From Candidatus Accumulibacter cognatus (GTDB taxonomy: Bacteria > Pseudomonadota > Gammaproteobacteria > Burkholderiales > Rhodocyclaceae), in the NCBI GenBank assembly GCA_013414765.1, contig CP058708.1, positions 1,235,553-1,299,552 on the forward strand: a DNA stretch of 64,000 bases, given 5' to 3'. A model generated the notes under the pieces. It saw only the letters and a program-made list of their open reading frames with translations. It did no database searches and had not been told where the DNA came from. This document shows, piece after piece, positions 1-64,000 of this stretch. The translations under genes and the position numbers were made by a program. Every line of letters begins with the position of its first letter. Position 1 is the first letter of the stretch.

Positions 1-1073
1 GGCAAGCCACCGGCACGCGGCATGCGGTGAGCGCATTTCTTGAGCAGGAAGCCGATCAGAAATGCCAGCAGCAGAGCCAGCAGACCGCCGACGATCCCCG
101 AAACGCTGCTGCCGAGCCGGCTTTCCGGAAGGGCTTCGCCATGCGCGTCGTTTGTATCGCTGCCTCCGTTCTCCTGCGCTTCAGCATCGTCCTTCCGGAA
201 GGCATAATCCGGCAGGATCGCGATCCTTTCCTGGAGCGCGGCCAGTGCGGCGTGGATTCCCTGCTCGGGTCCCTTGAGCCCGGCCTCGCCGCTTACCTGG
301 GCAATCGCCCATTCGAGTCCGTCCGGGTCTTTCGACGCAAACCAGGAAAACAGTCCACCGGTCAGCACGGCCCCGGCGAGGAAAGCCAGCAGCAGCGTGC
401 GCAGCGATGGCTGGCCAGGCGTGACCGTCGACCGGGCTGCACCGATCAATTCTGGCCGCGCACGATGGACGAACGAGACGATCGCGGCCGTCAGCACGCC
501 TTCGACCATTCCGATAGCCAGATGAATGGGCTGCATGAACAGCACGAAAGTGGCAAAAGGCAGCGACGAAATCCCCGAGCTGACCGTCTCGACGACGACC
601 CCGAACGCTCCCAGTTGCAGCCCGACGGTCGCCGCGACGATGGCCGCCACGCTCAGGCGCAGCTGGCCTGGCCGCTCACCGGCGATTTTCCGATAGATCA
701 GGGGGTAGGCAATGAATGCCGGCAAAAATCCCAGATTGAAGAGGTTGCAGCCGAGAGCCAGCAGACCGCCGTCGGCAAAGAACAGTGCCTGCACCACCAG
801 TACCGAGGCAATGGTCAGAAAAGCTGCATGCGGCCCGAGCAGAATCGCCAGCAGCAGCCCGCCGCCGAGATGGCCACTCGAACCGGTGCCGGGGATGCTG
901 AAGTTGATCATCTGGGCAGCAAAAAGGAAGGCGCCGAGAACGCCCATCAACGGCACCTTGCGCTCATCGAGTTCGTCCGTGACCTTTTTCGAGCAATAGG
1001 CAATGGTGCCCGCCGATACTGCCCACATCGTTCCGCCAACAGCCGGCGACAACAGTGCATCCGCCATGTGCAT
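1..1073 (-). CDS. cbiM: CbiM-type cobalt/nickel ECF transporter substrate-capture protein with PDGLE tail (3' end outside window)
   Basis: Membrane S component of a Co/Ni energy-coupling-factor importer. The reverse strand reads MHMADALLSP, the CbiM start in which the N-terminal Met-His binds metal, followed by hydrophobic segments and FSIPGTGSSGHLGGG near residue 60. Around residue 245 comes DPDGLE, the hallmark of the PDGLE (CbiN-like) domain, then a last membrane helix near the window edge, so this is a CbiM-PDGLE fusion. The start at 1073 has a GGGAG ribosome site seven bases upstream. No stop is reached before base 1. CbiQ/CbiO partners would lie to the left. No cobalamin riboswitch is apparent in the 100 bp before rlmD. 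Co versus Ni specificity cannot be decided. Confidence 0.88.
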   Translation of the reverse strand, partial: MHMADALLSPAVGGTMWAVSAGTIAYCSKKVTDELDERKVPLMGVLGAFLFAAQMINFSIPGTGSSGHLGGGLLLAILLGPHAAFLTIASVLVVQALFFADGGLLALGCNLFNLGFLPAFIAYPLIYRKIAGERPGQLRLSVAAIVAATVGLQLGAFGVVVETVSSGISSLPFATFVLFMQPIHLAIGMVEGVLTAAIVSFVHRARPELIGAARSTVTPGQPSLRTLLLAFLAGAVLTGGLFSWFASKDPDGLEWAIAQVSGEAGLKGPEQGIHAALAALQERIAILPDYAFRKDDAEAQENGGSDTNDAHGEALPESRLGSSVSGIVGGLLALLLAFLIGFLLKKCAHRMPRAGGL

Positions 1074-1174
1074 GATTTTCTCCCGCCCAATGATCGCGCC
1101 AACACGGGCGGATTCTGTCACAAAGCGAAGCACCGCTGTGGTCTGCGGAGCTGCACGGCGCTGCAGGGCGAGGC

Positions 1175-2482
1175 TCAGCTCGCCGGCATGCGCTCGAAGA
1201 GGGCGATCGATTCGACGTGCGAAGTTTGCGGAAACATATTGACCACGCCGGCACCGCGCAGCCGGTAATGTTTCTGGGCAACCAGAATGCCCGCATCGCG
1301 TGCCAGCGTGGCGGGACTGCAGGAAATGTAGACGATCCGCCGCGGGCCATCCGCGTCGAACGATTTGATCAGTTCGAGAGCGCCTTCGCGCGGCGGGTCG
1401 ATCAGCATTTTGTCAAAGCAGCCGAGCGCCGCCAGGCTCTCCGGAGTGGTCTCGAAGAGGTTGGCGACGCGATACTCGGTGAGACCGTCCAGGTCATTCG
1501 CCGCTGCGTTCTCGGTGGCGCGGCGAACCAGTTCGGCGCTACCCTCGACCCCCAGCACGCGCGCGCCGGAGCGGGCAATCGGCAGCGTGAAGTTGCCCAG
1601 CCCGCAGAACATGTCCGCAATCCGCTCACCCGCTTGCGGATCAAGCAGGGCCAGGGCGCGCCGCACCAGCACGCGATTGATCGCGTGATTGACCTGGGTG
1701 AACTCGGTCGGCAAGAAAGCGTGCTCGACCGCAAAATCGGGGAGCCGGTAAGAAAGTTGCGGTCCGTCGAGCGGATAGAAGCGATAAGCCGTCGCCGGCC
1801 CCTGCGGCTGCAGGTAGAAGACCACCGCGTGGCGGTCGGCGAAGTCGCGCAGCAGGGCCTCGTCCGCCGGATCGAGGGCTTCGAGAATGCGCAGCACCAG
1901 CGCCGTCATCCGCTCACCAATGGCCACCTCGATCTGCGGCAGGCGATCCCGGATCGACAGCGCGCCGATCAGTTCGCGCAGCGGCAAGAGCATCGCCGAA
2001 AGGTGTGACGGCAAAATCTCGCATTGTTTCATGTCGGCGACGTAACTGCTTCTCTTCTCGTGGAAGCCGACGAGAACTCCCCCCTTCTTCGGCACCAGAC
2101 GAACGGAAAGGCGGGCTCGATAGCGGTAGCCCCAAGGCTGGCCGTAGATCGGCGCGTAGAGCTGGTCTGCCTTGATGCGGCCGAGGTGCCAGAGATTGTC
2201 CTCGAGCAGGCGCTGCTTGGCCGCGACTTGCGCCTGTGGATCGAGATGTTGCATGCTGCAACCGCCGCAGACGCCAAAATGCGGGCAGCGTGGCGTTTCC
2301 CGCTGCGGTGACGAGACCAGTATCTGCAGCGTGCGTGCCAGCTCATAGCTGGGTTTCCGTCGATAACTGGCATACTCGACGCACTCACCCGGCAAGGCGC
2401 CCTCGACGAAAACCGTTTTGCCGTCAAGACGGGTCACTCCCCGCGCTTCGTGGTCCAGCGACTCGATGATTCCGGTAGGCAT
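1175..2482 (-). CDS. rlmD: 23S rRNA (uracil-1939-C5)-methyltransferase
   Basis: SAM-dependent enzyme making m5U at 23S rRNA position 1939. Residues 1-55 form a TRAM-like RNA-binding domain. The 4Fe-4S cluster cysteines lie in [15 protein letters not shown] (C66, C72, C75) with the fourth in MKQCEIL. The methyltransferase domain has [11 protein letters not shown] (motif I), LIDPPREG and the nucleophile in YISCSP. The 435-aa length is normal for RlmD. It lies about 100 bp upstream of cbiM on the same strand; a functional link is not evident. The gene is intact. Confidence 0.95.
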
Positions 2483-2615
2483 GCGACGCTTCCGCAGAGA
2501 AAACGCGCGATTCTATCCTGAATATCCGCCCGGAGCACTGGCTGAGGCGATTTCCAACAGAGGTGGCCCCGGAAATTCGGACATCAGGATAAGGCGATTT
2601 CTCGGAATCGAGATA

Positions 2616-2915
2616 CCGCAAAGACGAGGCGGAACCCCACACCGGCATTCAGCACAGGTAGCACTTGCCGCGCTGAAGAGCGACAAGACGCTAGCGGAGT
2701 GGGCACAACAGTATGACCTTCACCCGAATCAGATCACCGACTGGAAGCGACCACTGACGGAGCGTGCGGTTCAGGTATTTGGAGACGCCAGTAGTCCGGC
2801 GAGCAGCGATCCGGACCTGACGAAGCTGCACGCCAAGATCGGCCAGCTGACGCTGGAGAACGATTTTTTAGAACATGCGCTCACCCAGGCGGGCTTGCTG
2901 AGCGCAAGACGATGA
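2616..2915 (+). pseudogene. IS3-family OrfA (helix-turn-helix) remnant
   Basis: Matches residues of the 101-aa OrfA at 14939-15244 from QVALAALKSDKTLAE to LTQAGLLSARR, including the HTH part (YDLHPNQITDWK) and the leucine-zipper part. The initiation codon is replaced by ATA, and a short indel just before QVALAAL shifts the frame, so no normal OrfA can be made. The last codons overlap the ATG of orfB (ATGA), as in the intact copy. Confidence 0.85.
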
Positions 2916-3799
2916 TTGACCGCACCCACAAGCTTCCCGTATTGCACCAGTGCTCCCTGCTGGGGCTGGCGCGTTCGACCGCCTACTACACGCCCCGCGA
3001 GGTCTCGGCGGAGGACCTGGCGCTGATGCGCCGGATCGACGAGTGACCCCTCGAGCACCCGTTCGCCGGCGCCCGCCTGTTGCGCGATCTGCTGCGCCCC
3101 GAGGGGTTCCAGGCCGGCCGCAGGCACATCGGCACCCTGATGGCGCGCATGGGGATCGAGGCCCTCTATCGAAAGCCCCACACCTCCCGTCGGCAGCGGG
3201 GGGATGAAATTTATTCGTACCTCCTGCGCGATCTCGCGATCGAGCGGCCCAATCAGGTATGGGCGGCGGACATCACGTACATTCCGATGCGCCGGGGCTT
3301 CCTCTACCTGTTCGCCGTGATCGACGGGTACTCGCGGCGGGTGCTCGCCTGGCGGCTCTCCAACACCCTGACGACCGACTTCTGTCGGGAAGCGGTGCGC
3401 GAAGCCATTCACCGGCACGGTTGCCCGGAGATCTTCAACACCGATCAGGGTGGCCAGTTCACCAGCGACGAGTTCACCGGTCTGCTCAAGGCGCACGATA
3501 TTCGGATCAGCAGGGACGGCAAGGGGTCCTGGCGGGAAAACAAGCGAAGCGCAGTTTCGCGAGCCGATAGGCGAGAGGGCGAAGCCCGTCACAACGTCTT
3601 TGTCGAGCGACTGTGGAAGACGGTCAAGTACGAGGAGGTGTATCTCAAGGCCTATGACAGCGTTGCCGATGCGAAAGCCAACTTGGCCACGTATCTGCGC
3701 TTCTACAACGAGCGACGCCCCCATCGCTCCCTGGATGGTCAGACGCCGGACGCCATCTACTTCGCGGCACTCGCGGCCACCACGCGACCGGCGGCGTAG
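2912..3799 (+). pseudogene. IS3-family OrfB DDE transposase, nonsense mutation plus in-frame insert
   Basis: Homologous along its length to the OrfB at 14109-14942. After RRIDE a TGA (3044-3046) replaces the Leu codon of the intact copy. Downstream the frame is open and keeps the rve core: WAADITYI, FNTDQGGQFTS and NVFVERLWK (D, D, E). About 54 bp (near 3539-3592) are inserted in frame just before NVFVERLWK, adding 18 residues between the second Asp and the catalytic Glu. A protein started downstream of the stop would lack the N-terminal region. Confidence 0.88.
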
Positions 3800-4044
3800 G
3801 ACATGAGGAAGGGGCTCCGTGGATTTGTGGACGATGCGCTGTCGCGCACCGGGCCGCTTGCCGTGGAAAAGTCTGGCGACTTTCCCACCGCGCGTCCCTT
3901 CGCCCACAAGCTCCACCGAGCTCTATTCGGTTCGGATAAACTCACAGAAGGTCAAAACCAAGCGCAACTCCGGTCACCTGACCACCACCGGCAGGGCTCC
4001 ACTTATCAAAGCAGATTTTCTGTCCAAACAAACGGGGCCACCTC

Positions 4045-4312
4045 TGTCGCCATGGTGACAGCGAAAGTCGGCCAGGGTGTGAGAGTTGACCTACACACCA
4101 CCCCGGATCCACCGGTATGCATCCTGCGCCTGCGTCAGCCGGGTGATGGTTCGGGCACTGCCGATACCTTCCAGCGTCGCGTAAAGCCACAGGGCATACA
4201 GTATTTCCGGGGCGATCGCAGCCAAGAACGCCCGGCTGGCGTGGGCGGTGTTGAAATACGGCGAGGATTTCCGGACGAGACCCGGCGCGGCCGAGGTCAG
4301 CCGACCCCACAA
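4045..4312 (-). pseudogene. IS1182-type transposase N-terminal remnant
   Basis: The reverse strand encodes LYALWLYATLEGIGSARTIT and LTQAQDAYRWIRGG, then after a two-base frameshift VNSHTLADFR. This is the usual IS1182-family pattern (LYA..DGVGSAR...HDAYRW.CGGV..NYHTL.DFR). The rest is missing because the IS3 element at 2560-4044 abuts it. Nothing can be expressed as a working transposase. Confidence 0.75.
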
Positions 4313-4721
4313 AAAGCGTCAGCAGAAGGAAGGAACCCCCATGCCGGTCGTCGCCGGCAACGAATCACCGATGCAATGCACGCGTTGATGTGAAGCGGGT
4401 TGGACCCGCGCCGGGAGTGCCTGATCAACTCCAGGGGAAGCAGCACTTCCCGACTAACGATTGAGGCCCCGGCGCACGTCTTTCATCCGGGTCCGGGCCA
4501 ACGGCCCAACATGACCGGTTGTAGTTTCGCAGTCCGCCATCTTCCCGATCAACAAACGCAGTCAATGACGAATCAAACCAGGAAACAGTGATGAACTAAA
4601 AAAACCCTCCTTGGCCCTTGCTTTTTGGGGAAGCCCTTGTAGCCCTTGTAGAAGCCGAGGCAACGGACTCGGCTTGATGCGGCCGGTCGCCAAGAGCGAC
4701 GGGTTGGGCATCATCTCTGGT
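4313..4721. other. No recognisable gene
   Basis: Open frames here are short, lack credible ribosome sites and resemble nothing I know. A 10-bp direct repeat (agcccttgta) lies near 4632-4651. The stretch borders the IS1182 remnant and may be decayed mobile DNA. Confidence 0.5.
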
Positions 4722-5120
4722 CTACGTTGGGAATCTCTCGAATTCAGGAAGCTCATGAACATGCTTCATCCAGTCGAGCCGCTCGGCCGTCTGTATTTGC
4801 ACTGTCGGCGGTAGCGCCTCAGGATGGTCGAGAGTCGAGGACTGCACGTCGACAATTCCTGGAAGCGCGGCTGCATTCCGGTAGAACAACCCGCTTCCAC
4901 AGTCAGCGCAGAAGCTGCGCATAGCGGTACCTGACGAGTTGATAGTCTTCGGCTGCCCTTTCTTCAGCGTCAAGGCGGTTTCAGGAAACATCGCCCATGC
5001 CACCATCGGCGCGCCTGCACTTCGTCGGCAGTCGCTGCAATGGCATAACGCAACGACCTGTGGCTCCCCCGAGAGTTCATAGCGAATCCCGCCACATAAA
5101 CACTGTCCAGAGTAAGTCAT
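4722..5120 (-). CDS. GFA (CENP-V type) domain protein
   Basis: Small zinc-binding protein of the GFA family (glutathione-dependent formaldehyde-activating enzyme fold); members often have unknown substrates. Visible zinc ligands: CLCGGIRYE, CHCSDCRRSAGAP and FCADCGSGLF. I chose the ATG at 5120 (MTYSGQ), preceded by GTGGAG about 11 bases upstream, rather than the ATG at 5147. The product is 132 aa, normal for the family. It lies alone, pointing toward the mobile remnants. A second GFA gene is at 53466. Confidence 0.85.
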   Translation of the reverse strand: MTYSGQCLCGGIRYELSGEPQVVALCHCSDCRRSAGAPMVAWAMFPETALTLKKGQPKTINSSGTAMRSFCADCGSGLFYRNAAALPGIVDVQSSTLDHPEALPPTVQIQTAERLDWMKHVHELPEFERFPT

Positions 5121-5240
5121 CGCAGAATCTCCACGGTCTTCGACCAATTATTCACCAGACGCAAGCCAGATCCTTGACACTGATGAATCCCTTGCAGCCT
5201 AAAGGGGAGCCTCAAGACGCCCAACGCCCCGCATCACTTG

Positions 5241-5273
5241 CCGGCTAAAGCGGGCCAAGCCCGCTTTAGCCGG
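5241..5273. terminator. Long perfect hairpin downstream of the arylsulfatase gene
   Basis: CCGGCTAAAGCGGGC and its exact complement GCCCGCTTTAGCCGG are separated by CAA, a 15-bp perfect stem about 64 bp past the sulfatase stop. There is no clear T-run on either side, so it is either an atypical terminator or an mRNA 3'-end stabiliser. Confidence 0.55.
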
Positions 5274-5336
5274 TCAGGTGCATGCGGATGTTAGCTGGCT
5301 CACGGAAGACCATGTTCCGTGCGCTTGCTGGGGGTT

Positions 5337-7010
5337 TCAGTTCCCTACCGGCAGCGGAATGCTGACGCCTTCCTTCTGCAACTGCTCACGGACCCACTGG
5401 AACTTCTGGTAGTTCGATATCGTGATCGGGCCCGTGTAAGTCATGCTCTGCAGCTTGCGCGGCGGGTATTGCACGTACGTCTTCATCAGATTCTGGATCG
5501 CCTCGCTGATCGTGACCATCGTCCAGGTCCGCTCGGTAAAGTTGTTCATGAAGATGTCATAGCGCTCCTGTGGGTCGGCCCACAGGTCAAATACCTGCGG
5601 CGCAGTCGCGACGTACTTCTCTGGGCCCTTCCAGCCGAGGTTGCTGTCGACCGCCAGGCCGCCAGTCGGTTGCCCGTTGTCGCCGCGCAGGTTGAACACC
5701 GCTTTGTAATTACCGACACGCGCGGCGCCCGGGCTCAGTTCATCCTCAGTGAAGTAAAACCAGGACTTGCGGGCTGACTTACCGGTTCCGAACAGGACCG
5801 ACGTCATGTCGTAGCTGTCGAAGATGATCGGCTTGCCTTCCCGATCGTTCTTCGGCAACTGGACGCCGCCCAGGCTGGCGAAGGTTGCCATCAGGTCGAG
5901 ACCGCCCACGATGTCGTGATTGCGGGTGCCCGGCTTGATCTTGCCGGGCATGACCGCTATCGCGGGCACGCGGTTGCCGCCTTCTCGCACCGTGCCCTTG
6001 GTGCCGCGGAACGGTGTGTAGCCGGCGTCCGGATAGACGTCCTGCCAGGCACCGTTGTCGGTCGTGTAGAACACCAGCGTGTTCTTGTCGAGGCCGAGCG
6101 CCCGCAGCTTATCCATGATTCGGCCGATGCGCGTGTCGAGCTCGACGACTGAGTCGGCGTACTTGCTCTTCGACAGCGATTTGTACTGGAACTCGGGCGC
6201 CGGCAGGTTCGGCTGATGCACCTTCATGAAGTTGACATTGATGAAGAACGGCTTGCCGGGATTCTTGGCTGCCGTGTCAAGGAACTCGAGCGCTGCCTTT
6301 TCGACGTATCCGTCGAAAAATGGAATACCGACCACGCCGTCGGGGTAAGTCACGCCATGCAGCGTGACGGGCTTGCCCGGCTCGTCGACGTACTGGCCGT
6401 TGATCTTGAAGTCCTCCTTCAGCTTCTCGCCGGCCTTGCCGGACAGCGCGCCAATTGTCACTTTGTTGAACATCGCCCGCAGCTCCGGATCCATGTCCGG
6501 AAACCAGGTCGGGTCGCCGTAGGTGTAGGCGTTCAGGTGATACAGCCCGACGTACTTCATTTCGTCATAACCCTGCGCGTTCGGTAGCGCGTAGTCGGCT
6601 TCACCGAGGTGCCACTTGCCGGTGAAGTAGGTCTGGTAGCCGCCCTTCTTGAGCACGGACGCCAAGGTCCACTCCGCAGCGGGCAGGCCGCCGCCCTGTC
6701 CCTGGAAAGCGACCGTCGTCATGCCGCTTCGGTTCGGAATGCGTCCAGTCTGCATCGCCGCGCGGCCGGGCGTGCAGCTCGGCTGAGCGTAGAAGGAAAA
6801 GAACGTCATGCCCTCGGCGGCCATACGGTCGATGTTGGGCGTGGGCATGCCGCGTCCCTCACCGCCGCCGTAAGGTCCGAGATCGCCGTAACCGGTGTCG
6901 TCGGAGACAATAAATAGGATGTTGGGCCTCGACTGTGCGTTGCCAAGACTCGGGGCCATCGCTATCAACGTGAAGAGAATTCCCGCAATCAATGCCGTGA
7001 TTCTTTGCAT
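5337..7010 (-). CDS. Exported arylsulfatase (sulfatase family S1)
   Basis: Hydrolyses sulfate esters after conversion of a cysteine to formylglycine. Residues 1-25 form a signal peptide ending near GNAQ, implying periplasmic export. Metal-binding SDD is at 36-38. The modification motif C79-T-P-G-R fits CxPxR. TGKWHLG lies near 131 and TTDNGAW in the later metal site. The length of 557 aa is usual. It follows the HAD gene by 80 bp on the same strand and has a direct repeat directly upstream. The natural substrate is not evident. The needed formylglycine-generating enzyme is not in this window. Confidence 0.93.
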   Translation of the reverse strand: MQRITALIAGILFTLIAMAPSLGNAQSRPNILFIVSDDTGYGDLGPYGGGEGRGMPTPNIDRMAAEGMTFFSFYAQPSCTPGRAAMQTGRIPNRSGMTTVAFQGQGGGLPAAEWTLASVLKKGGYQTYFTGKWHLGEADYALPNAQGYDEMKYVGLYHLNAYTYGDPTWFPDMDPELRAMFNKVTIGALSGKAGEKLKEDFKINGQYVDEPGKPVTLHGVTYPDGVVGIPFFDGYVEKAALEFLDTAAKNPGKPFFINVNFMKVHQPNLPAPEFQYKSLSKSKYADSVVELDTRIGRIMDKLRALGLDKNTLVFYTTDNGAWQDVYPDAGYTPFRGTKGTVREGGNRVPAIAVMPGKIKPGTRNHDIVGGLDLMATFASLGGVQLPKNDREGKPIIFDSYDMTSVLFGTGKSARKSWFYFTEDELSPGAARVGNYKAVFNLRGDNGQPTGGLAVDSNLGWKGPEKYVATAPQVFDLWADPQERYDIFMNNFTERTWTMVTISEAIQNLMKTYVQYPPRKLQSMTYTGPITISNYQKFQWVREQLQKEGVSIPLPVGN

Positions 7011-7024
7011 TTCGACCTCCTGTA

Positions 7025-7063
7025 TTACGTTTGGAATACCGTTTTACGTTTGGAATACCGTTT
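7025..7063 (-). promoter_or_regulatory. Tandem 19-bp direct repeat upstream of the arylsulfatase
   Basis: TACGTTTGGAATACCGTTT occurs twice in immediate succession (period 19 bp), ending 15 bp before the sulfatase ATG. Two near-identical half sites on nearly the same helical face, in a gap of only 80 bp, suggest an operator or an mRNA leader element. No regulator can be named. Confidence 0.45.
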
Positions 7064-7089
7064 AAAAGCTTATCGCATCGGACGTCTGG

Positions 7090-8115
7090 TCATCTCTCGA
7101 AGACGAAGACCCGTTTCCAGTCTTTCTCCATGCTGATGACGACCCACCCCCTCTCTCCCGCTTCTTGCATCAACGTAGAGGGGAAAGTGCCGAACTTGGT
7201 GTCCGGCAGGCCGTTGGCAGGGCCATATGCATACTCCCTCCCAGCGTCATCATGGAGGACGAGCATCATCAGCCGCGCGCCGCCACCGGCACCGGCACCG
7301 GTCCACTCCAGCATCTCGCGGTCCCCGGCGGAGTTTCCGAACGCCGCGATCGGTCGCCTGCCGATGAACTTGTTTATACCGACGGGCTTGCCGGTCTTGT
7401 CGTCGATGAAATCGATCTGTGGAAGCCGGATCAATACCGGCGTGCCGTCCTTCATTTGATACTGGGTCTTGATGCTGGATCCGATCACTTGCTCGGGCGG
7501 AATGCCGTAAACCGAATCGGTCATCGGCCGCATGAACTCCACCCCACCGCCGGAGACGATGTAGGTCTTGAAGCCGTTGGCGCGCAGATACTTCAGGAGC
7601 TCGAGCATCGGCTGGTAGACAAGCTCAGTGTAGGGCCGTTTGAAACGCGGGTGACGGGCCTTGCCAAGCCACTCCTTCACGATCGCCTCGAACTCCGCGG
7701 TACTCATCCCGGTATGCGTGGCCATGACCAGCTCGACCAAGCCCTTCTCGCCCAACGCCGCCAGGGTATCGAAGTCATTGTCGAGCACCGCCTTGAAGGG
7801 CTGGGTGGTGTTCCACTCCGGGTGCTGGGATGCCAGCGCCTTCACCCTGTCCAGTGCGAAGGCGAGCTGGGTATACATCGGCTGCTCCGTCCACAGCGTT
7901 CCATCATTGTCGAAGGTGGCGATGCGCTCGGCGGGCGGCACAAAGTCCGGGGAGGCTCTCGTGGTCACCTTCGAGACAAACTCGATGACGGATTGCTTGG
8001 CCTTGCCATCGTTCCAGGATGGAAGCGGATCTGAGGTCTGGGCCATGACCAAGGCATTGAAGCCCAAGGCGAGGGTGAAGGTGAGTGCAGCGAGCAATAC
8101 ACGTTTCATCGTCAT
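7090..8115 (-). CDS. Exported HAD-superfamily hydrolase
   Basis: Predicted phosphatase of the haloacid-dehalogenase superfamily. MTMKRVLLAALTFTLALG is a signal peptide. Motif I is FDNDGTLW (nucleophile and acid Asp), motif II YIVSGGG, and the late acidic motif AFGNSAGDREML. I used the ATG at 8115, preceded by AAGGGAA six bases upstream, not the ATG at 8187. The product is 341 aa. HAD hydrolases beside sulfatases recur in bacteria, and these two are probably co-transcribed. The substrate is unknown. Confidence 0.85.
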   Translation of the reverse strand: MTMKRVLLAALTFTLALGFNALVMAQTSDPLPSWNDGKAKQSVIEFVSKVTTRASPDFVPPAERIATFDNDGTLWTEQPMYTQLAFALDRVKALASQHPEWNTTQPFKAVLDNDFDTLAALGEKGLVELVMATHTGMSTAEFEAIVKEWLGKARHPRFKRPYTELVYQPMLELLKYLRANGFKTYIVSGGGVEFMRPMTDSVYGIPPEQVIGSSIKTQYQMKDGTPVLIRLPQIDFIDDKTGKPVGINKFIGRRPIAAFGNSAGDREMLEWTGAGAGGGARLMMLVLHDDAGREYAYGPANGLPDTKFGTFPSTLMQEAGERGWVVISMEKDWKRVFVFER

Positions 8116-8163
8116 CTGTTCCCTTCGGTGGATGATGCGGAGCCAGCTACAGGCTGCCGGAGC

Positions 8164-8242
8164 GTGAAACGCCCAGTGAACCCGCAAGCGCCGCTTGCGG
8201 GCGGCCCAGTCCAGTTGACCAAGAGATTAACACACATTAGAG
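8164..8242 (-). other. Candidate attC site ending the membrane-protein cassette
   Basis: On the minus strand an R''-like box (CTCTAAT, 8242-8236) lies just after the ancestral stop of the broken membrane-protein cassette. It is one base from CTCTAAC, expected from that cassette's start TTAGAG. A 9-bp perfect stem (8181-8201) and a weak R' (GTTTCAC) follow. The R' box is poor, so this is tentative. It would be the far end of the visible array. Confidence 0.4.
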
Positions 8243-8416
8243 CAGGTATTAATTACTATGCCCCAAGGAAGAACAGCAATTCTCATTTTGGCAATGGTGG
8301 CTTTCTGTTCTCCTACCGAGCACCTGCAATAGATCCAGATTCAGGGAGTGGACTCCGCTCATGGCCGGCAGAAAGGCACTTTCCGGCGAACTCGCTCCAT
8401 TGCTTGAGTCAAAATG

Positions 8417-9621
8417 GGCGTTGGTGTAGTATATTGGCATGAACCCCGAAGTTCCGGGTCTGGCGGCAAGAAGAGGTGCGAGATGGCCATGCGGGTGAAC
8501 CCGGACACGGGCGAGGTGGGCGTAAAGCAGCGGTATCGGGTGACGAATTGGTCGGAGTACGACCGAGCGCTGGTCAATCGCGGCAATCTGACGATCTGGT
8601 TCGACGATGAAAGCCTTCGGGACAGCTGGACGCCTCCGCCGCCGGTGGGGCGCGGCACCCCTGGGCGGTACTCGGAGATCGCCCTCCAGACGTGCCTGAC
8701 GATCAAGGGACTGTTCCAGTTGCCTTACCGGGCGACGGAAGGCTTGGTGAGGTCGCTGATGCGCCTGTGCCACCTGGATTTGCCGGTACCCGACCACAGC
8801 TATATGTCGCGACGGGCAGCAGAGCTTTCGGTACAGATTCCGCGCCGGCCGCGCCCGGGACCGACGCATGTGGTGATTGATTCGACCGGGCTGAAGATTG
8901 TCGGTGAAGGCGAATGGGCGGAAGCGGGGTTTCGTGAAGCACCTCTTCACGCCGCTGCAGCCGGTCGGCTGTGCAAAGCCGACCGTGGGACGGTGCGCCA
9001 GCACGGGGTGGGCAAGCGGCGCACCTGGCGCAAGATCCATTTGGCCGTAGACGAAACTGCCAAGGACCTCATCTGCATTGAAGTGACCACGGCCGAGTGG
9101 AGCGACAGCGAGATCCTGCCCGGTCTGCTCGACTAGATCGAAGGCGAGATCGCCCAGGTATCGGCCGATGGCGCCTACGACAGCCACGGCTGCCACGCGG
9201 CCATCGCCGAGCGGAGCGCTCGTGCCACCCTTCCCCCCTCGGGAATGCGCCGTCGCTTGGGGAGACGATCATCCCCGTGATGCGATCCTCCAGGAGATCG
9301 AAGCCAAGGGAAGCCGTGGCTGGAAGAACGAGAGCGGCTACCACCGGCGCAGCATCGCCGAGAACAGGATGTACCGGCTGAAGCCACTGGGCGACCGACC
9401 GTACTCCCGGACCTTCAAGCGGCAAGTCACCGAAGCTCATGTCCCGGCCGCGATCCTCAACACCTTTACCTATCTCGGGATGCCGGCATCTGTCCGGGTA
9501 GGGCAAATTGCGCCTGCTGCATGAGAAAGGACGGGAAAAGAGGGAGAGCTTGCCGAAAACCAGGAATATAGCCATATGGGATGCGACTCTGGGGATTATG
9601 CCAATATACTACAGCGGCGCC
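8417..9621 (+). mobile_element. IS5-family (IS903-group-like) element, degenerate copy A
   Basis: Ends GGCGTTGGTGTAGTATATTG and its degenerate complement, flanked by the 9-bp duplication GTCAAAATG (8408-8416 and 9622-9630). A 9-bp duplication is typical of the IS903 group of IS5. It is longer than copies B and C (about 1136 bp) because of a 72-bp insert. It lies inside the MITE-like element at 8274-9641. Confidence 0.9.
8483..9524 (+). pseudogene. IS5-family transposase, multiply damaged
   Basis: Compared with the intact 322-aa copies at 29359 and 38662, it has three lesions. An in-frame 72-bp insert follows GEGEW (near 8918-8991). A TAG (9136) replaces the Gln after GLLD. One extra C in a C-run near 9235 shifts the frame. 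The parts keep the DDE-type core: VVIDSTGLKI, the Asp region SADGAYDSHG in another frame, and the late GYHRRSIAENRMYRLK. Nonfunctional. Confidence 0.9.
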
Positions 9622-9622
9622 G

Positions 9623-10291
9623 TCAAAATGAGAATTGCTGGAGGAAGAATCGCGCGGCCACGAAGACGCTTTCCACAAACCAGCCAACGATGCTTTCAAA
9701 ATTTGCGAAGAGCGGGTTCATTTGATTTCCGAAGCGAAGCACGCCGACGAACAATAGCGCAAGAAGAAGGTAACTCGTCGCGTTGGCGAGAGCTAAGGCA
9801 CGTAGCGTCTTGGGTCGGTCTTCGATTTCAACAAAGAGAAGTAAGGCGCGCCACTCCATGAGAACCGAGAGCAAATAGGCCAGCACCGCCAAGACAAGCA
9901 GTGCAAGCGGAATCATCCAGCCAAGATCCTCTTAGTAAGGAATTAGCCATGGAGCTTGCACCATTACTGCATGGATTTTCTGTCCGACCATAGTCAGGCC
10001 ACGCGTACCGCCTGCAAATACACCCTGAACAGTGGCCAATACCGCCCACATGAGCGGTATTCCGACCAAGGTGGACAGCACATTGCCCAGGGCAACACCA
10101 GCCACTGACTTCTTCGGAGAAAGGCCGAGCAACCTTGTGACTGTCCACGCTTCAATCGCGATAACGGGAACGAGTGATTACCAAGGCGGCGGCAGGAAGA
10201 CCATAAGCATCAGGAGGCCAATATTCGCAGCCACCGGCAAAGGATCCAGCAGTGCTACGAGCAGGCACGCTACGTAAGTGAATCGGCGCAT
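9623..10291 (-). pseudogene. Integron-cassette membrane protein with two in-frame TAA codons
   Basis: From ATG 10291 (MRRFTYVACLLVALLDPLPV) one frame runs to 9623 with hydrophobic segments such as LIALLVLAV-like stretches near 9880 and ATSYLLLALLFVGVL. It is broken only by two TAA codons: after LPPPW (10178-10180) and after PWLIPY (9932-9934). Its present last residues QQFSF come from the MITE-like insertion. The ancestral end was FFLGA-stop at 8256. The cassette begins TTAGAG, directly after the intron remnant. I cannot name the family; about four to five membrane helices. Confidence 0.7.
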
Positions 10292-10299
10292 GGCTCTAA

Positions 10300-11215
10300 T
10301 CGGGACAGGAGAAAGCCTCGCGGCCTCCCCCCGGACGAACGGGTCACGTATCCGGCGGTTCGATGAAGCCAATTCCTACCGCAGCGCAAGGCCCGGTAGG
10401 CCCCTTTGTTCGAAGAAGCACAACGGGAGCGCGATCGACAGGGCCGGTGTCTGCGACACCCGCCACGGAGCGTGCGCGGACTTGCTGGTGTCTCAGGCTT
10501 CGCGGACCGAGACACCGTGTTTGCGCAGCTCCCGGTAGCCCGCTCGACCCCATGGTTTCCAGAGTTCACAGCGTAACTTGTATCGTACCCCTTGTCGAGG
10601 TCGCGCAGAGGGCTCGGCACATCTGCGATTACGAAGTACGCTTTCCAAACCGACAGGGGCTCTCGAAGCTCTGCGACGACGAAGGCGAAGGGGCTGCCTC
10701 TGGTACGGCGGGTGAGTTCCCGCACGCACTCCTTGAGCTGGTCGAGAGCCTGGTCGGCCACCTTGAGCTGGGCACCGTTGCGGCTGACCGTGAAGCACGG
10801 GAACTTGCGGTTCATGGGCCGATCGACCGCGCTGTTGCCACCCCGACGGTGCGTCCGACCCCGCGACAGTGGATGCACGGTGAGCCGCAGAGAGTCAATG
10901 ACGAAGCGTGTCACGCTGGCCATCGCCCGCTCGCCCCGTATCCATCACGCCTCCCATCCGGTTTTTGTTCATCGCCCCGCAGCTTTGGATTGGGCTTCCA
11001 AGCGCCCGCAGAGCTCGCGTCGTTCCAGCGGCCAGGAGCAAGGCAGTTTGCTCTTTGAAACCCCGCTTCCACCCTCCGGACCTCGCCGCGCGGCGACGCC
11101 CCTGCCCTTCTCCTTGCCTTCGGCTCCCCGTAGTGGGGTTAGACGCACCGCAGGTGCGGCTAAACCTGGCCTAAGGACTTGCACCGATGAAGTAACGCGC
11201 CATGCCCGGCGCACA
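10300..11215 (-). mobile_element. Class-C group II intron remnant, internally deleted (copy 1)
   Basis: The minus strand starts with GTGCGCCGGGCATGGCG, a IIC-type 5' end, and ends in a domain V/VI-like tail (GAACCGCCGGATACGTGACC ... CCTGTCCCGA). Between them lies only the C-terminal part of the intron-encoded reverse transcriptase/maturase: VRELTRRTRG, then in another frame LRCELWKPWGRAGYRELRK, a stop, and GPWRV-type SQTPALSIALP. The catalytic YADD region is gone. Its 3' end abuts TTAGAG, the first bases of the next cassette, and its 5' side cuts an attC. It fits class C-attC introns. Confidence 0.7.
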
Positions 11216-11258
11216 CGTCTGAGGCTCAGGTCACGGTCCGTCAAGCGAATTGTTATGC
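11216..11258 (-). other. Left half of an attC site (alpha/beta hydrolase cassette)
   Basis: Minus-strand GCATAACAATTCGCTTGACG: R'' box GCATAAC plus the AATTC spacer and L''-like box seen in many attC sites. GCATAAC is the exact complement of GTTATGC, the start of the same cassette at 12087. It begins 14 bp after the hydrolase stop. The other half is absent where the group II intron begins. Confidence 0.7.
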
Positions 11259-11272
11259 GCATGCGCTCGTCT

Positions 11273-12064
11273 TTACGCAATGCCATTTTCTACAAGAAAG
11301 CGTTGAACTAGCCCGAGAACATCGCCTTCCCTCTCGCGGTGCGGGACGTGACCACACGGGCTAAGAATTTCCATTCGCGCCAGCCCGTGTACTCCCTGCG
11401 TGATTCTTCGCGGGAACTCACAAGAACCGAACTCATCAGAATCGCCGTGCAGGGCCAAAACAGGGCTACGCACCTTACCTAGATAAGGATCAAGGGACCA
11501 CCCTCGAAACGCAGGGGCCAGCCAAACCTCGGACCACGCGGCTAGCACCCAGCTTGCTCGCTCACCGTGCCACTTGGTCAGTTTTGAGAATTGATCCTCG
11601 CTCTCGAAGGCATTCTTGGCATCACGAATTCCGGAAAGAGTCCTCTCCTCAACAAACGCCTGAGCGGATTCGGTAATCACGGCCGCACAGTGACTTCCAG
11701 AAATGGCAGCGGCAACCAAAGCCATGCCACCGCCAACGCTATGCCCAAAGAGGACGTAGTGGCTCAGGCCCAAGGCAGCAACAATGGCCGGTAGATAGAC
11801 CTGCGCTTCCTCATCAATAAAGCCCGCCTCTGCCGGGCTGGTACGGAGGGTCGACCTACCGAACCCGAGTCGGTCATACGCGATAACGTTGCGGCTTGTC
11901 GCGGTCGCCAACGCTTCGGGGAAGCTTCTCCACTGCTCTACGGAACCCAGAGAGTCATGCAGAAGGATGATCGGCACGCCCGATGATCTATCGGCCGTCC
12001 ACTGCCGGACGAATACCTGACCACCTGGGACATCTACAAACAGATCTTTTGATTCAACTGCCAT
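11273..12064 (-). CDS. Alpha/beta hydrolase (integron cassette)
   Basis: 263-aa alpha/beta-fold hydrolase. Residues visible: oxyanion region LLHDSLGSVEQW, nucleophile elbow GHSVGGG, acid in LHGDSDEFG and His in SPCGHVPH. The ATG at 12064 (MAVESKD) follows GAGAGTTGAG and lies 23 bp after the cassette start. The attC half directly behind the gene and the attC in front show it is a mobile cassette without its own obvious promoter. Substrate unknown. Confidence 0.88.
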   Translation of the reverse strand: MAVESKDLFVDVPGGQVFVRQWTADRSSGVPIILLHDSLGSVEQWRSFPEALATATSRNVIAYDRLGFGRSTLRTSPAEAGFIDEEAQVYLPAIVAALGLSHYVLFGHSVGGGMALVAAAISGSHCAAVITESAQAFVEERTLSGIRDAKNAFESEDQFSKLTKWHGERASWVLAAWSEVWLAPAFRGWSLDPYLGKVRSPVLALHGDSDEFGSCEFPRRITQGVHGLARMEILSPCGHVPHREREGDVLGLVQRFLVENGIA

Positions 12065-12080
12065 CTCAACTCTCTTCAGC

Positions 12081-12144
12081 GCATAACGTTCTAGCTCGGG
12101 GCGCGGCCTGTCAGGGCCGTCGACCCTGCAGCAAATTGTGAGAG
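12081..12144 (-). other. attC site between SRAP and hydrolase cassettes
   Basis: Minus strand: R'' CTCTCAC (12144-12138), AATTT spacer, GCTGCAGGGTCG and partly complementary CGCGCCCCGAGC arms, and R' GTTATGC (12087-12081). R'' is one base from CTCTAAC, the complement of the SRAP cassette start GTTAGAG, as expected for a cassette's own attC. The SRAP stop codon lies inside the site. Confidence 0.7.
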
Positions 12145-12836
12145 TGCGCCGGCACTTCCTCGATGAGGTCCGGCGACTCATTCCGGACATTGTTTACCTT
12201 GGTGCTCACCCGGTGCGCAACGAAATCCGACCGGGAGCGCGCGATCATGGCCACGACTTCCGTGGCCGAGGACTCCGGGGACAGCCAGGCCTCGAACTGC
12301 ATGGGGTCCAACACGACCGGCATGCGGTGATGGATTTCGGAGATTTGCTCGCCGGCAGCCTCCTTGGTCAGAAGGGCGCAAGACAACATTGCTGAGCCAT
12401 TAGGCGCCTGCCACAGAGACCAGAGGCCCGCGATGGCAACGACCTCGTTACCCGGGCTGTGGAAGTAGTAAGGCTGGTGCCCCTTCCTTCCCGAGCGGGT
12501 GGTTACGGGCTCGTTCTCATTCCATTCATACCAGCCCTTCGCGGGCATGAGGCAGCGCAACGCCTTCATGCTCTGACGCCAGGTGGGCTTGGAGGCCGCC
12601 TCCTCACTCCGGGCATTGAATGTCATGGTGGGCGGCGCATCCTTCTTCCACCAGGTCGGGATCAGACCCCACCGGGCAATGTCGCCTAACACCTCGCCGT
12701 GGGGCATATACACGATGGGCACCGGCATCGAGGGACCGACGTTGTAGCGATTGATCCATGCTTTCCAATGATGGCGGCCAGGATGGAAGTAGCTCTCCAT
12801 GGCTCGATCGTCTGGAGTGACGTATCTACCGCACAT
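12111..12836 (-). CDS. SRAP (HMCES/YedK-type) abasic-site DNA-protein crosslink protein (integron cassette)
   Basis: SRAP proteins crosslink through Cys2 to abasic sites in single-stranded DNA and protect them. The start MCGRYVTPDD gives the essential Cys2 after Met removal. Other conserved parts: FNARSE, PAKGWYEW (active-site Glu) and EIHHRMPVVL (active-site His). It is 241 aa, family length. The ATG at 12836 lies 10 bp past the cassette junction. Upstream in-frame extensions run into the neighbouring cassette and are not real. SRAP genes also occur in phage and SOS contexts. Confidence 0.92.
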   Translation of the reverse strand: MCGRYVTPDDRAMESYFHPGRHHWKAWINRYNVGPSMPVPIVYMPHGEVLGDIARWGLIPTWWKKDAPPTMTFNARSEEAASKPTWRQSMKALRCLMPAKGWYEWNENEPVTTRSGRKGHQPYYFHSPGNEVVAIAGLWSLWQAPNGSAMLSCALLTKEAAGEQISEIHHRMPVVLDPMQFEAWLSPESSATEVVAMIARSRSDFVAHRVSTKVNNVRNESPDLIEEVPAHSHNLLQGRRP

Positions 12837-12845
12837 GATTGCGCA

Positions 12846-12923
12846 CTCTAACGGTTGACATGAGAGGTGGCCGACAGCAGGTGAAACCTGGTGTCGGACT
12901 TCCCCTCGATGGAAGGGTTGGGC
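12846..12923 (-). other. attC site between racemase and SRAP cassettes
   Basis: Minus strand: R'' GCCCAAC (12923-12917) and R' GTTAGAG (12852-12846), 78 bp overall, with complementary inner arms (CCGACA / TGTCGG) and a GGTTTCACC turn. GCCCAAC complements TTGGGC, the first bases of the racemase cassette. This is the clearest complete attC in the window. Confidence 0.8.
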
Positions 12924-12924
12924 G

Positions 12925-13620
12925 TCACGGCCAGAGAGCCTCTTCCGCGGCAGCGCGCGCATGAATGGCCGTGGTATCGAACAGAGGAACCCCCGAGTCT
13001 TGCTGATTAACGAGAAGGGATATTTCCGTGCACCCCAGAATGATGGCTTGTGCGCCCTGAAATACAAGGCTCTCCATGACCCTTCGATACTCGCTCCGCG
13101 AGATGGCCGTGACGACGCCAAGACACAGTTCCTCATAGATGATGCGGTGGATGGTTTCGCGGTCTTCCGGCCCCGGGACGATGACTCGAAGGCCATGCCG
13201 TTCGCTCAATCGGTCGCGGTAGAACGCCTGTTCCATTGTGAACCGGGTGCCAAGCAGGCCAACGGCTGAGTGGCCAGCCCGCTTAATTTCGGCGGCCGTC
13301 GGATCTGCGATGTGGAACAGTGGGACTTTAACGGCCGCCTCAATGATGGGAGCCACCTTGTGCATCGTATTTGTGCACAGGACCAAGAAGTCCGCGCCCG
13401 CCGCTTCAAGCGAGCGAGCGGCGGCCTCCAAGATAAGACCGGCAGCTTCCCAATCGCCTGCATGCTGCAGACGTTCTATCTCGTGGAAGTCGACGCTGTA
13501 CAGGACGACCTTCGCTGAGTGCAGACCTCCAAGGCGTTCTCTAACTGTCTCGTTGATCTGACGGTAGTACGGAACCGTCGATTCCCAACTCATTCCACCG
13601 ATCAGACCAATGGTTTTCAC
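12925..13620 (-). CDS. Aspartate/glutamate racemase family protein (integron cassette)
   Basis: PLP-independent amino-acid racemase of the Asp/Glu family. The two catalytic cysteines are in LVLCTNTMHK and IILGCTEISLL. The N-terminal KTIGLIGGMSWEST is typical of aspartate racemases. GTG at 13620 with GGAG six bases upstream is the likely start, giving 231 aa. The stop overlaps the attC entry. The cassette begins TTGGGC just after a group II intron tail. Substrate inferred from family only. Confidence 0.9.
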   Translation of the reverse strand: MKTIGLIGGMSWESTVPYYRQINETVRERLGGLHSAKVVLYSVDFHEIERLQHAGDWEAAGLILEAAARSLEAAGADFLVLCTNTMHKVAPIIEAAVKVPLFHIADPTAAEIKRAGHSAVGLLGTRFTMEQAFYRDRLSERHGLRVIVPGPEDRETIHRIIYEELCLGVVTAISRSEYRRVMESLVFQGAQAIILGCTEISLLVNQQDSGVPLFDTTAIHARAAAEEALWP

Positions 13621-13653
13621 GAACGCTCCGAAGTATCGATTAGTGACGCCCAA

Positions 13654-13863
13654 TCGGGACAGGAGAAAGCCTCGCGGCTTCCCCCTCCCACCCCCCGGAC
13701 GGACAAGTCACGTATCCGGTGGTTCGATGAAGCCAATGCCTACCGCAGCGCAAGGCTCGGCAGGCCCCTTTGTTTGAAGAAGCGCAAGGGTAGCGCGATC
13801 GATAGGGCCGGTGTCTGCGCCACCCGCCACGGACCGTGCGCGGACTTGCTGATGTTCCAGGCA
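13654..13863 (-). mobile_element. Group II intron 3' remnant (copy 2)
   Basis: About 210 bp closely matching the 3' end of the copy at 10300-11215. It encodes SAHGPWRVAQTPALSIALP and FFKQRGLPSLALR (maturase C-terminus), followed by the domain V/VI-like tail and CCTGTCCCGA. It directly precedes TTGGGC, the start of the racemase cassette. The rest of the intron is missing: the IS3 element starts at the next base. Confidence 0.7.
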
Positions 13864-14108
13864 GAGGTGGCCCCGTTTGTTTGGACAGAAAACGTTCTTT
13901 GATAAGTGGAACCTTGCCAGTTGCGGTCGACTGACCGGTGATGCGGTTGGTTTTGACCTTCCAAGATATTATACGAAACGAATAGAGCTCGGTGGAGCTT
14001 GTGGGCGAAGGGACGCGCGGTGGGAAAGTCGCCAGACTTTTCCACGGCAAGCGGCCCGGTGCGCGACAGCGCATCGTCCACAAATCCACGGAGCCCCTTC
14101 CTCATGTC

Positions 14109-14942
14109 TTACGCCGCTCCTGGGGTTGCCGACGCGAGCGCCACGAAGTAGGCAACGTCCGGCGTCTTGCCCTCCAGGGAACGATGCGGTCGTCGCTCGT
14201 TGTAGAAACGCAGATACGTGGCCAGGTTGGCTGTCGCATCGGCGACGTTGTCATAGGCCTTGAGATACCCCTCTTCGTACTTGACGCTTTTCCACAGGCG
14301 CTCGACGAAGACGTTGTCCCGCCAGGACCCCTTGCCGTCCATACTGATCCGGATGTCGTGCGCCTTGAGCAAACCGGTGAATTCGCCGCTGGTGAATTGG
14401 CCACCCTGATCAGTGTTGAAGATCTCCGGGCAGCCGTGGCGGTGGATGGCTTCCCGCACCGCGTCCAGACAGAAGTCGGTCGTCAAGGTGTTGGAAAGCC
14501 GCCAGGCAAGGACCCGCCGCGAGAACCCGTCGATCACGGCGAACAGGTAGAGAAAGCCTCGGCGCATCGGGATGTAGGTGATGTCCGCCGCCCACGCTTG
14601 ATTGGGCCGCTCGATCGCGAGGCCGCGCAGGAGGTAGGGATGGATTTCATCCCCCCGCTGCCGACGAGACGTGTGGGGCTTCCGATAGAGGGCTTCGATC
14701 CCCATGCGCGCCATCAGGGTGCCGATGTGCTTGCGCCCGGCCTCGAAGCCCTCGGGGCGGAGTAGATCGCGCAACATGCGGGCGCCGGCGAACGGGTGAT
14801 CAAGATGTAACTCGTCTATCCGGCGCATCAGCGCCAAGTCCTCCGCTGAGACCTCGCGGGGCGTGTAGTAGGCGGTCGAACGCGCCAGCCCCAGCAGGGG
14901 ACACTGATGCGATACGGGGAGCTTGTGGTTGCGGTCAATCAT
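14109..14942 (-). CDS. IS3-family transposase OrfB
   Basis: 277-aa DDE transposase. An HTH_21-like N-terminal part (LARSTAYYTPREV) is followed by the rve integrase core with WAADITYIPM (D), FNTDQGGQFTS (D) and NVFVERLWKSVKYEE (E), then TYLRFYNERRPHRSL. The ATG overlaps the orfA stop (ATGA). It is probably made with OrfA, by coupling or frameshifting. It lacks the insert and stop seen in the 2912 copy, so it may be active. Confidence 0.95.
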   Translation of the reverse strand: MIDRNHKLPVSHQCPLLGLARSTAYYTPREVSAEDLALMRRIDELHLDHPFAGARMLRDLLRPEGFEAGRKHIGTLMARMGIEALYRKPHTSRRQRGDEIHPYLLRGLAIERPNQAWAADITYIPMRRGFLYLFAVIDGFSRRVLAWRLSNTLTTDFCLDAVREAIHRHGCPEIFNTDQGGQFTSGEFTGLLKAHDIRISMDGKGSWRDNVFVERLWKSVKYEEGYLKAYDNVADATANLATYLRFYNERRPHRSLEGKTPDVAYFVALASATPGAA

Positions 14943-15244
14943 CGTCTTGCGCTCAGCAGGCCCGCCTGGGTGAGCGCATGTTCTAAAAAATCGTTTTCCA
15001 GCGTCAACTGGCCGATCTTGGTGTGCAGCTTCGTCAGGTCAGGATCGCTGTTCGTCGGGCTGCCGGTGTCCCCAAAAACCTGCACCGCACGCTCCGTCAG
15101 TTGCCGCTTCCAGTCCGTGATCTGATTCGGGTGAAGGTCATACTGCTGCGCCAGCTCCGCTAGCGTCTTGTCGCTCTTCAGCGCCGCCAGGGCCACTTGT
15201 GCCTTGAATGCCGGTGTGTGGTTCCGTCTCGTCCTTCTTGTCAT
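14939..15244 (-). CDS. IS3-family transposase OrfA
   Basis: 101-aa HTH protein: MTRRTRRNHTPAFKAQVALA, then YDLHPNQITDWKRQLTERA and a leucine-rich C-terminus (LTLENDFLEHALTQAGLL). It binds the IS ends together with OrfB. ATG at 15244. The upstream open frame crosses the IS end and is not part of the gene. Confidence 0.92.
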   Translation of the reverse strand: MTRRTRRNHTPAFKAQVALAALKSDKTLAELAQQYDLHPNQITDWKRQLTERAVQVFGDTGSPTNSDPDLTKLHTKIGQLTLENDFLEHALTQAGLLSARR

Positions 15245-15333
15245 GCTCTTGCTCCTGTTGGGGCTGCTTCCGCAGCCGTTCGTGGGGGCAAGGCTACCAC
15301 TTATCCTCCTGTCCGAATTTCCGGGGCCACCTC

Positions 15334-15387
15334 TTTCACCGGCCTGCGCGGCTTTTCGCGCAGGTCCGGTGGAATGATGAGTTGGGC
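15334..15387 (-). other. attC site of the DUF4209 cassette, truncated by the IS3 element
   Basis: Minus strand: R'' GCCCAAC (15387-15381), then complementary arms CCACCGG..CCTGCGCG and CGCGCAGG..CCGGTG around AAAAGC. The L'-R' end is missing at the IS3 junction. R'' matches TTGGGC, the start of this cassette at 17294, supporting a single 1.9-kb cassette. Confidence 0.72.
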
Positions 15388-15402
15388 ATCTGTAGATATG
15401 GG

Positions 15403-17259
15403 CTACGATTCGCCACTTGGGTTCTCCGCCTTTCGCGCTGCGTTCCAGAAGGTGTTGAAAACGATCTTCACGCCGAGCCACCAAGCATAGATAGCGTAGG
15501 TCGATTGACATTCCTCATCGGTGAGCAGTCCGTGCGCCACCTCATTTCTGAGGTTTGGACCAAATGCGTTGCAGAAGAGGGCCTTGAGTTCAAACGACAA
15601 GTCTTCTCCGAATATCTGCGCGACCTCTGGCGCTTCCATCAAGGTGCTTAGGCCGTTCTCGTTCTCGATGCCATCCTTATCGAGGGTGGTAGTTTTGACG
15701 CCAGCCACCTTCAGGTGCCAACGAACCATGTGCTCGATTTGAGGCACCAAGATGTGTAGTGCAACGACGAAGTCATTGTCGTAGCCTGCGAAGAGGGCCC
15801 GGCCCATTAGGCCCTTTCTGTCCGTCGGGACGATGGGGGAGCGATTGGCGATAGCAATGAAGTCCTCCGCACGTAGCCTGTGTTCAAGACGCAGCACTTC
15901 GAGCGCAGGCCATATGTCACCCTGTACAACCAAGCCCAACTCCATGCCATAGTGTTTAACCATCTCGGCCCACAGAGTGGCCTTGTATTCCTCGGAATTA
16001 GCGTCCCCAAACCCCATTCCAGGGCGCTTTGCGATCACTCGCCCATCACGAGACATATGAGTTGCTGCAAAGAGCGCCTGTAACGGGTGCTCACGGAGCA
16101 TCTTCTCTGAGAAATCGCGTATCTTCTCCGCTCTCGCCCCACGATAAATGTTGGCGAAAGCAGCGAGTGCATCGAGCGTCGGTTTTCCCTTTACAGCGTT
16201 AATGGCTTTTTCGACAATCTCAGAAATGTCGATAGGCGGCGACGTGATGCTGCCCATCTCGTCAAGAGACTTGGCACCAGCTTCACTCAGGTGCTTATGC
16301 AACTCCGCGATTCGTTCATCGACCCGGTGAGTGTTGCGCTCACTGCGAGGGATTTTGCGATAAGTTTGGATTGCATTCTCGTAGAAACTTGCTGCAACCA
16401 TGTTGCTGGCTTGTTCAGACGATAACCTAGCCACGGCCTCCTTAACCCAACCCTCAGCCAGGCATGCAGTCATCTCCGCTGCTTTGGCTATGTTGCCAGT
16501 CCGTTGGAACCATCTTGATGCTGCATCGAAAAAGTCTCTGGCTCGATGCAAGTCACCACCGACGTCGAAGGCGCGAGCCATCGTTTCAAGCTTGATAGCA
16601 ATTGCCTGACGATGATCGTGTCCAAGCCTGTGGCTTGCAAGCGTGTCTGAAAGCCAGAGAGCAAGATACCCGTCTTCATTTGTCGAATTGTCGAATGCGG
16701 CGACTAGTGCAGTTTCGATTTCCTTCAGTCGATCACCAGCGCCCCTCTTAAGCATTAGGGTGAGGCTGATCGCTCTCTGCCAACACTCCCGGCTACCTCG
16801 TATCCAGGTTTCCGCATCGAGAGGTAGTTGGCGGTACGCATCAATTGCGAGTAAGGCGTACTTGGGTTCTCTCGGTTCAATCAATAACCAAACCAGATCG
16901 GCAAGTCGTGCTTGGAGCCATGGGTCATCAACCTCGTCGGCAAATGTAGCGAAGAGTCCTACGTCAGCTCGTTGAAAGTCAATTGGTAAGGATGATCGTC
17001 TTCCGTCCATGACCATGAACGGTTTGAATGGCTCGTTGGGACTGCTGGGATTCAGCATCATTGAACAAGCATCCGCTAGTAGCCAAAGACCCTTGCCTTC
17101 TGAAAGAAGGCCATTTTCAACAGCTATGCGGGCGGCGCACGATAGAGATTGCCACATGCTTGGATAGCCTTCACGGTCGCCGGCAGTAATTGCTTCCCTC
17201 CAGCCAGAATTACGCAGGCTTTCAATAGTAGATATCGTTTGTTCTGGGTACCGTTCCAT
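15403..17259 (-). CDS. DUF4209/HEPN-like protein (large integron cassette, candidate defence gene)
   Basis: 618-aa soluble, largely helical protein. The C-terminal part has FGPNLRNEVAHGLLTDEECQ: an R-N-x3-H motif as in HEPN ribonucleases, and the sequence style of DUF4209 proteins. The middle has TPR-like helical repeats (HRARDFFDAASRWFQRTGNI). ATG 17259 (MERYPEQ) lies 35 bp past the cassette junction; the ATG at 17310 would lie inside the recombination site. It occupies the first clear cassette position, nearest intI. Activity is unproven; a toxin or anti-phage role is inferred from the HEPN-type motif and location. Confidence 0.7.
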   Translation of the reverse strand: MERYPEQTISTIESLRNSGWREAITAGDREGYPSMWQSLSCAARIAVENGLLSEGKGLWLLADACSMMLNPSSPNEPFKPFMVMDGRRSSLPIDFQRADVGLFATFADEVDDPWLQARLADLVWLLIEPREPKYALLAIDAYRQLPLDAETWIRGSRECWQRAISLTLMLKRGAGDRLKEIETALVAAFDNSTNEDGYLALWLSDTLASHRLGHDHRQAIAIKLETMARAFDVGGDLHRARDFFDAASRWFQRTGNIAKAAEMTACLAEGWVKEAVARLSSEQASNMVAASFYENAIQTYRKIPRSERNTHRVDERIAELHKHLSEAGAKSLDEMGSITSPPIDISEIVEKAINAVKGKPTLDALAAFANIYRGARAEKIRDFSEKMLREHPLQALFAATHMSRDGRVIAKRPGMGFGDANSEEYKATLWAEMVKHYGMELGLVVQGDIWPALEVLRLEHRLRAEDFIAIANRSPIVPTDRKGLMGRALFAGYDNDFVVALHILVPQIEHMVRWHLKVAGVKTTTLDKDGIENENGLSTLMEAPEVAQIFGEDLSFELKALFCNAFGPNLRNEVAHGLLTDEECQSTYAIYAWWLGVKIVFNTFWNAARKAENPSGES

Positions 17260-17288
17260 GCAGAAAAGCCTATGTCGTGGGTCAAGAG

Positions 17289-17728
17289 GCCCAACGTTGG
17301 AGGTGAGCACCTTGACGCCGTAAGGCGGCGAGTGTGCTCCAGCGACGCATTGAACGGGAAAGGGGGCGGGGGAAGCCGAAAGGTCTCCATGCCCACCGCC
17401 GGACGACCCACCAAGAGGGATCTGCTTGACTCCGAAGTGTGCGCTGGGCGTGCGTATGAACGCTCGCGTTATACATCCGCTCAGTACACACTTCGCTTAT
17501 TAGCAGATTTTCCACGCTTTATACAGCCCACGCCGATGTGCTAGCTATACCCTTGCCCGTTGCGTCCATCAACGCAGCCGCCTTTCTCGAGCAACTTTCA
17601 ATTCGACCCCACAATCGAGGTCGACTCCTAACTTCTGATCTTACCAGATGCCCATTCTTGCATCAATATTGAAATCTATCTGATCAGTAGCCATAATGCG
17701 TGGCTGGCTTACCCGAGGCTTCGCATCC
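17289..17728. other. Integron attI / leader region
   Basis: Between intI and the first clear cassette. A recombination core GTTGGGC lies at 17295-17289 on the minus strand, and a second candidate GTTAGGA at 17632-17626. The first is preferred because the following cassette carries the matching R'' box GCCCAAC. The 330 bp between the two cores contain no convincing gene; they could be attI plus the cassette promoter, or a short cassette without an ORF. A partly palindromic segment (17300-17345) precedes the core. Confidence 0.55.
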
Positions 17729-18745
17729 ATGAGCGACACCACTCTCTTATCCGCAGGGCAGCCTTTCGACAACCAGGCTGCCCTCCACCCGCCACGCCTT
17801 TTGGAGCAAGTGCGGGAGGCCATTCTGCTGCGGCATTACAGCATCCGCACGGAGCAGGCTTACACGGATTGGATCAAACGCTTCATCCTGTTCCATGGCA
17901 AGCGCCATCCCCGCGAGATGGGGGCTGCGGAAGTGGAGCGGTTTTTGACCCATCTGGCGGTGGAGGGCCGGGTGGCCGCTTCCACGCAAAACCAGGCCTT
18001 GAGTGCCTTGCTGTTTTTATACCGGGAGGTTTTGAAGGTGGATTTGCCCTGGCTGGGCGAGATGACGCGGGCGAAGCGGCCTGGGCGCCTGCCGGTGGTG
18101 CTGACGGTCGAGGAGGTCAGGCGCGTGTTGGCGCGGATCGACGGGCAGCAGGGTTTGATGGCGGACTTGCTGTACGGGGCCGGGTTGCGCTTGCTGGAGT
18201 GTGTGCGGCTGCGGGTGAAGGACCTGGACTTCGAGATGCGGCAGATCACGGTGCGCGACGGCAAGGGGGAAAAGGATCGGATGACGATGCTGCCGCAATC
18301 CGTGCTTGAGCCTTTGCGGGCACACCTGGAGAAGGTGAAGGTGCTGCATGCACAGGACCTTGAAGAGGGGTTTGGCGAAGTCTATCTGCCCTATGCGCTG
18401 GACCGGAAATATCCCGATGCGTCGCGGGAATGGGGTTGGCAGTATGTCTTTCCGGCGGCGGGGCGCTCGGTCGATCCGCGTAGCGGCCAGGAGCGCAGGC
18501 ACCATGTGGACGAGCAGACGCTGCAGCGGGCGATGAAGAAGGCGGTGCGGGCGGCGGGGCTGACGAAGCCGGCCTCCTGCCACACGCTGCGGCATAGTTT
18601 CGCCACGCATTTATTGCAGTCGGGCTATGATATTCGTACGGTGCAGGAGTTGCTGGGCCATCAGGATGTGGCGACGACGATGATTTACACGCATGTGCTG
18701 AACCGGGGCGGGAGTGGGGTGATCAGTCCTTTGGATCGGTCTTGA
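17729..18745 (+). CDS. intI: Integron integrase (tyrosine recombinase)
   Basis: 338-aa tyrosine recombinase that recombines attC with attI. N-terminal SAM-like domain ([19 protein letters not shown]). Catalytic residues: Arg in [13 protein letters not shown], Lys near [33 protein letters not shown] and nucleophile Tyr in MIYTHVL. The IntI-specific extra patch [17 protein letters not shown] separates it from XerC/D. ATG 17729 has GAGG ten bases upstream. It is divergent from the minus-strand cassettes, the classic chromosomal integron layout. No lesion seen. Confidence 0.95.
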
Positions 18746-18845
18746 GGCGGGCGCCTGGGAATGCAAGGCCGGCTTGTCCGCCGGGCCGTCCGACCCGCGC
18801 AAGTCGATCAGCCCGTCACCGCTGCCGGCAGTTCCCGCCGCTGAT

Positions 18846-19012
18846 TCACTGTCTTTCCCCCCGCGCCGCGAGATCAATCCCGACCAGCAGCATCACAAAC
18901 CCGACCCCCTGCCACAGCGCGAACGCTTCCCCGAAAAAGACCCACGCCAGTACCGCGCTTCCCACTGGCTCCCCGAGCGCCGCCTCGCTTGGGCTTCTGC
19001 GCGAACGCCCTG
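18846..19012 (-). pseudogene. DMT/EamA transporter C-terminal fragment
   Basis: Encodes EAALGEPVGSAVLAWVFFGE and a last hydrophobic helix (GVGFVMLLVGIDLAARGE), the end of an EamA-type drug/metabolite transporter. The upstream part is missing; a MITE-like repeat abuts it. Only the terminal segment remains. Confidence 0.7.
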
Positions 19013-19157
19013 AGAGGTTGTGAAGAAATCGTTGCGAGCAGGCCGAGATGCAAGGCACGAGGGAGCGAACGACGAGACATATCAAGTGGATAGGCGAGGA
19101 GTGAGCGACTGAGCAACGCAGCAGATCGGTCGCGCAGTAGATTTATTCACAACCTCT
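19013..19157. repeat. 145-bp MITE-like repeat
   Basis: Imperfect inverted ends AGAGGTTGTGAAGAAATC and the complement of AGAGGTTGTGAATAAATC enclose about 110 bp without coding content. It cuts the DMT fragment from the sequence before the GH3 gene. It probably moves with a transposase encoded elsewhere. Confidence 0.65.
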
Positions 19158-19196
19158 GAGCAGGGACGCAGAGTATCGACCGTGGCGGCAAGCTCG

Positions 19197-20579
19197 TCAA
19201 ACATCCGGGGCCACCGACCCTCCCGGTCGCTCCGGTGCGCTCTGCGCGGTGAACAAGGCCGGACGGCAAGGGCTGCCGGGAGCAAATTGCTGCAGGCGCT
19301 GGCGGCTGGCCTGCAGCATCGCAGGCTCGATCTCACCCCTGGCCAGCGCCCGGGCGGCCCCGGTGATGGCACGAAAATACTGGTCGGGGTCGTAGGAGAC
19401 AAGAAGCAGATCGACGCCGGCCGCCAGCGACTGTGCCGCAACGCGGCCGATTCCCTGGCGGTACACGGCGCCCATGTTGAGATCGTCGGTGATCAGCACA
19501 CCGCGATAGTTCCATTGCTGACGCAGGATCGTCTGCACCACGCTGCGTGAATGGGAAACGGCCTGTTCGGGGTCCACCGCCGGCAAAACGACATGGCCGA
19601 GCATGATCGCCGCGCAGGCGCCAGCACTGACACTGCGGAAGGGCTGCCAGTCGCCACGCAGTTCATCGATGCCCGCCGTCAGCGTCGCGCGCCGCCAGTG
19701 CGTGTCGGCCCGCACGCGGGCGAGTCCGGGAAAGTGCTTGAGGGTGGCGCCGACACCGGCGGTGGCAAGACCCTCCACATAGGCCCGGGCGACCTCGCTG
19801 ACCACGGCCGGATCGTCGTCGATGGCACGGTCACCGATGCGGGTCAGGAAGTCGGCGGCGGAGTCCGGCTGCGCCGGCCGCAGGTCAACCACCGGCGCCA
19901 GGTTGAGATTGACACCCAGCGCTGCCAGCGCTCGCCCCTGCCGCTCGCCGTAGCGTCGTGCCCGCATCGCAAGCGTTGCCGGTGACGCTTCGCCGACCAG
20001 GCTGGACAGTGCGGGCAGCCGTTCCAACCATGGCGAGAGGTGGGCAACCGGCCCACCCTCCTGGTCGGCGGCCACGATCAGCGGCGGCAGGCCGGCGGCA
20101 CGGCGGAGCTCCTGAAGCCTGGCGATCCCGGCGGCGAGAGTGGCGACATTGCCCGTCCGCAGGTTGCGCCGCGTCAGGTAGAGGCCGCCGATCAGGCCGC
20201 CGGCTGCCAGTGCTTCGACCTCTTCCAGGGCACGAAAGCCGACGATGAAGTGCCTGCCCACGGCCTGCATTTCGCGGCCACCCGCCAGCACCCGCTGGCG
20301 GTCGGACTGGAATTCCAGCTCCCGGCCGACGGTGAGGCTGGCCAGCGCCAGCATCCCGCATCCCAGTGCTCGCCGGCAACTGGCCGGACACCGACCGGGC
20401 GGCCGGCAAAACAGGGCGGCGCTGCCGCCGAGGACGGCGACCGCCAGCAGAAGCGCCGTTTCACAGGCGCGCAAGCCATACAGCAGCGGATGCTTGAGGT
20501 TCCAGGCAACGCACAGCAAGGCGAGCAGCGTCGCCCAGGCCAGGGCGGTACGCCAGCATCGAAACAGGGACCGGAGCAT
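19197..20579 (-). CDS. Glycoside hydrolase family 3 N-terminal domain protein (NagZ-like), membrane-anchored
   Basis: 460 aa. The first ~85 residues are hydrophobic (WATLLALLCVAW, ALLLAVAVLGGSAALF), suggesting membrane anchoring. The rest is a GH3 barrel: AADQEGGPVAHL, LKHFPGLARVRADTHW (catalytic dyad region) and LITDDLNM (nucleophile Asp). Related enzymes are beta-N-acetylhexosaminidases in cell-wall recycling. It begins 9 bp after the creD stop, so co-transcription with creD is likely. NagZ proper is cytosolic and shorter; the membrane anchor argues for a different role. Confidence 0.85.
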   Translation of the reverse strand: MLRSLFRCWRTALAWATLLALLCVAWNLKHPLLYGLRACETALLLAVAVLGGSAALFCRPPGRCPASCRRALGCGMLALASLTVGRELEFQSDRQRVLAGGREMQAVGRHFIVGFRALEEVEALAAGGLIGGLYLTRRNLRTGNVATLAAGIARLQELRRAAGLPPLIVAADQEGGPVAHLSPWLERLPALSSLVGEASPATLAMRARRYGERQGRALAALGVNLNLAPVVDLRPAQPDSAADFLTRIGDRAIDDDPAVVSEVARAYVEGLATAGVGATLKHFPGLARVRADTHWRRATLTAGIDELRGDWQPFRSVSAGACAAIMLGHVVLPAVDPEQAVSHSRSVVQTILRQQWNYRGVLITDDLNMGAVYRQGIGRVAAQSLAAGVDLLLVSYDPDQYFRAITGAARALARGEIEPAMLQASRQRLQQFAPGSPCRPALFTAQSAPERPGGSVAPDV

Positions 20580-20588
20580 GGCGAGGGC

Positions 20589-21941
20589 TCATTCTGCCGG
20601 CCGGGCTGCGAGCGCCGGGCCGATCCGGTACCAGTCGATGCGCCGCGTGGCCAGCATGATCGCGCCAAGTGCCAGGAAGAGCAGGACGCTGCCCATCAGC
20701 AGCGAATTGTCCTCGGAGAGCAGGACGCCGTAGAGCACGCCGTAGAGACCGGCCAGCGCCGCCGCGAAGGTATAGCCCTGGCGGCGATCAGCGAGCGCGC
20801 CCGCCAGATAGGTCCCGATCAGGGCAATGCAGGCCGATGCGGCGATGGCGTAGGCGGCAACGAAGGGAAGATGCTCGGAGAGCGCGATCAGCAACAGGAA
20901 GAAGACCGCGAGCGCCAGCCCGACCAGCAGATACTGCAAGGGGTGCATCGGCGAGCGACGCAGAACCTCGCAGAGGAAGAATCCGGCGAAGGTCAGTGCA
21001 ATGAACAGGATGCCGTATTTGACGGCGCGCTCGGATTGCAGGTAGACATTGACCGGATCGATGAAGAGGATGTCGAGCACTTCGGGATTCGGCCCGCCCT
21101 TGGCGGCCATCAGGGTGTTGGGAAAGCTTCGCGCCAGATGCGATACCTCCCAGCGGGCGGTGAACCCGGCGTCGCCGATGCTGCGCTCGCGCGGCAGAAA
21201 GCGGCCTGCAAAGCTCGGGTGCGGCCAGTTCGACTGGATGGCGATGGTGTTCGCTTCCGCGGTCGGGGCGATGGCCAGTCGCTGGGTGCCGGTCAGTTGC
21301 AGGGGAAAATCGAACTCGAACGAGGTCGGCGCGTCGAGGGCGACCTTCCCGAGCGGGATGGCCAGGCGTTCGCCCGCCAGCGCGTCACCGTTTTGCGCCG
21401 AGCCCTTGGGGGTCGAAAAGCGACGACTCTTGCCGCCCAGGTTCACCAGCGGATCGTTGTCTACGCCGCGCGGGTCGGAAACGCCGAGCAGCAGCGTCGC
21501 CTCGGCGCTGACGATGTTGCGCTGGCCATCGAGACCGAGGTGTACGGGCAGCACGAAGCGCCCCGCGACCGCCAGGTCGAGGTGATAGAGCCGGGCCTGG
21601 TAGATGCCCCGCTGGCGGGTTTCGACGCGGGCCTCGCCGGTCAGCTTCAGTGTCTCGGCCGGCAGATACAGGCTACGATCGACGAAGCGCGGCGTGCTCC
21701 TGGTCCGGCCGGTGGCGGGGTCCTCCTTGATTTCGGGCTCGATCCGTTCCCGGTAATCAATCGCGAGGACCGGCCCGGTCAGCGTTTGCGGGCCGGCGGC
21801 GCTATTGGCGATGCTGTGCTGAACCTCTTCCTGACGCGAGCTGCGCTGGCGGATCTGATCCTCGATGAGGGCCAGAGGCACCAGCAGCAGGAGCGACATG
21901 AAGCCGATGGCGACGAGTTTGAGAAGCAGTTTCTTGTCCAT
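20589..21941 (-). CDS. creD: Inner membrane protein CreD
   Basis: 450 aa. N-terminal helix (LLLKLVAIGFMSLLLLVPLA), a large periplasmic part with GYEARFTARWEVSHLARSFP-type features (here FTARWEVSHLARSFPN), then at least five C-terminal helices starting near AVKYGILFIALTFAGFFLCE and the motif MHPLQYLLVGLALAVFFLLL. This is the CreD family, the marker of the CreBC regulon in enterics and of BlrAB in Aeromonas. The creBC pair is not in the window. A CreB-type box lies 77 bp upstream. Confidence 0.93.
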   Translation of the reverse strand: MDKKLLLKLVAIGFMSLLLLVPLALIEDQIRQRSSRQEEVQHSIANSAAGPQTLTGPVLAIDYRERIEPEIKEDPATGRTRSTPRFVDRSLYLPAETLKLTGEARVETRQRGIYQARLYHLDLAVAGRFVLPVHLGLDGQRNIVSAEATLLLGVSDPRGVDNDPLVNLGGKSRRFSTPKGSAQNGDALAGERLAIPLGKVALDAPTSFEFDFPLQLTGTQRLAIAPTAEANTIAIQSNWPHPSFAGRFLPRERSIGDAGFTARWEVSHLARSFPNTLMAAKGGPNPEVLDILFIDPVNVYLQSERAVKYGILFIALTFAGFFLCEVLRRSPMHPLQYLLVGLALAVFFLLLIALSEHLPFVAAYAIAASACIALIGTYLAGALADRRQGYTFAAALAGLYGVLYGVLLSEDNSLLMGSVLLFLALGAIMLATRRIDWYRIGPALAARPAE

Positions 21942-22007
21942 GAAGTTCTCCCTGGTGGATGGTGCAGGGAGTCTCGATCACTTCGGTGAACGGATGAAGA
22001 AGCGGTG

Positions 22008-22033
22008 GTGAAGTCCTGTGAATCGAGGGTGAA
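22008..22033 (-). promoter_or_regulatory. CreB-type cre-tag upstream of creD
   Basis: On the creD strand: TTCAC, six bases, TTCAC (22033-22018), exactly the published cre-tag pattern TTCAC-N6-TTCAC, plus a third TTCAC five bases further (22012-22008). It lies 77-92 bp before the creD start. It suggests the creD-GH3 unit is controlled by a CreB/BlrA-like response regulator. Confidence 0.65.
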
Positions 22034-22034
22034 G

Positions 22035-22345
22035 TCAGGCCGAGAATACCACCCCGATCAGTGCCGAAGCGGCCAGCCCAGGATGTATCATCAATTTGTC
22101 CGTCTCTTGCGCTAATCGTCTGCATAGGCGCTCCCAGACCCCAGGCCTGCTCCAGTGAGGGAGCCGGGTGTGCACCACGCGGAAGTCCCCGAAACGCTCT
22201 GGCAGGTCGCGCCAGGGGATACCTGTTCGATAACCGGTACAGCACCGCCTCCACAAGCCAGGCGAAACGCCATGTCCATGTATTTGACGAAGCGCGTCTT
22301 GCCACAGCCGGTTGGGCCTTTCAACACCATCGGCATGCCTAGCCG
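22035..22345 (-). pseudogene. Fused scraps: CbbQ/NorQ-type AAA ATPase and IS5-type transposase
   Basis: On the minus strand, 22340 to about 22255 encodes PMVLKGPTGCGKTRFVKYMD, the Walker A start of CbbQ/NirQ/NorQ ATPases. It then runs into an IS5-family transposase N-terminal piece with GIPWRDLPERFGDFRVVHTR and PGVWERLCRRLA in other frames. Neither is complete. It is a deletion or insertion junction. Confidence 0.65.
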
Positions 22346-24071
22346 GCAGTATCACCTTCCTGGACCTCGGTTTCGCGACGCTGCTCACGCGCGAGTCGGC
22401 GGGGCTGATCGCCGACTTCGCGAGATCGCGTGTAGCGGCGGCTAGCAGTTACCTCTGGCAAAGCGGCGAGCGAACTCCGGCAATTGCGCCGCCAGCATCG
22501 GCCGTGCCAGCCAGTATCCCTGCGCCTCGTCACAGCCGAATTCCTTCAGCAATTCGAAAACCGCCTCCGTTTCGACGCCCTCGGCGATGGTCGAAAGCCC
22601 GAGGCTGGCCGCCATCTGGATGATGGCGCGCACGATCGCCGCATCTTCCATGTCGCCCGGCAGGTCGCGCACGAAGGTCTGGTCGATCTTGAGCTTGTCC
22701 ACCTCGAAGCGTTTGAGGTAGGCAAGGCTCGAATACCCCGTGCCGAAATCGTCGATCGACAGCTTGACGCCGATCTGCTTGAGCTGCCTGATGGTATGGA
22801 GAATGGCCTCGCTGTCGCTGATCAGCATCGATTCGGTGAGTTCGAGTTCCAGACGCTCCGCCGGAAGCGCCGATTCCTCCAACGCGGCAATGACCGATTG
22901 CTCAAGGTTGCCGCGCTTGAAATGAACGGCGGAGAGATTGACGGCGACGACGATATCCGCAAGCATCGGATCCTTGGCCCAGGCGGCTGCCTGACAGCAA
23001 GCCTCGCGCAGTACCCATTCGCTGATCGGCACGATCAGGCCACTCTCCTCCGCGAGGGGGATGAACTTGGTCGGCGGCAGCATGCCGTGCCCGGGGTGAT
23101 TCCAGCGGATCAGCGCTTCGACGCCGATCAGCCGGCCTCTGCGGATATCCACCAGCGGCTGGTAGTGCAACACCAATTCATTGCGTGCGGGGGCATGACG
23201 CAAATCGTTGCGCAACGTCAGTTGCTCGACGACCTCGATGTTCATCCGCGCGTCGAAGAAGCGATAGGTATTCCTTCCCGACTCCTTGGCCCGATACATC
23301 GCGTTTTCAGCCTTCTTCAGCAGCGTTTCAAAATCCCGACCGTCCTCGGGGTAGATGGCGACTCCCATCGATGCGGTGACGTTCAGCTCATAGTCGCCGA
23401 TAGTTATCGGGTTCTGCAGGCTCTCGGCGAGCTTGACCAGCACCGGGGCAGAGGCATCGGCATCCGCCAGGTCGCCAAGCACAGCGATGAATTCGTCGCC
23501 GCTGCGACGGCAGAGCGTGTCGGTTTCGCGGATTCGCTCGTACAGACGCTGCGCCAGTTCGCGGATCATGCCGTCGCCGATCCGATGGCCCAGTGAGTCG
23601 TTGATGCTCTTGAAGTCATCGAGGTCGATGAAGATGAGCGCGACCTTGCTGTGCTCGCGTTCAGCATAGGCAACGGCGTGGCGGAAGCGTTCCTCGGCCA
23701 GTTGCGGGTTGGGCAGGCCGGTCAGGCTGTCGTGTAGCGCGATGAAATCGATTTGTTCCTCGGCCGCCCGGCGTTCGCGCCAGGCAAGATCCTTCTCCGC
23801 AATCTGCGCCGCCAGCACTTCGTTGAGGCTGTTGACCTCGTCAAAGGCCTGGGCACGCGCGCGGAGTGCACGGACAATGAGGATGGCACCGAGGATCGAG
23901 AGCACGGCGAAGGCAGCGGCCAACGCTGCCAGCTTGCCGAACTCCCGCCACCATTCGGCAAGAAAGTCATCGGTACTGAGCCCGACCAGCGTGATCAACG
24001 GATAATCGCCGACCGCCTGATACGAGAAGACACGCCGCACATTGTCCGCGCCGGCAAAGGCCTCGTAGGTA

Positions 24072-25206
24072 TACTGAAATAGGTAACAAACGACTTTAAC
24101 TGTCTGGTGTAATGGGCTGTAGAATTCGAGCATTGCTTTCTGTAGGGACAGGCTGCGATGCTGAGACTGACCTTTACCCCGGCGGAGGCGGACGCCTTAG
24201 AGCACGAGCGATTTCACCATCCGCATCCCCACGTGCGACGCAAGATGGAAGCGCTGTGGCTGAAAAGCCAGGGGCTTGCGCATCAAGATATCGCGCGGCT
24301 CGCGGGCGTGAGCGGCAAGACGCTTCGCACCTACCTCCAGCAGTATGTGGAGGGCGGCGTCGCCGGGCTGAAGGAACTGCATTTTCGTCGGCCGCAGAGC
24401 GAACTGGTGGCGCATCAGGAGACGATCGGGGCTTATTTTCTCACCCATCCGCCGGCTTCGATCCATGAGGCCGTGGATGCGATCAGAAAGCTCACGGGTT
24501 TGAGCCGCTCGCCGACTCAGGTGCGGCTTTTCCTGCGAGAGAAGTGCGGGATGAGACGCCTGAAGACCGGCACCCTGCCGGCCAAGGCGGATCCCGAGGT
24601 CCAGGAAGCCTTTAAAAAAAAGAACTTGAACCGCGTTTGGCAGAAGCCCAAGCGGGCCAACGTGCCGTGTTCTTCGTAGACGCGGCACACTTTGTCTTGG
24701 GCGCCTTCCTGTCGGTGGTGTGGTGCCTTGCTCGGGTCTGGATCAAGGCGCCCTCGGGCCGGCAGCGCTTCAACGTACTGGGTGCGCTCGACGCCGTCAC
24801 CAAAGAGGTCGTCACCGTCGTCAATTCCACCTACATCAATTCGCTCAGCGTCTGTGCTTTGCTGGAGAAACTGGTTACCCTACGGCCCACGCTGCCCATG
24901 ACGGTCGTCCTGGACAACGCCCGCTATCAGCGTTGTGCGTTGGTGAAAACCTGTGCCGAGAAACTGAAGATCGAGTTGCTCTTTTTACCCACCTACTCCC
25001 CAAATTTGAACCTCATCGAGCGTTTGTGGAAGTTCGTCAAAAAGCAGTGCCTCTACGCCAAGTACTACCCCGACTTCCATTCCTTCACGACGGCCATCGA
25101 ACGCTGCTTGCAAGATACCCACACCATCCACGCCAAGGCGCTACAGTCCCTATTGACCCTGAACTTCCAAACCTTCCAGAAGATTCAATCGTGACCGCGC
25201 ACGGTA
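24072..25206 (+). mobile_element. IS630-type element in the GGDEF-EAL gene
   Basis: 1135 bp flanked by TA duplications (24070-24071 and 25207-25208), the target rule of the IS630/Tc1 superfamily. Ends are imperfect inverted repeats (TACTGAAATAGGTAAC and TACCGTGCGCGGTCAC). It contains one two-frame transposase. Confidence 0.85.
24158..25194 (+). CDS. IS630-type transposase, two frames joined by -1 slippage on A8
   Basis: Frame 1 (24158-24679) carries the HTH domain (VRRKMEALWLKSQGLAHQDI, GVSGKTLRTYLQQY). Frame 2 (in use up to 25194) carries the DDE core: FFVDAAHF, VVLDNARYQ and LPTYSPNLNLIERLWKFVKK. The switch lies at eight adenines (24614-24621), and a -1 slip there fuses the frames into one ~340-aa protein. 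Frameshift control is common in IS630 elements, so the gene may be functional. Confidence 0.85.
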
Positions 25207-25942
25207 TACCTTCCCGCGGATTGGCCGTAATGGTTGCCCGGAATTGCGACGAAACCTTCGTCTGTCCCATGTAGCCCGCTGGCGCGGCGGGCGGCAGCCG
25301 GCCCAACATGTCGAAGTCGCGGCTGGCATTGCCACGGAAAACGACGGTGCCGTTCGGCCCGACATCCAACCTGGAGAATTTGCGCTCGAACCATTCCGTT
25401 GCGACCGGTGCCAGCACGACGCCGGCAAAGCTGCCGTCCGCGGCACTGAGGCGGCGCGCGAAAATCAGCACCCACTGGTTGCTGATCTTGCCGATCAGCG
25501 GCCGGGAGATCGCGAGTTCGTGCGAGGGGTTGTCGCGGAGGGTCACGAAGTAGTCGCGATCGGTGATCGAAATTCCCCCTGGCAGGGCCTTGTCCGAGCT
25601 GAAGACCACCTTCCCCTCCTGATCGGCGATCCTCAATCCGCCGGAAACCGGCAGGCGCTCTAGCTGGCGCCGCAAGAAATCCGTCAATGTGGCCGGATCG
25701 ATGCGCCCGACGGCGCTCTGGCGCGTATATTCGTCGGCCACGACGCGCAAACCAAAGTCGATGCGCCGAATTTCATCTTCGATCGTCTGCGCGACGAGAC
25801 GGTTGGTGTTGCGCGATGTAATTGCCGCGCGATCGTGGTACTGGGCGTAGCTCGCATGCAGCGAAACGCCAACGAGAGAGCAGACAAACAGGTTGGCGAG
25901 GATGACAATGACCGTGACCGCCCTAGCCGGCCGAAAATGCAT

Positions 25943-26642
25943 AGCGAATCTCCCTGTTTTCCTTTCTGGCGTGGCTCAGTGTCATGAGAGAACACTATTT
26001 TTTAGCCCATTATGACCCAATCGGGTTAGAGTGGGAAATCCTTACTGCGGCTACCGAGCAATGGGGCTTGCGATAGGACGGCTACAGAGCGGCGCTGGTG
26101 CTGCCGTCGGCAATATTGAAGATCAGTACGCGATTCCGACCATCCAGTTTTCCGGAAAGAGTACCAGTACCCGCCCAGGCGTGTAAGGATAGGAAATCCA
26201 ACGGTACCGACGAGAGTCTATGAGCCTCCATCAAGGCGTATCGATCTCGCATTTGGCCCTGCGGACCCCTGAGAAGTGATCCGAATCCCACCAGCACGAG
26301 TCGTCCCACGACGGGCGATGGCAGCTCGTCTTGCTTTGGCTTCGAGCGTTGCGCGTTGGCACTTTCAGCACCTACCAGGCAATGCGCTGACTACCTTCTC
26401 CGCAGCGTCATCCTGGCCCTTGAGAAGGAAGGGTTCGTACAGCCCTTCGTCAAGTCGCCCGCGGCCGAACGATAAACCGGGGCCGATATTTCCAGTGCCG
26501 GCAGGTGAACATCCGAACGGTAAGCCTCACAATAAAAGCAAGCTCCGGGCCTGGCTCGGGAGGTTGTGAAGGCCGCTACCGAGGAGAAAGCGGCTACGGG
26601 TGACAATCGGAGTGCTACGTTCGGCCCGCGCAGGCAACGCGG
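25943..26642. other. No intact gene between GGDEF-EAL gene and cupin
   Basis: Contains the promoter region of the GGDEF-EAL gene and a 55-bp duplicate of sequence at 50 kb (see 26117-26171). The remaining short frames look like decayed coding DNA of unknown origin; I recognise no family. Confidence 0.5.
26117..26171. repeat. 55-bp repeat shared with 50076-50131
   Basis: Same orientation, differing by one substitution and one T. On the minus strand it reads KLDGRNRVLIF, like the end of a GGDEF domain, so both copies probably derive from a GGDEF gene end. Confidence 0.7.
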
Positions 26643-27188
26643 CTATGCCGGCCAGCGCACGGTTTGCATCGACATGAAGCCGTCTTCGATGGTGGCCTTC
26701 TCCAGCGAGTCGACCTCCGCCTGAATCACCAGATAGTGCATCGGTTCGACGCTGGTGTTGCGCCAGCAGCGTTCGCCGTCGGGCTTGATGCAGACGACGC
26801 TGCCCGGGTGCAGCGCGATGATCTCGCCGTCGATCTGCATTTCGCCACGGCCGCTGAGGATGACGTAGGTTTCCTCGTGGCGGCGGTGGCGGTGCAGGAA
26901 GGGGACGGCGCCGCCCGGCGGCAGGCCGACGACATCGCCGGCGCGCAGCGGCAAGCGCTCGCTGCCGAAGCGCAGCGTACCGCGGCCGCTCAGCACCACC
27001 ACCAGCTCCTCATTGACCAGATGGCTGTGGAACGGCCACGCCGCCTTGCCCGGCGGGATCACGTTGAAGCGGCAGCCCAGCTTGCGGGCGCCGATCAGCG
27101 GGCCGAGCTGGGCGAACTGCGCTGCGTAGCGCGTGCCGGCGGCGTGCGGCGTGAGCGTCAGTTCATCGAGGTTGCGGATCGGTTTCAT
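26643..27188 (-). CDS. Compact double-cupin protein
   Basis: 181 aa with two cupin-2 cores in tandem: FHSHLVNEELVVVLSGRGTL to LRAGDVVGLPPG, then FLHRHRRHEETYVILSGRGE to LHPGSVVCIKPDG. Each has the His-x-His and Glu metal-ligand pattern. The ATG at 27188 precedes KPIRNLDEL. It is divergent from the MFS-VOC pair, with 370 bp between. Function unknown; such proteins may bind a metal and a sugar or small acid. Confidence 0.8.
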   Translation of the reverse strand: MKPIRNLDELTLTPHAAGTRYAAQFAQLGPLIGARKLGCRFNVIPPGKAAWPFHSHLVNEELVVVLSGRGTLRFGSERLPLRAGDVVGLPPGGAVPFLHRHRRHEETYVILSGRGEMQIDGEIIALHPGSVVCIKPDGERCWRNTSVEPMHYLVIQAEVDSLEKATIEDGFMSMQTVRWPA

Positions 27189-27444
27189 GAGGCCTCCGGT
27201 TGGGCAATGCGGCAGGCGAAGGGGCGGAGGATGCGGGGAACCCGCGCGCTTCGCCGCGCCACCGTATTCGACTATAGAATAACCGCCCGGCCGGGCAATG
27301 AACAATTCACATGGAATGCATGAAAGAGACTCATGCACCTGCGCAGGGCAGCGGCAACAATCGACAGGCCCAAGCAACCCGCAGCGGGCGCCGTCGCGCA
27401 TTGGCGTGCGATGTCCGCCCGCTGCCCACCCCGGAGAACGCCCC

Positions 27445-27558
27445 ATGTCCGACCGCCTTGCCCGAGCCGCCGCCTTCGCCATCCTCGCCGCCGCCGCCCA
27501 CGGCAATACCCCGCGCTGCCTGCCGCACGGCCGCCGCGTGACGCGAGAGAGGGCCTGA
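27445..27558 (+). CDS. Possible 37-aa leader ORF before the MFS gene
   Basis: ATG after GGAGAACGCCCC, a short Ala-rich frame (ARAAAFAILAAAAHG) ending one base before the MFS start codon. The ribosome site and tight spacing suggest translational coupling. It may equally be chance in GC-rich DNA. No other gene lies in the cupin-MFS gap. Confidence 0.3.
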   Translation: MSDRLARAAAFAILAAAAHGNTPRCLPHGRRVTRERA

Positions 27559-27559
27559 C

Positions 27560-28822
27560 ATGAATACCGGCCGGAACACCCCCACCTACGGAATCCCGCT
27601 CTCGCTGCTGGTGATCCTGTCGCTGTCGCTCGGGCCGGCCATCGCCAACGGCTTCGCCCGCTTTGCCTATGCGCTGCTGCTGCCGTCGATGCGCGACGCC
27701 TTCGGCTGGAGCTATTCCACCGCCGGCTCGCTCAACACCGCCAATGGCATCGGCTACATCCTCGGCGCGCTGGCCGTGTTCTTCGTCGTCGGCCGCCTCG
27801 GCAACCGGCGGCTGTACATCGCCGGCATCGTGCTCACATCGCTGTCGCTGGTCGCCACCGGCTTCTGTAACAGCCTGCCCGCGCTGATGTTCTGGCGCTT
27901 CGTGGCCGGCGTGGTTGGTGCGGCTGTGTTCATCTGCGGCAGTGCGCTGGTCAGCGCGCAGGGCGCCCTGCATTCGCGCGTGCAACCCTTCGCCATTCCC
28001 GGCTACTTCGGCGGCGCCGGCATCGGCATGCTGCTCTCGGGCATCGGCATCCCGGTCGTTCTCGAATGGCAGGGGCAGGGCGCCTGGCGCGAAGCGTGGG
28101 TCGCCATGGGCGCGCTGGCGCTGGTCTTCAGCCTGTTCTCTGTGGCCGCCGCGCTGAACAGCCACGACCCCTCCGGCGCCAGCGTGGCCGGGCGCTGGAA
28201 CTGGCGCGACTTCAGCCTCGGCGTGCTCGCCTACTTCGTTTATGGCGGCGGCTACATCACCTACATGACCTTCATCATCGCCTGGATGCGCAGCCATCAG
28301 GCCGGCGTGTTGCAGATCGCCGGCTTCTGGGGCCTGCTCGGGCTGGCCGTGATGGCCTCGCCCTACGTCTGGAAAACCCGGCTCGCCCGCAACCGGGGCG
28401 GCAATTCGCTCGGGCTGGTCTGCGCCGTCCTCGCCGTGGCCGCCTTCCTGCCCTATGTCGACGCCAGCAGCCCGACCATGACCGTCTCGGCGCTGCTGTT
28501 CGGCGTTTCCATGTTCATCGGCCCCGCCGCCATCACCGTCATGGTCCGCAACGGCTCGCCGCAAGGCGCTTGGGGCGCGGGCATCGCCGCCTTCACCACC
28601 GCCTTCGGCATCGGGCAGGCCGCCGGGCCGGTGTTTTCCGGGTGGCTGGGCGACCTCACCGGCTCGCTGTCGCTGCCCATCGCCAGTTCCGCCGCCATTC
28701 TCGCCGCCGCGTCGGCCATCGCCTACCTGCAGAAGGATGTCCGCTGGGCGGAACCGGCCCGCGCCAACGCCGCATCCGGCCAGCCTACAATGGCCACACA
28801 CCCCTCGGAGGAAGCAGCATGA
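27560..28822 (+). CDS. MFS transporter, YbfB/YjiJ family
   Basis: 420 aa with about 12 hydrophobic helices. The first, LGPAIANGFARFAYALLLPS, is the YbfB/YjiJ signature (GFxRFxYxLLLP), and VGRLGNRRLYIAG is the loop 2-3 motif. It overlaps the next gene by ATGA. The exported or imported substrate is unknown; pairing with a VOC protein hints at a small aromatic or toxic compound. Confidence 0.88.
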   Translation: MNTGRNTPTYGIPLSLLVILSLSLGPAIANGFARFAYALLLPSMRDAFGWSYSTAGSLNTANGIGYILGALAVFFVVGRLGNRRLYIAGIVLTSLSLVATGFCNSLPALMFWRFVAGVVGAAVFICGSALVSAQGALHSRVQPFAIPGYFGGAGIGMLLSGIGIPVVLEWQGQGAWREAWVAMGALALVFSLFSVAAALNSHDPSGASVAGRWNWRDFSLGVLAYFVYGGGYITYMTFIIAWMRSHQAGVLQIAGFWGLLGLAVMASPYVWKTRLARNRGGNSLGLVCAVLAVAAFLPYVDASSPTMTVSALLFGVSMFIGPAAITVMVRNGSPQGAWGAGIAAFTTAFGIGQAAGPVFSGWLGDLTGSLSLPIASSAAILAAASAIAYLQKDVRWAEPARANAASGQPTMATHPSEEAA

Positions 28823-29274
28823 ACCCACCCGTCGACGTCCTCGGCCTCGAGCACATCTACCTCACCGTCAGTTCGCTGGCCGTATCCGAAGTCTTTTACG
28901 ACACCCTGCTGGTCGAGGTGCTCGGTTTTCGCAAGAGTAAATTCGCCCTCGGCGACGAACCGCACATCAACTACTTCAACCGCCATTTCGGCCTCGTCCT
29001 GCGCCCCGCCCGCAACGCCACCCCGCACGACAACTACGCGCCCGGCCTGCACCACCTCTGCCTGCGCGTGGCCACCGAAGACGACGTCCGCCGCGCCCGC
29101 GCAGCCCTGAACGAACGCGGCATCGACGCTTCGCCGGTGCAGTGCTACGCGCAATACGCCGAGGACTACTACGCTACCTTCCTCAACGACCCGGACGGGA
29201 TACGACTGGAACTGTCGAATTTCCGCAAGGAGCGGCGGGAGCGGTTTGAGGGGTGGGAGAAGGCGTTGGTGTAG
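28819..29274 (+). CDS. VOC-family (glyoxalase/dioxygenase fold) protein with IS-derived last residues
   Basis: 151 aa. Metal ligands are suggested by LEHIYLTVSS (His), GLHHLCLRV and GIRLELSNF (Glu). The start is coupled to the MFS stop. An IS5 copy inserted at 29262: the final A-L-V-stop is read from the IS end. On the far side of the IS the original ending survives (duplicated GTGGGAGAA, then GCTTGGGGGGTGA), giving L-G-G-stop. The change is tiny and the protein is probably functional. Catalytic type unknown. Confidence 0.85.
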   Translation: MNPPVDVLGLEHIYLTVSSLAVSEVFYDTLLVEVLGFRKSKFALGDEPHINYFNRHFGLVLRPARNATPHDNYAPGLHHLCLRVATEDDVRRARAALNERGIDASPVQCYAQYAEDYYATFLNDPDGIRLELSNFRKERRERFEGWEKALV

Positions 29275-30397
29275 TATATTGGCATAATCCCTAGAGTCGC
29301 CTCCCATATGGCTATATTCCTGGTTTTCGGCAAGCACTCCCTCTTTTCCCGTCCTTTCTCATGCGGCAGGCGCAATTTGCCCTACCCGGACAGATTGCGG
29401 CATGCCCAGGTAGGTAAAGGTGTTGAGGATCGCGGCCCGGACATGAGCTTCAGTGACTTGCCGCTCGAAGGTCCGGGAGTACAGGCTGCTACCCAATTGC
29501 TTCAGCCGGTACATCCTGTTCTCGGCGATGCTGCGCCGGTGGTAGCCGCTCTCGTTCTTCCAGCCGCGGCTTCCCTTGGCTTCGATCTCCTGGAGGATCG
29601 CATCGCGGGGATGATGGTCTCCCCAAGCGACGGCCCCTTCCCGAGGGGGAAGGGTGGCACGAGCGCCCCGCTCGGCGATGGCCGCGTGGCAGCCGTGGCT
29701 GTCGTAGGCGCCATCGGCTGAGACTTGGGCGATCTCGCCTTCGACCTGGTCGAGCAGACCGGGCAGGATCTCGCTGTCGCCCCACTCGGCCGTGGTCACT
29801 TCAATGCCGATGATGTCCTTGGCAGTTTCGTCTACGGCCAAATGGATCTTGCGCCAGGTGCGCCGCTTGCCCACCCCGTGCTGGCGCACCTTCCATTCGC
29901 CTTCACCGAATATCTTCAGCCCGGTCGAATCGACCACCCCATGCGTCGGCCCCTGGCGCGGCCGCCGCGGAATCTGCACCGAAATTTCCGCCGCCCGTCG
30001 CGACAGGTAGCTGTGGTCGGGCACCGGCAGATCCAGGTGGCACAGGCCCATCAGCGACCTCACCAAGCCTTCCGTCGCCCGATACGGCAACTGAAACAGT
30101 CCCTTGATCGTCAGGCAGGTCTGGATCGCCACGTCCGAGTACCGCCCCGGGGTGCCACGCCCTACCGGCGGCGGCGGCGTCCACTTGTCCCGAAGGCTTT
30201 CATCGTCGAACCAGATCGTCAGATTGCCGCGGTTGACCAGCGCTCGGTCGTACTCCGACCAGTTCGTCACCCGATACCGCTGCTTCAGCCCCACCTCGCC
30301 CGTCTCCGGGTTCACCCGCATCGCCATCTCGCACCTCTTCTTGCCGCCAGACCCCGAACTCCGGGGGGGGCTCATGTCAATATACTACACCAACGCC
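29262..30397 (-). mobile_element. IS5-family (IS903-group-like) element, copy B
   Basis: 1136 bp, perfect outer ends GGCGTTGGTGTAGTATATTG and complement, with 9-bp target duplication GTGGGAGAA (29253-29261, 30398-30406). Nearly identical to copy C at 38593-39727. Confidence 0.95.
29359..30327 (-). CDS. IS5-family transposase (copy B)
   Basis: 322-aa DDE transposase: TNWSEYDRALVNRGNLTIWF at the N-terminus, VVDSTGLKIFG (D), QVSADGAYDSHG (D) and GYHRRSIAENRMYRLKQLG (E). The ATG at 30327 follows the same GAGGTGCGAG ribosome site as in copy C. No damage seen, probably active. Confidence 0.95.
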   Translation of the reverse strand: MAMRVNPETGEVGLKQRYRVTNWSEYDRALVNRGNLTIWFDDESLRDKWTPPPPVGRGTPGRYSDVAIQTCLTIKGLFQLPYRATEGLVRSLMGLCHLDLPVPDHSYLSRRAAEISVQIPRRPRQGPTHGVVDSTGLKIFGEGEWKVRQHGVGKRRTWRKIHLAVDETAKDIIGIEVTTAEWGDSEILPGLLDQVEGEIAQVSADGAYDSHGCHAAIAERGARATLPPREGAVAWGDHHPRDAILQEIEAKGSRGWKNESGYHRRSIAENRMYRLKQLGSSLYSRTFERQVTEAHVRAAILNTFTYLGMPQSVRVGQIAPAA

Positions 30398-30406
30398 GTG
30401 GGAGAA

Positions 30407-30752
30407 GCTTGGGGGGTGAGTTGCTGGCGCGCGTGAGCCGTTGCGTTATTAGACTGGTTTCGCTGGGATAGTCTGCCTATCGGCCATTTTGGCCGTTCGA
30501 CTCGTCCAATGAGAGTGGCTGCTTTAGGTGACGAAGCAGACTCATCAGTGACTACAAAAGCAGGGGCGATTCAGTGGCTGCTTGCACGTTCAGCCTTGAT
30601 TAGCTTGCCGAAAGACTCAGCAGGCCGGTTAGCCCGGCCACCTTAGACAGAATGCTTAAGCTCTACCGCGAATATGAACGGCGCGTAGAATTGCACACTG
30701 AAAATATTCCTTAAAATATTCCTTAGCCAGTGTTTTCAGAAAGGTAAGAACG
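30407..30752. other. Intergenic stretch with AT-rich repeat before the STAND gene
   Basis: No gene. It holds the old downstream region of the VOC gene and a tandem 12-bp repeat AAAATATTCCTT x2 (near 30699-30722), about 30 bp before the STAND start. That is a likely promoter or operator zone and is much more AT-rich than its surroundings. Confidence 0.5.
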
Positions 30753-32118
30753 GTGCATCCCTTCTTTGAAATCACATCATCAGATATACAACAACTTGAT
30801 GACGAGCAAGCACGCGAGTTGGTGGCCCGACTATGCAAGGCTGAACTGCGTTCCAAGGGGATTGGCACTTCTCCGGTAACGTGGGGTGGCGACCAACGAG
30901 CCAAAGATGGCGGAGTTGATGTTCGCGTTGATATCACCCCAGCAATAGGGATAGCAGGTTACATCCCCAAAGATGCAACCGCCTACCAAGTCAAAGCGGA
31001 GAACTTTAGCCCTAAAAAAATCTCCGGCGAAATGGCCCCTAGTGAAGTCTTGCGTCCTGCGATAGTCGAATTAACGGAGGCGCCAGGTGCATATGTCATA
31101 GTTTCCACAAAGGACAGTTGCTCAGACACTTTCTTAAAGAAGCGAAAAGAAGCCATGTCGGGGTGCGTAAAGAAATTCGGCTTGGTTGACAGCGTTCACC
31201 TGGACTTCTATGACAGTCGGAAGATTGCTGATTGGGCTGGCAATTTCCCTGGCGTCCTCGTTTGGTTGCGAAGTGTTCTTGGCAAGCCTATTCAGGGTTG
31301 GAAGCCGTATGGCCCGTGGGCCTATCAGGAGAAGTCAGTCGAAGACGAATACTTGCTCGATGACAAAGTAAAGGTATTCATTCCCAACAATGATGAAGCC
31401 ATTTCTGTAATCGATGCAATCAACCGGTTACGGGGTGAGCTTGAAAGAATCGAGGCGTCGGTCCGAATAGTCGGACTTTCAGGGGTCGGCAAGACACGAC
31501 TTATTCAAGCACTGTTCGATCATCGTATCGAAACAACGTGCGCGGCTTTAAACCAAGAAAACGTCCTATATGCCGACCTATCGGACAATCCCTCTCCTCA
31601 ACCAATCGCAATGCTTGAGGCGCTGATCCAAGACGAGGCTGAGTGTATTGTTGTTGTTGACAACTGTGGTCAAGATGTCCATCGCAAGCTAACGGAGGTC
31701 ATTCAGCGGCCTGAAAGCAAAATTAGACTGATTACCGTTGAATACGATATCAGAGACGACTTGCCGGACGGCACAACCTGCTACCGACTAGAGGGTGCTT
31801 CTGGAGAAGTCATAGCAAAACTACTTAAGCGCCATTATCAGACGCTGTCCGACCTAGATATCGACAAAATTGTCGAGTTTTCTGATGGAAACGCCAGAGT
31901 TGCATTCGCCCTAGCAGCAACTTCCGAAGCTAAAGGCGAGTTAGCGCAGCTTCGGGATGATGAACTCTTCAAGCGACTATTTATTCAGAAACACACTGAA
32001 AGTAACGAGCTACAACGATGTGCCGAGGCTGCAAGCCTTCTATATTCATTCGATGTCGATGACACAAGTGAAGATTCCGAGCTAGCCATCCTTTCCGACG
32101 TTGCCGAAGTCACAATTG
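30753..32118 (+). pseudogene. Nuclease-STAND NTPase (Avs-like defence protein), 5' part
   Basis: GTG start after AAGGTAAG. Residues ~40-140 form a PD-(D/E)xK nuclease-like domain (GGVDVRVD, AYQVKAENF). Near residue 240 is the P-loop VGLSGVGKTRLIQALF, followed by Walker B ECIVVVDNCGQD and a STAND-type ATPase tail. The frame is cut at CACAATTG by an IS66 element; the last ~25 residues of the open frame are IS sequence. AT-richer composition than neighbours suggests horizontal transfer. Nuclease plus STAND plus helical sensor is the plan of Avs anti-phage proteins. Confidence 0.82.
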
Positions 32119-33826
32119 GTAAACGTTCACCCCCCTGCTCAGTGAACGTTAATTTTCCTGAAATTTACGCCGCAGCGAAAATTTCTATGTCATGATGTCG
32201 GTACCCAACGACGACCCGCCCCGATGTACCTGCGTAAGCACGACCTTCTCCAGATGGACGACGACTGGCTGAAAAGGCTGCCGGCGGAGCTATTGCTGGA
32301 AGTGTCGAAGCGTCTGCTGCACGACGTCAAGGAGTTGCAGGATCGGCTGCACCGGAACCCGGAGAACAGCTCGCGTCCGCCGACCAGTCAGGCGCCCTGG
32401 GCGAAACCCGAAGGCCCTGAGGAGAGCACTGTTCCGGTCATCGAGACTTTGCCCGGCGAGACCGAGACAGAAGTCACCGAGGTCGAGGAAGACACGGCCA
32501 AAGCCGCCGTGAAGCCTTCGACAGCGGCGAAAGCTTCCCGCAAGAAAGCGGGCAAGCAGCCCGGCAGCCCGGGCTACGGCCGGACGCAAAAGCTCGCGGT
32601 CACTGGCACCTGCGATCACCGCCCTGAGAACTGTACCGCTTGTGCGCAGGCGCTTTCAGCGGACGCTCCTTCGAAGCGTTACACCGCCTGGGACGAGATC
32701 GACATTGCACCACCGGTCGAGGGCCAGATTGGGCTGATGTTCCTTATCATCCGCCACTATCTGCTCGAAACGAACTGCGACCACTGCGACCATGTCAGCC
32801 GTGCGCAGCCCTGGCGGTCCGCAGGAGAGCATGAGTGGGAGCAGGTTGAGTTGGGCGAATGGCGCCTGGTTGGTCCGCAGTTGGCCGGACTCATCGTGTT
32901 CCTTGCGCTGCGCCTGCGTCTGTCCCGGCCGCGGATTCGGGAGGCGCTGATGGAAATGTTTGGCCTGCTGCTCAGTGTCGGCGTGATCGACGAGACCCTC
33001 CGGGAAGCCGGGCGCGCCAGTTTTCCGCTGGAGGACGTGCTGGTGGCCGACCTCCTGCAGGAACCGCAACTGAATGTGGATGAGACCTCCTGGCCGGAGA
33101 ACCGCCTGCTGCTCTGGCTGTGGGCCTTGGTAACCCCCTGGACGGTCCTCTTCGTGATTGGCCCGCGGCACGCGGAAATGCTGGAGAATGTCCTGCAGGA
33201 TGGCTATTACGGCATCCTGATCAGCGATGGTTACCGTGTCTACCGGGCCTGGCTGAATCGCCTGCGCTGCTGGCCGCATCTGATACGGAAGCTGCGGGGC
33301 CTGGCCGAATCCAGCGATGGCCGGGTATCTGGCGTCGGGCAGGAGATGGAAGGCCTCATGCACACGCTGAAGGATGCCATCTACGCGGCGCGGATCGATC
33401 TTCCGCCGGAAGGGCTACCCTTCCTCTACGCGACCCATGTCGATCGGCTGAAGAGCCTGTGCACCGCTCACTGGAGTGATGCCCACCCGGCGCTGCGCAG
33501 CGTCGCGCGTGAATTCCTCTACGACTGGGAGGTGATCATGCGTCCGCTCGGCGAGCCGCATTTGCCGCTCTCCAACAACGCCGCCGAACAGGCCCTGCGC
33601 CACTGGGTCATTGCCCGCCACATCAGCCACGGCACGCGCTCCGAAGCGGGTACGCGTGCTTTCGCTCTCCTCGCCAGCGTCATCGAAACTTGCCGTCTTC
33701 GCGGCGCCTCCTCATGGCGCTATCTCGGCACTGTCATCCGGGCGGCTCGCAAGGGCCTGGAACTTCCCCCGCTTCCCGCTATCCCGGCAGCAGCGTAAAA
33801 AAACGGAGGGGGATGTGAACGTTTAC
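32119..33826 (+). mobile_element. IS66-family element (TnpC-only), copy 1
   Basis: Ends GTAAACGTTCACCCCC and the complement GTGAACGTTTAC. Left flank CACAATTG (32111-32118) reappears inverted beside the left end of the second copy, not at this copy's right end. One transposase gene, no tnpA/tnpB, as in the ISBst12-like group. Confidence 0.88.
32224..33798 (+). CDS. IS66-family transposase TnpC (copy 1)
   Basis: 524 aa. Coiled N-terminus (LLLEVSKRLLHDVKELQDRL) with the basic NSSRPPTSQAPWAK linker, a zinc-binding part (HRPENCTACAQAL, CDHCDHVSRAQPW), and the DDE domain: NVDETSWPEN, LISDGYRVYR and SNNAAEQALRHWVIARH. Full length and undamaged. Confidence 0.93.
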   Translation: MYLRKHDLLQMDDDWLKRLPAELLLEVSKRLLHDVKELQDRLHRNPENSSRPPTSQAPWAKPEGPEESTVPVIETLPGETETEVTEVEEDTAKAAVKPSTAAKASRKKAGKQPGSPGYGRTQKLAVTGTCDHRPENCTACAQALSADAPSKRYTAWDEIDIAPPVEGQIGLMFLIIRHYLLETNCDHCDHVSRAQPWRSAGEHEWEQVELGEWRLVGPQLAGLIVFLALRLRLSRPRIREALMEMFGLLLSVGVIDETLREAGRASFPLEDVLVADLLQEPQLNVDETSWPENRLLLWLWALVTPWTVLFVIGPRHAEMLENVLQDGYYGILISDGYRVYRAWLNRLRCWPHLIRKLRGLAESSDGRVSGVGQEMEGLMHTLKDAIYAARIDLPPEGLPFLYATHVDRLKSLCTAHWSDAHPALRSVAREFLYDWEVIMRPLGEPHLPLSNNAAEQALRHWVIARHISHGTRSEAGTRAFALLASVIETCRLRGASSWRYLGTVIRAARKGLELPPLPAIPAAA

Positions 33827-34700
33827 CCTGAATGTGCTTCCTAAGATGGTGCGGGCTTCAGAGCCTAAAGCTGTTTTAGTTTTCCCAAGATCAATAGCAA
33901 TCTTAATGAATAATTCATACCACGCCCGAATCTCTTCCAGGGTCCGTGGATACCATCCATAACTGCGTTTTAATCCCCCAAAGTCGAAGCTATAGTGAGA
34001 GGAGAAATGGTGGGATTCGAGGCCTGCACGCAAAAGAAGCAAGGCAAGCTTCGATTCCCGTTGGTTTTTCGAAAAAGCTAGCGTTCTAACAAATGCGGCT
34101 CGCTGTGCCGGAGGGGCAAGGGTTCCAGAAAGATGGATGTAAAACAGAGATTGAAGGATATTCCTTGTTGAGTCTGACTTGTAACCGTCGGGCTCTTCTA
34201 ATGCTAGTTTCAATAGTGCCGTCGCAGCCTCGTTAAACAATTCGGGGTCGTAAGCTAACGAGCGCAGGAGACGAGCAGTACATACTCTACTGGGGGTCGT
34301 TACTGCGATGAAACTGGGGATTTCGACAGCTCGAAGTATTGCATTCAATGCCGCACGCTGATTTACCGGCGAAACGTTTTCAAGCATTTCCCACTTGAGT
34401 TTGCTTAGGCTGGATACTTCGCCGAGAAGACCTTCAGGCTTAAGCCAGATATCAACTATCTTCTGAGCGTGCTTCGATTCGTGCAAATATCCCAATCTCC
34501 TTGAGAAAGAGCGTGCAACTCGTTCTGACGCATTGGTAACGAACCGTTGAACCAGTAAATTTGGGTGGCTAGACTGAACGGCATTGCGTGCAAGTCGGTT
34601 TGATATTGCATGTGGAAGTACTGCTCTCCAGTTTCCGCGCTCCTGTATTAGTCCTCGTTTTTGAAGTTCAGAAACGTTTCTATAGAACGTCGCAATTGTG
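33827..34700 (-). pseudogene. Nuclease-STAND NTPase, inverted 3' part
   Basis: On the minus strand, directly after CACAATTG beside IS66 copy 2, the frame continues TFYRNVSELQKRGLIQERGN and WRAVLPHAISNRLARNA, a STAND winged-helix/hinge pattern, then ~220 helical residues. It matches the phase left open by the 5' part, which ends CACAATTG at 32118. The 3' end is cut by IS66 copy 1 at 33826, so the native stop is missing. Confidence 0.8.
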
Positions 34701-36394
34701 GTAATCGTTCACACCCCCTTAAGAAAAGCCGCCATCGTGATGATTTGTATGGCATAGTTACGGAACTTGCAGACGACCTGACAGACGCGACACGATGCCC
34801 CTGAGCAAACATGACCTGTTCCAGATGAACGACGAGTGGCTGAAGAAGCTGCCGGCGGAGCTTTTGCTGGAAGTGTCGAAGCGGCTGTTGCACGACGTGA
34901 AGGAGTTGCAGGATCGGCTGAATCAGAACCCGGACAACAGCTCGCGTCCGCCGACCAGCCAAGCGCCCTGGGCGAAGACAGGTGGCTCGGAGGAACAGAA
35001 TGACGCGGTGGACGAGCGCGGCAATGCCGACGTCGCTGCGGAGACGGCCGGAAGCTCTACGGAAGAGACGGAACAGGCTCTGCCGGTCGATGGCCAGCGG
35101 TCATCGACCAAGAAGGGGTCTGGGAGGCGGCCCGGCAAGGAGCCGGGCAGTCCAGGCCACGGCCGCAGTCAGAAACTGGCGATCACCGCCCGGTGCGAGC
35201 ACCGCCCCGAGTTCTGCGCCGCTTGTGCGGCAGTATTGTCGGCGGACGCGGTGTCGCAGGCTTACACGGCTTGGGACGAAGTCGACATTGCCCCGCAGGT
35301 TGAGGGCCTGATCGGGTTGGCCTTCAGTGTCACCCGTCACACCCTGCTGGAAGTGAGCTGCTCCTGCGGTCATGTCAGCCGTGCACAACCTTGGCGGGCG
35401 CCGGCCGACGGGCAATGGGAGAAGGTTGAGCTGGGGGAATGGCGTCTCGTGGGTCCCCGCCTGGCCGGGGTGATTGTCCTGCTGGCGCTGCGCATGCGCC
35501 TGTCACGGGCGAGCATTCGCGAACTGCTGATGGAACTGTTCGAGTTGACGCTGAGTACCGGCGTCATCGACGAAACGATCCGGGAAGCGGGCCGCGCCAG
35601 TCTGCCGCTGGAGGATGCGTTGGTGGCCGACATCGTGCAGGCAGCGCAACTGCATGTCGATGAAACGTCGTGGCCGGAGTCCGGCGTGCTGCTGTGGCTG
35701 TGGGCGCTGGTCACCCCCCACACGACGCTGTTCCTGATCGGCCCGCGCAGCCGGGAAATGCTGGAGAACGCCCTGCAGGACGGCTTTCCCGGCCTGCTCA
35801 TTAGCGATGGCTACGGCGTCTATCGCGCTTGGGCAAACCGCTTGCGCTGCTGGCCGCACCTGATGCGCAAACTGAGGGGCCTGACCGAATCGAGCGATGC
35901 TCGAGTCGCCGGGGTGGGGCAAGAGATGGAAGGCCTCATGAAAACGCTGATGGCCGCCATCTACGCGGCGCGGATTGATCCGCCGCCGGAAGGACTCCCG
36001 GCCCGCTACGCGAACGCAATTGAGCGACTACGGCACCTCTGCGAAGCGCATCGGATGGATGACCACTCGGTGCTGCGTAGCGTCGTGCGCGAATTCCTGT
36101 ACGACTGGAACGTGATCCTGCGTCCCGTTGCCGAGCCCCACCTGCCGCTTTCCAACAACGCCGCGGAACAGGCGCTGCGGCACTGGGTGATTTCGCGCTA
36201 CATCAGCCACGGCACACGCTCTGAAGAGGGATCACGCGCCTTCGCTTTCCTCGCCAGCCTCATCGAAACCTGCCGCCGTCGCAAAGCATCCGCCTGGCAG
36301 TACCTCGGCACCGTCATCGCCGCCGCTCGCAAAGGCCTGCAGCTCCCCACGATCCCCGCCATCCCGGCAATCGTGTAGGGGAGTGAATGATTAC
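34701..36394 (+). mobile_element. IS66-family element, copy 2 (diverged)
   Basis: Ends GTAATCGTTCACAC and complement of GTAATCATTCACTC. Related to but clearly different from copy 1. Left flank CAATTGTG. Right flank is a 14-bp tandem repeat (TTACGTCCACTCTA twice, 36391-36418) rather than a copy of the left flank. Confidence 0.85.
34795..36378 (+). CDS. IS66-family transposase TnpC (copy 2)
   Basis: 527 aa, same architecture as copy 1 with many substitutions, especially in the acidic linker after residue 60. Catalytic segments HVDETSWPES, LISDGYGVYR and NNAAEQALRHWVISRY are kept. Intact. Confidence 0.93.
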   Translation: MPLSKHDLFQMNDEWLKKLPAELLLEVSKRLLHDVKELQDRLNQNPDNSSRPPTSQAPWAKTGGSEEQNDAVDERGNADVAAETAGSSTEETEQALPVDGQRSSTKKGSGRRPGKEPGSPGHGRSQKLAITARCEHRPEFCAACAAVLSADAVSQAYTAWDEVDIAPQVEGLIGLAFSVTRHTLLEVSCSCGHVSRAQPWRAPADGQWEKVELGEWRLVGPRLAGVIVLLALRMRLSRASIRELLMELFELTLSTGVIDETIREAGRASLPLEDALVADIVQAAQLHVDETSWPESGVLLWLWALVTPHTTLFLIGPRSREMLENALQDGFPGLLISDGYGVYRAWANRLRCWPHLMRKLRGLTESSDARVAGVGQEMEGLMKTLMAAIYAARIDPPPEGLPARYANAIERLRHLCEAHRMDDHSVLRSVVREFLYDWNVILRPVAEPHLPLSNNAAEQALRHWVISRYISHGTRSEEGSRAFAFLASLIETCRRRKASAWQYLGTVIAAARKGLQLPTIPAIPAIV

Positions 36395-36431
36395 GTCCAC
36401 TCTATTACGTCCACTCTATATTGTTATAACC

Positions 36432-38321
36432 ATGTGGCTTACTAGAACGCTCGGCGCTGTAATATTTAGCTGCATTTCCGTGATGGCTAACGCCTGTACA
36501 TGCTGGCATCCAGAACCGAAAGAGTATCTGTCTGCTGCAGGTCTAATTTTCCGTGGCACGGTTACCTCGGTAGGCGATAGTGGAACCGCTGGCCCAATTG
36601 GCGTGGGAGCTGGCAGCGTGACTATCCGTGGACGCCAAACCGGAATGCGGGCGCGTTTTGCAATTCAGACCGTATACAAAGGAAAGGACATCCAGGAGGT
36701 TGAAATTGGCTTCACCGCCAGTGATGGTGCCAATTGTGGATGGAGATTCAAACCAGGAGAGGAAGTAACCGTCTTCGCAAGCGGAAGCGTAGAGCAAGGC
36801 TATTTTACTGGGATGTGCCTAATGATTCCGTACGCTGCTTACACCAGCGGCAGTGATCTGAAATACAAGAATGCGATTGAAGTGTATCGCCAAAAGAAAA
36901 TCTTGCTTACCGAAGCAGCACAGAAAAGCCCCGAGAGTATTTCAGCATGGCTGGATTTAGCAACTTTTTTTGTAGGCTATTCCGATTACCCTGAAGCCAG
37001 CGAAGCCTATTCGAAGGCGATTGCGTTAGCGCCACTGGATACCGTTAGCATAATGGGGCGCGCAGAAACCTATTACAGGCGGGCGTTATATGAAGATGCA
37101 CTGACAGACTACCGTCTCGCCCTGAATCTGAATCCTACTCTGACTCAGGCAAAACGTGGAAAAACCTTCTCTTTGGTTTCTCTCGGACGTCAGCATGAAC
37201 TCGAATCGGATGACCGCGATTTCTCTGGTTATCAGAGCGACTATTCACATAACTTATCCTTCACCGGCACTGATCTGAGGGGAGCCTCGTTTCGCAACGC
37301 AAAGCTCAGCAACATTGACTTCTCGAAGGCTCGTTTGGACGGGGCGGATTTCTCCGGCGCATCACTGCACAAATGCAATTTCTCGGGCGCCACACTGGCG
37401 CGTGCCAGATTTCACCAGATCAAAGGTGGGTACGGGAATAATTTCACCGAAGCAGACTTCTCTGGCGCCAACCTCTCCAAATCAGATCTGATAGGAAGCA
37501 ACTTTACGAAAGCAGTGCTGGACAACGCTGATCTGACGGACAGCAATCTCGAAGATGCTATCCTCGACGACGCATCGCTCGTAAACACCAAACTTAAAGG
37601 GAGCCGTTTGTTAGGCGTTAGCGTGCGCAACCGTGTGTTCGTTTCCCAGAATCTGACCGGCGTCGATTTGCGAAATGCTGACCTGCGTAACACGATTTTC
37701 CGCATGACAGCGCTCGATGAGGCGAAAATTGGATTCGTATGGAGCACCTTAGCAGATCTTAGAGATGCCGACCTCGCAGGGGCGAAACTTGACAAGGTGC
37801 AATGGAGCCCATTTTTGGCTAATTGCCGAACCAAACTGCCTCGCAACACCAATCTAAGCACCTTGCCTGCGCTAATGCTATGGTCCGATTGCCCGGGCAC
37901 CCCTCCAAATACAGCATTGAACGGCGGGTTTGAATTTCAACGTGGACCGCGCATCAGCAAAATAGAGGCACGAAATAGCCCATTGCAGAACCGGGATCTT
38001 TCGGGTTTTGGGTTCTGGAATGTCAACTTTGATGGCAGCGATTTCTCGCGGGCGATATTACGGGCAATTGATATTCAGGGCGGCAGCTACAACAACGTAA
38101 ATTTCAGCGCCGCCACGATGGTCAAGGCACACATTAGTCGAGTCAGCTTTGCCAATGCCTCATTTCAGAACGCTGATCTTTCGGAAGCGCGCCTATCGGC
38201 AGTAGATCTGTCTGGTGCTAATCTCGAAGGGGCTACACTAAACGGACTCTGCTTCGACTTCCGTACAAAATGGCCAGATGGCTTTGACCAAAGTTCGTCT
38301 GGAGCCAAATACTGTCCTTAG
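36432..38321 (+). CDS. Secreted NTR-like/TPR/pentapeptide-repeat protein
   Basis: 629 aa. ATG 36432 gives a signal peptide (WLTRTLGAVIFSCISVMANA) followed by mature ACTCWHPEPKEYL, an N-terminal Cys-rich start like TIMP/netrin (NTR) domains with later Cys residues (NCGWRF, GMCLM). Residues ~185-260 contain TPR-like repeats (YPEASEAYSKAIALAPLD). From ~280 to the end are pentapeptide repeats A(D/N)LxX in two blocks (ADFSGASLHKCNFSG; ADLSEARLSAVDLSGANLEG), split by a Cys-containing spacer. The upstream ATG at 36387 lies in the IS66 end and is unlikely. Function unknown; export suggests an envelope or extracellular role. Confidence 0.8.
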   Translation: MWLTRTLGAVIFSCISVMANACTCWHPEPKEYLSAAGLIFRGTVTSVGDSGTAGPIGVGAGSVTIRGRQTGMRARFAIQTVYKGKDIQEVEIGFTASDGANCGWRFKPGEEVTVFASGSVEQGYFTGMCLMIPYAAYTSGSDLKYKNAIEVYRQKKILLTEAAQKSPESISAWLDLATFFVGYSDYPEASEAYSKAIALAPLDTVSIMGRAETYYRRALYEDALTDYRLALNLNPTLTQAKRGKTFSLVSLGRQHELESDDRDFSGYQSDYSHNLSFTGTDLRGASFRNAKLSNIDFSKARLDGADFSGASLHKCNFSGATLARARFHQIKGGYGNNFTEADFSGANLSKSDLIGSNFTKAVLDNADLTDSNLEDAILDDASLVNTKLKGSRLLGVSVRNRVFVSQNLTGVDLRNADLRNTIFRMTALDEAKIGFVWSTLADLRDADLAGAKLDKVQWSPFLANCRTKLPRNTNLSTLPALMLWSDCPGTPPNTALNGGFEFQRGPRISKIEARNSPLQNRDLSGFGFWNVNFDGSDFSRAILRAIDIQGGSYNNVNFSAATMVKAHISRVSFANASFQNADLSEARLSAVDLSGANLEGATLNGLCFDFRTKWPDGFDQSSSGAKYCP

Positions 38322-38592
38322 TTTGATAAATCCCCTGAGCTTTTCCGCCTTAGTTTTCTCAATATTATGCGACCGGCTTTTCCGTATCACAGCGCGGCCG
38401 TATCATTCCTATATCTCAACTGACGGCAACGGGTCGATTCCTGCCATTCGCTTTGGCCAAATCTGACGTTCGAGTTTCGTAAATGGTTGAGTTTCCGGTC
38501 GTGCATGCACAGCAGACGTGATCGGTTGAAGAGCGAGTGTCGCCTTTGGCCGAATAGTTGCCCTCAGTACCGCCCCAACTGCCCAGCCAAGA

Positions 38593-39727
38593 GGCGTTGG
38601 TGTAGTATATTGACATGAGCCCCCCCGGAGTTCGGGGTCTGGCGGCAAGAAGAGGTGCGAGATGGCGATGCGGGTGAACCCGGAGACGGGCGAGGTGGGG
38701 CTGAAGCAGCGGTATCGGGTGACGAACTGGTCGGAGTACGACCGAGCGCTGGTCAACCGCGGCAATCTGACGATCTGGTTCGACGATGAAAGCCTTCGGG
38801 ACAAGTGGACGCCGCCGCCGCCGGTAGGGCGTGGCACCCCGGGGCGGTACTCGGACGTGGCGATCCAGACCTGCCTGACGATCAAGGGACTGTTTCAGTT
38901 GCCGTATCGGGCGACGGAAGGCTTGGTGAGGTCGCTGATGGGCCTGTGCCACCTGGATCTGCCGGTGCCCGACCACAGCTACCTGTCGCGACGGGCGGCG
39001 GAAATTTCGGTGCAGATTCCGCGGCGGCCGCGCCAGGGGCCGACGCATGGGGTGGTCGATTCGACCGGGCTGAAGATATTCGGTGAAGGCGAATGGAAGG
39101 TGCGCCAGCACGGGGTGGGCAAGCGGCGCACCTGGCGCAAGATCCATTTGGCCGTAGACGAAACTGCCAAGGACATCATCGGCATTGAAGTGACCACGGC
39201 CGAGTGGGGCGACAGCGAGATCCTGCCCGGTCTGCTCGACCAGGTCGAAGGCGAGATCGCCCAAGTCTCAGCCGATGGCGCCTACGACAGCCACGGCTGC
39301 CACGCGGCCATCGCCGAGCGGGGCGCTCGTGCCACCCTTCCCCCTCGGGAAGGGGCCGTCGCTTGGGGAGACCATCATCCCCGCGATGCGATCCTCCAGG
39401 AGATCGAAGCCAAGGGAAGCTGCGGCTGGAAGAACGAGAGCGGCTACCACCGGCGCAGCATCGCCGAGAACATGATGTACCGGCTGAAGCAATTGGGTAG
39501 CAGCCTGTACTCCCGGACCTTCGAGCGGCAAGTCACTGAAGCTCATGTCCGAGCCGCGATCCTCAACACCTTTACCTATCTCGGCATGCCGGCATCTGTC
39601 CGGGTAGGGCAAATTGCGCCTGCTGCATGAGAAAGGACGGGAAAAGAGGGAGTGCTTGCCGAAAACCAGGAATATAACCGTATGGAATATCCCTCCGAAG
39701 TTCATGCCATTATACTACACCAACGCC
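38593..39727 (+). mobile_element. IS5-family (IS903-group-like) element, copy C
   Basis: 1135 bp with the same ends as copy B and 9-bp duplication CAGCCAAGA (38584-38592, 39728-39736). It sits in the 3' end of the dienelactone hydrolase gene. Confidence 0.95.
38662..39630 (+). CDS. IS5-family transposase (copy C)
   Basis: 322 aa, almost identical to the copy at 29359; differences include R to C in GSCGWKNES, R to M in ENMMYRL and PQ to PA in GMPASVRV. DDE residues are retained. ATG follows GAGGTGCGAG. Confidence 0.95.
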   Translation: MAMRVNPETGEVGLKQRYRVTNWSEYDRALVNRGNLTIWFDDESLRDKWTPPPPVGRGTPGRYSDVAIQTCLTIKGLFQLPYRATEGLVRSLMGLCHLDLPVPDHSYLSRRAAEISVQIPRRPRQGPTHGVVDSTGLKIFGEGEWKVRQHGVGKRRTWRKIHLAVDETAKDIIGIEVTTAEWGDSEILPGLLDQVEGEIAQVSADGAYDSHGCHAAIAERGARATLPPREGAVAWGDHHPRDAILQEIEAKGSCGWKNESGYHRRSIAENMMYRLKQLGSSLYSRTFERQVTEAHVRAAILNTFTYLGMPASVRVGQIAPAA

Positions 39728-40532
39728 CAGCCAAGAACCCCATTATCTCCTCCCGCGCCGCCACCGTCGGTTCCCCTTCCTTGTCCACCAGATGCACCGT
39801 CACCACGCTATGCGCGAAGGGGACGTGCGTCTGGAAGAAGGGCGGGGCGTCGGCGAAATGGGCGGCGGAGTCGGGTAGCACGCGGGCCTTGAAGCGGGGG
39901 CCGAGGGCCTGTTCGTAGGCGGCGAAGCGTTGAGCCTGGCAGAACTTGTCGCCGGCGAAGCGGTAGGCGAGGACGTCGAGCTGGTCGCGGTCGAGGCGGG
40001 CTTTGACGGCGGCGAGGTCTTCGGGAGAGATTTCGAGGCCGGCCGGGTCGTTGAGGGGTAGCGCGGGCTGGCAGAGGACGGGGGCGAGCATGGCCGGTTC
40101 CAGCATCATCGACAGCGCGAAGTTGCCGGTGAAGCACATGCCGATGGCGCCGACGCCCTTGCCGCCGCATTCGGCGTGGGCCTGCCGGGCGAGCTGGCGC
40201 AGCCAGTGGGTGACCGGGCTGGTCTGGCCGGCGGCCAGGGCGCGGAATTCGGCGCTGACGCAGGCCTTGCGGAAGACGGCGGCGCCTTCGTCGGCGGAGA
40301 CGACCGCGCCGTCGCGGCCGAACAGCGAGGGCATGTAGACGGTGAAGCCGGCGTCGCGCACCCAGCGGGCAAAGCGGGCGACGTGCGGGCCGATGCCGGG
40401 CATCTCGGCCATGACGATGACGGCCGGGCCGCTGCCGGCGACGTACACGGTCTTGCTCTGGCCGTCGAAGGCCATGTCGCGTCGCGAGAAGTCCTTGAGC
40501 GGGTCGTCTTGCAGCAGGCTGTGCTCGGGCAT
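39702..40532 (-). CDS. Dienelactone hydrolase family protein with IS-derived C-terminus
   Basis: 276 aa alpha/beta hydrolase of the DLH type. Nucleophile Cys in GAIGMCFTGNFAL, acid in FAGDKFC, His in DSAAHFADA. The last residues RWCSIMA-stop are read from the IS5 end. The pre-insertion ending can be rebuilt across the 9-bp duplication as GFLAG-QLGRY-stop (38558-38592). Catalytic parts are untouched. First of three catabolic genes on this strand in reverse order (ECH, hydrolase, DLH). Confidence 0.88.
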   Translation of the reverse strand: MPEHSLLQDDPLKDFSRRDMAFDGQSKTVYVAGSGPAVIVMAEMPGIGPHVARFARWVRDAGFTVYMPSLFGRDGAVVSADEGAAVFRKACVSAEFRALAAGQTSPVTHWLRQLARQAHAECGGKGVGAIGMCFTGNFALSMMLEPAMLAPVLCQPALPLNDPAGLEISPEDLAAVKARLDRDQLDVLAYRFAGDKFCQAQRFAAYEQALGPRFKARVLPDSAAHFADAPPFFQTHVPFAHSVVTVHLVDKEGEPTVAAREEIMGFLAGRWCSIMA

Positions 40533-40565
40533 GGCGTTCTCCTTGGGTTGGTGTTCGTGCGGGGT

Positions 40566-41486
40566 TCAGCCGACCGCGCACAGGCGCGCGGCGAAGGGGG
40601 CGGGCATGGCGCCGGTCTGTAGCCAGCGCAGGGCGAGCGGCCACAGCGAGTCGGCAAACCGGCTGTTGAAGTAGGCGAAATGGCCGATCTGGCTGACGCC
40701 GATGTCGGCGGGTTCGAGGTGCAGGTGGTGGCGTCGGGCGTGTTTGTAGAGGCCGAGCAGGCGGCGGATGGCGGCCGGGGTGCCCCAGTCGTCGTCGGCC
40801 AGGCTGATGGCCAGGGTGTCGCCGCGGAACAGCTCGAACCGCAGGGGCAGTGGCGGGTCGGTGCGGTGGGTTTTCCAGGGCTGCTTTTCGAAATCGCGGT
40901 GCAGGGCGCTCCACTGGCGGACGATGCCGAGCGGGGTGTCTTCGAGCCAGCCGAGGCGGGCACCGGGAAAGTAGCCGAACAGCCACGCCACGAGCGGCAT
41001 GAAGAGGTGCCAGCGGAGCACCATCTGCAGGCGTTTGCGAGGGTTGTAGTCCGGCCAGTAGGCGATCTGGGCGCCGACGGTCAGGGCGCGGCGCACGCGA
41101 TGGCTGGAGGCGGCAAGGCCGAGCGTGAAGCCGCCGATGCTGTGAGCGACGACGTCGATGGGCTGGCCGGGGTAGCGGCTGGTGACGTACTGGAGGACGG
41201 CTTCGAGATCGTACCGGCCCCAGTCGACATAGCTGGCGTTGAAGCGGCGCAGGCCGCCCAGCGGGCGCGAGGCGCCGATTCCGCGATAGTCGAAGGTGAC
41301 GACATCGCAGCCGCTGGCGTGGAGGTATTCGGCGAAGCGGTGGTAGTAGCGCGCCCTGACCGAGGTGGCGGGAGCGATGACGACGACGTTGCGGCCGCTG
41401 GCATCGCCGTCGTGGCGCCATTCGCGGGCGCCGATCAGCAGCTGGTCGGCGGTGACGACCTGGAAGTCGCGGGGGGGTGCGGTCAT
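40566..41486 (-). CDS. Alpha/beta hydrolase (YheT/2-hydroxy-6-oxo type)
   Basis: 306 aa. Parts seen: VIAPATSVRARYYHRFAEYL, TFDYRGIGAS, nucleophile elbow VVAHSIGGF and the late His in QIGHFAYF. ATG 41486 with AAGGAGAACGCC upstream. It lies 14 bp after the enoyl-CoA hydratase gene and 33 bp before the DLH gene, so these three probably form one transcript. Substrate unknown. Confidence 0.85.
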   Translation of the reverse strand: MTAPPRDFQVVTADQLLIGAREWRHDGDASGRNVVVIAPATSVRARYYHRFAEYLHASGCDVVTFDYRGIGASRPLGGLRRFNASYVDWGRYDLEAVLQYVTSRYPGQPIDVVAHSIGGFTLGLAASSHRVRRALTVGAQIAYWPDYNPRKRLQMVLRWHLFMPLVAWLFGYFPGARLGWLEDTPLGIVRQWSALHRDFEKQPWKTHRTDPPLPLRFELFRGDTLAISLADDDWGTPAAIRRLLGLYKHARRHHLHLEPADIGVSQIGHFAYFNSRFADSLWPLALRWLQTGAMPAPFAARLCAVG

Positions 41487-41500
41487 GGCGTTCTCCTTGG

Positions 41501-42286
41501 CTAGTGGCCGACGAAGACCGGCTTGGTTTTGTCGATGAAGGCCTGGGTGCCGATGCGGAAGTCTTCGGTGGCGGCGCAACGGCCGAGCAGGTCGGCGCCG
41601 AGTTCGGCGGATTCGGCTGGCGGCAGGTCGAAGCCCCGGCAGCAGGCTTCCCAGGTGTAGCGCAGCGCGGCGGGCGACAGGGCGAGAAGGTCGCGGATCA
41701 GGGCCTCGGCTTCGGCGATCAGGCGGTCGTCGTCGACCACGGCGTTGATCAGGCCGATCTGGCAGGCCTCCTCGGCGAGCAGGATGCGGCCGCGCAGCAG
41801 CAGTTCGGTGGCCCTGCCCCGGCCGACGAGGCGGGCCAGGCGGCTGATCCCGACCGATCCGGCGACGACGCCGTGGCGGATGTCGGGATGCCCGAAGCGG
41901 CTGGAACGGCCGGCAACACGCAGCGCGCAGGAAAGGGCGAGTTCCAGCCCGTTGCCGTAGGCGTGGCCGTTGATGGCGGCGACGACGATCTTGCCCAGCG
42001 TTTCGATGCGGTTGGCCAGCGCGCCGGCCTGGCGCGAAAAGTCGTGGATGGCCGAGGGCGTGGCGGCGTTGAGGTACTTGATGTCGGCGCCGCTGGAAAA
42101 GGCCTTGCCGCCGGCCCCGCTGACGATGACGGCGGCGATGCGCGGGTCGGACTTGGTGCGGTCGAGCTGCCGCGCGAGGCAGGTGAGCACGCCGGGGTCG
42201 AGGGCGTTCATCGCTTCCGGCCGGTTGATGGTGAGAAGCGCGACGGATTCGCGGATGTCGAACAGGACGGAATGGCTGGCGCGCAT
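41501..42286 (-). CDS. Enoyl-CoA hydratase/isomerase family protein (paralogue 1)
   Basis: 261-aa crotonase-fold protein: NRPEAMNALD, SSGADIKYLN (oxyanion hole and CoA site) and NGHAYGNGLELAL. It is the same length as, and closely similar to, the protein at 48252, with shared C-terminus TEDFRIGT.AF..KTKP. The usual catalytic Glu positions need alignment to judge. Likely acts in acyl-CoA breakdown. Confidence 0.88.
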   Translation of the reverse strand: MRASHSVLFDIRESVALLTINRPEAMNALDPGVLTCLARQLDRTKSDPRIAAVIVSGAGGKAFSSGADIKYLNAATPSAIHDFSRQAGALANRIETLGKIVVAAINGHAYGNGLELALSCALRVAGRSSRFGHPDIRHGVVAGSVGISRLARLVGRGRATELLLRGRILLAEEACQIGLINAVVDDDRLIAEAEALIRDLLALSPAALRYTWEACCRGFDLPPAESAELGADLLGRCAATEDFRIGTQAFIDKTKPVFVGH

Positions 42287-42548
42287 GGTTGTCTCCCGTT
42301 TTCAAGCGCCCGGCAGGTGGAAGCGTGCTTCCGTGCCGCATGTCTTGAAGCGTAGAGAGATGCCGGCCGGCGGCGATGAAACATTTTTCGCGCCGCCATG
42401 AAGGGGTTTCATTGTCCGGCGCGGTGGGCGGGGCGAGCGTGTGCCGGCCCGGCGGGGGCGGATCAAGCGCAGCGGGAAAGGGCCGGGCGCCCGGCGCAGG
42501 CCACCCGGCAGGGGCCGAGCGTCGTCGCGCGACGCCCGGCCCGGGGAA

Positions 42549-43103
42549 TTACCGGCCGAAGGTGCCGGTCAGCGTGGCCTTGCCGAGGCTGTTGGCATTG
42601 ACCATGTAGCCGACCAGCGCGGTGCTGCCGTCTGCGGGCAGTTCGAGCTTGTCGACCTTGAGGGCGTGCAGCGTGAAGTGATAGTTGTGCGGACGGTCGC
42701 CGACCGGCGGGCAGGGGCCGCCCCAGCCGGGGCCGCCGAAGTCGGTCTTCCACTGGCTGGCACCGGCCGGCAGCGCCGAGCCATCGGCCTTGCCGGCACC
42801 GGCGGGCAGTTGCCGGGCGGTGGCGGGAATGTCGAGGACCACCCAGTGCCACCAGCCGCTGCCGCCGGTCGGGGCGTCGGGGTCATGCACCATCAGCGCG
42901 AAGCTCCTGGTGCCGGCCGGCGGGTTGCTCCAGGCAAGGGACGGTGAGGTGTTGCCGCCGGTGCAGCCAAAGCCGGCGAAGACGTGCTTGTCGCTCAGCT
43001 TGCCCTTGTGGGCGAAGTCGGTGCTCTTGAGCGCGAATGGCTCGGCGGCGTACGCGGTGCTCAGCAGCGTGGCGGCGCAAACGGCGAACAGGTGGTGTCG
43101 CAT
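42549..43103 (-). CDS. Exported YbhB/YbcL-family (PEBP-like) protein
   Basis: 184 aa with signal peptide (MRHHLFAVCAATLLSTAYA). PEBP features: SPSLAWSNPP, VHDPDAPTGGSGWWHWVV, GPCPP..DRPHNYHFTLHAL. ATG 43103 after AAAGGAAAAGA. The preceding VOC gene overlaps its start by 43 bp. Periplasmic ligand-binding role; partner unknown. Confidence 0.9.
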   Translation of the reverse strand: MRHHLFAVCAATLLSTAYAAEPFALKSTDFAHKGKLSDKHVFAGFGCTGGNTSPSLAWSNPPAGTRSFALMVHDPDAPTGGSGWWHWVVLDIPATARQLPAGAGKADGSALPAGASQWKTDFGGPGWGGPCPPVGDRPHNYHFTLHALKVDKLELPADGSTALVGYMVNANSLGKATLTGTFGR

Positions 43104-43528
43104 GCTTCTTTTCCTTTGCTGGGTTGGGGGAGGTTTAATTCTGCCCGATAGCCGACCGCTTCGATGCGGTTGCCAAACGGGTCGTGGAGGAAGGCGCCGA
43201 AGTAGGTGGGGTGGTAGTGGCGCAGGGCGGGCGCGCCGTTGTCGCGGCCGCAGTCGGCCAGCCCGGCGCGGTGGAATTCGATGAGCTGTTGGCGGGTGGT
43301 GGCCTTGAAGCACCAGTGGCGCTTGTCGTCGACATTGGCGTTGGCCGAGGAATGGATCGCCAGGCAGCTGTGGAAATCCTCGATGCTGTCGTAGCGGACG
43401 CCGTAGCCGATGGCATCCGGGCGGTCGTAAAACTGCGCGACGCCCAGCGCGGCCATCACCGCATCGTAGAAGGGACTCGCCTGGTCGAGGTCGGGAACGG
43501 AGCTGGAAACGTGGACGAGTACGAACAT
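43061..43528 (-). CDS. VOC-family protein
   Basis: 155 aa. VLVHVSSSVPDLDQASPFYD opens the fold; HPTYFGAFLHDPFGNRIEAV ends it, a glyoxalase/bleomycin-resistance pattern with the final Glu ligand. The C-terminal ~25 residues (after AELNLP) read through the start of the PEBP gene and may be an extension by stop-codon loss. Function unknown. Confidence 0.82.
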   Translation of the reverse strand: MFVLVHVSSSVPDLDQASPFYDAVMAALGVAQFYDRPDAIGYGVRYDSIEDFHSCLAIHSSANANVDDKRHWCFKATTRQQLIEFHRAGLADCGRDNGAPALRHYHPTYFGAFLHDPFGNRIEAVGYRAELNLPQPSKGKEACDTTCSPFAPPRC

Positions 43529-43566
43529 GGGGGCCTCGGGAAAGGATGGCGGATGACGGAATTCGT

Positions 43567-44439
43567 TCAGCGCTTGCGCCCCTCGATGGCGCGCAGCACG
43601 CCGATCATGTCCAGCCCGCCGTGGCCGCCGGCCAGGGTTTCGCTGAACAGCCGGTAGCATTCCTCGATCAGCGGGCTGACGATGCCGCCGCGCCGGGCTT
43701 CCTCGGCGACGAGGCGGCTGTTCTTCTGCACGTCGGCAATCGAGGCCTGCACTGAGAAATCGTCGGCGACGAGCTTTTCCAGCTTCATTTTCGACACCGC
43801 GCTGGCCATCGGGCCGGCATCGAGGATGGCACGGTGCAGCGCGGTGTCGAGGCCGATTTCGCGAGCGAAGTGGTGCGACTCGACAAGACCGCTGACCAGG
43901 GTGATCAGGAAGAGATTGACCGCCAGCTTCATCTGCAGCGCCGACGGCACCGGGCCGCAGACGAAGGTTTCCTTGCACACCGGGGCGAGCCACGGGCGCA
44001 CCTCGGCCACGGCGTCGGGGTCGCCGGCCAGCATGCCGACCAGCTGGCCGTTTTCGGCGGGCAGGCGGGAGCCGGAGACGGGCGCCTCGACATACTGGCC
44101 GCCGGCGGGGCGGATGCGTTCGTTCAGTGCGGCGGAATAGGCCGGCGACGTCGTACCCATGTGCACCACGATGCGGCCGCTCAGCGAGCCGGGGAGGTCG
44201 GCGCCGGCCTGGCGCAGGACGTCGTCGATGGCGTCTTCGGTCGCCAGCATCATGATCACGATGCGGCAGCGATCAAGGAGTTCGCCGGGGCTGGCCGCGA
44301 CCTGCGCGCCAAACGGGACGAGCGCCGCCGATTTCCCGGGCGAGCGATTCCAGACGACGAGTTGCCCGAAGTGCCGGGCCAGATTGCGCGCCATGGGAAA
44401 GCCCATGACGCCGGTGCCGATGAAGCCGAGCGTTTCCAT
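43567..44439 (-). CDS. NAD(P)-dependent beta-hydroxyacid dehydrogenase
   Basis: 290 aa, 3-hydroxyisobutyrate dehydrogenase superfamily. Rossmann start METLGFIGTGVMGFPMARNL, substrate motif YVEAPVSGSRLPAENGQLVG, and the catalytic Lys in LQMKLAVNLFLI. ATG 44439 follows GAGGTGG; the ATG at 44463 has no site. Exact hydroxyacid unknown. It lies 38 bp before the VOC gene, probably co-transcribed. Confidence 0.9.
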   Translation of the reverse strand: METLGFIGTGVMGFPMARNLARHFGQLVVWNRSPGKSAALVPFGAQVAASPGELLDRCRIVIMMLATEDAIDDVLRQAGADLPGSLSGRIVVHMGTTSPAYSAALNERIRPAGGQYVEAPVSGSRLPAENGQLVGMLAGDPDAVAEVRPWLAPVCKETFVCGPVPSALQMKLAVNLFLITLVSGLVESHHFAREIGLDTALHRAILDAGPMASAVSKMKLEKLVADDFSVQASIADVQKNSRLVAEEARRGGIVSPLIEECYRLFSETLAGGHGGLDMIGVLRAIEGRKR

Positions 44440-44551
44440 TTTTCCACCTCGCGATGTGTGCATTGGTCAGGCCATCATAGGGGCGTGGAAAATCACGGCG
44501 ATGCGACTTGCTCATGGGCCGGATCGAAATCCTTCATGGCCCGGCCGGGTG

Positions 44552-45466
44552 TCAGCGTGCGGCGGGTTCCGGCTTCAGGGTGAGCAGCCAGTCGATGAAG
44601 GCTTGCAGCGCGTCGCTACGCGGGGCGCCGGTGGGCGTGATGATGTAGTAGGAGCGTTCCGAGACGAGGCTTTGCGGCACGGCCTGGACGAGTGTGCCGT
44701 CCTGGATCTGGCGCTCGACGAGGGCGTCGAAAACGAGGGCAACGCCCTGCGAGCATTCGGCGGCGGTGATGAGCAGCGAGACTTCGCTGAACGACAGGCC
44801 GGAGGCGGGGAGCTTGACCTCGGTGCCGAGCCGGGCGAACCAGTCCTTCCAGGAGATGAAGTTGTGGCGCAGCAACGTGGCGCGTTCGAGGTCTTCGAGG
44901 CGCCGCAGCCACGGGTGCGCCTTTTTGTAGGCCGGGCTGCATACGGCGACTTCGTTCAGCGGGATCAGTTCGATGGCGTCGAGGCCGTCCCAGCGCCCTT
45001 CACCGCAGCGGATCGCGACATCGGCCTCGCCGGAGCGCAGATTGATGTTTTTGGACGTGACGTTGATTTCCAGGTTGATGTCCGGATGCTTGCGGGGGAA
45101 GCCGGACAGGCGCTGGATCAGCCAGTTGGCGGCGACGGCGGGGGCGAGGCTGAGCTTGAGGCTGGGCTTGCCCTCGGTGGAAATTTTCGCCAGCCCGTCG
45201 CGCAGGCAGCCCAGCCCTTCGCGGACGTAGGGCAGCAGTTCCTTGCCGGCGGGTGCCAGGCTGACCGAGTGGCCGATGCGGATGAGCAGCGAGGCGCCGA
45301 GCAGGGATTCGAGCTGGCTGATGCGGTGGCTGACGGCGCTCTGGGTGATCGACAGTTCGTCGGCGGCCTTGGAGAAGCTGCCGTTGCGGGCCACCGATTC
45401 GAAGGCCATCAGGCCGGTGATCGGGGGAATGCGCTGGTTGTTGCTGCCGTATCCGTGGGGGTCCAT
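44552..45466 (-). CDS. LysR-family regulator (GcvA-like)
   Basis: 304 aa. N-terminal HTH: FESVARNGSFSKAADELSIT then SAVSHRISQLE. The effector domain has INLRSGEADVAIRCGEGRWD, typical of GcvA-type regulators. ATG 45466 or 45475; the latter overlaps the DMT stop. It follows the DMT gene on the same strand and may control the surrounding metabolic genes. Confidence 0.9.
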   Translation of the reverse strand: MDPHGYGSNNQRIPPITGLMAFESVARNGSFSKAADELSITQSAVSHRISQLESLLGASLLIRIGHSVSLAPAGKELLPYVREGLGCLRDGLAKISTEGKPSLKLSLAPAVAANWLIQRLSGFPRKHPDINLEINVTSKNINLRSGEADVAIRCGEGRWDGLDAIELIPLNEVAVCSPAYKKAHPWLRRLEDLERATLLRHNFISWKDWFARLGTEVKLPASGLSFSEVSLLITAAECSQGVALVFDALVERQIQDGTLVQAVPQSLVSERSYYIITPTGAPRSDALQAFIDWLLTLKPEPAAR

Positions 45467-45471
45467 GAGGG

Positions 45472-46425
45472 TCATCCGTGTCGCCGCTGGAGCGCAGACT
45501 CTACCATGCCATTGCCGTTCTGCCGGGCACAGAAGACCACGGCGAAGACGCCGACCATGACCAGAACGATGCCGCCCAGGGCGATCGCCGAAGGCTGCTC
45601 GTCGAGAAAGACCATGCCGAGGACGGTGGAGAAGGGTGGCACCAGCGCCAGGAAGATGGCTGCACGCTGCGCGCCGAGGCGGCCGACGGCGACGGTGTAG
45701 AAATAGAGGCCGAGCAGGGCCATGCCGATGCCCTGGGCGAGGGCCTGGATGGCGAGTTCCTGCAGGCTGGCGTTGGGGATGCCCGAGTTCGGCAACGCCA
45801 GATGGACGGGCAGGAATAGAATGGTCGAGCCGACATTGACCAGCGCGGTGGCCTGCCAGGGGGTGAGGCCGGAGCGGCGCTGGGTGACGGTGAAGGTGGC
45901 GAACAGGCAGCTGGCGCCGAGGAACATCAGGTCGCCGACCCATTCGCCGGCCTGCCGGTTGAGGAAGAGGGAACTGCCGGAGATCAGCGCGACACCGGCC
46001 ACGACGGTGGCGACCCCGGCCAGCTGCCGTCCGGCCAGTGTTTCGCGGAAGACCAGCCAGGAAATGAGGGTCACGAAGATCGGCATCATGACGATCATCA
46101 GCGTGGCGATGTGGGTGACCGGAGCGCAGGTCAGGCCGGTGGCGGCGGTCCACATGAAGGGCACGCCGGCGCCGCCGAGCATGAGCAGGAGGGCGGCGGG
46201 CCTCGTCTGCCGGTAGCGGCGCAGGCTGCCGAGAAAGACCGGCCACAGGAAGAAGGCGGCCACCGAGAAGCGGATGAGCGTGACGTCGTGCGGCGGCAGC
46301 GAGGTGGTGACCGCGAAGCGGGTGGCGACCGACCAGATGGCGGTGATGACGGCGACGGCCAGGCCGGCCGCGATGCCGGCGAGGGCGTCGTTGCCGGTGA
46401 GGCGGCGCAGGAAGGCAGGGCGCAT
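45472..46425 (-). CDS. DMT-superfamily (EamA) transporter
   Basis: 317 aa with about ten helices in two EamA repeats. Visible: VITAIWSVATRFAVTTSLPP, MWTAATGLTCAPVTHIATLM, then LGLYFYTVAVGRLGAQRAAI and LGMVFLDEQPSAIALGG. ATG 46425. An exporter of small metabolites by family; substrate unknown. Adjacent to the LysR gene. Confidence 0.9.
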   Translation of the reverse strand: MRPAFLRRLTGNDALAGIAAGLAVAVITAIWSVATRFAVTTSLPPHDVTLIRFSVAAFFLWPVFLGSLRRYRQTRPAALLLMLGGAGVPFMWTAATGLTCAPVTHIATLMIVMMPIFVTLISWLVFRETLAGRQLAGVATVVAGVALISGSSLFLNRQAGEWVGDLMFLGASCLFATFTVTQRRSGLTPWQATALVNVGSTILFLPVHLALPNSGIPNASLQELAIQALAQGIGMALLGLYFYTVAVGRLGAQRAAIFLALVPPFSTVLGMVFLDEQPSAIALGGIVLVMVGVFAVVFCARQNGNGMVESALQRRHG

Positions 46426-46487
46426 GGGCGGATTCTGGGGAGTGGGCGTGCCGGCCAGCGGCGGCGTCTGGCTGGCCGGGGAGTCGA

Positions 46488-46892
46488 TCAGGCCGCCATC
46501 GCCGCGCGGATCTGCTGGATGGACTTGCCCTTGAAGCCCCAGGCCGCGATGGGCACGCGGGTGAACACCACGTAGGGCGGCAGGACGTTCTTGCCGAGCA
46601 GCGTGGTGGTGCATTCCTGGATGGCTTTCATGGCGGCCGCCATCCTGGCTTCATCGACGGCATCCTCGGCGACGTGGATGTCGATGTAGGCGCCGGTGCC
46701 TTCGACGGCCGCATCGGGCGGCTTGCCGGCAACCGACCAGGTGCCGGGTTGGTCATGCACGATGCGAACGGCGATCAGGGCCTTGGTCGCCTCCAGGTCA
46801 CGTTCGATGATGGTCGCCATTTCCTGGTGCAGGGCGGCAATGGTCGCTGGGTCGGGCTTCTTGCCGCAAAGGATGATGCTTGCGCTGGGCAT
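46488..46892 (-). CDS. Tautomerase-superfamily protein
   Basis: 134 aa. After the initiator Met comes the essential Pro (MPSASIILCGKKPD). The C-terminal half has LPPYVVFTRVPIAAWGFKG. Pro1 is the general base in 4-oxalocrotonate tautomerases and relatives. ATG 46892 after AACGAGGTAGAC. It precedes the DMT gene by 62 bp. Confidence 0.82.
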   Translation of the reverse strand: MPSASIILCGKKPDPATIAALHQEMATIIERDLEATKALIAVRIVHDQPGTWSVAGKPPDAAVEGTGAYIDIHVAEDAVDEARMAAAMKAIQECTTTLLGKNVLPPYVVFTRVPIAAWGFKGKSIQQIRAAMAA

Positions 46893-47033
46893 GTGTCTAC
46901 CTCGTTCTGTTAAGGGCTGATTCCCTGAGCAGACTCTAGACGCCGGCCTCCGCCACGGAATGACGAATTTTCATGTGGTTCATGAGCACGGCTAATCGGC
47001 GTCCGGAGTTCATGGAGGCATGCGCGACTTTGA

Positions 47034-48081
47034 TTGACCGGCGCCGGGGCATTCGGCGAACCGATCGGCGTCGTCGCCTGCATCACGCCTTGGAATTACC
47101 CCTTGCACCAGATCGTCGCCAAGGTGGTGCTGAAGCCCTCCGAGGTGGCGCCCCTGAACGCCTTCCTGCTGGCCGAGGTATTCGACGAGGCAGGCCTGCC
47201 ACCCGGCGTCTTCAATCTGGTCACCGGCTACGGCGCTTCCGTCGGCCAGCGGCTGGTCTCGCATCCGGCTGTCGACATGGTGTCCTTCACCGGTTCGACG
47301 GCGGCGGGGCGCGCCATCGGCAAGGCGACCACCGAGTTGGTCAAGCGCGTGGCCCTGGAACTCGGTGGCAAGTCGACTGCCGTCGTGCTCGACGACGCAG
47401 ACCTGCCGGCAGCGGTGCGGGCGACTGTCAGCTCGCGTTTACTCAATTCCGGGCAGACATGCACGGCGCTGACCCGGCTGATCGTGCCGCAGGGCCGCTA
47501 CGAGGAAGCAGCCCGGCTGGCGGTCGAGGCGGCTGCGCGCTTCACGCTCGGCGATCCGAACGACGACGCGACGCGGCTGGGGCCGTTCGTGTCGCGGGCG
47601 CAACGGGAGGGGCTGCAGGTCTTCATCCGCAGGGCATCGAATCAGGTGCCGAGTTGCTGGCGGGCGGCGCGGAGCCACCGCCCCCGCAGACGACCGGCTA
47701 TTTCTGCCAGCCCACGGTTTTCGGTCGCGTCGCGCCCGACAGCATTCTCGACCTGAAGGAAATATTCGGCCCGGTGCCATCGCCCCTTACCTATCCGGAC
47801 GGGGACGACGGGGACGACGAGGCGGCGCTGGCTATCGCCAACGGCAAGGTCCATGGTCTGGCCGGTGCCGTCTGCTCGCAGGATCTGGCACGGGCCAGCG
47901 CTGTCGCCGCGAAGATGCGGGCCGGACAGGTCGACATCAATGTCGGGCAGATCATGGCGCGGCCTTCAATATCCAGGCCCCGTTCGGCGGTTTCAGGCAG
48001 TCCGGAAACCGCCGGGAGATGGCTGTGTCCGGCATCGAGGAGTTCTCCGAACTGAAGGCCGCCCAGATGCCTGCCGCCTGA
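47034..48081 (+). pseudogene. Aldehyde dehydrogenase remnant
   Basis: Starts inside the protein at [20 protein letters not shown], so about 130 residues are missing. The segment between IVAKV and VLKPSEV is deleted. [29 protein letters not shown] and the catalytic Cys in [10 protein letters not shown] remain in the first frame. Frameshifts near 47640 (before [11 protein letters not shown]) and 47960 (before FNIQAPFGGFRQSGN) break the rest. It lies directly upstream of enoyl-CoA hydratase paralogue 2. Confidence 0.9.
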
Positions 48082-48251
48082 AGCGGGCCGGGGGCGGCGG
48101 CAGCCGCGTTCCCCCGGGGCGGGAAGTCTGCGCCATGACGTTCAACATTCCTCATGCGGCCTTGCGTATCTTTCATCGCAGGCTGTTTTGAACTGAATAA
48201 GCTGTTCCTCGGCAACAACCGAATAATCACTTTGTGGATGGAGGAAGACCG

Positions 48252-49037
48252 ATGAACAGCAATGCAGTCGTACTGTACGAAAAGCGCGACAGCGTCGCCT
48301 ATTTGACCCTGAACCGTCCGGAGGCGCTGAATGCGCTGAGTCAGGAGGTGCTGACCCGCCTTTCCGCGCTGCTGGAAGAGATCAGGAGGGACGATTCGCT
48401 TCGCGCGGTGATCATCACCGGCGCCGGCCGCAAGGCATTCTCGGCCGGCGCGGACATCAAGTACCTCAGCCAGTCGACGCCGATGAAGGTGCGCGAGTTT
48501 TCGCAACTCGCGGTGACGGTCGCCAACCAGATCGAGAATCTGGGCAAGGTGGTGGTGGCCGCCCTGAACGGCTACACCTTCGGCGGCGGCCTGGAAATCG
48601 CCGAGTCCTGCATGATCCGTGTTGCCGTGAAATCCAGCCACCTGGGTCACCCCGAGGTGAGCATCGGCGCTGTGGCCGGTTTTGGCGGGACGACACGCCT
48701 GGCGCGTCTGGTCGGCCGGGGTCGGGCAGCGGAAATGCTGCTGCGCGGGCGCAATGTCCCCGCCGATGAGGCGCTGCAGATCGGCCTCGTGCAGTTCGTC
48801 GTCGACGATGACCGGCTGATGGCGGAGACGGAAGCGATAGTCGATGACATCCTTGCCAAGTCGCCCAGCGCGGTAAAGCTGACTTGGGAGGCCTTGCATC
48901 GCGGCCTGAACATGACGCTGGAAGAGTCCGCCGCGCTCGGCGCCGACTTCTTCGGGCTGGTCGCTTCGACCGAGGATTTCCGCATCGGCACCCGGGCATT
49001 CGTCGAAAAGACCAAGCCTTGCTATGTCGGCTACTGA
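48252..49037 (+). CDS. Enoyl-CoA hydratase/isomerase family protein (paralogue 2)
   Basis: 261 aa; ATG 48252 follows GGAGGAAGACCG. Crotonase motifs: LNRPEALNALS, SAGADIKYLSQ and NGYTFGGGLEIAE with the HPEVSIGAVAGFGGT loop. Strongly similar to paralogue 1 at 41501 throughout, including TEDFRIGTRAFVEKTKP. Likely a duplicated acyl-CoA hydratase; the former partner ALDH just upstream has decayed. Confidence 0.9.
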   Translation: MNSNAVVLYEKRDSVAYLTLNRPEALNALSQEVLTRLSALLEEIRRDDSLRAVIITGAGRKAFSAGADIKYLSQSTPMKVREFSQLAVTVANQIENLGKVVVAALNGYTFGGGLEIAESCMIRVAVKSSHLGHPEVSIGAVAGFGGTTRLARLVGRGRAAEMLLRGRNVPADEALQIGLVQFVVDDDRLMAETEAIVDDILAKSPSAVKLTWEALHRGLNMTLEESAALGADFFGLVASTEDFRIGTRAFVEKTKPCYVGY

Positions 49038-49115
49038 GCGGGGAGTTTTCTGAAAGGCACAAGCGCCCGGGCTTGCCGGACGCTTCAGGTTGCCGGGCTG
49101 CGCGGGGCCCGGCGG

Positions 49116-49607
49116 CTAATCCGGGGCGTCTGCGGTGGGCGCCAGTTCGAGTTCCGGCTGGCACTCGATGGCCGTCTTCACCGAATTGGCAATGAAACAG
49201 AGCTCATGGGCGCGGTGATGCATGGCGCGGTGTTCGTCCTCTGTCGGCAGACGCGGGCCGGAGAAGGTGACTTTGGGGCGCAGTAACACCTCGGTCACGG
49301 CGATCCGGTTGTCGTCATTCCTTCTCATGACACCGCAAGCGTTGTCCACGTAGCGATCGACGCAGTACTTCCGCTTCGAGGCGATGACGAAAAACCACAG
49401 CATGTGGCAACTCGCCAGCGACGCGACGAAGGCTTCTTCCGGATCGATGCCGAATTCGTCCGACATCGGTGTCGGCAGCACCTGTGGCGATGACGATGCG
49501 ACGAAGGTTTGTCCGCCATCGAAGGCAATCCGATGGCGGCGGCTGAACGTTCCCGATTCGAAATTCTGGTCTCCCCGCTCCCAGGCGAGATTGGCGACGT
49601 AATGCAT
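49116..49607 (-). CDS. OsmC-family peroxidase-like protein
   Basis: 163 aa. FGIDPEEAFVASLASCHMLW holds the reactive Cys environment of OsmC/Ohr proteins. HHRAHELCFIANSVKT gives the second Cys. Thiol-dependent hydroperoxide reduction is the family role. ATG 49607. Confidence 0.85.
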   Translation of the reverse strand: MHYVANLAWERGDQNFESGTFSRRHRIAFDGGQTFVASSSPQVLPTPMSDEFGIDPEEAFVASLASCHMLWFFVIASKRKYCVDRYVDNACGVMRRNDDNRIAVTEVLLRPKVTFSGPRLPTEDEHRAMHHRAHELCFIANSVKTAIECQPELELAPTADAPD

Positions 49608-49849
49608 GGCACCTCCGTGCTAACCGTTATTTGCCAAGGAATCCGCATTGGCCGGAAATCCCACTCTATCGACGTGCTAACAGGCGGTGGTGAACAAATC
49701 GGATGCTCCGGATGAAAGAGTCTCATGCCGTCCGCCCGGCGCCGGTGTCTCTTCGGAAAGTCGCTTCCCGGCAAGGCTGCGCCACAGACCGGAGGAGCCG
49801 GAAAAATTGCAAACTCGACTGTTCGACTGAAACGAAGGCAAGGATCGAT

Positions 49850-50080
49850 ATGAGCCCTGAACAACGGATTCTGGAACTCGGCATTCAACTTCCCGCCGCC
49901 AAGCCGCCGGCCGGCAACTATGTGCCGGTCATTCGGACGGGCAATCTCCATTTCACCTCCGGCCGAGCGCCGCAGGCGGTGAATGGCAGCCCGGCCAAGA
50001 GGAGGCTGGGGCAGGAGTATTCGGTCGAAGACGGCTACGCGCTGGCGCGTTCGGCCTGTATCGACTTGCTCGCGATGAAG
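49850..50080 (+). pseudogene. RidA-family protein, N-terminal fragment
   Basis: MSPEQRILELGIQLPAAKPP and the following GNYVPVIRTGNLHFTSGRAP then YALARSACIDLLA match the first ~75 residues of the YjgF-like RidA subfamily. After ACIDLLA the frame runs into a reversed GGDEF fragment, losing the second half. Ribosome site and start are intact, so a stub could be made. Confidence 0.8.
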
Positions 50081-50333
50081 ATCAGTACGCGATTCAGACC
50101 ATCCAGTTTTTCCGGAAAGAGTACCAGTACCGTGTCGGCCGCAGTGACGAGAGGGCCCAGCTCATCATGGGCCGCGGCCTCGATCGCCGCAACGCCAATG
50201 CTTACGGTAAGGCGATGCCCGGAGGGCGATCCGGCGCGATCCTGCATCAGCGACTCGATCTGCATGCGCAGCCGCTCGGCGACGCGTCCGGCCTGCGCGT
50301 ACGAGCCCCACCGGATGGCCAGAACACCGTTTC
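50081..50333 (-). pseudogene. GGDEF-domain fragment
   Basis: Minus strand: AGRVAERLRMQIESLMQDRA, GHRLTVSIGVAAIEAAAHDE and LVTAADTVLV correspond to the C-terminal half of a GGDEF domain (LTVSIGVA is diagnostic). Both ends are cut. The end shares 55 bp with 26117-26171. Confidence 0.78.
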
Positions 50334-50464
50334 CGATCTTCTCCGACGGAGTCGCGCGGCACGACCGCGATCACTACAAGGTGACCCTGCTGTCGTCGGA
50401 TGAAATCCCGGGAAGCTTCAAGGGGAAGAATCCGACGAAGGAAAGCGTCTGGGGGCTTGCGTGA
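50334..50464 (+). pseudogene. Thiopurine methyltransferase C-terminal fragment (duplicate)
   Basis: Encodes HYKVTLLSSDEIPGSFKGK-like sequence and ESVWGLA-stop; it is a diverged copy of the last ~42 codons of tpm at 52326-52958, and the homology continues ~25 bp past the stop. It is joined directly to the GGDEF fragment. Confidence 0.85.
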
Positions 50465-51036
50465 GCATGCCGGCTTGCAGGCCCAGGGAAACCAGCCAGA
50501 CTGTCCGGCCGCTGGTCCATCGGCAGGTTTCGGGTCAGGCCATCATGTCCCGGTTACCTGCCTCGCGGACTCGTGAAGGCGCGAACCGCAGACCCCCGCG
50601 CCACAGGCACCCTTTCGTGCCTGTCCCTGCCCCGATGCCGTTGCGGCGAGGACGGTGGGCCCTCCCGTTAGCCGTCCCGATCACCAATGCCAGCGCGTAG
50701 GTTGGGCTGAGGCACGAAGCCCAACACCCCCTAACCCGGCAACGCCCTCTTGGAATGTTGGGCTTCCTTCGTCAGCCCAACCTACGCGCTGCGGGAAGCG
50801 GCCGGTCAATGCGATACCGATCCGCTAGCGCAGCCGGGTCACGAGTTCGCATTCGATCAGCGGATCGCGTGGTGGCGGAGGACTGCGCATGCCTCCAGAC
50901 GGTCATGGTAAGACAGCGGATGCTGCATGGCGCAACGAGCGATCGCGAACAGATTGCTTCTTGACGATGGCTTGCTGGTGCGCAGATACTTCCCGCATGG
51001 CGGTTGAATTTCCTATCCTTTGAACAGGAGATTGCG
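50465..51036. other. Gene-free stretch before the GST gene
   Basis: No credible gene. It includes a 99-bp interrupted palindrome (50692-50790) and the GST ribosome site. Short frames with high Arg/Pro content are noise. Confidence 0.5.
50692..50790. repeat. Interrupted palindromic repeat
   Basis: AGCGCGTAGGTTGGGCTGAG ... GAAGCCCAACA and its near-perfect complement (TGTTGGGCTTC ... CAGCCCAACCTACGCGCT) surround ~29 bp. GTAGGTTGGGCTGAG..GAAGCCCAAC is a style of dispersed intergenic repeat found in many proteobacteria. It could fold into a long hairpin. Confidence 0.75.
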
Positions 51037-51681
51037 ATGGGTCTGACGCTGTACTCGATGTCTGGTTCGCCCTATGCGTGGCGGGTGGCGCTGGCGCTGG
51101 AGCACAAGGGGATTCCGTATACGGTGCGCGTGCTGTCGTTAGACGCCGGTGACTTCAAGGATCCGGCGTTCGCGGCACTGAACCCGCGTCGACGCGTACC
51201 GGTGATCGTCGACGGCGAGTTCGTACTCTACGAGTCGGCGGCCATCGTCGAGTACCTCGACGAAGCCTATCCCGACATGCCGCGCCTTTTCGCCCCGCAG
51301 GTGCGCGAACGCGCGCTGCAGCGCCGGCTCGTGCGCGAGGCCGACCAGTACGTCGGCAATGCGGTCGAGACGCTGGTCGAGACGGTGCTCTTCACCGCCG
51401 CCGAGCAGCGCTCGATCGAGCGCATCGGGTCGGGTTGGGCGGCGCTGCGCACCGAGCTCGGACGCTGGGAAGCGGTGATCGCCGGCCAACACCTCGCCGG
51501 CGCGCTGTCGGCGGCCGATTTCACCCTCTATCCACTGCTGGCACTGGCACGCCGGATCGAGCGGCGGGTGCCCGAAGCGGTGGGCGCCGATCCCATCGGG
51601 CCGCAACTGGCGGCCTGGATGGAGCGCATGCACGCGCTACCGATCGTGCAACGGACCTGGCCGCCGCACTGGAAGCCGTAG
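51037..51681 (+). CDS. Glutathione S-transferase
   Basis: 214 aa. Thioredoxin-fold N-domain: LTLYSMSGSPYAWRVALALE (catalytic Ser/Cys position), RRRVPVIVDGEFVLYESAAI (cis-Pro and GSH-binding ES). C-domain with LSAADFTLYPLLALARR. ATG 51037 has AGGAG seven bases upstream. Detoxification or reductive role; substrate unknown. Confidence 0.92.
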   Translation: MGLTLYSMSGSPYAWRVALALEHKGIPYTVRVLSLDAGDFKDPAFAALNPRRRVPVIVDGEFVLYESAAIVEYLDEAYPDMPRLFAPQVRERALQRRLVREADQYVGNAVETLVETVLFTAAEQRSIERIGSGWAALRTELGRWEAVIAGQHLAGALSAADFTLYPLLALARRIERRVPEAVGADPIGPQLAAWMERMHALPIVQRTWPPHWKP

Positions 51682-51850
51682 TCAGCTGTTCTGGTCTGCA
51701 GCCCGGCACCAGCTGCCCTCGCCCAGCCGCTGGTGCGGCCGGAAGCCGGCCTTGTAGTTCATCTTCTCGCTGCCGGCAATCCAGTAGCCCAAATTGACCC
51801 GGCTCTGCCACAGGAACTGGGTATACTGGGCGACGCTACCCTGGGCCATG
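51682..51850 (-). pseudogene. Bpt (leucyl/arginyl protein transferase) C-terminal fragment
   Basis: NLGYWIAGSEKMNYKAGFRP is the conserved C-terminal block of aspartate/glutamate leucyltransferase (LYLGYWI..S.KM.YKA.F.P). The upstream part of the protein is absent or unrecognisable. It is convergent with the GST gene. Confidence 0.75.
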
Positions 51851-52060
51851 CCGCTGGCGTGACGGGTGGACGTGAAAAGGCCCATCTCGCGGTTGACGCA
51901 GGCCACGGCTGACGACCCGGAGCGCGCACGGGCCTCCAGGCGGCAACCCGGCCGATCCCGCTGGATGGACGGGTTGCCCTGGAAGTATTGCCTCCTGCCG
52001 CCAGTCCCGGCAACAACCGCAGGGGTGGCGTGAAGTTTTGTCAGTCAATCAGAGGGGACG

Positions 52061-52237
52061 CACTACGAGCGCCGCGCCGGCCAGCTTGCCCAGGCCCGCG
52101 TGATCGACGAGGAACTCGAGCGGTCCCGCTGGCTGCTCGAGGAATGGCGCGTGCAGCTCTACGCGCAGGAACTGTGCACACCGGTGCCGGTCTCGGTGAA
52201 GCGGCTGCAAAGGCGGTGGGAGGGAATGGGACGATAG
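52061..52237 (+). pseudogene. HrpA helicase C-terminal fragment
   Basis: 59 codons reading ERSRWLLEEWRVQLYAQELC then TPVPVSVKRLQRRWE to a stop, the extreme C-terminus of ATP-dependent RNA helicase HrpA (RWLLEELRVSLFAQEL.TP.PVS.KRL). The rest of the gene is missing on the left. Confidence 0.78.
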
Positions 52238-52325
52238 GATACGCCGCGCCGTGGCGCGGCGAGGGTCAATCTCGAACGCCGGGCCGGCTTGGGCTACCCC
52301 GGCGACACATGATGGAAGAAGAACG

Positions 52326-52958
52326 ATGGACGCGGATTTCTGGCACGGCAAATGGGCAAAAAACGAGATCGGGTTTCACGAGAGCGCGGCCAACCCGCTG
52401 CTGGTGCGGCACTTTCCGGCGCTCGGACTGACCGACGGCGCGCGCGTCTTCGTGCCGCTCTGCGGCAAGACGCTCGACATCCCCTGGCTGCTCGACAAGG
52501 GCCACCCGGTGGTCGGTGTCGAACTGAGCCCGCTCGCCGTCGAGCAACTGTTCAACGAACTCGGCGTCGATCCGGACATCACCCCCTGCGGACCACTCCG
52601 GCGCTACAGCGCGCCCGACCTCGACATCTACCTCGGCGACTTCTTCGCGCTCTCGGCCGACCGGCTCGGCCCCGTCGATGCGACCTACGACCGCGCCGCG
52701 CTGGTCGCGCTGCCGGAACCGATGCGCGAGCGCTACGCCGCGCACCTGAGGACGATCACCAAACGCGCGCCGCAACTCCTGATCTGCTTCGAATACGAAC
52801 CGCAGCTGATGGCCGGCCCACCGTTCCCGATCTTCGCCGACGAAGTTGCTCGCCATTACCGCGACCACTACAAGGTGAGCCTGCTGTCGTCGGAGGAGAT
52901 CCCGGGAGGCTTCAAAGGGAAGATTCCGGCGAAGGAAAGCGTCTGGCGGCTTGCGTGA
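52326..52958 (+). CDS. tpm: Thiopurine S-methyltransferase
   Basis: 210-aa SAM-dependent methyltransferase. MDADFWHGKWAKNEIGFHES is the TPMT opening; VFVPLCGKTLDIPWL is the SAM site; VGVELSPLAVEQLF follows. In bacteria TPMT methylates selenite, tellurite or thiols. ATG 52326 with GGAAGAAGAA upstream. A second, truncated copy of its 3' end is at 50334. Confidence 0.93.
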   Translation: MDADFWHGKWAKNEIGFHESAANPLLVRHFPALGLTDGARVFVPLCGKTLDIPWLLDKGHPVVGVELSPLAVEQLFNELGVDPDITPCGPLRRYSAPDLDIYLGDFFALSADRLGPVDATYDRAALVALPEPMRERYAAHLRTITKRAPQLLICFEYEPQLMAGPPFPIFADEVARHYRDHYKVSLLSSEEIPGGFKGKIPAKESVWRLA

Positions 52959-53200
52959 GCACCCCGGCTTGCAGGCCAAGGACAGCCAATCGGCCATTGC
53001 TGCCGCGGGATGATCGCGCTCGATCAGGCAGTAGTGGGCCCATGATCTGCCGTTCATTCTTTAGTCGACTCGAACGGAAGTAGCTTCGCTGGCCTGTGAA
53101 CTGTCTACTGCAGTCGGCGCAATTCACTGCGTGCCGGCATGTCGAGGCGATCCGCGATGCCTTGATGGCGGCTGTAGTCGGACAGATCGTGGAAGGTCGA

Positions 53201-53458
53201 TCAGCCCCCGCTCAGGGCCTGCACGATCATCAATTCGCCATCCGTATCGAGCGGCGTCGCCAGGTCGAAGACCATCTCCCGCTTCCAGAAAATCCTCATG
53301 TGGCGGCGGATCGCGCCCTGCTCGTCGACCATGCGAAAACGGATCCCCGGGTACTGTCGTTCGAGGTCCCCGAGCACCTCGGCGACGGTCCTCCCCTCGG
53401 CCTGGACCCAGGACGTACCCGTGTAAGACTGCAAGGCGCTCGGAATCAGGACGCGCAT
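53201..53458 (-). CDS. MoaD/ThiS-family small sulfur-carrier-like protein
   Basis: 85 aa beta-grasp protein: MRVLIPSALQSYTG, GRTVAEVLGDLERQYPGIRF, and the C-terminus IVQALSGG ending in the Gly-Gly that is adenylated or thiocarboxylated in MoaD/ThiS. It lies 7 bp after the GFA gene. In ECF42-type clusters such genes accompany the beta-propeller gene upstream. Confidence 0.85.
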   Translation of the reverse strand: MRVLIPSALQSYTGTSWVQAEGRTVAEVLGDLERQYPGIRFRMVDEQGAIRRHMRIFWKREMVFDLATPLDTDGELMIVQALSGG

Positions 53459-53465
53459 GGACGCC

Positions 53466-53813
53466 TCAGAGCGAACGCCCGTCGAAGTGCTGCACCGGCA
53501 GGTCGGCGTACTGCACGCCTTCCAGGCAGCGGACATTGACCGCCGCCATCGGCCGACCGGAAGGGTCGGCGCCCTCGCCGAACGGGTGGATGCCGCAGCG
53601 CGCGCAGAAACGGTGCTGGATACGCGCCTTGCCGAAGGCATACGTCGACAGATTCTCCTCGGGAGTCAGCAGGCGCAGTTGCTCGCGCGGCACGAACCAC
53701 ATCAGCATCCCTTTGCGCGAACAGATCGAACAGTTGCATTCGGTGACTTTGGTCAACTCGCCCTCGACTTCGAACGCGACCTGCCCGCAATGACAACTTC
53801 CCTTGTATTTCAT
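53466..53813 (-). CDS. GFA-family protein
   Basis: 115 aa: MKYKGSCHCGQVAFEVEGEL, CNCSICSRKGMLMWFV and HRFCARCGIHPFGEGAD supply the zinc cysteines of the CENP-V/GFA fold. A GGAGG lies just upstream of the start. Member of the ECF42 gene run. Confidence 0.88.
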   Translation of the reverse strand: MKYKGSCHCGQVAFEVEGELTKVTECNCSICSRKGMLMWFVPREQLRLLTPEENLSTYAFGKARIQHRFCARCGIHPFGEGADPSGRPMAAVNVRCLEGVQYADLPVQHFDGRSL

Positions 53814-53879
53814 GATCCACCTCCTTCCTTGGTCTTCCTCTGGTACCGGGCCCCGCTGCCTGAACGGCGCCCGGCCCGG

Positions 53880-55019
53880 CTATGCACAGGTCACCGCTTC
53901 CAGCGCGTAGATTTCCGGCAGATGGCGCGCCAGGACTTCCCAATGGGCGCCCTCGTCACGGCTCAGCCATAGTTCACCGCTCGTCGTTCCGAAGTACAGG
54001 CCCACGGTGTCGGCGCGATCGGCGCACATCGCCTGCCGCTTCACCGTCCACCACGCCTGTTCGCGAGGCAGCCCGTCGTCATGGCGCTGCCAGGTCTCGC
54101 CGCCGTCGCGCGTCGCATACACCGCCGGCCGGCCGCCCGGACTGACGCGCGGCCAGACGTCGGAGCCGTCCATCGGCAGCACCCAGGCCGCCTTGTCGTC
54201 GCGCGGGTGCACGACCATCGGGAAACCGATGTCGCCAACCTCCTTGGGCATCGCCTCGCCGATCCGCCGCCAGCGTTTGCCAGGCCGATCGAGCCGGTAG
54301 ATGCCGCAATGGTTCTGCTGGTAGAGCCGGTCGGGATTCGTCGGGCAGATGCGCACGCAGTGCGGGTCGTGGAAGACCACGTTGCCCGGATCGAAGCCGC
54401 CGACCACCTGCATGCCCTCGACCAGCGGCGCGAAGCTCTGCCCGCCGTCGGTCGATTCATGCACGCCGCCGCCCGACATCGCGAAGTACAGGTGCTTCGG
54501 GTCACGCGGATCGACAATGATCGAATGCAGCTTCGGGCCGTCCGGCGTGCCGTCCTGCACGGTCCCGAACCACTGGCGGTAGGTCGGATCGTCGTTGATG
54601 CACGAGAATGGCGCCCAGGAAACGCCGCCATCCTCCGAGCGGAACAGGCCCTGCGGCGAGGTCCCGGCGTACCAGACGCCGGGTTCGCTCGCATGCGCGG
54701 GCGCCAGCCAGAACGTGTGGTCGACGCTGCGCGCCTCGAGCCCGTTCTTCGCGGGGCCGAAGGCCGGCGGTTTGGAGGCTTCCCTCCAGCTCCTGCCGCA
54801 GTCGATCGAGCGGAAGATCGTCGGCCCGAGGTGGCCGGTCTTGGCGGCCGCCAGCAGGGTGCGTCCGTCGCGCGGGTCGAGCACCAGGTGGTTGATGATG
54901 TGGCCGAGGAAGTGCGGCCCGTCGGTCCGCCACGTCCGTCGGCCGGCATCGCCGTGGAACAGCCATGCGCCCTTGCGCGTGGCGACCAGCAGGACCAGCT
55001 TCCCCGTTGGGTTCATCAT
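53880..55019 (-). CDS. Sialidase-like beta-propeller protein (VPS10/YCF48 type)
   Basis: 379 aa. Repeats of the Asp-box type recur: SIDCGRSWREA, SEDGGVSWAPF, STDGGQSFAPL, TRDGGETWQRH and SRDEGAHWEVL, spaced as in six- or seven-blade propellers. No signal peptide, so cytosolic. ATG 55019 overlaps the stop of the YCII gene (ATGA), so the pair is coupled. Enzymatic sialidase residues are not evident; role unknown. Confidence 0.88.
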   Translation of the reverse strand: MMNPTGKLVLLVATRKGAWLFHGDAGRRTWRTDGPHFLGHIINHLVLDPRDGRTLLAAAKTGHLGPTIFRSIDCGRSWREASKPPAFGPAKNGLEARSVDHTFWLAPAHASEPGVWYAGTSPQGLFRSEDGGVSWAPFSCINDDPTYRQWFGTVQDGTPDGPKLHSIIVDPRDPKHLYFAMSGGGVHESTDGGQSFAPLVEGMQVVGGFDPGNVVFHDPHCVRICPTNPDRLYQQNHCGIYRLDRPGKRWRRIGEAMPKEVGDIGFPMVVHPRDDKAAWVLPMDGSDVWPRVSPGGRPAVYATRDGGETWQRHDDGLPREQAWWTVKRQAMCADRADTVGLYFGTTSGELWLSRDEGAHWEVLARHLPEIYALEAVTCA

Positions 55020-55417
55020 GTTGCATCCCTTTCCTGCAGTGCCGCTGGCCCATGGGTGCGTACGGCCGCCTCCTCCGCGGCCACGGTTTCGCGAATCGGA
55101 CGGATCGGCCGCACCTCGATGCAGCCCACCCGCGCGGGCGGAATCTTCGCGGCGACCTGGATCGCTTCGTTGAGGTCGCGCGCCTCGATCATGTAGAAAC
55201 CGGCCAGTTGTTCCTTGGTTTCGGCGAAGGGCCCGTCGGTCACCGACAATTTGCCGTTGCGCATGCGCACGGTCGTTGCCGTCGTCACCGACTGCAGTGC
55301 CTCGGACGCGAGGCAGTGTCCGCTCTGGCGGATCGCACGGTCGTAGGCTACGCAATCGGCGTCCGGCAGTTCGTCGAGCCGGTTCTCGTCGAGGTACACC
55401 AGACAGAGGTATTTCAT
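55016..55417 (-). CDS. YCII/DGPF-domain protein
   Basis: 133 aa from ATG 55417: MKYLCLVYLDENRLDELPDA opens the YCII fold, with SVTDGPFAETKEQLAGFYMI, the DGPF signature. It overlaps the VOC gene stop and the beta-propeller start by 4 bp each. DGPF proteins are the hallmark partners of ECF42 sigma factors; biochemical role unknown. Confidence 0.9.
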   Translation of the reverse strand: MKYLCLVYLDENRLDELPDADCVAYDRAIRQSGHCLASEALQSVTTATTVRMRNGKLSVTDGPFAETKEQLAGFYMIEARDLNEAIQVAAKIPPARVGCIEVRPIRPIRETVAAEEAAVRTHGPAALQERDAT

Positions 55418-55800
55418 TGCGCGCACTGCGGCGAGGAATGCAGGCCGAACATGTTGCCCTCGGTGTCTAAAGCCAGCGCGATGAACCCGTACTGGCCGAT
55501 CGAGAACTTCGGCTTGAAGATCCTGCCGCCCGCCTGTTCCACACGGCTCGCCTCGACTCCGCAGTCCTCGCAGCCGAAATAGGCGATCGTACTGTTGCCG
55601 CCCGAGGGCACGCCCTCCATCCTGACCAGCGCGCCCGAGGCGCCGCCGAGGTCCATCTGCATCGGGAAGGCATACATCTCGACGCCCGGACTCTCCAGTT
55701 CCATGAACTCGATGCCGAGCACCGTCGAATAAAACGCCTTCGCGCGCTGCATGTCCTGCACGTAAATCTCGACCCAGCGGAACGGGTTTTCGTTCTTCAT
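55414..55800 (-). CDS. VOC-family protein
   Basis: 128 aa: WVEIYVQDMQRAKAFYSTVL and the C-terminal LALDTEGNMFGLHS. ATG 55800 after AAGGAGATGGTC. Coupled by overlap to the downstream YCII gene. Small glyoxalase-fold protein of unknown substrate. Confidence 0.88.
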   Translation of the reverse strand: MKNENPFRWVEIYVQDMQRAKAFYSTVLGIEFMELESPGVEMYAFPMQMDLGGASGALVRMEGVPSGGNSTIAYFGCEDCGVEASRVEQAGGRIFKPKFSIGQYGFIALALDTEGNMFGLHSSPQCAQ

Positions 55801-55824
55801 GACCATCTCCTTGGTGGTGCCTGT

Positions 55825-56301
55825 TCAGGCGTTGTCAAAGGCGCGTTGCAGCGCCGCGATATCGAGCTTCTTCATCGGCATCATCGCCGCCGCGGCACGA
55901 GCTGCTGCGGCGCGATCGTCCGACTGGAACATCCGGATGAGGGGCGTCGGCGTCACCTGCCAGGTGACACCGTAACGATCGGTCAGCCAGCCGCACTGGC
56001 CCTCCTCTCCGCCTTCGGTGAGGCGCGCCCAATAGTGATCCACTTCGTCCTGCGTCTCGCACGGGATGGCCAGCGAGATCGCCGGCGAGAACCGGAAGAG
56101 CGGGCCGCCGTTGAGGGCGATGTAGCCCTGGCCGGCGAGTTCGAAGGCGACGACCATCACGTCGCCCACCTCGTCGGGCAGGCCGTCGACCCGCCTTGTG
56201 CGGCTGACGATGCGCGAATCCGGAAAAACCGATACGTAGAACTCGGCCGCTTCTTCCGCCTGGTGGTCGAACCAGAGGCAGGGATTGATCTTCTGCATCA
56301 C
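55825..56301 (-). CDS. PhnB-like VOC-family protein
   Basis: 158 aa: NPCLWFDHQAEEAAEFYVSV, GPLFRFSPAISLAIPCETQD, and YWARLTEGGEEGQCGWLTDR then YGVTWQVTP, the PhnB/3-demethylubiquinone-methyltransferase-like pattern. 24 bp before the next VOC gene. A regular companion in DGPF clusters. Confidence 0.9.
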   Translation of the reverse strand: MMQKINPCLWFDHQAEEAAEFYVSVFPDSRIVSRTRRVDGLPDEVGDVMVVAFELAGQGYIALNGGPLFRFSPAISLAIPCETQDEVDHYWARLTEGGEEGQCGWLTDRYGVTWQVTPTPLIRMFQSDDRAAAARAAAAMMPMKKLDIAALQRAFDNA

Positions 56302-56484
56302 TTCTTCCTTAACACTTCGGTGGGATAGTCGGGCATCGCATGCCAGATACGGGAACGCGGGGCATGGATGCGCACAGAGAATTCGGGCCGCGTGTTCATC
56401 GCAATCCTTTCAGCTCCCGCATCGTCAGAACGAGGGAGCATTCCGAATCAAGCCGCGGGATGATCGTCATGGCGACCCCGCACC

Positions 56485-56907
56485 TCAGCCCTGTTGCGCT
56501 GCTTCGAGCGCCTGGAATCGATCGATCGATTCGCTGGGCGCGAAATCCTCCAGTTCCCAGAAGCCGCGCACCTCGATCTCGGATGGATTGCCGCGGCCGG
56601 CCGGATTGGGAAACCGCATCGACCAGTCGATTGCCTCCTGGCGCGACGCCACCCGGATGATCGTATAGCCGGCGATCAGCTCCTTGGTCTCGGCGAACGG
56701 CCCGTCGGTGAACGAGCGCTGGTCACCGGAATACCGGATCCGCCAGCCCTCGCGGCTCGGACGCAAGCCGGCCGCATCGACCAGCACACCTGCCTTGGCG
56801 AGGTCCTCGTGGTAGGTCGCCATGGCCGCCAACAACTCTTCTTCGGGTGCCGGGGTCAGTTCGGCTTCGGAATCGGCCGTGGCTTTGACAACGATCATGA
56901 AACGCAT
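56485..56907 (-). CDS. YCII/DGPF-domain protein
   Basis: 140 aa: MRFMIVVKATADSEAELTPA, SFTDGPFAETKELIAGYTII and a C-terminal VRGFWELEDFAPSES. The second DGPF protein of the cluster and the gene nearest the sigma factor. ATG 56907 after GGAGAACACCC. Confidence 0.92.
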   Translation of the reverse strand: MRFMIVVKATADSEAELTPAPEEELLAAMATYHEDLAKAGVLVDAAGLRPSREGWRIRYSGDQRSFTDGPFAETKELIAGYTIIRVASRQEAIDWSMRFPNPAGRGNPSEIEVRGFWELEDFAPSESIDRFQALEAAQQG

Positions 56908-57221
56908 GGGTGTTCTCCAGGGGTAGGGGTTGGAAGCCGGGAGTCTGCAAAGGTTCTGGCAATGCGAGCTCACTTGCACGGCCTCCCGTGTGTTTCTTCT
57001 GGTCGAACGGCTCGACCGGAAATCGACACCGGCACGAGAAATATTCTTCGTTCGCCACCACAAAACACGGCGCGCTCTCGACCGCGCGGTCAAACGGCAT
57101 GAGAAGAGTCACGGCAAGTGCCAGAACGGCGCCGACGATTCGACCGCGCCGAACTCGGTTCTCGCCGTCCAGCCCCCTTGGTCGATCCGGTCGGGTTCGG
57201 ATCGAAAGGAACGAAGAGATC
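56908..57221. other. Gap between sigma factor and first DGPF gene
   Basis: 314 bp without a gene. It may hold a promoter for the DGPF operon; I could not identify a convincing ECF-type -35/-10 pair by eye. Confidence 0.4.
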
Positions 57222-58589
57222 TCATGGTCTAGCAAGGCGTGTGCGATCGAGCGCCGCCAACCGACGCTCCAGAAAGCGCCGCTCCGGTTCCTGCCGTGTC
57301 AGCTCCAGCGCACGGCGATAGGCCGCCTGCGCCTCGCCAACCCGGCCGAGCCGCCGGCAAAGGTCGGCGCGCGCCGCATGCGCGAACCGGTAATGGTCGA
57401 GTTCGCCAGCGGCGAGGAGCGCATCGACCAGCGCCAGGCCGGCGGCCGGCCCGTCGCGCATCGCCACCGCCACCGCGCGGTTGAGCGCGACCACCGCCGA
57501 GGGCTCGACGCGCAGGAGCACGTCGTAGAGCCCGACGATCTCTCGCCAGTCGGTCTCCGCCATCGACGGTGCCTCGGCCGTCACGGCGGCAATCGCCGCC
57601 TGCAGCGTGTAAGGGCCGAAGCGCCGCGACGCGAGGGCACGCTCGACCAGCTCGCCACCTTCGCGGATCAAGTCCCGGTTCCAGAGCGAACGGTCCTGGT
57701 CCTCAAGCAATACCAGGTCGCCTTCCGGGCCCGCACGTGCGGTGCGGCGCGATTCGTGCAGCAGCATCAGCGCCAGCAGGCCTTCCGCCTCTGCCGCTTC
57801 GCCGCCCGGCAGGAGTTCGATCAGCAGGCGCGCCAGCCGGATCGCCTCGGCCGACAGGTCGTGCCGCATCAACGCATCTCCCGCCGAAGCGGCGTAACCT
57901 TCGTTGAAGACCAGATAGATGACGCGCAGCACCGAATCGAGGCGCTCGGCGCGCTCCTCGGGCGCCGGCACCTGGTAGGGAATCCCGGCGTCGCGGATCT
58001 TCGCCTTGGCACGCACGATGCGCTGGGCCAGGGTCGGCGCCGGGGTCAGGAAAGCGCTGGCGATCTCCTCCGTGGTGAGCCCGCATACCTCGCGCAAGGT
58101 CAGCGCCACCTGGGCATCGGGCGACAGCGCCGGGTGACAGCAGGTGAACACGAGGCGCAGGCGGTCGTCCTCGATCCCCTCGTCATCGACGGTCCCGGTG
58201 TCGTCGGCAATGGACTCGACCCGTTCGGCCACCAGTTCCTGCGACACGCAGCGGCGGTCGCGCCGGATGGCGTCGATGGCCTTGAAGCGCCCGGCCGAGA
58301 CCAGCCAGGCGCGCGGGTTGGCGGGCAGGCCTTCCCGCGGCCACTGCTCGAGCGCCGCCCGGAACGCCTCGTGCAAGGCCTCCTCGGCAAGGTCGAAGTC
58401 GCCCAGCAGACGGAGCAGGGTCGCCAGCACCCGCCGCGACTCGTCGCGATAGATCGCACCGATCGTTTCCTGGGCCATCGGGATTGCGAGACCGTTCCGC
58501 AGCGGTGAAAGGGTCTCGCTGCCCTTTCCGCCCACCGCGTCCGCCTCATCCCTGGTGCTGGTCGACTCGGGGTCGACTGGGTCCGTCAT
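57222..58589 (-). CDS. ECF42-type RNA polymerase sigma factor with C-terminal helical domain
   Basis: 455 aa. Sigma region 2: YRDESRRVLATLLRLLGDFD, LAEEALHEAFRAALEQWPRE and NPRAWLVSAGRFKAIDAIRR. Region 4: LTLREVCGLTTEEIASAFL with TLAQRIVRAKAKIRDA. The ~200-residue C-terminal extension is TPR-like and typical of group ECF42, which lacks a classical anti-sigma factor. ATG 58589 has GGGAGA upstream; the MAQETIG start at 58478 is an alternative. It heads the DGPF gene run, its usual neighbours. Confidence 0.9.
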   Translation of the reverse strand: MTDPVDPESTSTRDEADAVGGKGSETLSPLRNGLAIPMAQETIGAIYRDESRRVLATLLRLLGDFDLAEEALHEAFRAALEQWPREGLPANPRAWLVSAGRFKAIDAIRRDRRCVSQELVAERVESIADDTGTVDDEGIEDDRLRLVFTCCHPALSPDAQVALTLREVCGLTTEEIASAFLTPAPTLAQRIVRAKAKIRDAGIPYQVPAPEERAERLDSVLRVIYLVFNEGYAASAGDALMRHDLSAEAIRLARLLIELLPGGEAAEAEGLLALMLLHESRRTARAGPEGDLVLLEDQDRSLWNRDLIREGGELVERALASRRFGPYTLQAAIAAVTAEAPSMAETDWREIVGLYDVLLRVEPSAVVALNRAVAVAMRDGPAAGLALVDALLAAGELDHYRFAHAARADLCRRLGRVGEAQAAYRRALELTRQEPERRFLERRLAALDRTRLARP

Positions 58590-59023
58590 GCAAGTTTCTC
58601 CCGGCGCCGACACGACGCTCGCCGGCTCGCATGGTGCCTTCTGCGAAAGGGTGACGCAAGCCTTCGGTACGCCCGGACGCGGGAGCGAGTCCCGCCAGGC
58701 GGGCGCTTGGCGATGAAGCGGCTCGGCGACGTTCTGGTGGCGGAATCAGCGCCGCCGAACGGACGATTCGCGCATCGGGGCACGGCCTTCATCCACCGCT
58801 TTGACACGCTGCGCTATCCGCGCAGGGGAATATGGGGTCGGGTTTTTAAATGACGCAGGCGTGATTGCACGATCCGACCTCGGATCTTGAGTGAGCGGAT
58901 CATCGTGGTCTGACGCCTATCATTCACCTCGAATCGGACCGGGATGAGCGGGAAGTTCCCGCCCGACAAGATTACGGATGGTCCGAGTCTTCAGTCTTCA
59001 GCAAGTGTTCGCCCCGGCCTCCC
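58590..59023. other. Gene-free stretch upstream of the sigma factor
   Basis: No gene recognised. It presumably contains the sigma-factor promoter. A frame of about 45 codons begins near 58713 (MKRLGDVLVAE) on the plus strand but lacks support. Confidence 0.4.
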
Positions 59024-59446
59024 CTAGCCGCCCTGCACCTTGCGTTCCAGCTTCTCGTCGAAGCGCGCCCGATCGATGATGAAGCGTTCGTGGCGGCCCT
59101 TGCCGATCAGTTCGACCCCGTCATGGGCTTCGACCTCGAAAGCCAACTTGCGGCCGTCAACGTGGGTCAGCTTCACCCGGACGGTCACCTCGAACCCGAC
59201 GGGCGTGGCGGCGCAATGGCTGATATCGATATGGGTGCCGACGGTCTGCTGGTCAGGCCAGTCGAGATAAGGGTTGATGGCCTGGATGCAGGTCCATTCC
59301 AGCAGGCCAACGAAATAGCCGGTCGCGAAAACTTGAGGCATCTGCCGAAACTCGGCGGATTCGGGGTAGAGGGCGGGAACGAGCTTCGACTCGGGAACAC
59401 GAAATTGAAAGGTCTGCTCGATTCCTGGTTCCAGGGGCTTCTTCAT
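59024..59446 (-). CDS. Hotdog-fold thioesterase (FlK-like)
   Basis: 140 aa. Hotdog features: FATGYFVGLLEWTCIQAINP (helix with Glu), TVGTHIDISHCAATPVGFEV and KLAFEVEAHDGVELIGKGRH. The order matches fluoroacetyl-CoA thioesterase-like proteins. ATG 59446 follows AAGGAGAACCCC. Substrate unknown. Confidence 0.85.
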   Translation of the reverse strand: MKKPLEPGIEQTFQFRVPESKLVPALYPESAEFRQMPQVFATGYFVGLLEWTCIQAINPYLDWPDQQTVGTHIDISHCAATPVGFEVTVRVKLTHVDGRKLAFEVEAHDGVELIGKGRHERFIIDRARFDEKLERKVQGG

Positions 59447-59689
59447 GGGGTTCTCCTTGGAGGGCGTCCGACATCCGTGGACGGTAGAAGGGGCCAGCAT
59501 AGTCGAATTTGTCGTCGGCGGGAGGGCATCGCGTCTTTCCTGGGCCGGTTCCAGGGGGCATATGCATAGCGTGCAGTCGTTCATTGGCCATCCTTCCCGA
59601 CCAGGACCCGCACCGAGCGCCGCTAGGTTCAGTAGGCACACGCCCAGTCCAGCAGTACGACCAGCCGGTTGGGAAGCCGATGAATAGGC

Positions 59690-59850
59690 GCGCGGGGGGT
59701 GGCGCGCGATCTCGGCCAGGGTGCCCGCGAGTTCCACCCCGGCCGAACTGGCTCCGACCACGGCGAAGGTGAACCAGGCGCGCCGCGCCTCGGGATCGGT
59801 TTCGCGCCCGGCGCGCTCTAAGGCGAGCAGGATCCGGCAGGTGGAGAATC
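59690..59850 (-). pseudogene. NADH dehydrogenase (Ndh-type) fragment
   Basis: RILLALERAGRETDPEARRA and WFTFAVVGASSAGVELAGTL then AEIARH is the second Rossmann region of type II NADH dehydrogenases, with the usual GGGPTG altered to GASSAG. Only this part is present, joined to other scraps. Confidence 0.75.
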
Positions 59851-59869
59851 ATTGGCTGGCCTGGACAGA

Positions 59870-60330
59870 GAGCCCCTCCCCCGCCTCGTGCCGCACGTGG
59901 GGAATGACCTCGCCGAAGCCGAGATCGTCCCTGCCCCGCAAGGCTTCCGCCAGAATGCCGATGACCCGCCGCTGATCCTTGCCGCACCGGGGGAAGACGG
60001 TGGAAGCCTTCCTTCTGTAGAGAGACGTTCAGTTCCCCCGGCGCCATCGACCCGGCGGCCGCCGTATCCGCCAAGAATGCGCGCCCTGCGCTCGCCTTCC
60101 ACCCACAGGGTGGCGCCGGTGCCGCGCTTGCCCAGTTCCAGGGCGCGGTCGGCGGTGCCGGGTTTGGCGAAGATTTCCAGGGTGCGGGCCTGCGCGGCCA
60201 TGGCCCGGGATTGCTGGGCGGGGCCGGAATGCGGGTCGATGATCAGCGGGCGAACACCGTGGCGCACCAGCTGGTTGGCGAGAAGCAGGCCGGTGGGGCC
60301 GGCACCGACGATGAGGACTTCGGTTTTAAT
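59870..60330 (-). pseudogene. FAD-dependent monooxygenase N-terminal remnant
   Basis: KTEVLIVGAGPTGLLLANQL is the FAD-binding start of PheA/TfdB-type hydroxylases, followed by SRAMAAQARTLEIFAK. A frameshift near 60070 and later GRDDLGFGEVIPHVRHEAGE in another frame show decay. The start is ATT (60330) after GGAGACTC, so the ATG seems lost too. Confidence 0.78.
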
Positions 60331-60406
60331 GATGAGTCTCCTGTTTGGATGGCGAACAGGGACAGGCATGGTCAGCGGCCCCCCTGAACATGCGGAAAGA
60401 GGCTGA

Positions 60407-60598
60407 TCACCCACAGCGGGGTGACGATTCCGTGCAGAGAGAAGCTGGCGCCGCAACCTCCGCGCCCGTGCCCTGCTCCGTCAGCCGCCACATCAGATGG
60501 GCGCTGGCCGCCAGGCCGTAGGGCGAAACGTCCGCCGGCACCCACAGGCTCGCCAGCGGCGGCGTGCGCATGCGGTAGGAGGAGGTCTCAGCCGACAT
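60407..60598 (-). CDS. Hypothetical 63-aa protein
   Basis: MSAETSSYRMRTPPLASLWV, then DVSPYGLAASAHLMWRLTEQ. It overlaps the end of the next gene by 11 bp, suggesting coupling. It may be the start of a longer protein lost at the monooxygenase junction. No family recognised. Confidence 0.4.
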   Translation of the reverse strand: MSAETSSYRMRTPPLASLWVPADVSPYGLAASAHLMWRLTEQGTGAEVAAPASLCTESSPRCG

Positions 60599-61031
60599 GG
60601 TTTTGGCACCCTTGCCGGCCGTACTGGGTCTTGAGCGCCACGAGGCGCTGCTCCGCCTGGGCGCCCTCGGCCTTGCCCTTGGCGTGGCGGGCCACGACCG
60701 CAAACGGCAGCACCGCCTTCCAGGCCGTCGATTCCTTTTCGTGTGCCGTGCGGCGTGCTTCCTCGGCGCTGGCGATATCGGCCCCGAGCGCGCGGCAATC
60801 CGCCACCGGGGCCGCCGGCGAGGCGGCGGATTTGGCCGGGGCCTGGGCGCACCCGGTAACCAGGGAGGCAATCTCGAACAACGCAGGCAAAGCCAGCACG
60901 ATGCGGGCCTTGGCCTTAAAGCCCGATGTCAGAGGCAACGCATGACGCCTTACTGCGCGGGAGAAATACCCGGAGGCGGGGATACCCCGGGCTTGATCAT
61001 AGGGGCTATCGAGGTCTGACGGGGTCGGCAT
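60588..61031 (-). CDS. Hypothetical exported/lipoprotein-like protein
   Basis: 147 aa, ATG 61031 with a strong AAGGAGACC site. Residues ~40-58 are hydrophobic (ARIVLALPALFEIASLVTGC) ending in a lipobox-like LVTGC, then an Ala/Pro linker and a charged helix (ASAEEARRTAHEKESTAWKA). The true signal may start at an internal Met. The resemblance is to small lysis-accessory or envelope lipoproteins but the family is not identified. Confidence 0.6.
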   Translation of the reverse strand: MPTPSDLDSPYDQARGIPASGYFSRAVRRHALPLTSGFKAKARIVLALPALFEIASLVTGCAQAPAKSAASPAAPVADCRALGADIASAEEARRTAHEKESTAWKAVLPFAVVARHAKGKAEGAQAEQRLVALKTQYGRQGCQNHVG

Positions 61032-61743
61032 GGCGGTCTCCTTGTGGTGGCGCGGATCGGATACGTGCTGCATCGATCCGTTCTGCCACTTTCGCCTGCC
61101 GGGGTTGCACGACGGTTTCTTGAATTGCGGTTCGGATTTCGATTGAAATCTATCGTTGGTGAGGCGCTGGCGGCCGGGAAACGAGAGTCCTTGGAGGGCA
61201 TGGCCAAGGGGGATGCGTTCAGACTGTTGCCGGCCCGAAGCTGCCAACCAGGGTTACGAGCAAAAGATCACTCGAACGTCAGGCCTGCTCTGATTCTTAC
61301 CGAACCGGTGACGGGGACAACTCGGCCTGACCTGCCGTAGAGACCTCATCAGATGAGCGGCTGGTTTGTTACGGTCAGCAGTCTTTAGTGCAGGGAGATC
61401 GCTGATGACGGCAATGCATAGAAATCCTTGACAGCGTTCTGGCCCCACATCGCCCCGCGTTACTGTGGTTCGCCGACCTTTCTGGCCTTATCGTGCCCTG
61501 GCAGCCTGTACTGCCTTACGGTATGCGGCTATTCTCGATTCCAAAGGGCATCTGCAAGCCGGCTGGGTCTCCGTGTGCACTTGGCGTCAGACAGGCGATC
61601 AGCGGCTAATGCCCTGACCGCACCCCTATCAGGCACCATCCCGACCTCATCTGCCAGCTGAATCGAATCTCTCGAATTGGTTCTCGCACACACCACGAAA
61701 CACGCACAGCAGAGAGCTGTAGCAGCGTATCAATGTGATGTAA
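61032..61743. other. Gene-free stretch left of the RHH-methyltransferase operon
   Basis: About 700 bp in which I see no credible gene on either strand. Frames around 61428-61661 lack ribosome sites and family resemblance. It probably includes the operon promoter and an island boundary. Confidence 0.45.
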
Positions 61744-61755
61744 AATCATATGATT
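61744..61755. promoter_or_regulatory. Palindrome before the RHH gene (candidate autoregulatory operator)
   Basis: AATCATATGATT, a perfect 12-bp palindrome ending five bases before the RHH start codon, with further TGAT/ATGAT half-site-like words on both sides. RHH proteins usually bind such short palindromes and repress their own operon. Confidence 0.5.
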
Positions 61756-61760
61756 CTTAG

Positions 61761-61937
61761 ATGATTCTGACGGCCATGGCGGACACTATACGAACGACAG
61801 TCTTGGTTCTCGAAGATCTATGCGCTGAGTTGGCGAATGTTGCGGAATCTGGCCATGTGTCGACCTCATGGGTCATACACGACGCACTGAGGGCGTACCG
61901 GGCCAAGCGCTGCGCGAAGCAGGTAAAGACGCGATGA
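61761..61937 (+). CDS. Ribbon-helix-helix (CopG/Arc-like) small protein
   Basis: 58 aa: MILTAMADTIRTTVLVLEDL with an N-terminal strand of alternating polar/hydrophobic residues, then VSTSWVIHDALRAYRAKR, the second RHH helix (S.SWVIR.ALRAYL pattern). Its TGA overlaps the methyltransferase ATG (ATGA at 61934-61937), so the two are translationally coupled. Likely an autorepressor of the operon; antitoxin function is possible but no toxin partner is visible. Confidence 0.72.
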   Translation: MILTAMADTIRTTVLVLEDLCAELANVAESGHVSTSWVIHDALRAYRAKRCAKQVKTR

Positions 61938-63028
61938 CGCGCTCCGAGGGTTTCCGTATTACATCAACACCCTGTGGCGACTCTCTGGAGGCAACCCCGC
62001 AGAATGGCGAGTGCAAGCTTCATTCGGCATCGTGCACGACGCTGCCAAAGATTGTGAGCCTGTTCGCCGGAGCCGGCGGGCTTGATAGGGGCTTTAAAGA
62101 GGCTGGATTCACCATCTCTGTTGCGATCGATGTGGCCGATGCTGCCATCCGTACGCACAAGAAGAACTTCCCCCGTACCAAGGCAGTGGTGGGCGATCTC
62201 ATTGAGATGCAACCTGCGGGGGTTGTTGAACACGTGAAAGAAAGGCTCATGCCCGGGCAGCGCATCGCCGTAATCGGCGGGCCGCCCTGCCAGGGATTTT
62301 CGCGGGCCAATGTGAATTCCTTGACCAACGACCCTCGCAACAAGCTTCCCAAGCTGTATCTCGACATCGTTGAGGCACTTCAGAACTTATACACGGTGGA
62401 GTTCATCGTGTTCGAAAACGTGCTTGGCATCCGCGACAAGAAGCACGAAACAACCTACAAAGCACTTGTGAACGGGATCACTGCGCTGGGATTCGACGTC
62501 ACCGAGAAGGAGCTCTGCGCCATCGACTTCGGCGTGCCTCAGAACCGCTGGCGCGTTATTCTCTCAGGGATGCGCAGCGGCCAGTGCTACTCGCCGGTCA
62601 GACCGCGGAAACGCAAGGGATTTGCGACTGTCAGGCAGGCCATCGGCGGCCTCGAAGCGCCGGCCTATTTCAAGCGAAATCTTGATCCAAAGGACATCCC
62701 GGTGCATCCGAACCACTGGACCATGCAGCCAAAGTCCCCCCGGTTCGAGAACCCTGAGCCTGGAATCGCGGAGCAGCGCAGCTTCAAGCGGCTAGAGTGG
62801 GACGCTCCGAGCCGCACGATCGCGTTCGGGCACCGCGAAATCCACGTCCATCCGCATGGCCACCGTCGGCTGAGCATTTACGAGGCAATGCTTCTGCAGG
62901 GATTTCCGAAGGAGTTCGTCCTGGAAGGCAACCTGTCGGAGCAGGTCGAGCAGGTATCCAACGCTGTACCGCCGCCGCTTGCGCGGAGTGTCGCGCATGC
63001 AGTGAAGCGCGCACTACGCGGCCGCTAA
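61934..63028 (+). CDS. DNA cytosine-5 methyltransferase
   Basis: 364-aa m5C methyltransferase. Motif I LFAGAGGLDRGF (44-55), motif IV GGPPCQGFSRAN with the nucleophile C119, motif VI FENVLG (E161), motif VIII QNRWRV, and the C-terminal motif X NAVPPPLARSVAHAV. ATG 61934 is chosen because it overlaps the RHH stop and gives a normal length. The target-recognition region lies about residues 220-300; the DNA target cannot be read from sequence. Followed 2 bp later by a GHKL ATPase gene. Confidence 0.95.
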   Translation: MTRSEGFRITSTPCGDSLEATPQNGECKLHSASCTTLPKIVSLFAGAGGLDRGFKEAGFTISVAIDVADAAIRTHKKNFPRTKAVVGDLIEMQPAGVVEHVKERLMPGQRIAVIGGPPCQGFSRANVNSLTNDPRNKLPKLYLDIVEALQNLYTVEFIVFENVLGIRDKKHETTYKALVNGITALGFDVTEKELCAIDFGVPQNRWRVILSGMRSGQCYSPVRPRKRKGFATVRQAIGGLEAPAYFKRNLDPKDIPVHPNHWTMQPKSPRFENPEPGIAEQRSFKRLEWDAPSRTIAFGHREIHVHPHGHRRLSIYEAMLLQGFPKEFVLEGNLSEQVEQVSNAVPPPLARSVAHAVKRALRGR

Positions 63029-63030
63029 CA

Positions 63031-64000
63031 ATGCCCACGCAGCCCCCGCATGTCAGCGAGGTTCACGACGAACTTGGACTCGTCGCATCGATCAGGGCAA
63101 GCCATGGGACGCAGGACGTCGTCCGGACAACCCTGAAGACCGATGAGCGCGTGATCGCGCGCGTCACCGATGGCATCTACAGGCAGCCGGGGTCGGCCCT
63201 GCGCGAGTTGATATCCAATGCCTACGACGCCGATGCAAGCCGCGTTGTCATCAAGACCGACGCCCCGCGATTCGAGCGCATATTGGTGGAAGACGACGGG
63301 CACGGGATGGGTCCCGAAGCGCTGGCCCACCTCCTGCTCCACATTGGCGGCAGCGCGAAGCGCAGCGAAGCCGGCCCAGGGCTTGGCGTTACTGCGTCGA
63401 ACGACCCGATGCGCAGTCCCAATGGCCGGCGCCTCATCGGCAAGATCGGTATCGGCCTATTCTCGGTCTCACAGCTGACCCACAGTTTCCAGATCATTAC
63501 CAAGGTCAAGGGAGACGACCACAGAACTGTTGCCACCGTTGCCTTGCGGCAGTACGCCGACGAAGACCTGGCGCCAAGCCACGATGGCGAGAAGAAGTTC
63601 GAATCCGGCAAGGTGAACATCTGGCGCGAGAAGGCCGCTGATACTACCTCGCATGGCACGACGATCATATTGACCAGCATCCGGCCGCAGGCGCGCGACA
63701 CGCTGCGCAGCCGCGATATCTGGAACGCGATCGAGCAGAACGAATCGTACTCCGAGTCGGAGGAGAAGCTGGCCATCGAGCCGCCGCGTTTCCATATTGG
63801 GCGGGTGGATACCAGCGGCGATCTGCTGAAGAAGACGGAGGGCAAGATCTGGGCGCTGCCGTGGGAGAAAGGCGATCCGCCGGGCGAAGCTTTCGCCAAG
63901 CTGGTGCAGTCCGTCTGGGACGAAGTGGAACAGTCCACGCCAAATCCGCAGCTCGACCGCATCTTCGACTACTACCTGCGGATGGTGTGGCAGCTTAGCC
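63031..64000 (+). CDS. GHKL (MORC/MutL/Hsp90-like) ATPase, partial
   Basis: First 323 residues of a larger protein. Bergerat fold: N box LRELISNAYDADAS (E59, N63, D66), G1 VEDDGHGMG (D88-G92), G2 RLIGKIGIGLFSVSQL. Such ATPases next to C5 methyltransferases were described as R-M-like systems related to the origin of MORC proteins (Iyer, Abhiman and Aravind), usually with further nuclease, Z1 or helicase genes. The remainder and partners lie beyond base 64000. Spacing implies one operon with the methyltransferase. Confidence 0.88.
   Translation, partial: MPTQPPHVSEVHDELGLVASIRASHGTQDVVRTTLKTDERVIARVTDGIYRQPGSALRELISNAYDADASRVVIKTDAPRFERILVEDDGHGMGPEALAHLLLHIGGSAKRSEAGPGLGVTASNDPMRSPNGRRLIGKIGIGLFSVSQLTHSFQIITKVKGDDHRTVATVALRQYADEDLAPSHDGEKKFESGKVNIWREKAADTTSHGTTIILTSIRPQARDTLRSRDIWNAIEQNESYSESEEKLAIEPPRFHIGRVDTSGDLLKKTEGKIWALPWEKGDPPGEAFAKLVQSVWDEVEQSTPNPQLDRIFDYYLRMVWQLS

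Follow-up and report, generated by a model that had tools for sequence, protein, structure and literature searches.

A candidate restriction-like cassette pairing a GHKL ATPase with a PP_RS20740-family protein beside a C5 methylase in Candidatus Accumulibacter cognatus

Introduction

GHKL ATPases of the MORC and paraMORC types occur in neighborhoods that resemble R-M systems. In the sections of Iyer, Abhiman, and Aravind (2008, PMC2292703) used here, about 70% of MORC neighborhoods hold a superfamily II helicase, and the paraMORC5 family carries an HxH motif. A comparable layout is built around the HEF_HK/Response_reg_2 duplet, with a C5 methylase and a Vsr gene that most often lies directly downstream of the partner, according to the portion of Bellieny-Rabelo (2021, PMC8011034) that describes it. 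VcSduA, a Shedu protein with a GHKL domain of the paraMORC3 type, is anti-phage and requires its ATPase, as stated in the available part of PMC12137116. Proteins of the BbrUII/HgiDII family (NF050001) contain an ATPase domain of the same kind, and a C5 methylase lies beside both members compared here (L101 and L102).

We have analyzed a locus at the right end of a 64-kb stretch of the genome of Candidatus Accumulibacter cognatus, referred to as the window (C1:1235553-1299552 of a single-contig, 5.17-Mb genome), and have read its right flank from the same contig. The sequence-only reading took the pairing of a methylase with a MORC-like GHKL ATPase to be a familiar R-M-like theme, and this theme is indeed already described (PMC2292703, in part). 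The theme is known; judged by sequence, the proteins are set apart from HEF_HK/Response_reg_2, and their kinship with BbrUII lies in the ATPase domain only. No paper on a methylase-GHKL-PP trio was found in the open-access library searched.

Organization of the cassette

The first gene (61761-61937, + strand) is listed as a 58-residue RHH (CopG-type) protein, putatively DNA-binding, with a match to Pfam RHH_1 (PF01402, 23.9 bits against a cut-off of 20.5). It is followed by a C5 cytosine DNA methylase of 364 residues (61934-63028, + strand; PF00145, 3.3e-48). The methylase ATG at 61934-61936 overlaps the RHH stop TGA at 61935-61937, and the ATG of the GHKL gene, at 63031, lies two bases past the methylase stop TAA (63026-63028), so both junctions are as the sequence-only reading described them. 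The GHKL gene (63031-65007, + strand) encodes 658 residues with a HATPase_c_3 match in Pfam (1.6e-14), and the window ends inside it, at 64000. In extrapolated window coordinates, an ATGA overlap leads from the GHKL gene into the gene for a 390-residue PP_RS20740-family protein, hereafter PP (65004-66176, + strand), which belongs to NF047698 with 389 bits against a cut-off of 200; the family name gives no function. A convergent Vsr gene (about 66173-66577, also extrapolated, - strand) overlaps the PP gene slightly. Its start was chosen where the Vsr domain begins, and the Vsr endonuclease assignment scores 149.6 bits with TIGR00632 against a cut-off of 97.85. An AraC-type regulator, a Methyltransf_11-type methyltransferase, and other ordinary genes lie to the right of Vsr. 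A nuclease or helicase partner had been anticipated downstream; the extension supplies PP and Vsr, and neither Pfam nor NCBIfam recognizes a nuclease domain in GHKL or PP.

GC content is 0.56-0.64 over about 61000-67000; the 1 kb profiled to its left has 0.67-0.70, and the 2.5 kb to its right 0.63-0.72. The locus had been proposed as the left end of a probable defense island. Flanking ORFs were chosen by rule (a minimum of 120 residues and GC-rich third positions), a procedure that may miss some genes, and PADLOC matched one of the 50, at an unspecified position, to its mad2 model. Because the other 49 have no PADLOC match, the defense island is unsupported, and the locus looks like a lone acquired cassette rather than an island edge.

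Two further observations concern the surrounding genome. To the left of the cassette, 59256-60456 on the - strand looks like a decayed monooxygenase gene: the start of FAD_binding_3 falls in an ORF at 59821-60456 and likely continues in another frame, and the second ORF of this region has no Pfam match. A second, partial C5 methylase match lies at G000:C1:1680976-1681506.

Features of the encoded proteins

The methylases of the related loci carry PCQ in 59 of 63 sequences and EN[VP] in all 63. GHKL, a MutL/Hsp90-like ATPase, is invariant (1.00 in 67 sequences) at E59, N63, D88, G90, G92, G137, G140, G142, and T210, which, by analogy with the GHKL family, we take to be ATPase residues. In its C-terminal part, H511 is present in 67/67 sequences and an HPH motif in 54/67. 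A structure model of GHKL was too poor for use (pLDDT 53.1) and leaves the C-terminal two thirds unmodeled; PADLOC REase_II models match the protein in the ATPase region only.

PP is predicted to adopt a methyltransferase (Rossmann-type) fold. The usual glycine-rich SAM loop, GxGxG, occurs anywhere in just five of the 73 sequences, and LPGxD is found instead in 66. A loose PD...(D/E)xK pattern fits 15 of the 73 and is therefore not conserved. Compared by sequence with solved structures, PP yields one match (E 0.87), and PADLOC 2023 has no match to the window protein. The match of a PP relative to Cas12d (PADLOC, E 0.011) is weak and surely due to chance. In P. putida, PP_RS20740 is called a hypothetical protein and carries V338F in a furfural-adapted strain (PMC9630843, in the passages drawn on); selection of this substitution during furfural adaptation is an odd phenotype for a component of a DNA system.

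These features bear on whether the pair cuts DNA. GHKL and PP might clamp or silence unmarked DNA without cleaving it, as could be read from the lack of a recognized nuclease motif, the poorly kept PD...(D/E)xK pattern, the MutL/Hsp90-like ATPase, and the predicted fold of PP. We consider this distinctly unlikely. An absent recognized domain is weak evidence, with two thirds of GHKL unmodeled, and the conserved C-terminal histidines (H511 and HPH) could form an unfamiliar active site.

Comparison with described systems

As in the MORC/paraMORC neighborhoods of PMC2292703, so far as its text was available, GHKL lies here beside a C5 methylase, often with Vsr, in patchy and mobile loci. Compared with the helicase-rich MORC neighborhoods of that article, a helicase-type neighbor cluster is found in four loci here, with confirmation in one (L033). 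The same sections make no mention of a PP_RS20740-like partner among MORC/paraMORC systems. The HPH motif may correspond to the paraMORC5 HxH as described there (PMC2292703, in part). With respect to MORC proper, the GHKL ATPase motifs are present and conserved in the 67 sequences, but the S5 motif GhXhhpXXRhl is missing: the corresponding stretch, aligned by eye, reads GLDSALNIDRESF, with R one residue too far.

The HEF_HK/Response_reg_2 systems share the methylase-GHKL-partner-Vsr layout, in the excerpted account of PMC8011034. No Pfam match to HEF_HK (PF19191) or Response_reg_2 (PF19192) is obtained at E ≤ 1 in GHKL or PP, and a PP profile run against eight such loci, in which the HK-like genes are cut short, gives a best E of 0.08. 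With BbrUII/HgiDII the ATPase domain is homologous (hhalign 99.1% over 170 columns), but GHKL scores 69.4 bits with NF050001, below the cut-off of 550, and has no similarity past that domain; in L101 and L102, whose flanks are short, no PP-like ORF was found. VcSduA differs in having its own DUF4263 nuclease (PMC12137116, in part), whereas Pfam finds none in GHKL. Druantia type III, which has DruE and DruH beside DruM, was also considered and rejected: the methylase matches DruM2 (1.9e-90), but the other four proteins match no Druantia model.

Distribution and neighborhood

Searches with PP proteins and alignments recovered ten viral contigs, a single additional genome from the phylum sample, and 70 loci across many phyla. 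A search of genome contigs with one PP protein found no relative; with a 12-sequence alignment, 70 of 109 pattern matches were confirmed. The neighborhood set comprises 82 loci (L002 and L006-L086), of which 81 are distinct, L006 and L066 being one place; L001 and L003-L005, from the same genome, were excluded from the counts. Occurrence is patchy: 1/61 relatives, 2/398 genomes of the phylum (the window's own genome included), and 1/385 genomes in the class of G320, which is G320 itself. Neither of two PP queries matched anything among 72,556 plasmid and 50,697 phage records, and one Proteus locus had no match to E. coli genomes by DNA similarity.

GHKL adjoins PP in 77 of the 82 loci; four of the remaining five are at contig edges, and the fifth, L030, has only a piece of PP. 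In 65 loci, counting the 57-residue remnant of L063, a C5 methylase is present within 5 kb; it may also follow PP on the opposite strand (L066, L074, and L075). Unannotated ORFs within six genes were grouped by single linkage, with a Pfam check on some members only. Methylases form the largest cluster, with 64 loci; an integrase type follows with 14 and Vsr with 13. The two clusters after these extend over six and five loci, and one containing SNF2-type helicases over four. Pfam confirms integrases at L008, L016, L017, and L064, with a phage integrase following PP in L017, and a phage tail hub gene lies near L007 and L012.

Vsr is found within 5 kb in only 16/82 loci, which weighs against a role of Vsr as the restriction nuclease with GHKL as a MutL-like helper. 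Such a role is suggested by the position of Vsr directly after PP in the window cassette, and by Caulobacter, where the SOS response that follows loss of a C5 methylase needs a Vsr-like protein (PMC12907096, in part). A section heading of the same article describes the Caulobacter effect as MutL-independent, and we regard this assignment as highly improbable.

Seventeen of the 82 loci have no methylase within 5 kb. Several of these are contig edges; the flank is present in L032, L034, L037, L044, L081, and L085, and in L033 the methylase is only found about 6 kb away. A C5 methylase is encoded somewhere in the genome of each of six loci examined (five without a near methylase, and L065, whose methylase is ~2 kb away). 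Because 10 of 14 control genomes encode one as well, its presence in the six is uninformative. In actinobacterial loci without a near methylase, other enzymes lie beside the GHKL-PP pair. In L033 (Nocardioides, 3260-9134), Pfam identifies a SNF2-type helicase and NOV_C preceding GHKL-PP, and L034 (Nocardioides, 3133-9134) has a relative of this helicase by clustering, with a similar start. Both arrangements come nearer to the systems with helicases in Iyer 2008 (PMC2292703, in the sections used). L032 has NOV_C and an HNH-like match beside the pair. In L044 (Streptomyces sp. ACA25, 4760-9194), GHKL-PP stands directly behind an HNH endonuclease gene, with no methylase within 5 kb, and this locus may represent a variant that has a nuclease of its own.

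Co-divergence and disrupted copies

Conservation and co-divergence were evaluated on 73 PP, 67 GHKL, and 63 methylase sequences, after length and score limits and with L006 excluded. GHKL and PP are spaced by at most 20 bp in all 64 loci where both are full length, and they co-diverge with rho 0.815 over these 64 loci (permutation maximum 0.278). For methylase and PP, rho is 0.298 over 60 loci (permutation maximum 0.280), and for methylase and GHKL it is 0.254 over 58 loci (permutation maximum 0.274), a value reached by 2/500 permutations. Each locus was represented by its best methylase, adjacent or not, a choice that weakens the methylase correlations. Within the main methylase clade (39 loci), the values are 0.839 for GHKL-PP, 0.427 for methylase-PP, and 0.390 for methylase-GHKL. 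Because GHKL and PP co-diverge tightly and the methylase only loosely, we conclude that, by the sequence record, GHKL-PP behaves as an obligate unit and the methylase as an exchangeable companion.

Disrupted copies occur in both directions. In L063 (Roseovarius lutimaris, 7994-8167) the last 50 residues of the methylase remain next to full-length GHKL and PP. The GHKL or PP gene is split in L014, L031, L067, and L080, each with a full-length methylase ORF alongside; in L014, a prophage copy on a viral contig (2246-4230), the GHKL gene is two ORFs and the methylase and PP are full length. A broken effector with an intact methylase is the direction that a protective methylase would allow, but four cases prove nothing, and the attempt to derive methylase dependence from broken copies was set aside as resting on too few cases for a decision.

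The survival of L063 with a methylase remnant and an intact pair would also suit an epigenetic device without restriction, in which GHKL and PP would serve as helpers or regulators of the methylase, or would read methylation for gene control, with Vsr as plain repair. The unrecognized nuclease and the predicted methyltransferase fold of PP point the same way. Weak co-divergence with the methylase is odd for a methylase accessory, however, and several GHKL-PP loci lack a near methylase; prophage and integrase contexts likewise argue against such a device, which we judge unlikely, if the least so of the alternatives considered. The exchangeability of the methylase can be accommodated in another way, to which we assign a small probability. 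The methylase would mark self, and a nuclease-free effector, an obligate pair of a MutL/Hsp90-type clamp and a pseudo-methyltransferase reader, would engage unmarked DNA by way of the methyltransferase fold and silence or clamp it, in a bacterial parallel to MORC action on methylated DNA. The methylase would then be exchangeable because the pair reads the mark and not the site.

The RHH gene and its upstream region

The closest relative found, L017 from a Sinobacteraceae MAG, has a PP 58% identical to that of the window and an RHH protein 51% identical over 41 residues, whose gene also overlaps the methylase by ATGA. The in-operon RHH gene coupled to the methylase, which the sequence-only reading singled out as less familiar, is therefore not an accident of one genome. 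With regard to the proposed search for conserved RHH-methylase-GHKL trios, 95 short ORFs (35-110 residues, ending near the methylase start) from 62 methylase loci were compared with Pfam, and RHH_1 is present in two of these loci, the window cassette and L017. Single weak matches to RHH_3 (0.016) and 56B_RHH (0.031) come from unspecified loci. The scanned ORFs of L007, a viral contig whose PP identity (49%) is next among the viral contigs, contain no RHH_1. As RHH_1, among the ORFs scanned, occurs in the window cassette and L017 only, and in none of those of L007, RHH is a putative lineage-specific regulator.

The L017 homologue aligns from ATG 61776 and begins with GTG behind a good Shine-Dalgarno sequence; by this alignment the window gene may start at 61776 (53 residues) instead of 61761. 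The perfect 12-bp palindrome AATCATATGATT (61744-61755) lies, as had been reported, five bases 5' of the ATG at 61761, and would lie 20 bases 5' of the alternative start. Across the window there are 28 perfect palindromes of 12 bp, so that AATCATATGATT alone is close to chance, and it has no counterpart in L017. The palindrome is weak evidence, and we have demoted it as key operator. The 15-bp element ATCAATGTGATGTAA (61729-61743, + strand), which contains ATCA-3-TGAT, is identical upstream of both RHH genes (L017 4669-4683). Mononucleotide shuffling of the window upstream stretch, repeated 2000 times, gave no word in common with L017 longer than 13. We infer that it may serve as an operator or promoter element through which RHH would repress its own gene. 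A sigma-70 scan of 61500-62000 gives no promoter-like site on the + strand and one on the - strand, and so places no promoter for the cassette.

Discussion

On balance, the evidence leans modestly toward a horizontally acquired, restriction-like self/non-self cassette with a GHKL-PP effector. Gene content, order, conservation, and co-divergence are observed and the PP fold is predicted; from these we infer the following mechanism. The C5 methylase would mark host DNA, and may supply specificity, since it is the more exchangeable part. GHKL and PP would work jointly, as an obligate effector of two proteins, to engage DNA without the mark and to block or break it with the use of ATP. Vsr, where present, would repair T:G mismatches arising from deaminated 5-methylcytosine. 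In its lineage, RHH probably represses its own promoter, and this repression would set methylase and effector expression on entry into a new host.

Restriction-like exclusion is the likeliest role because of the mobility, patchiness, methylase companionship, and Vsr of these loci, and the anti-phage activity of VcSduA (PMC12137116, in part). Against it stand the lack of a recognized nuclease, the methylase remnant of L063, the loci without a near methylase, the absence of matches in the plasmid and phage records searched, and the 49 of 50 flanking ORFs without a PADLOC match.

The cassette is a small one that hops between phyla, also in prophages, and joins a DNA methylase to a two-protein effector without a named activity. 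If the effector restricts, an active site would lie in proteins without a recognized nuclease; if it does not cut, bacterial GHKL ATPases would be linked to the silencing role of the eukaryotic MORCs. How such systems switch on in a new host could be asked concretely with the two RHH-bearing cassettes.
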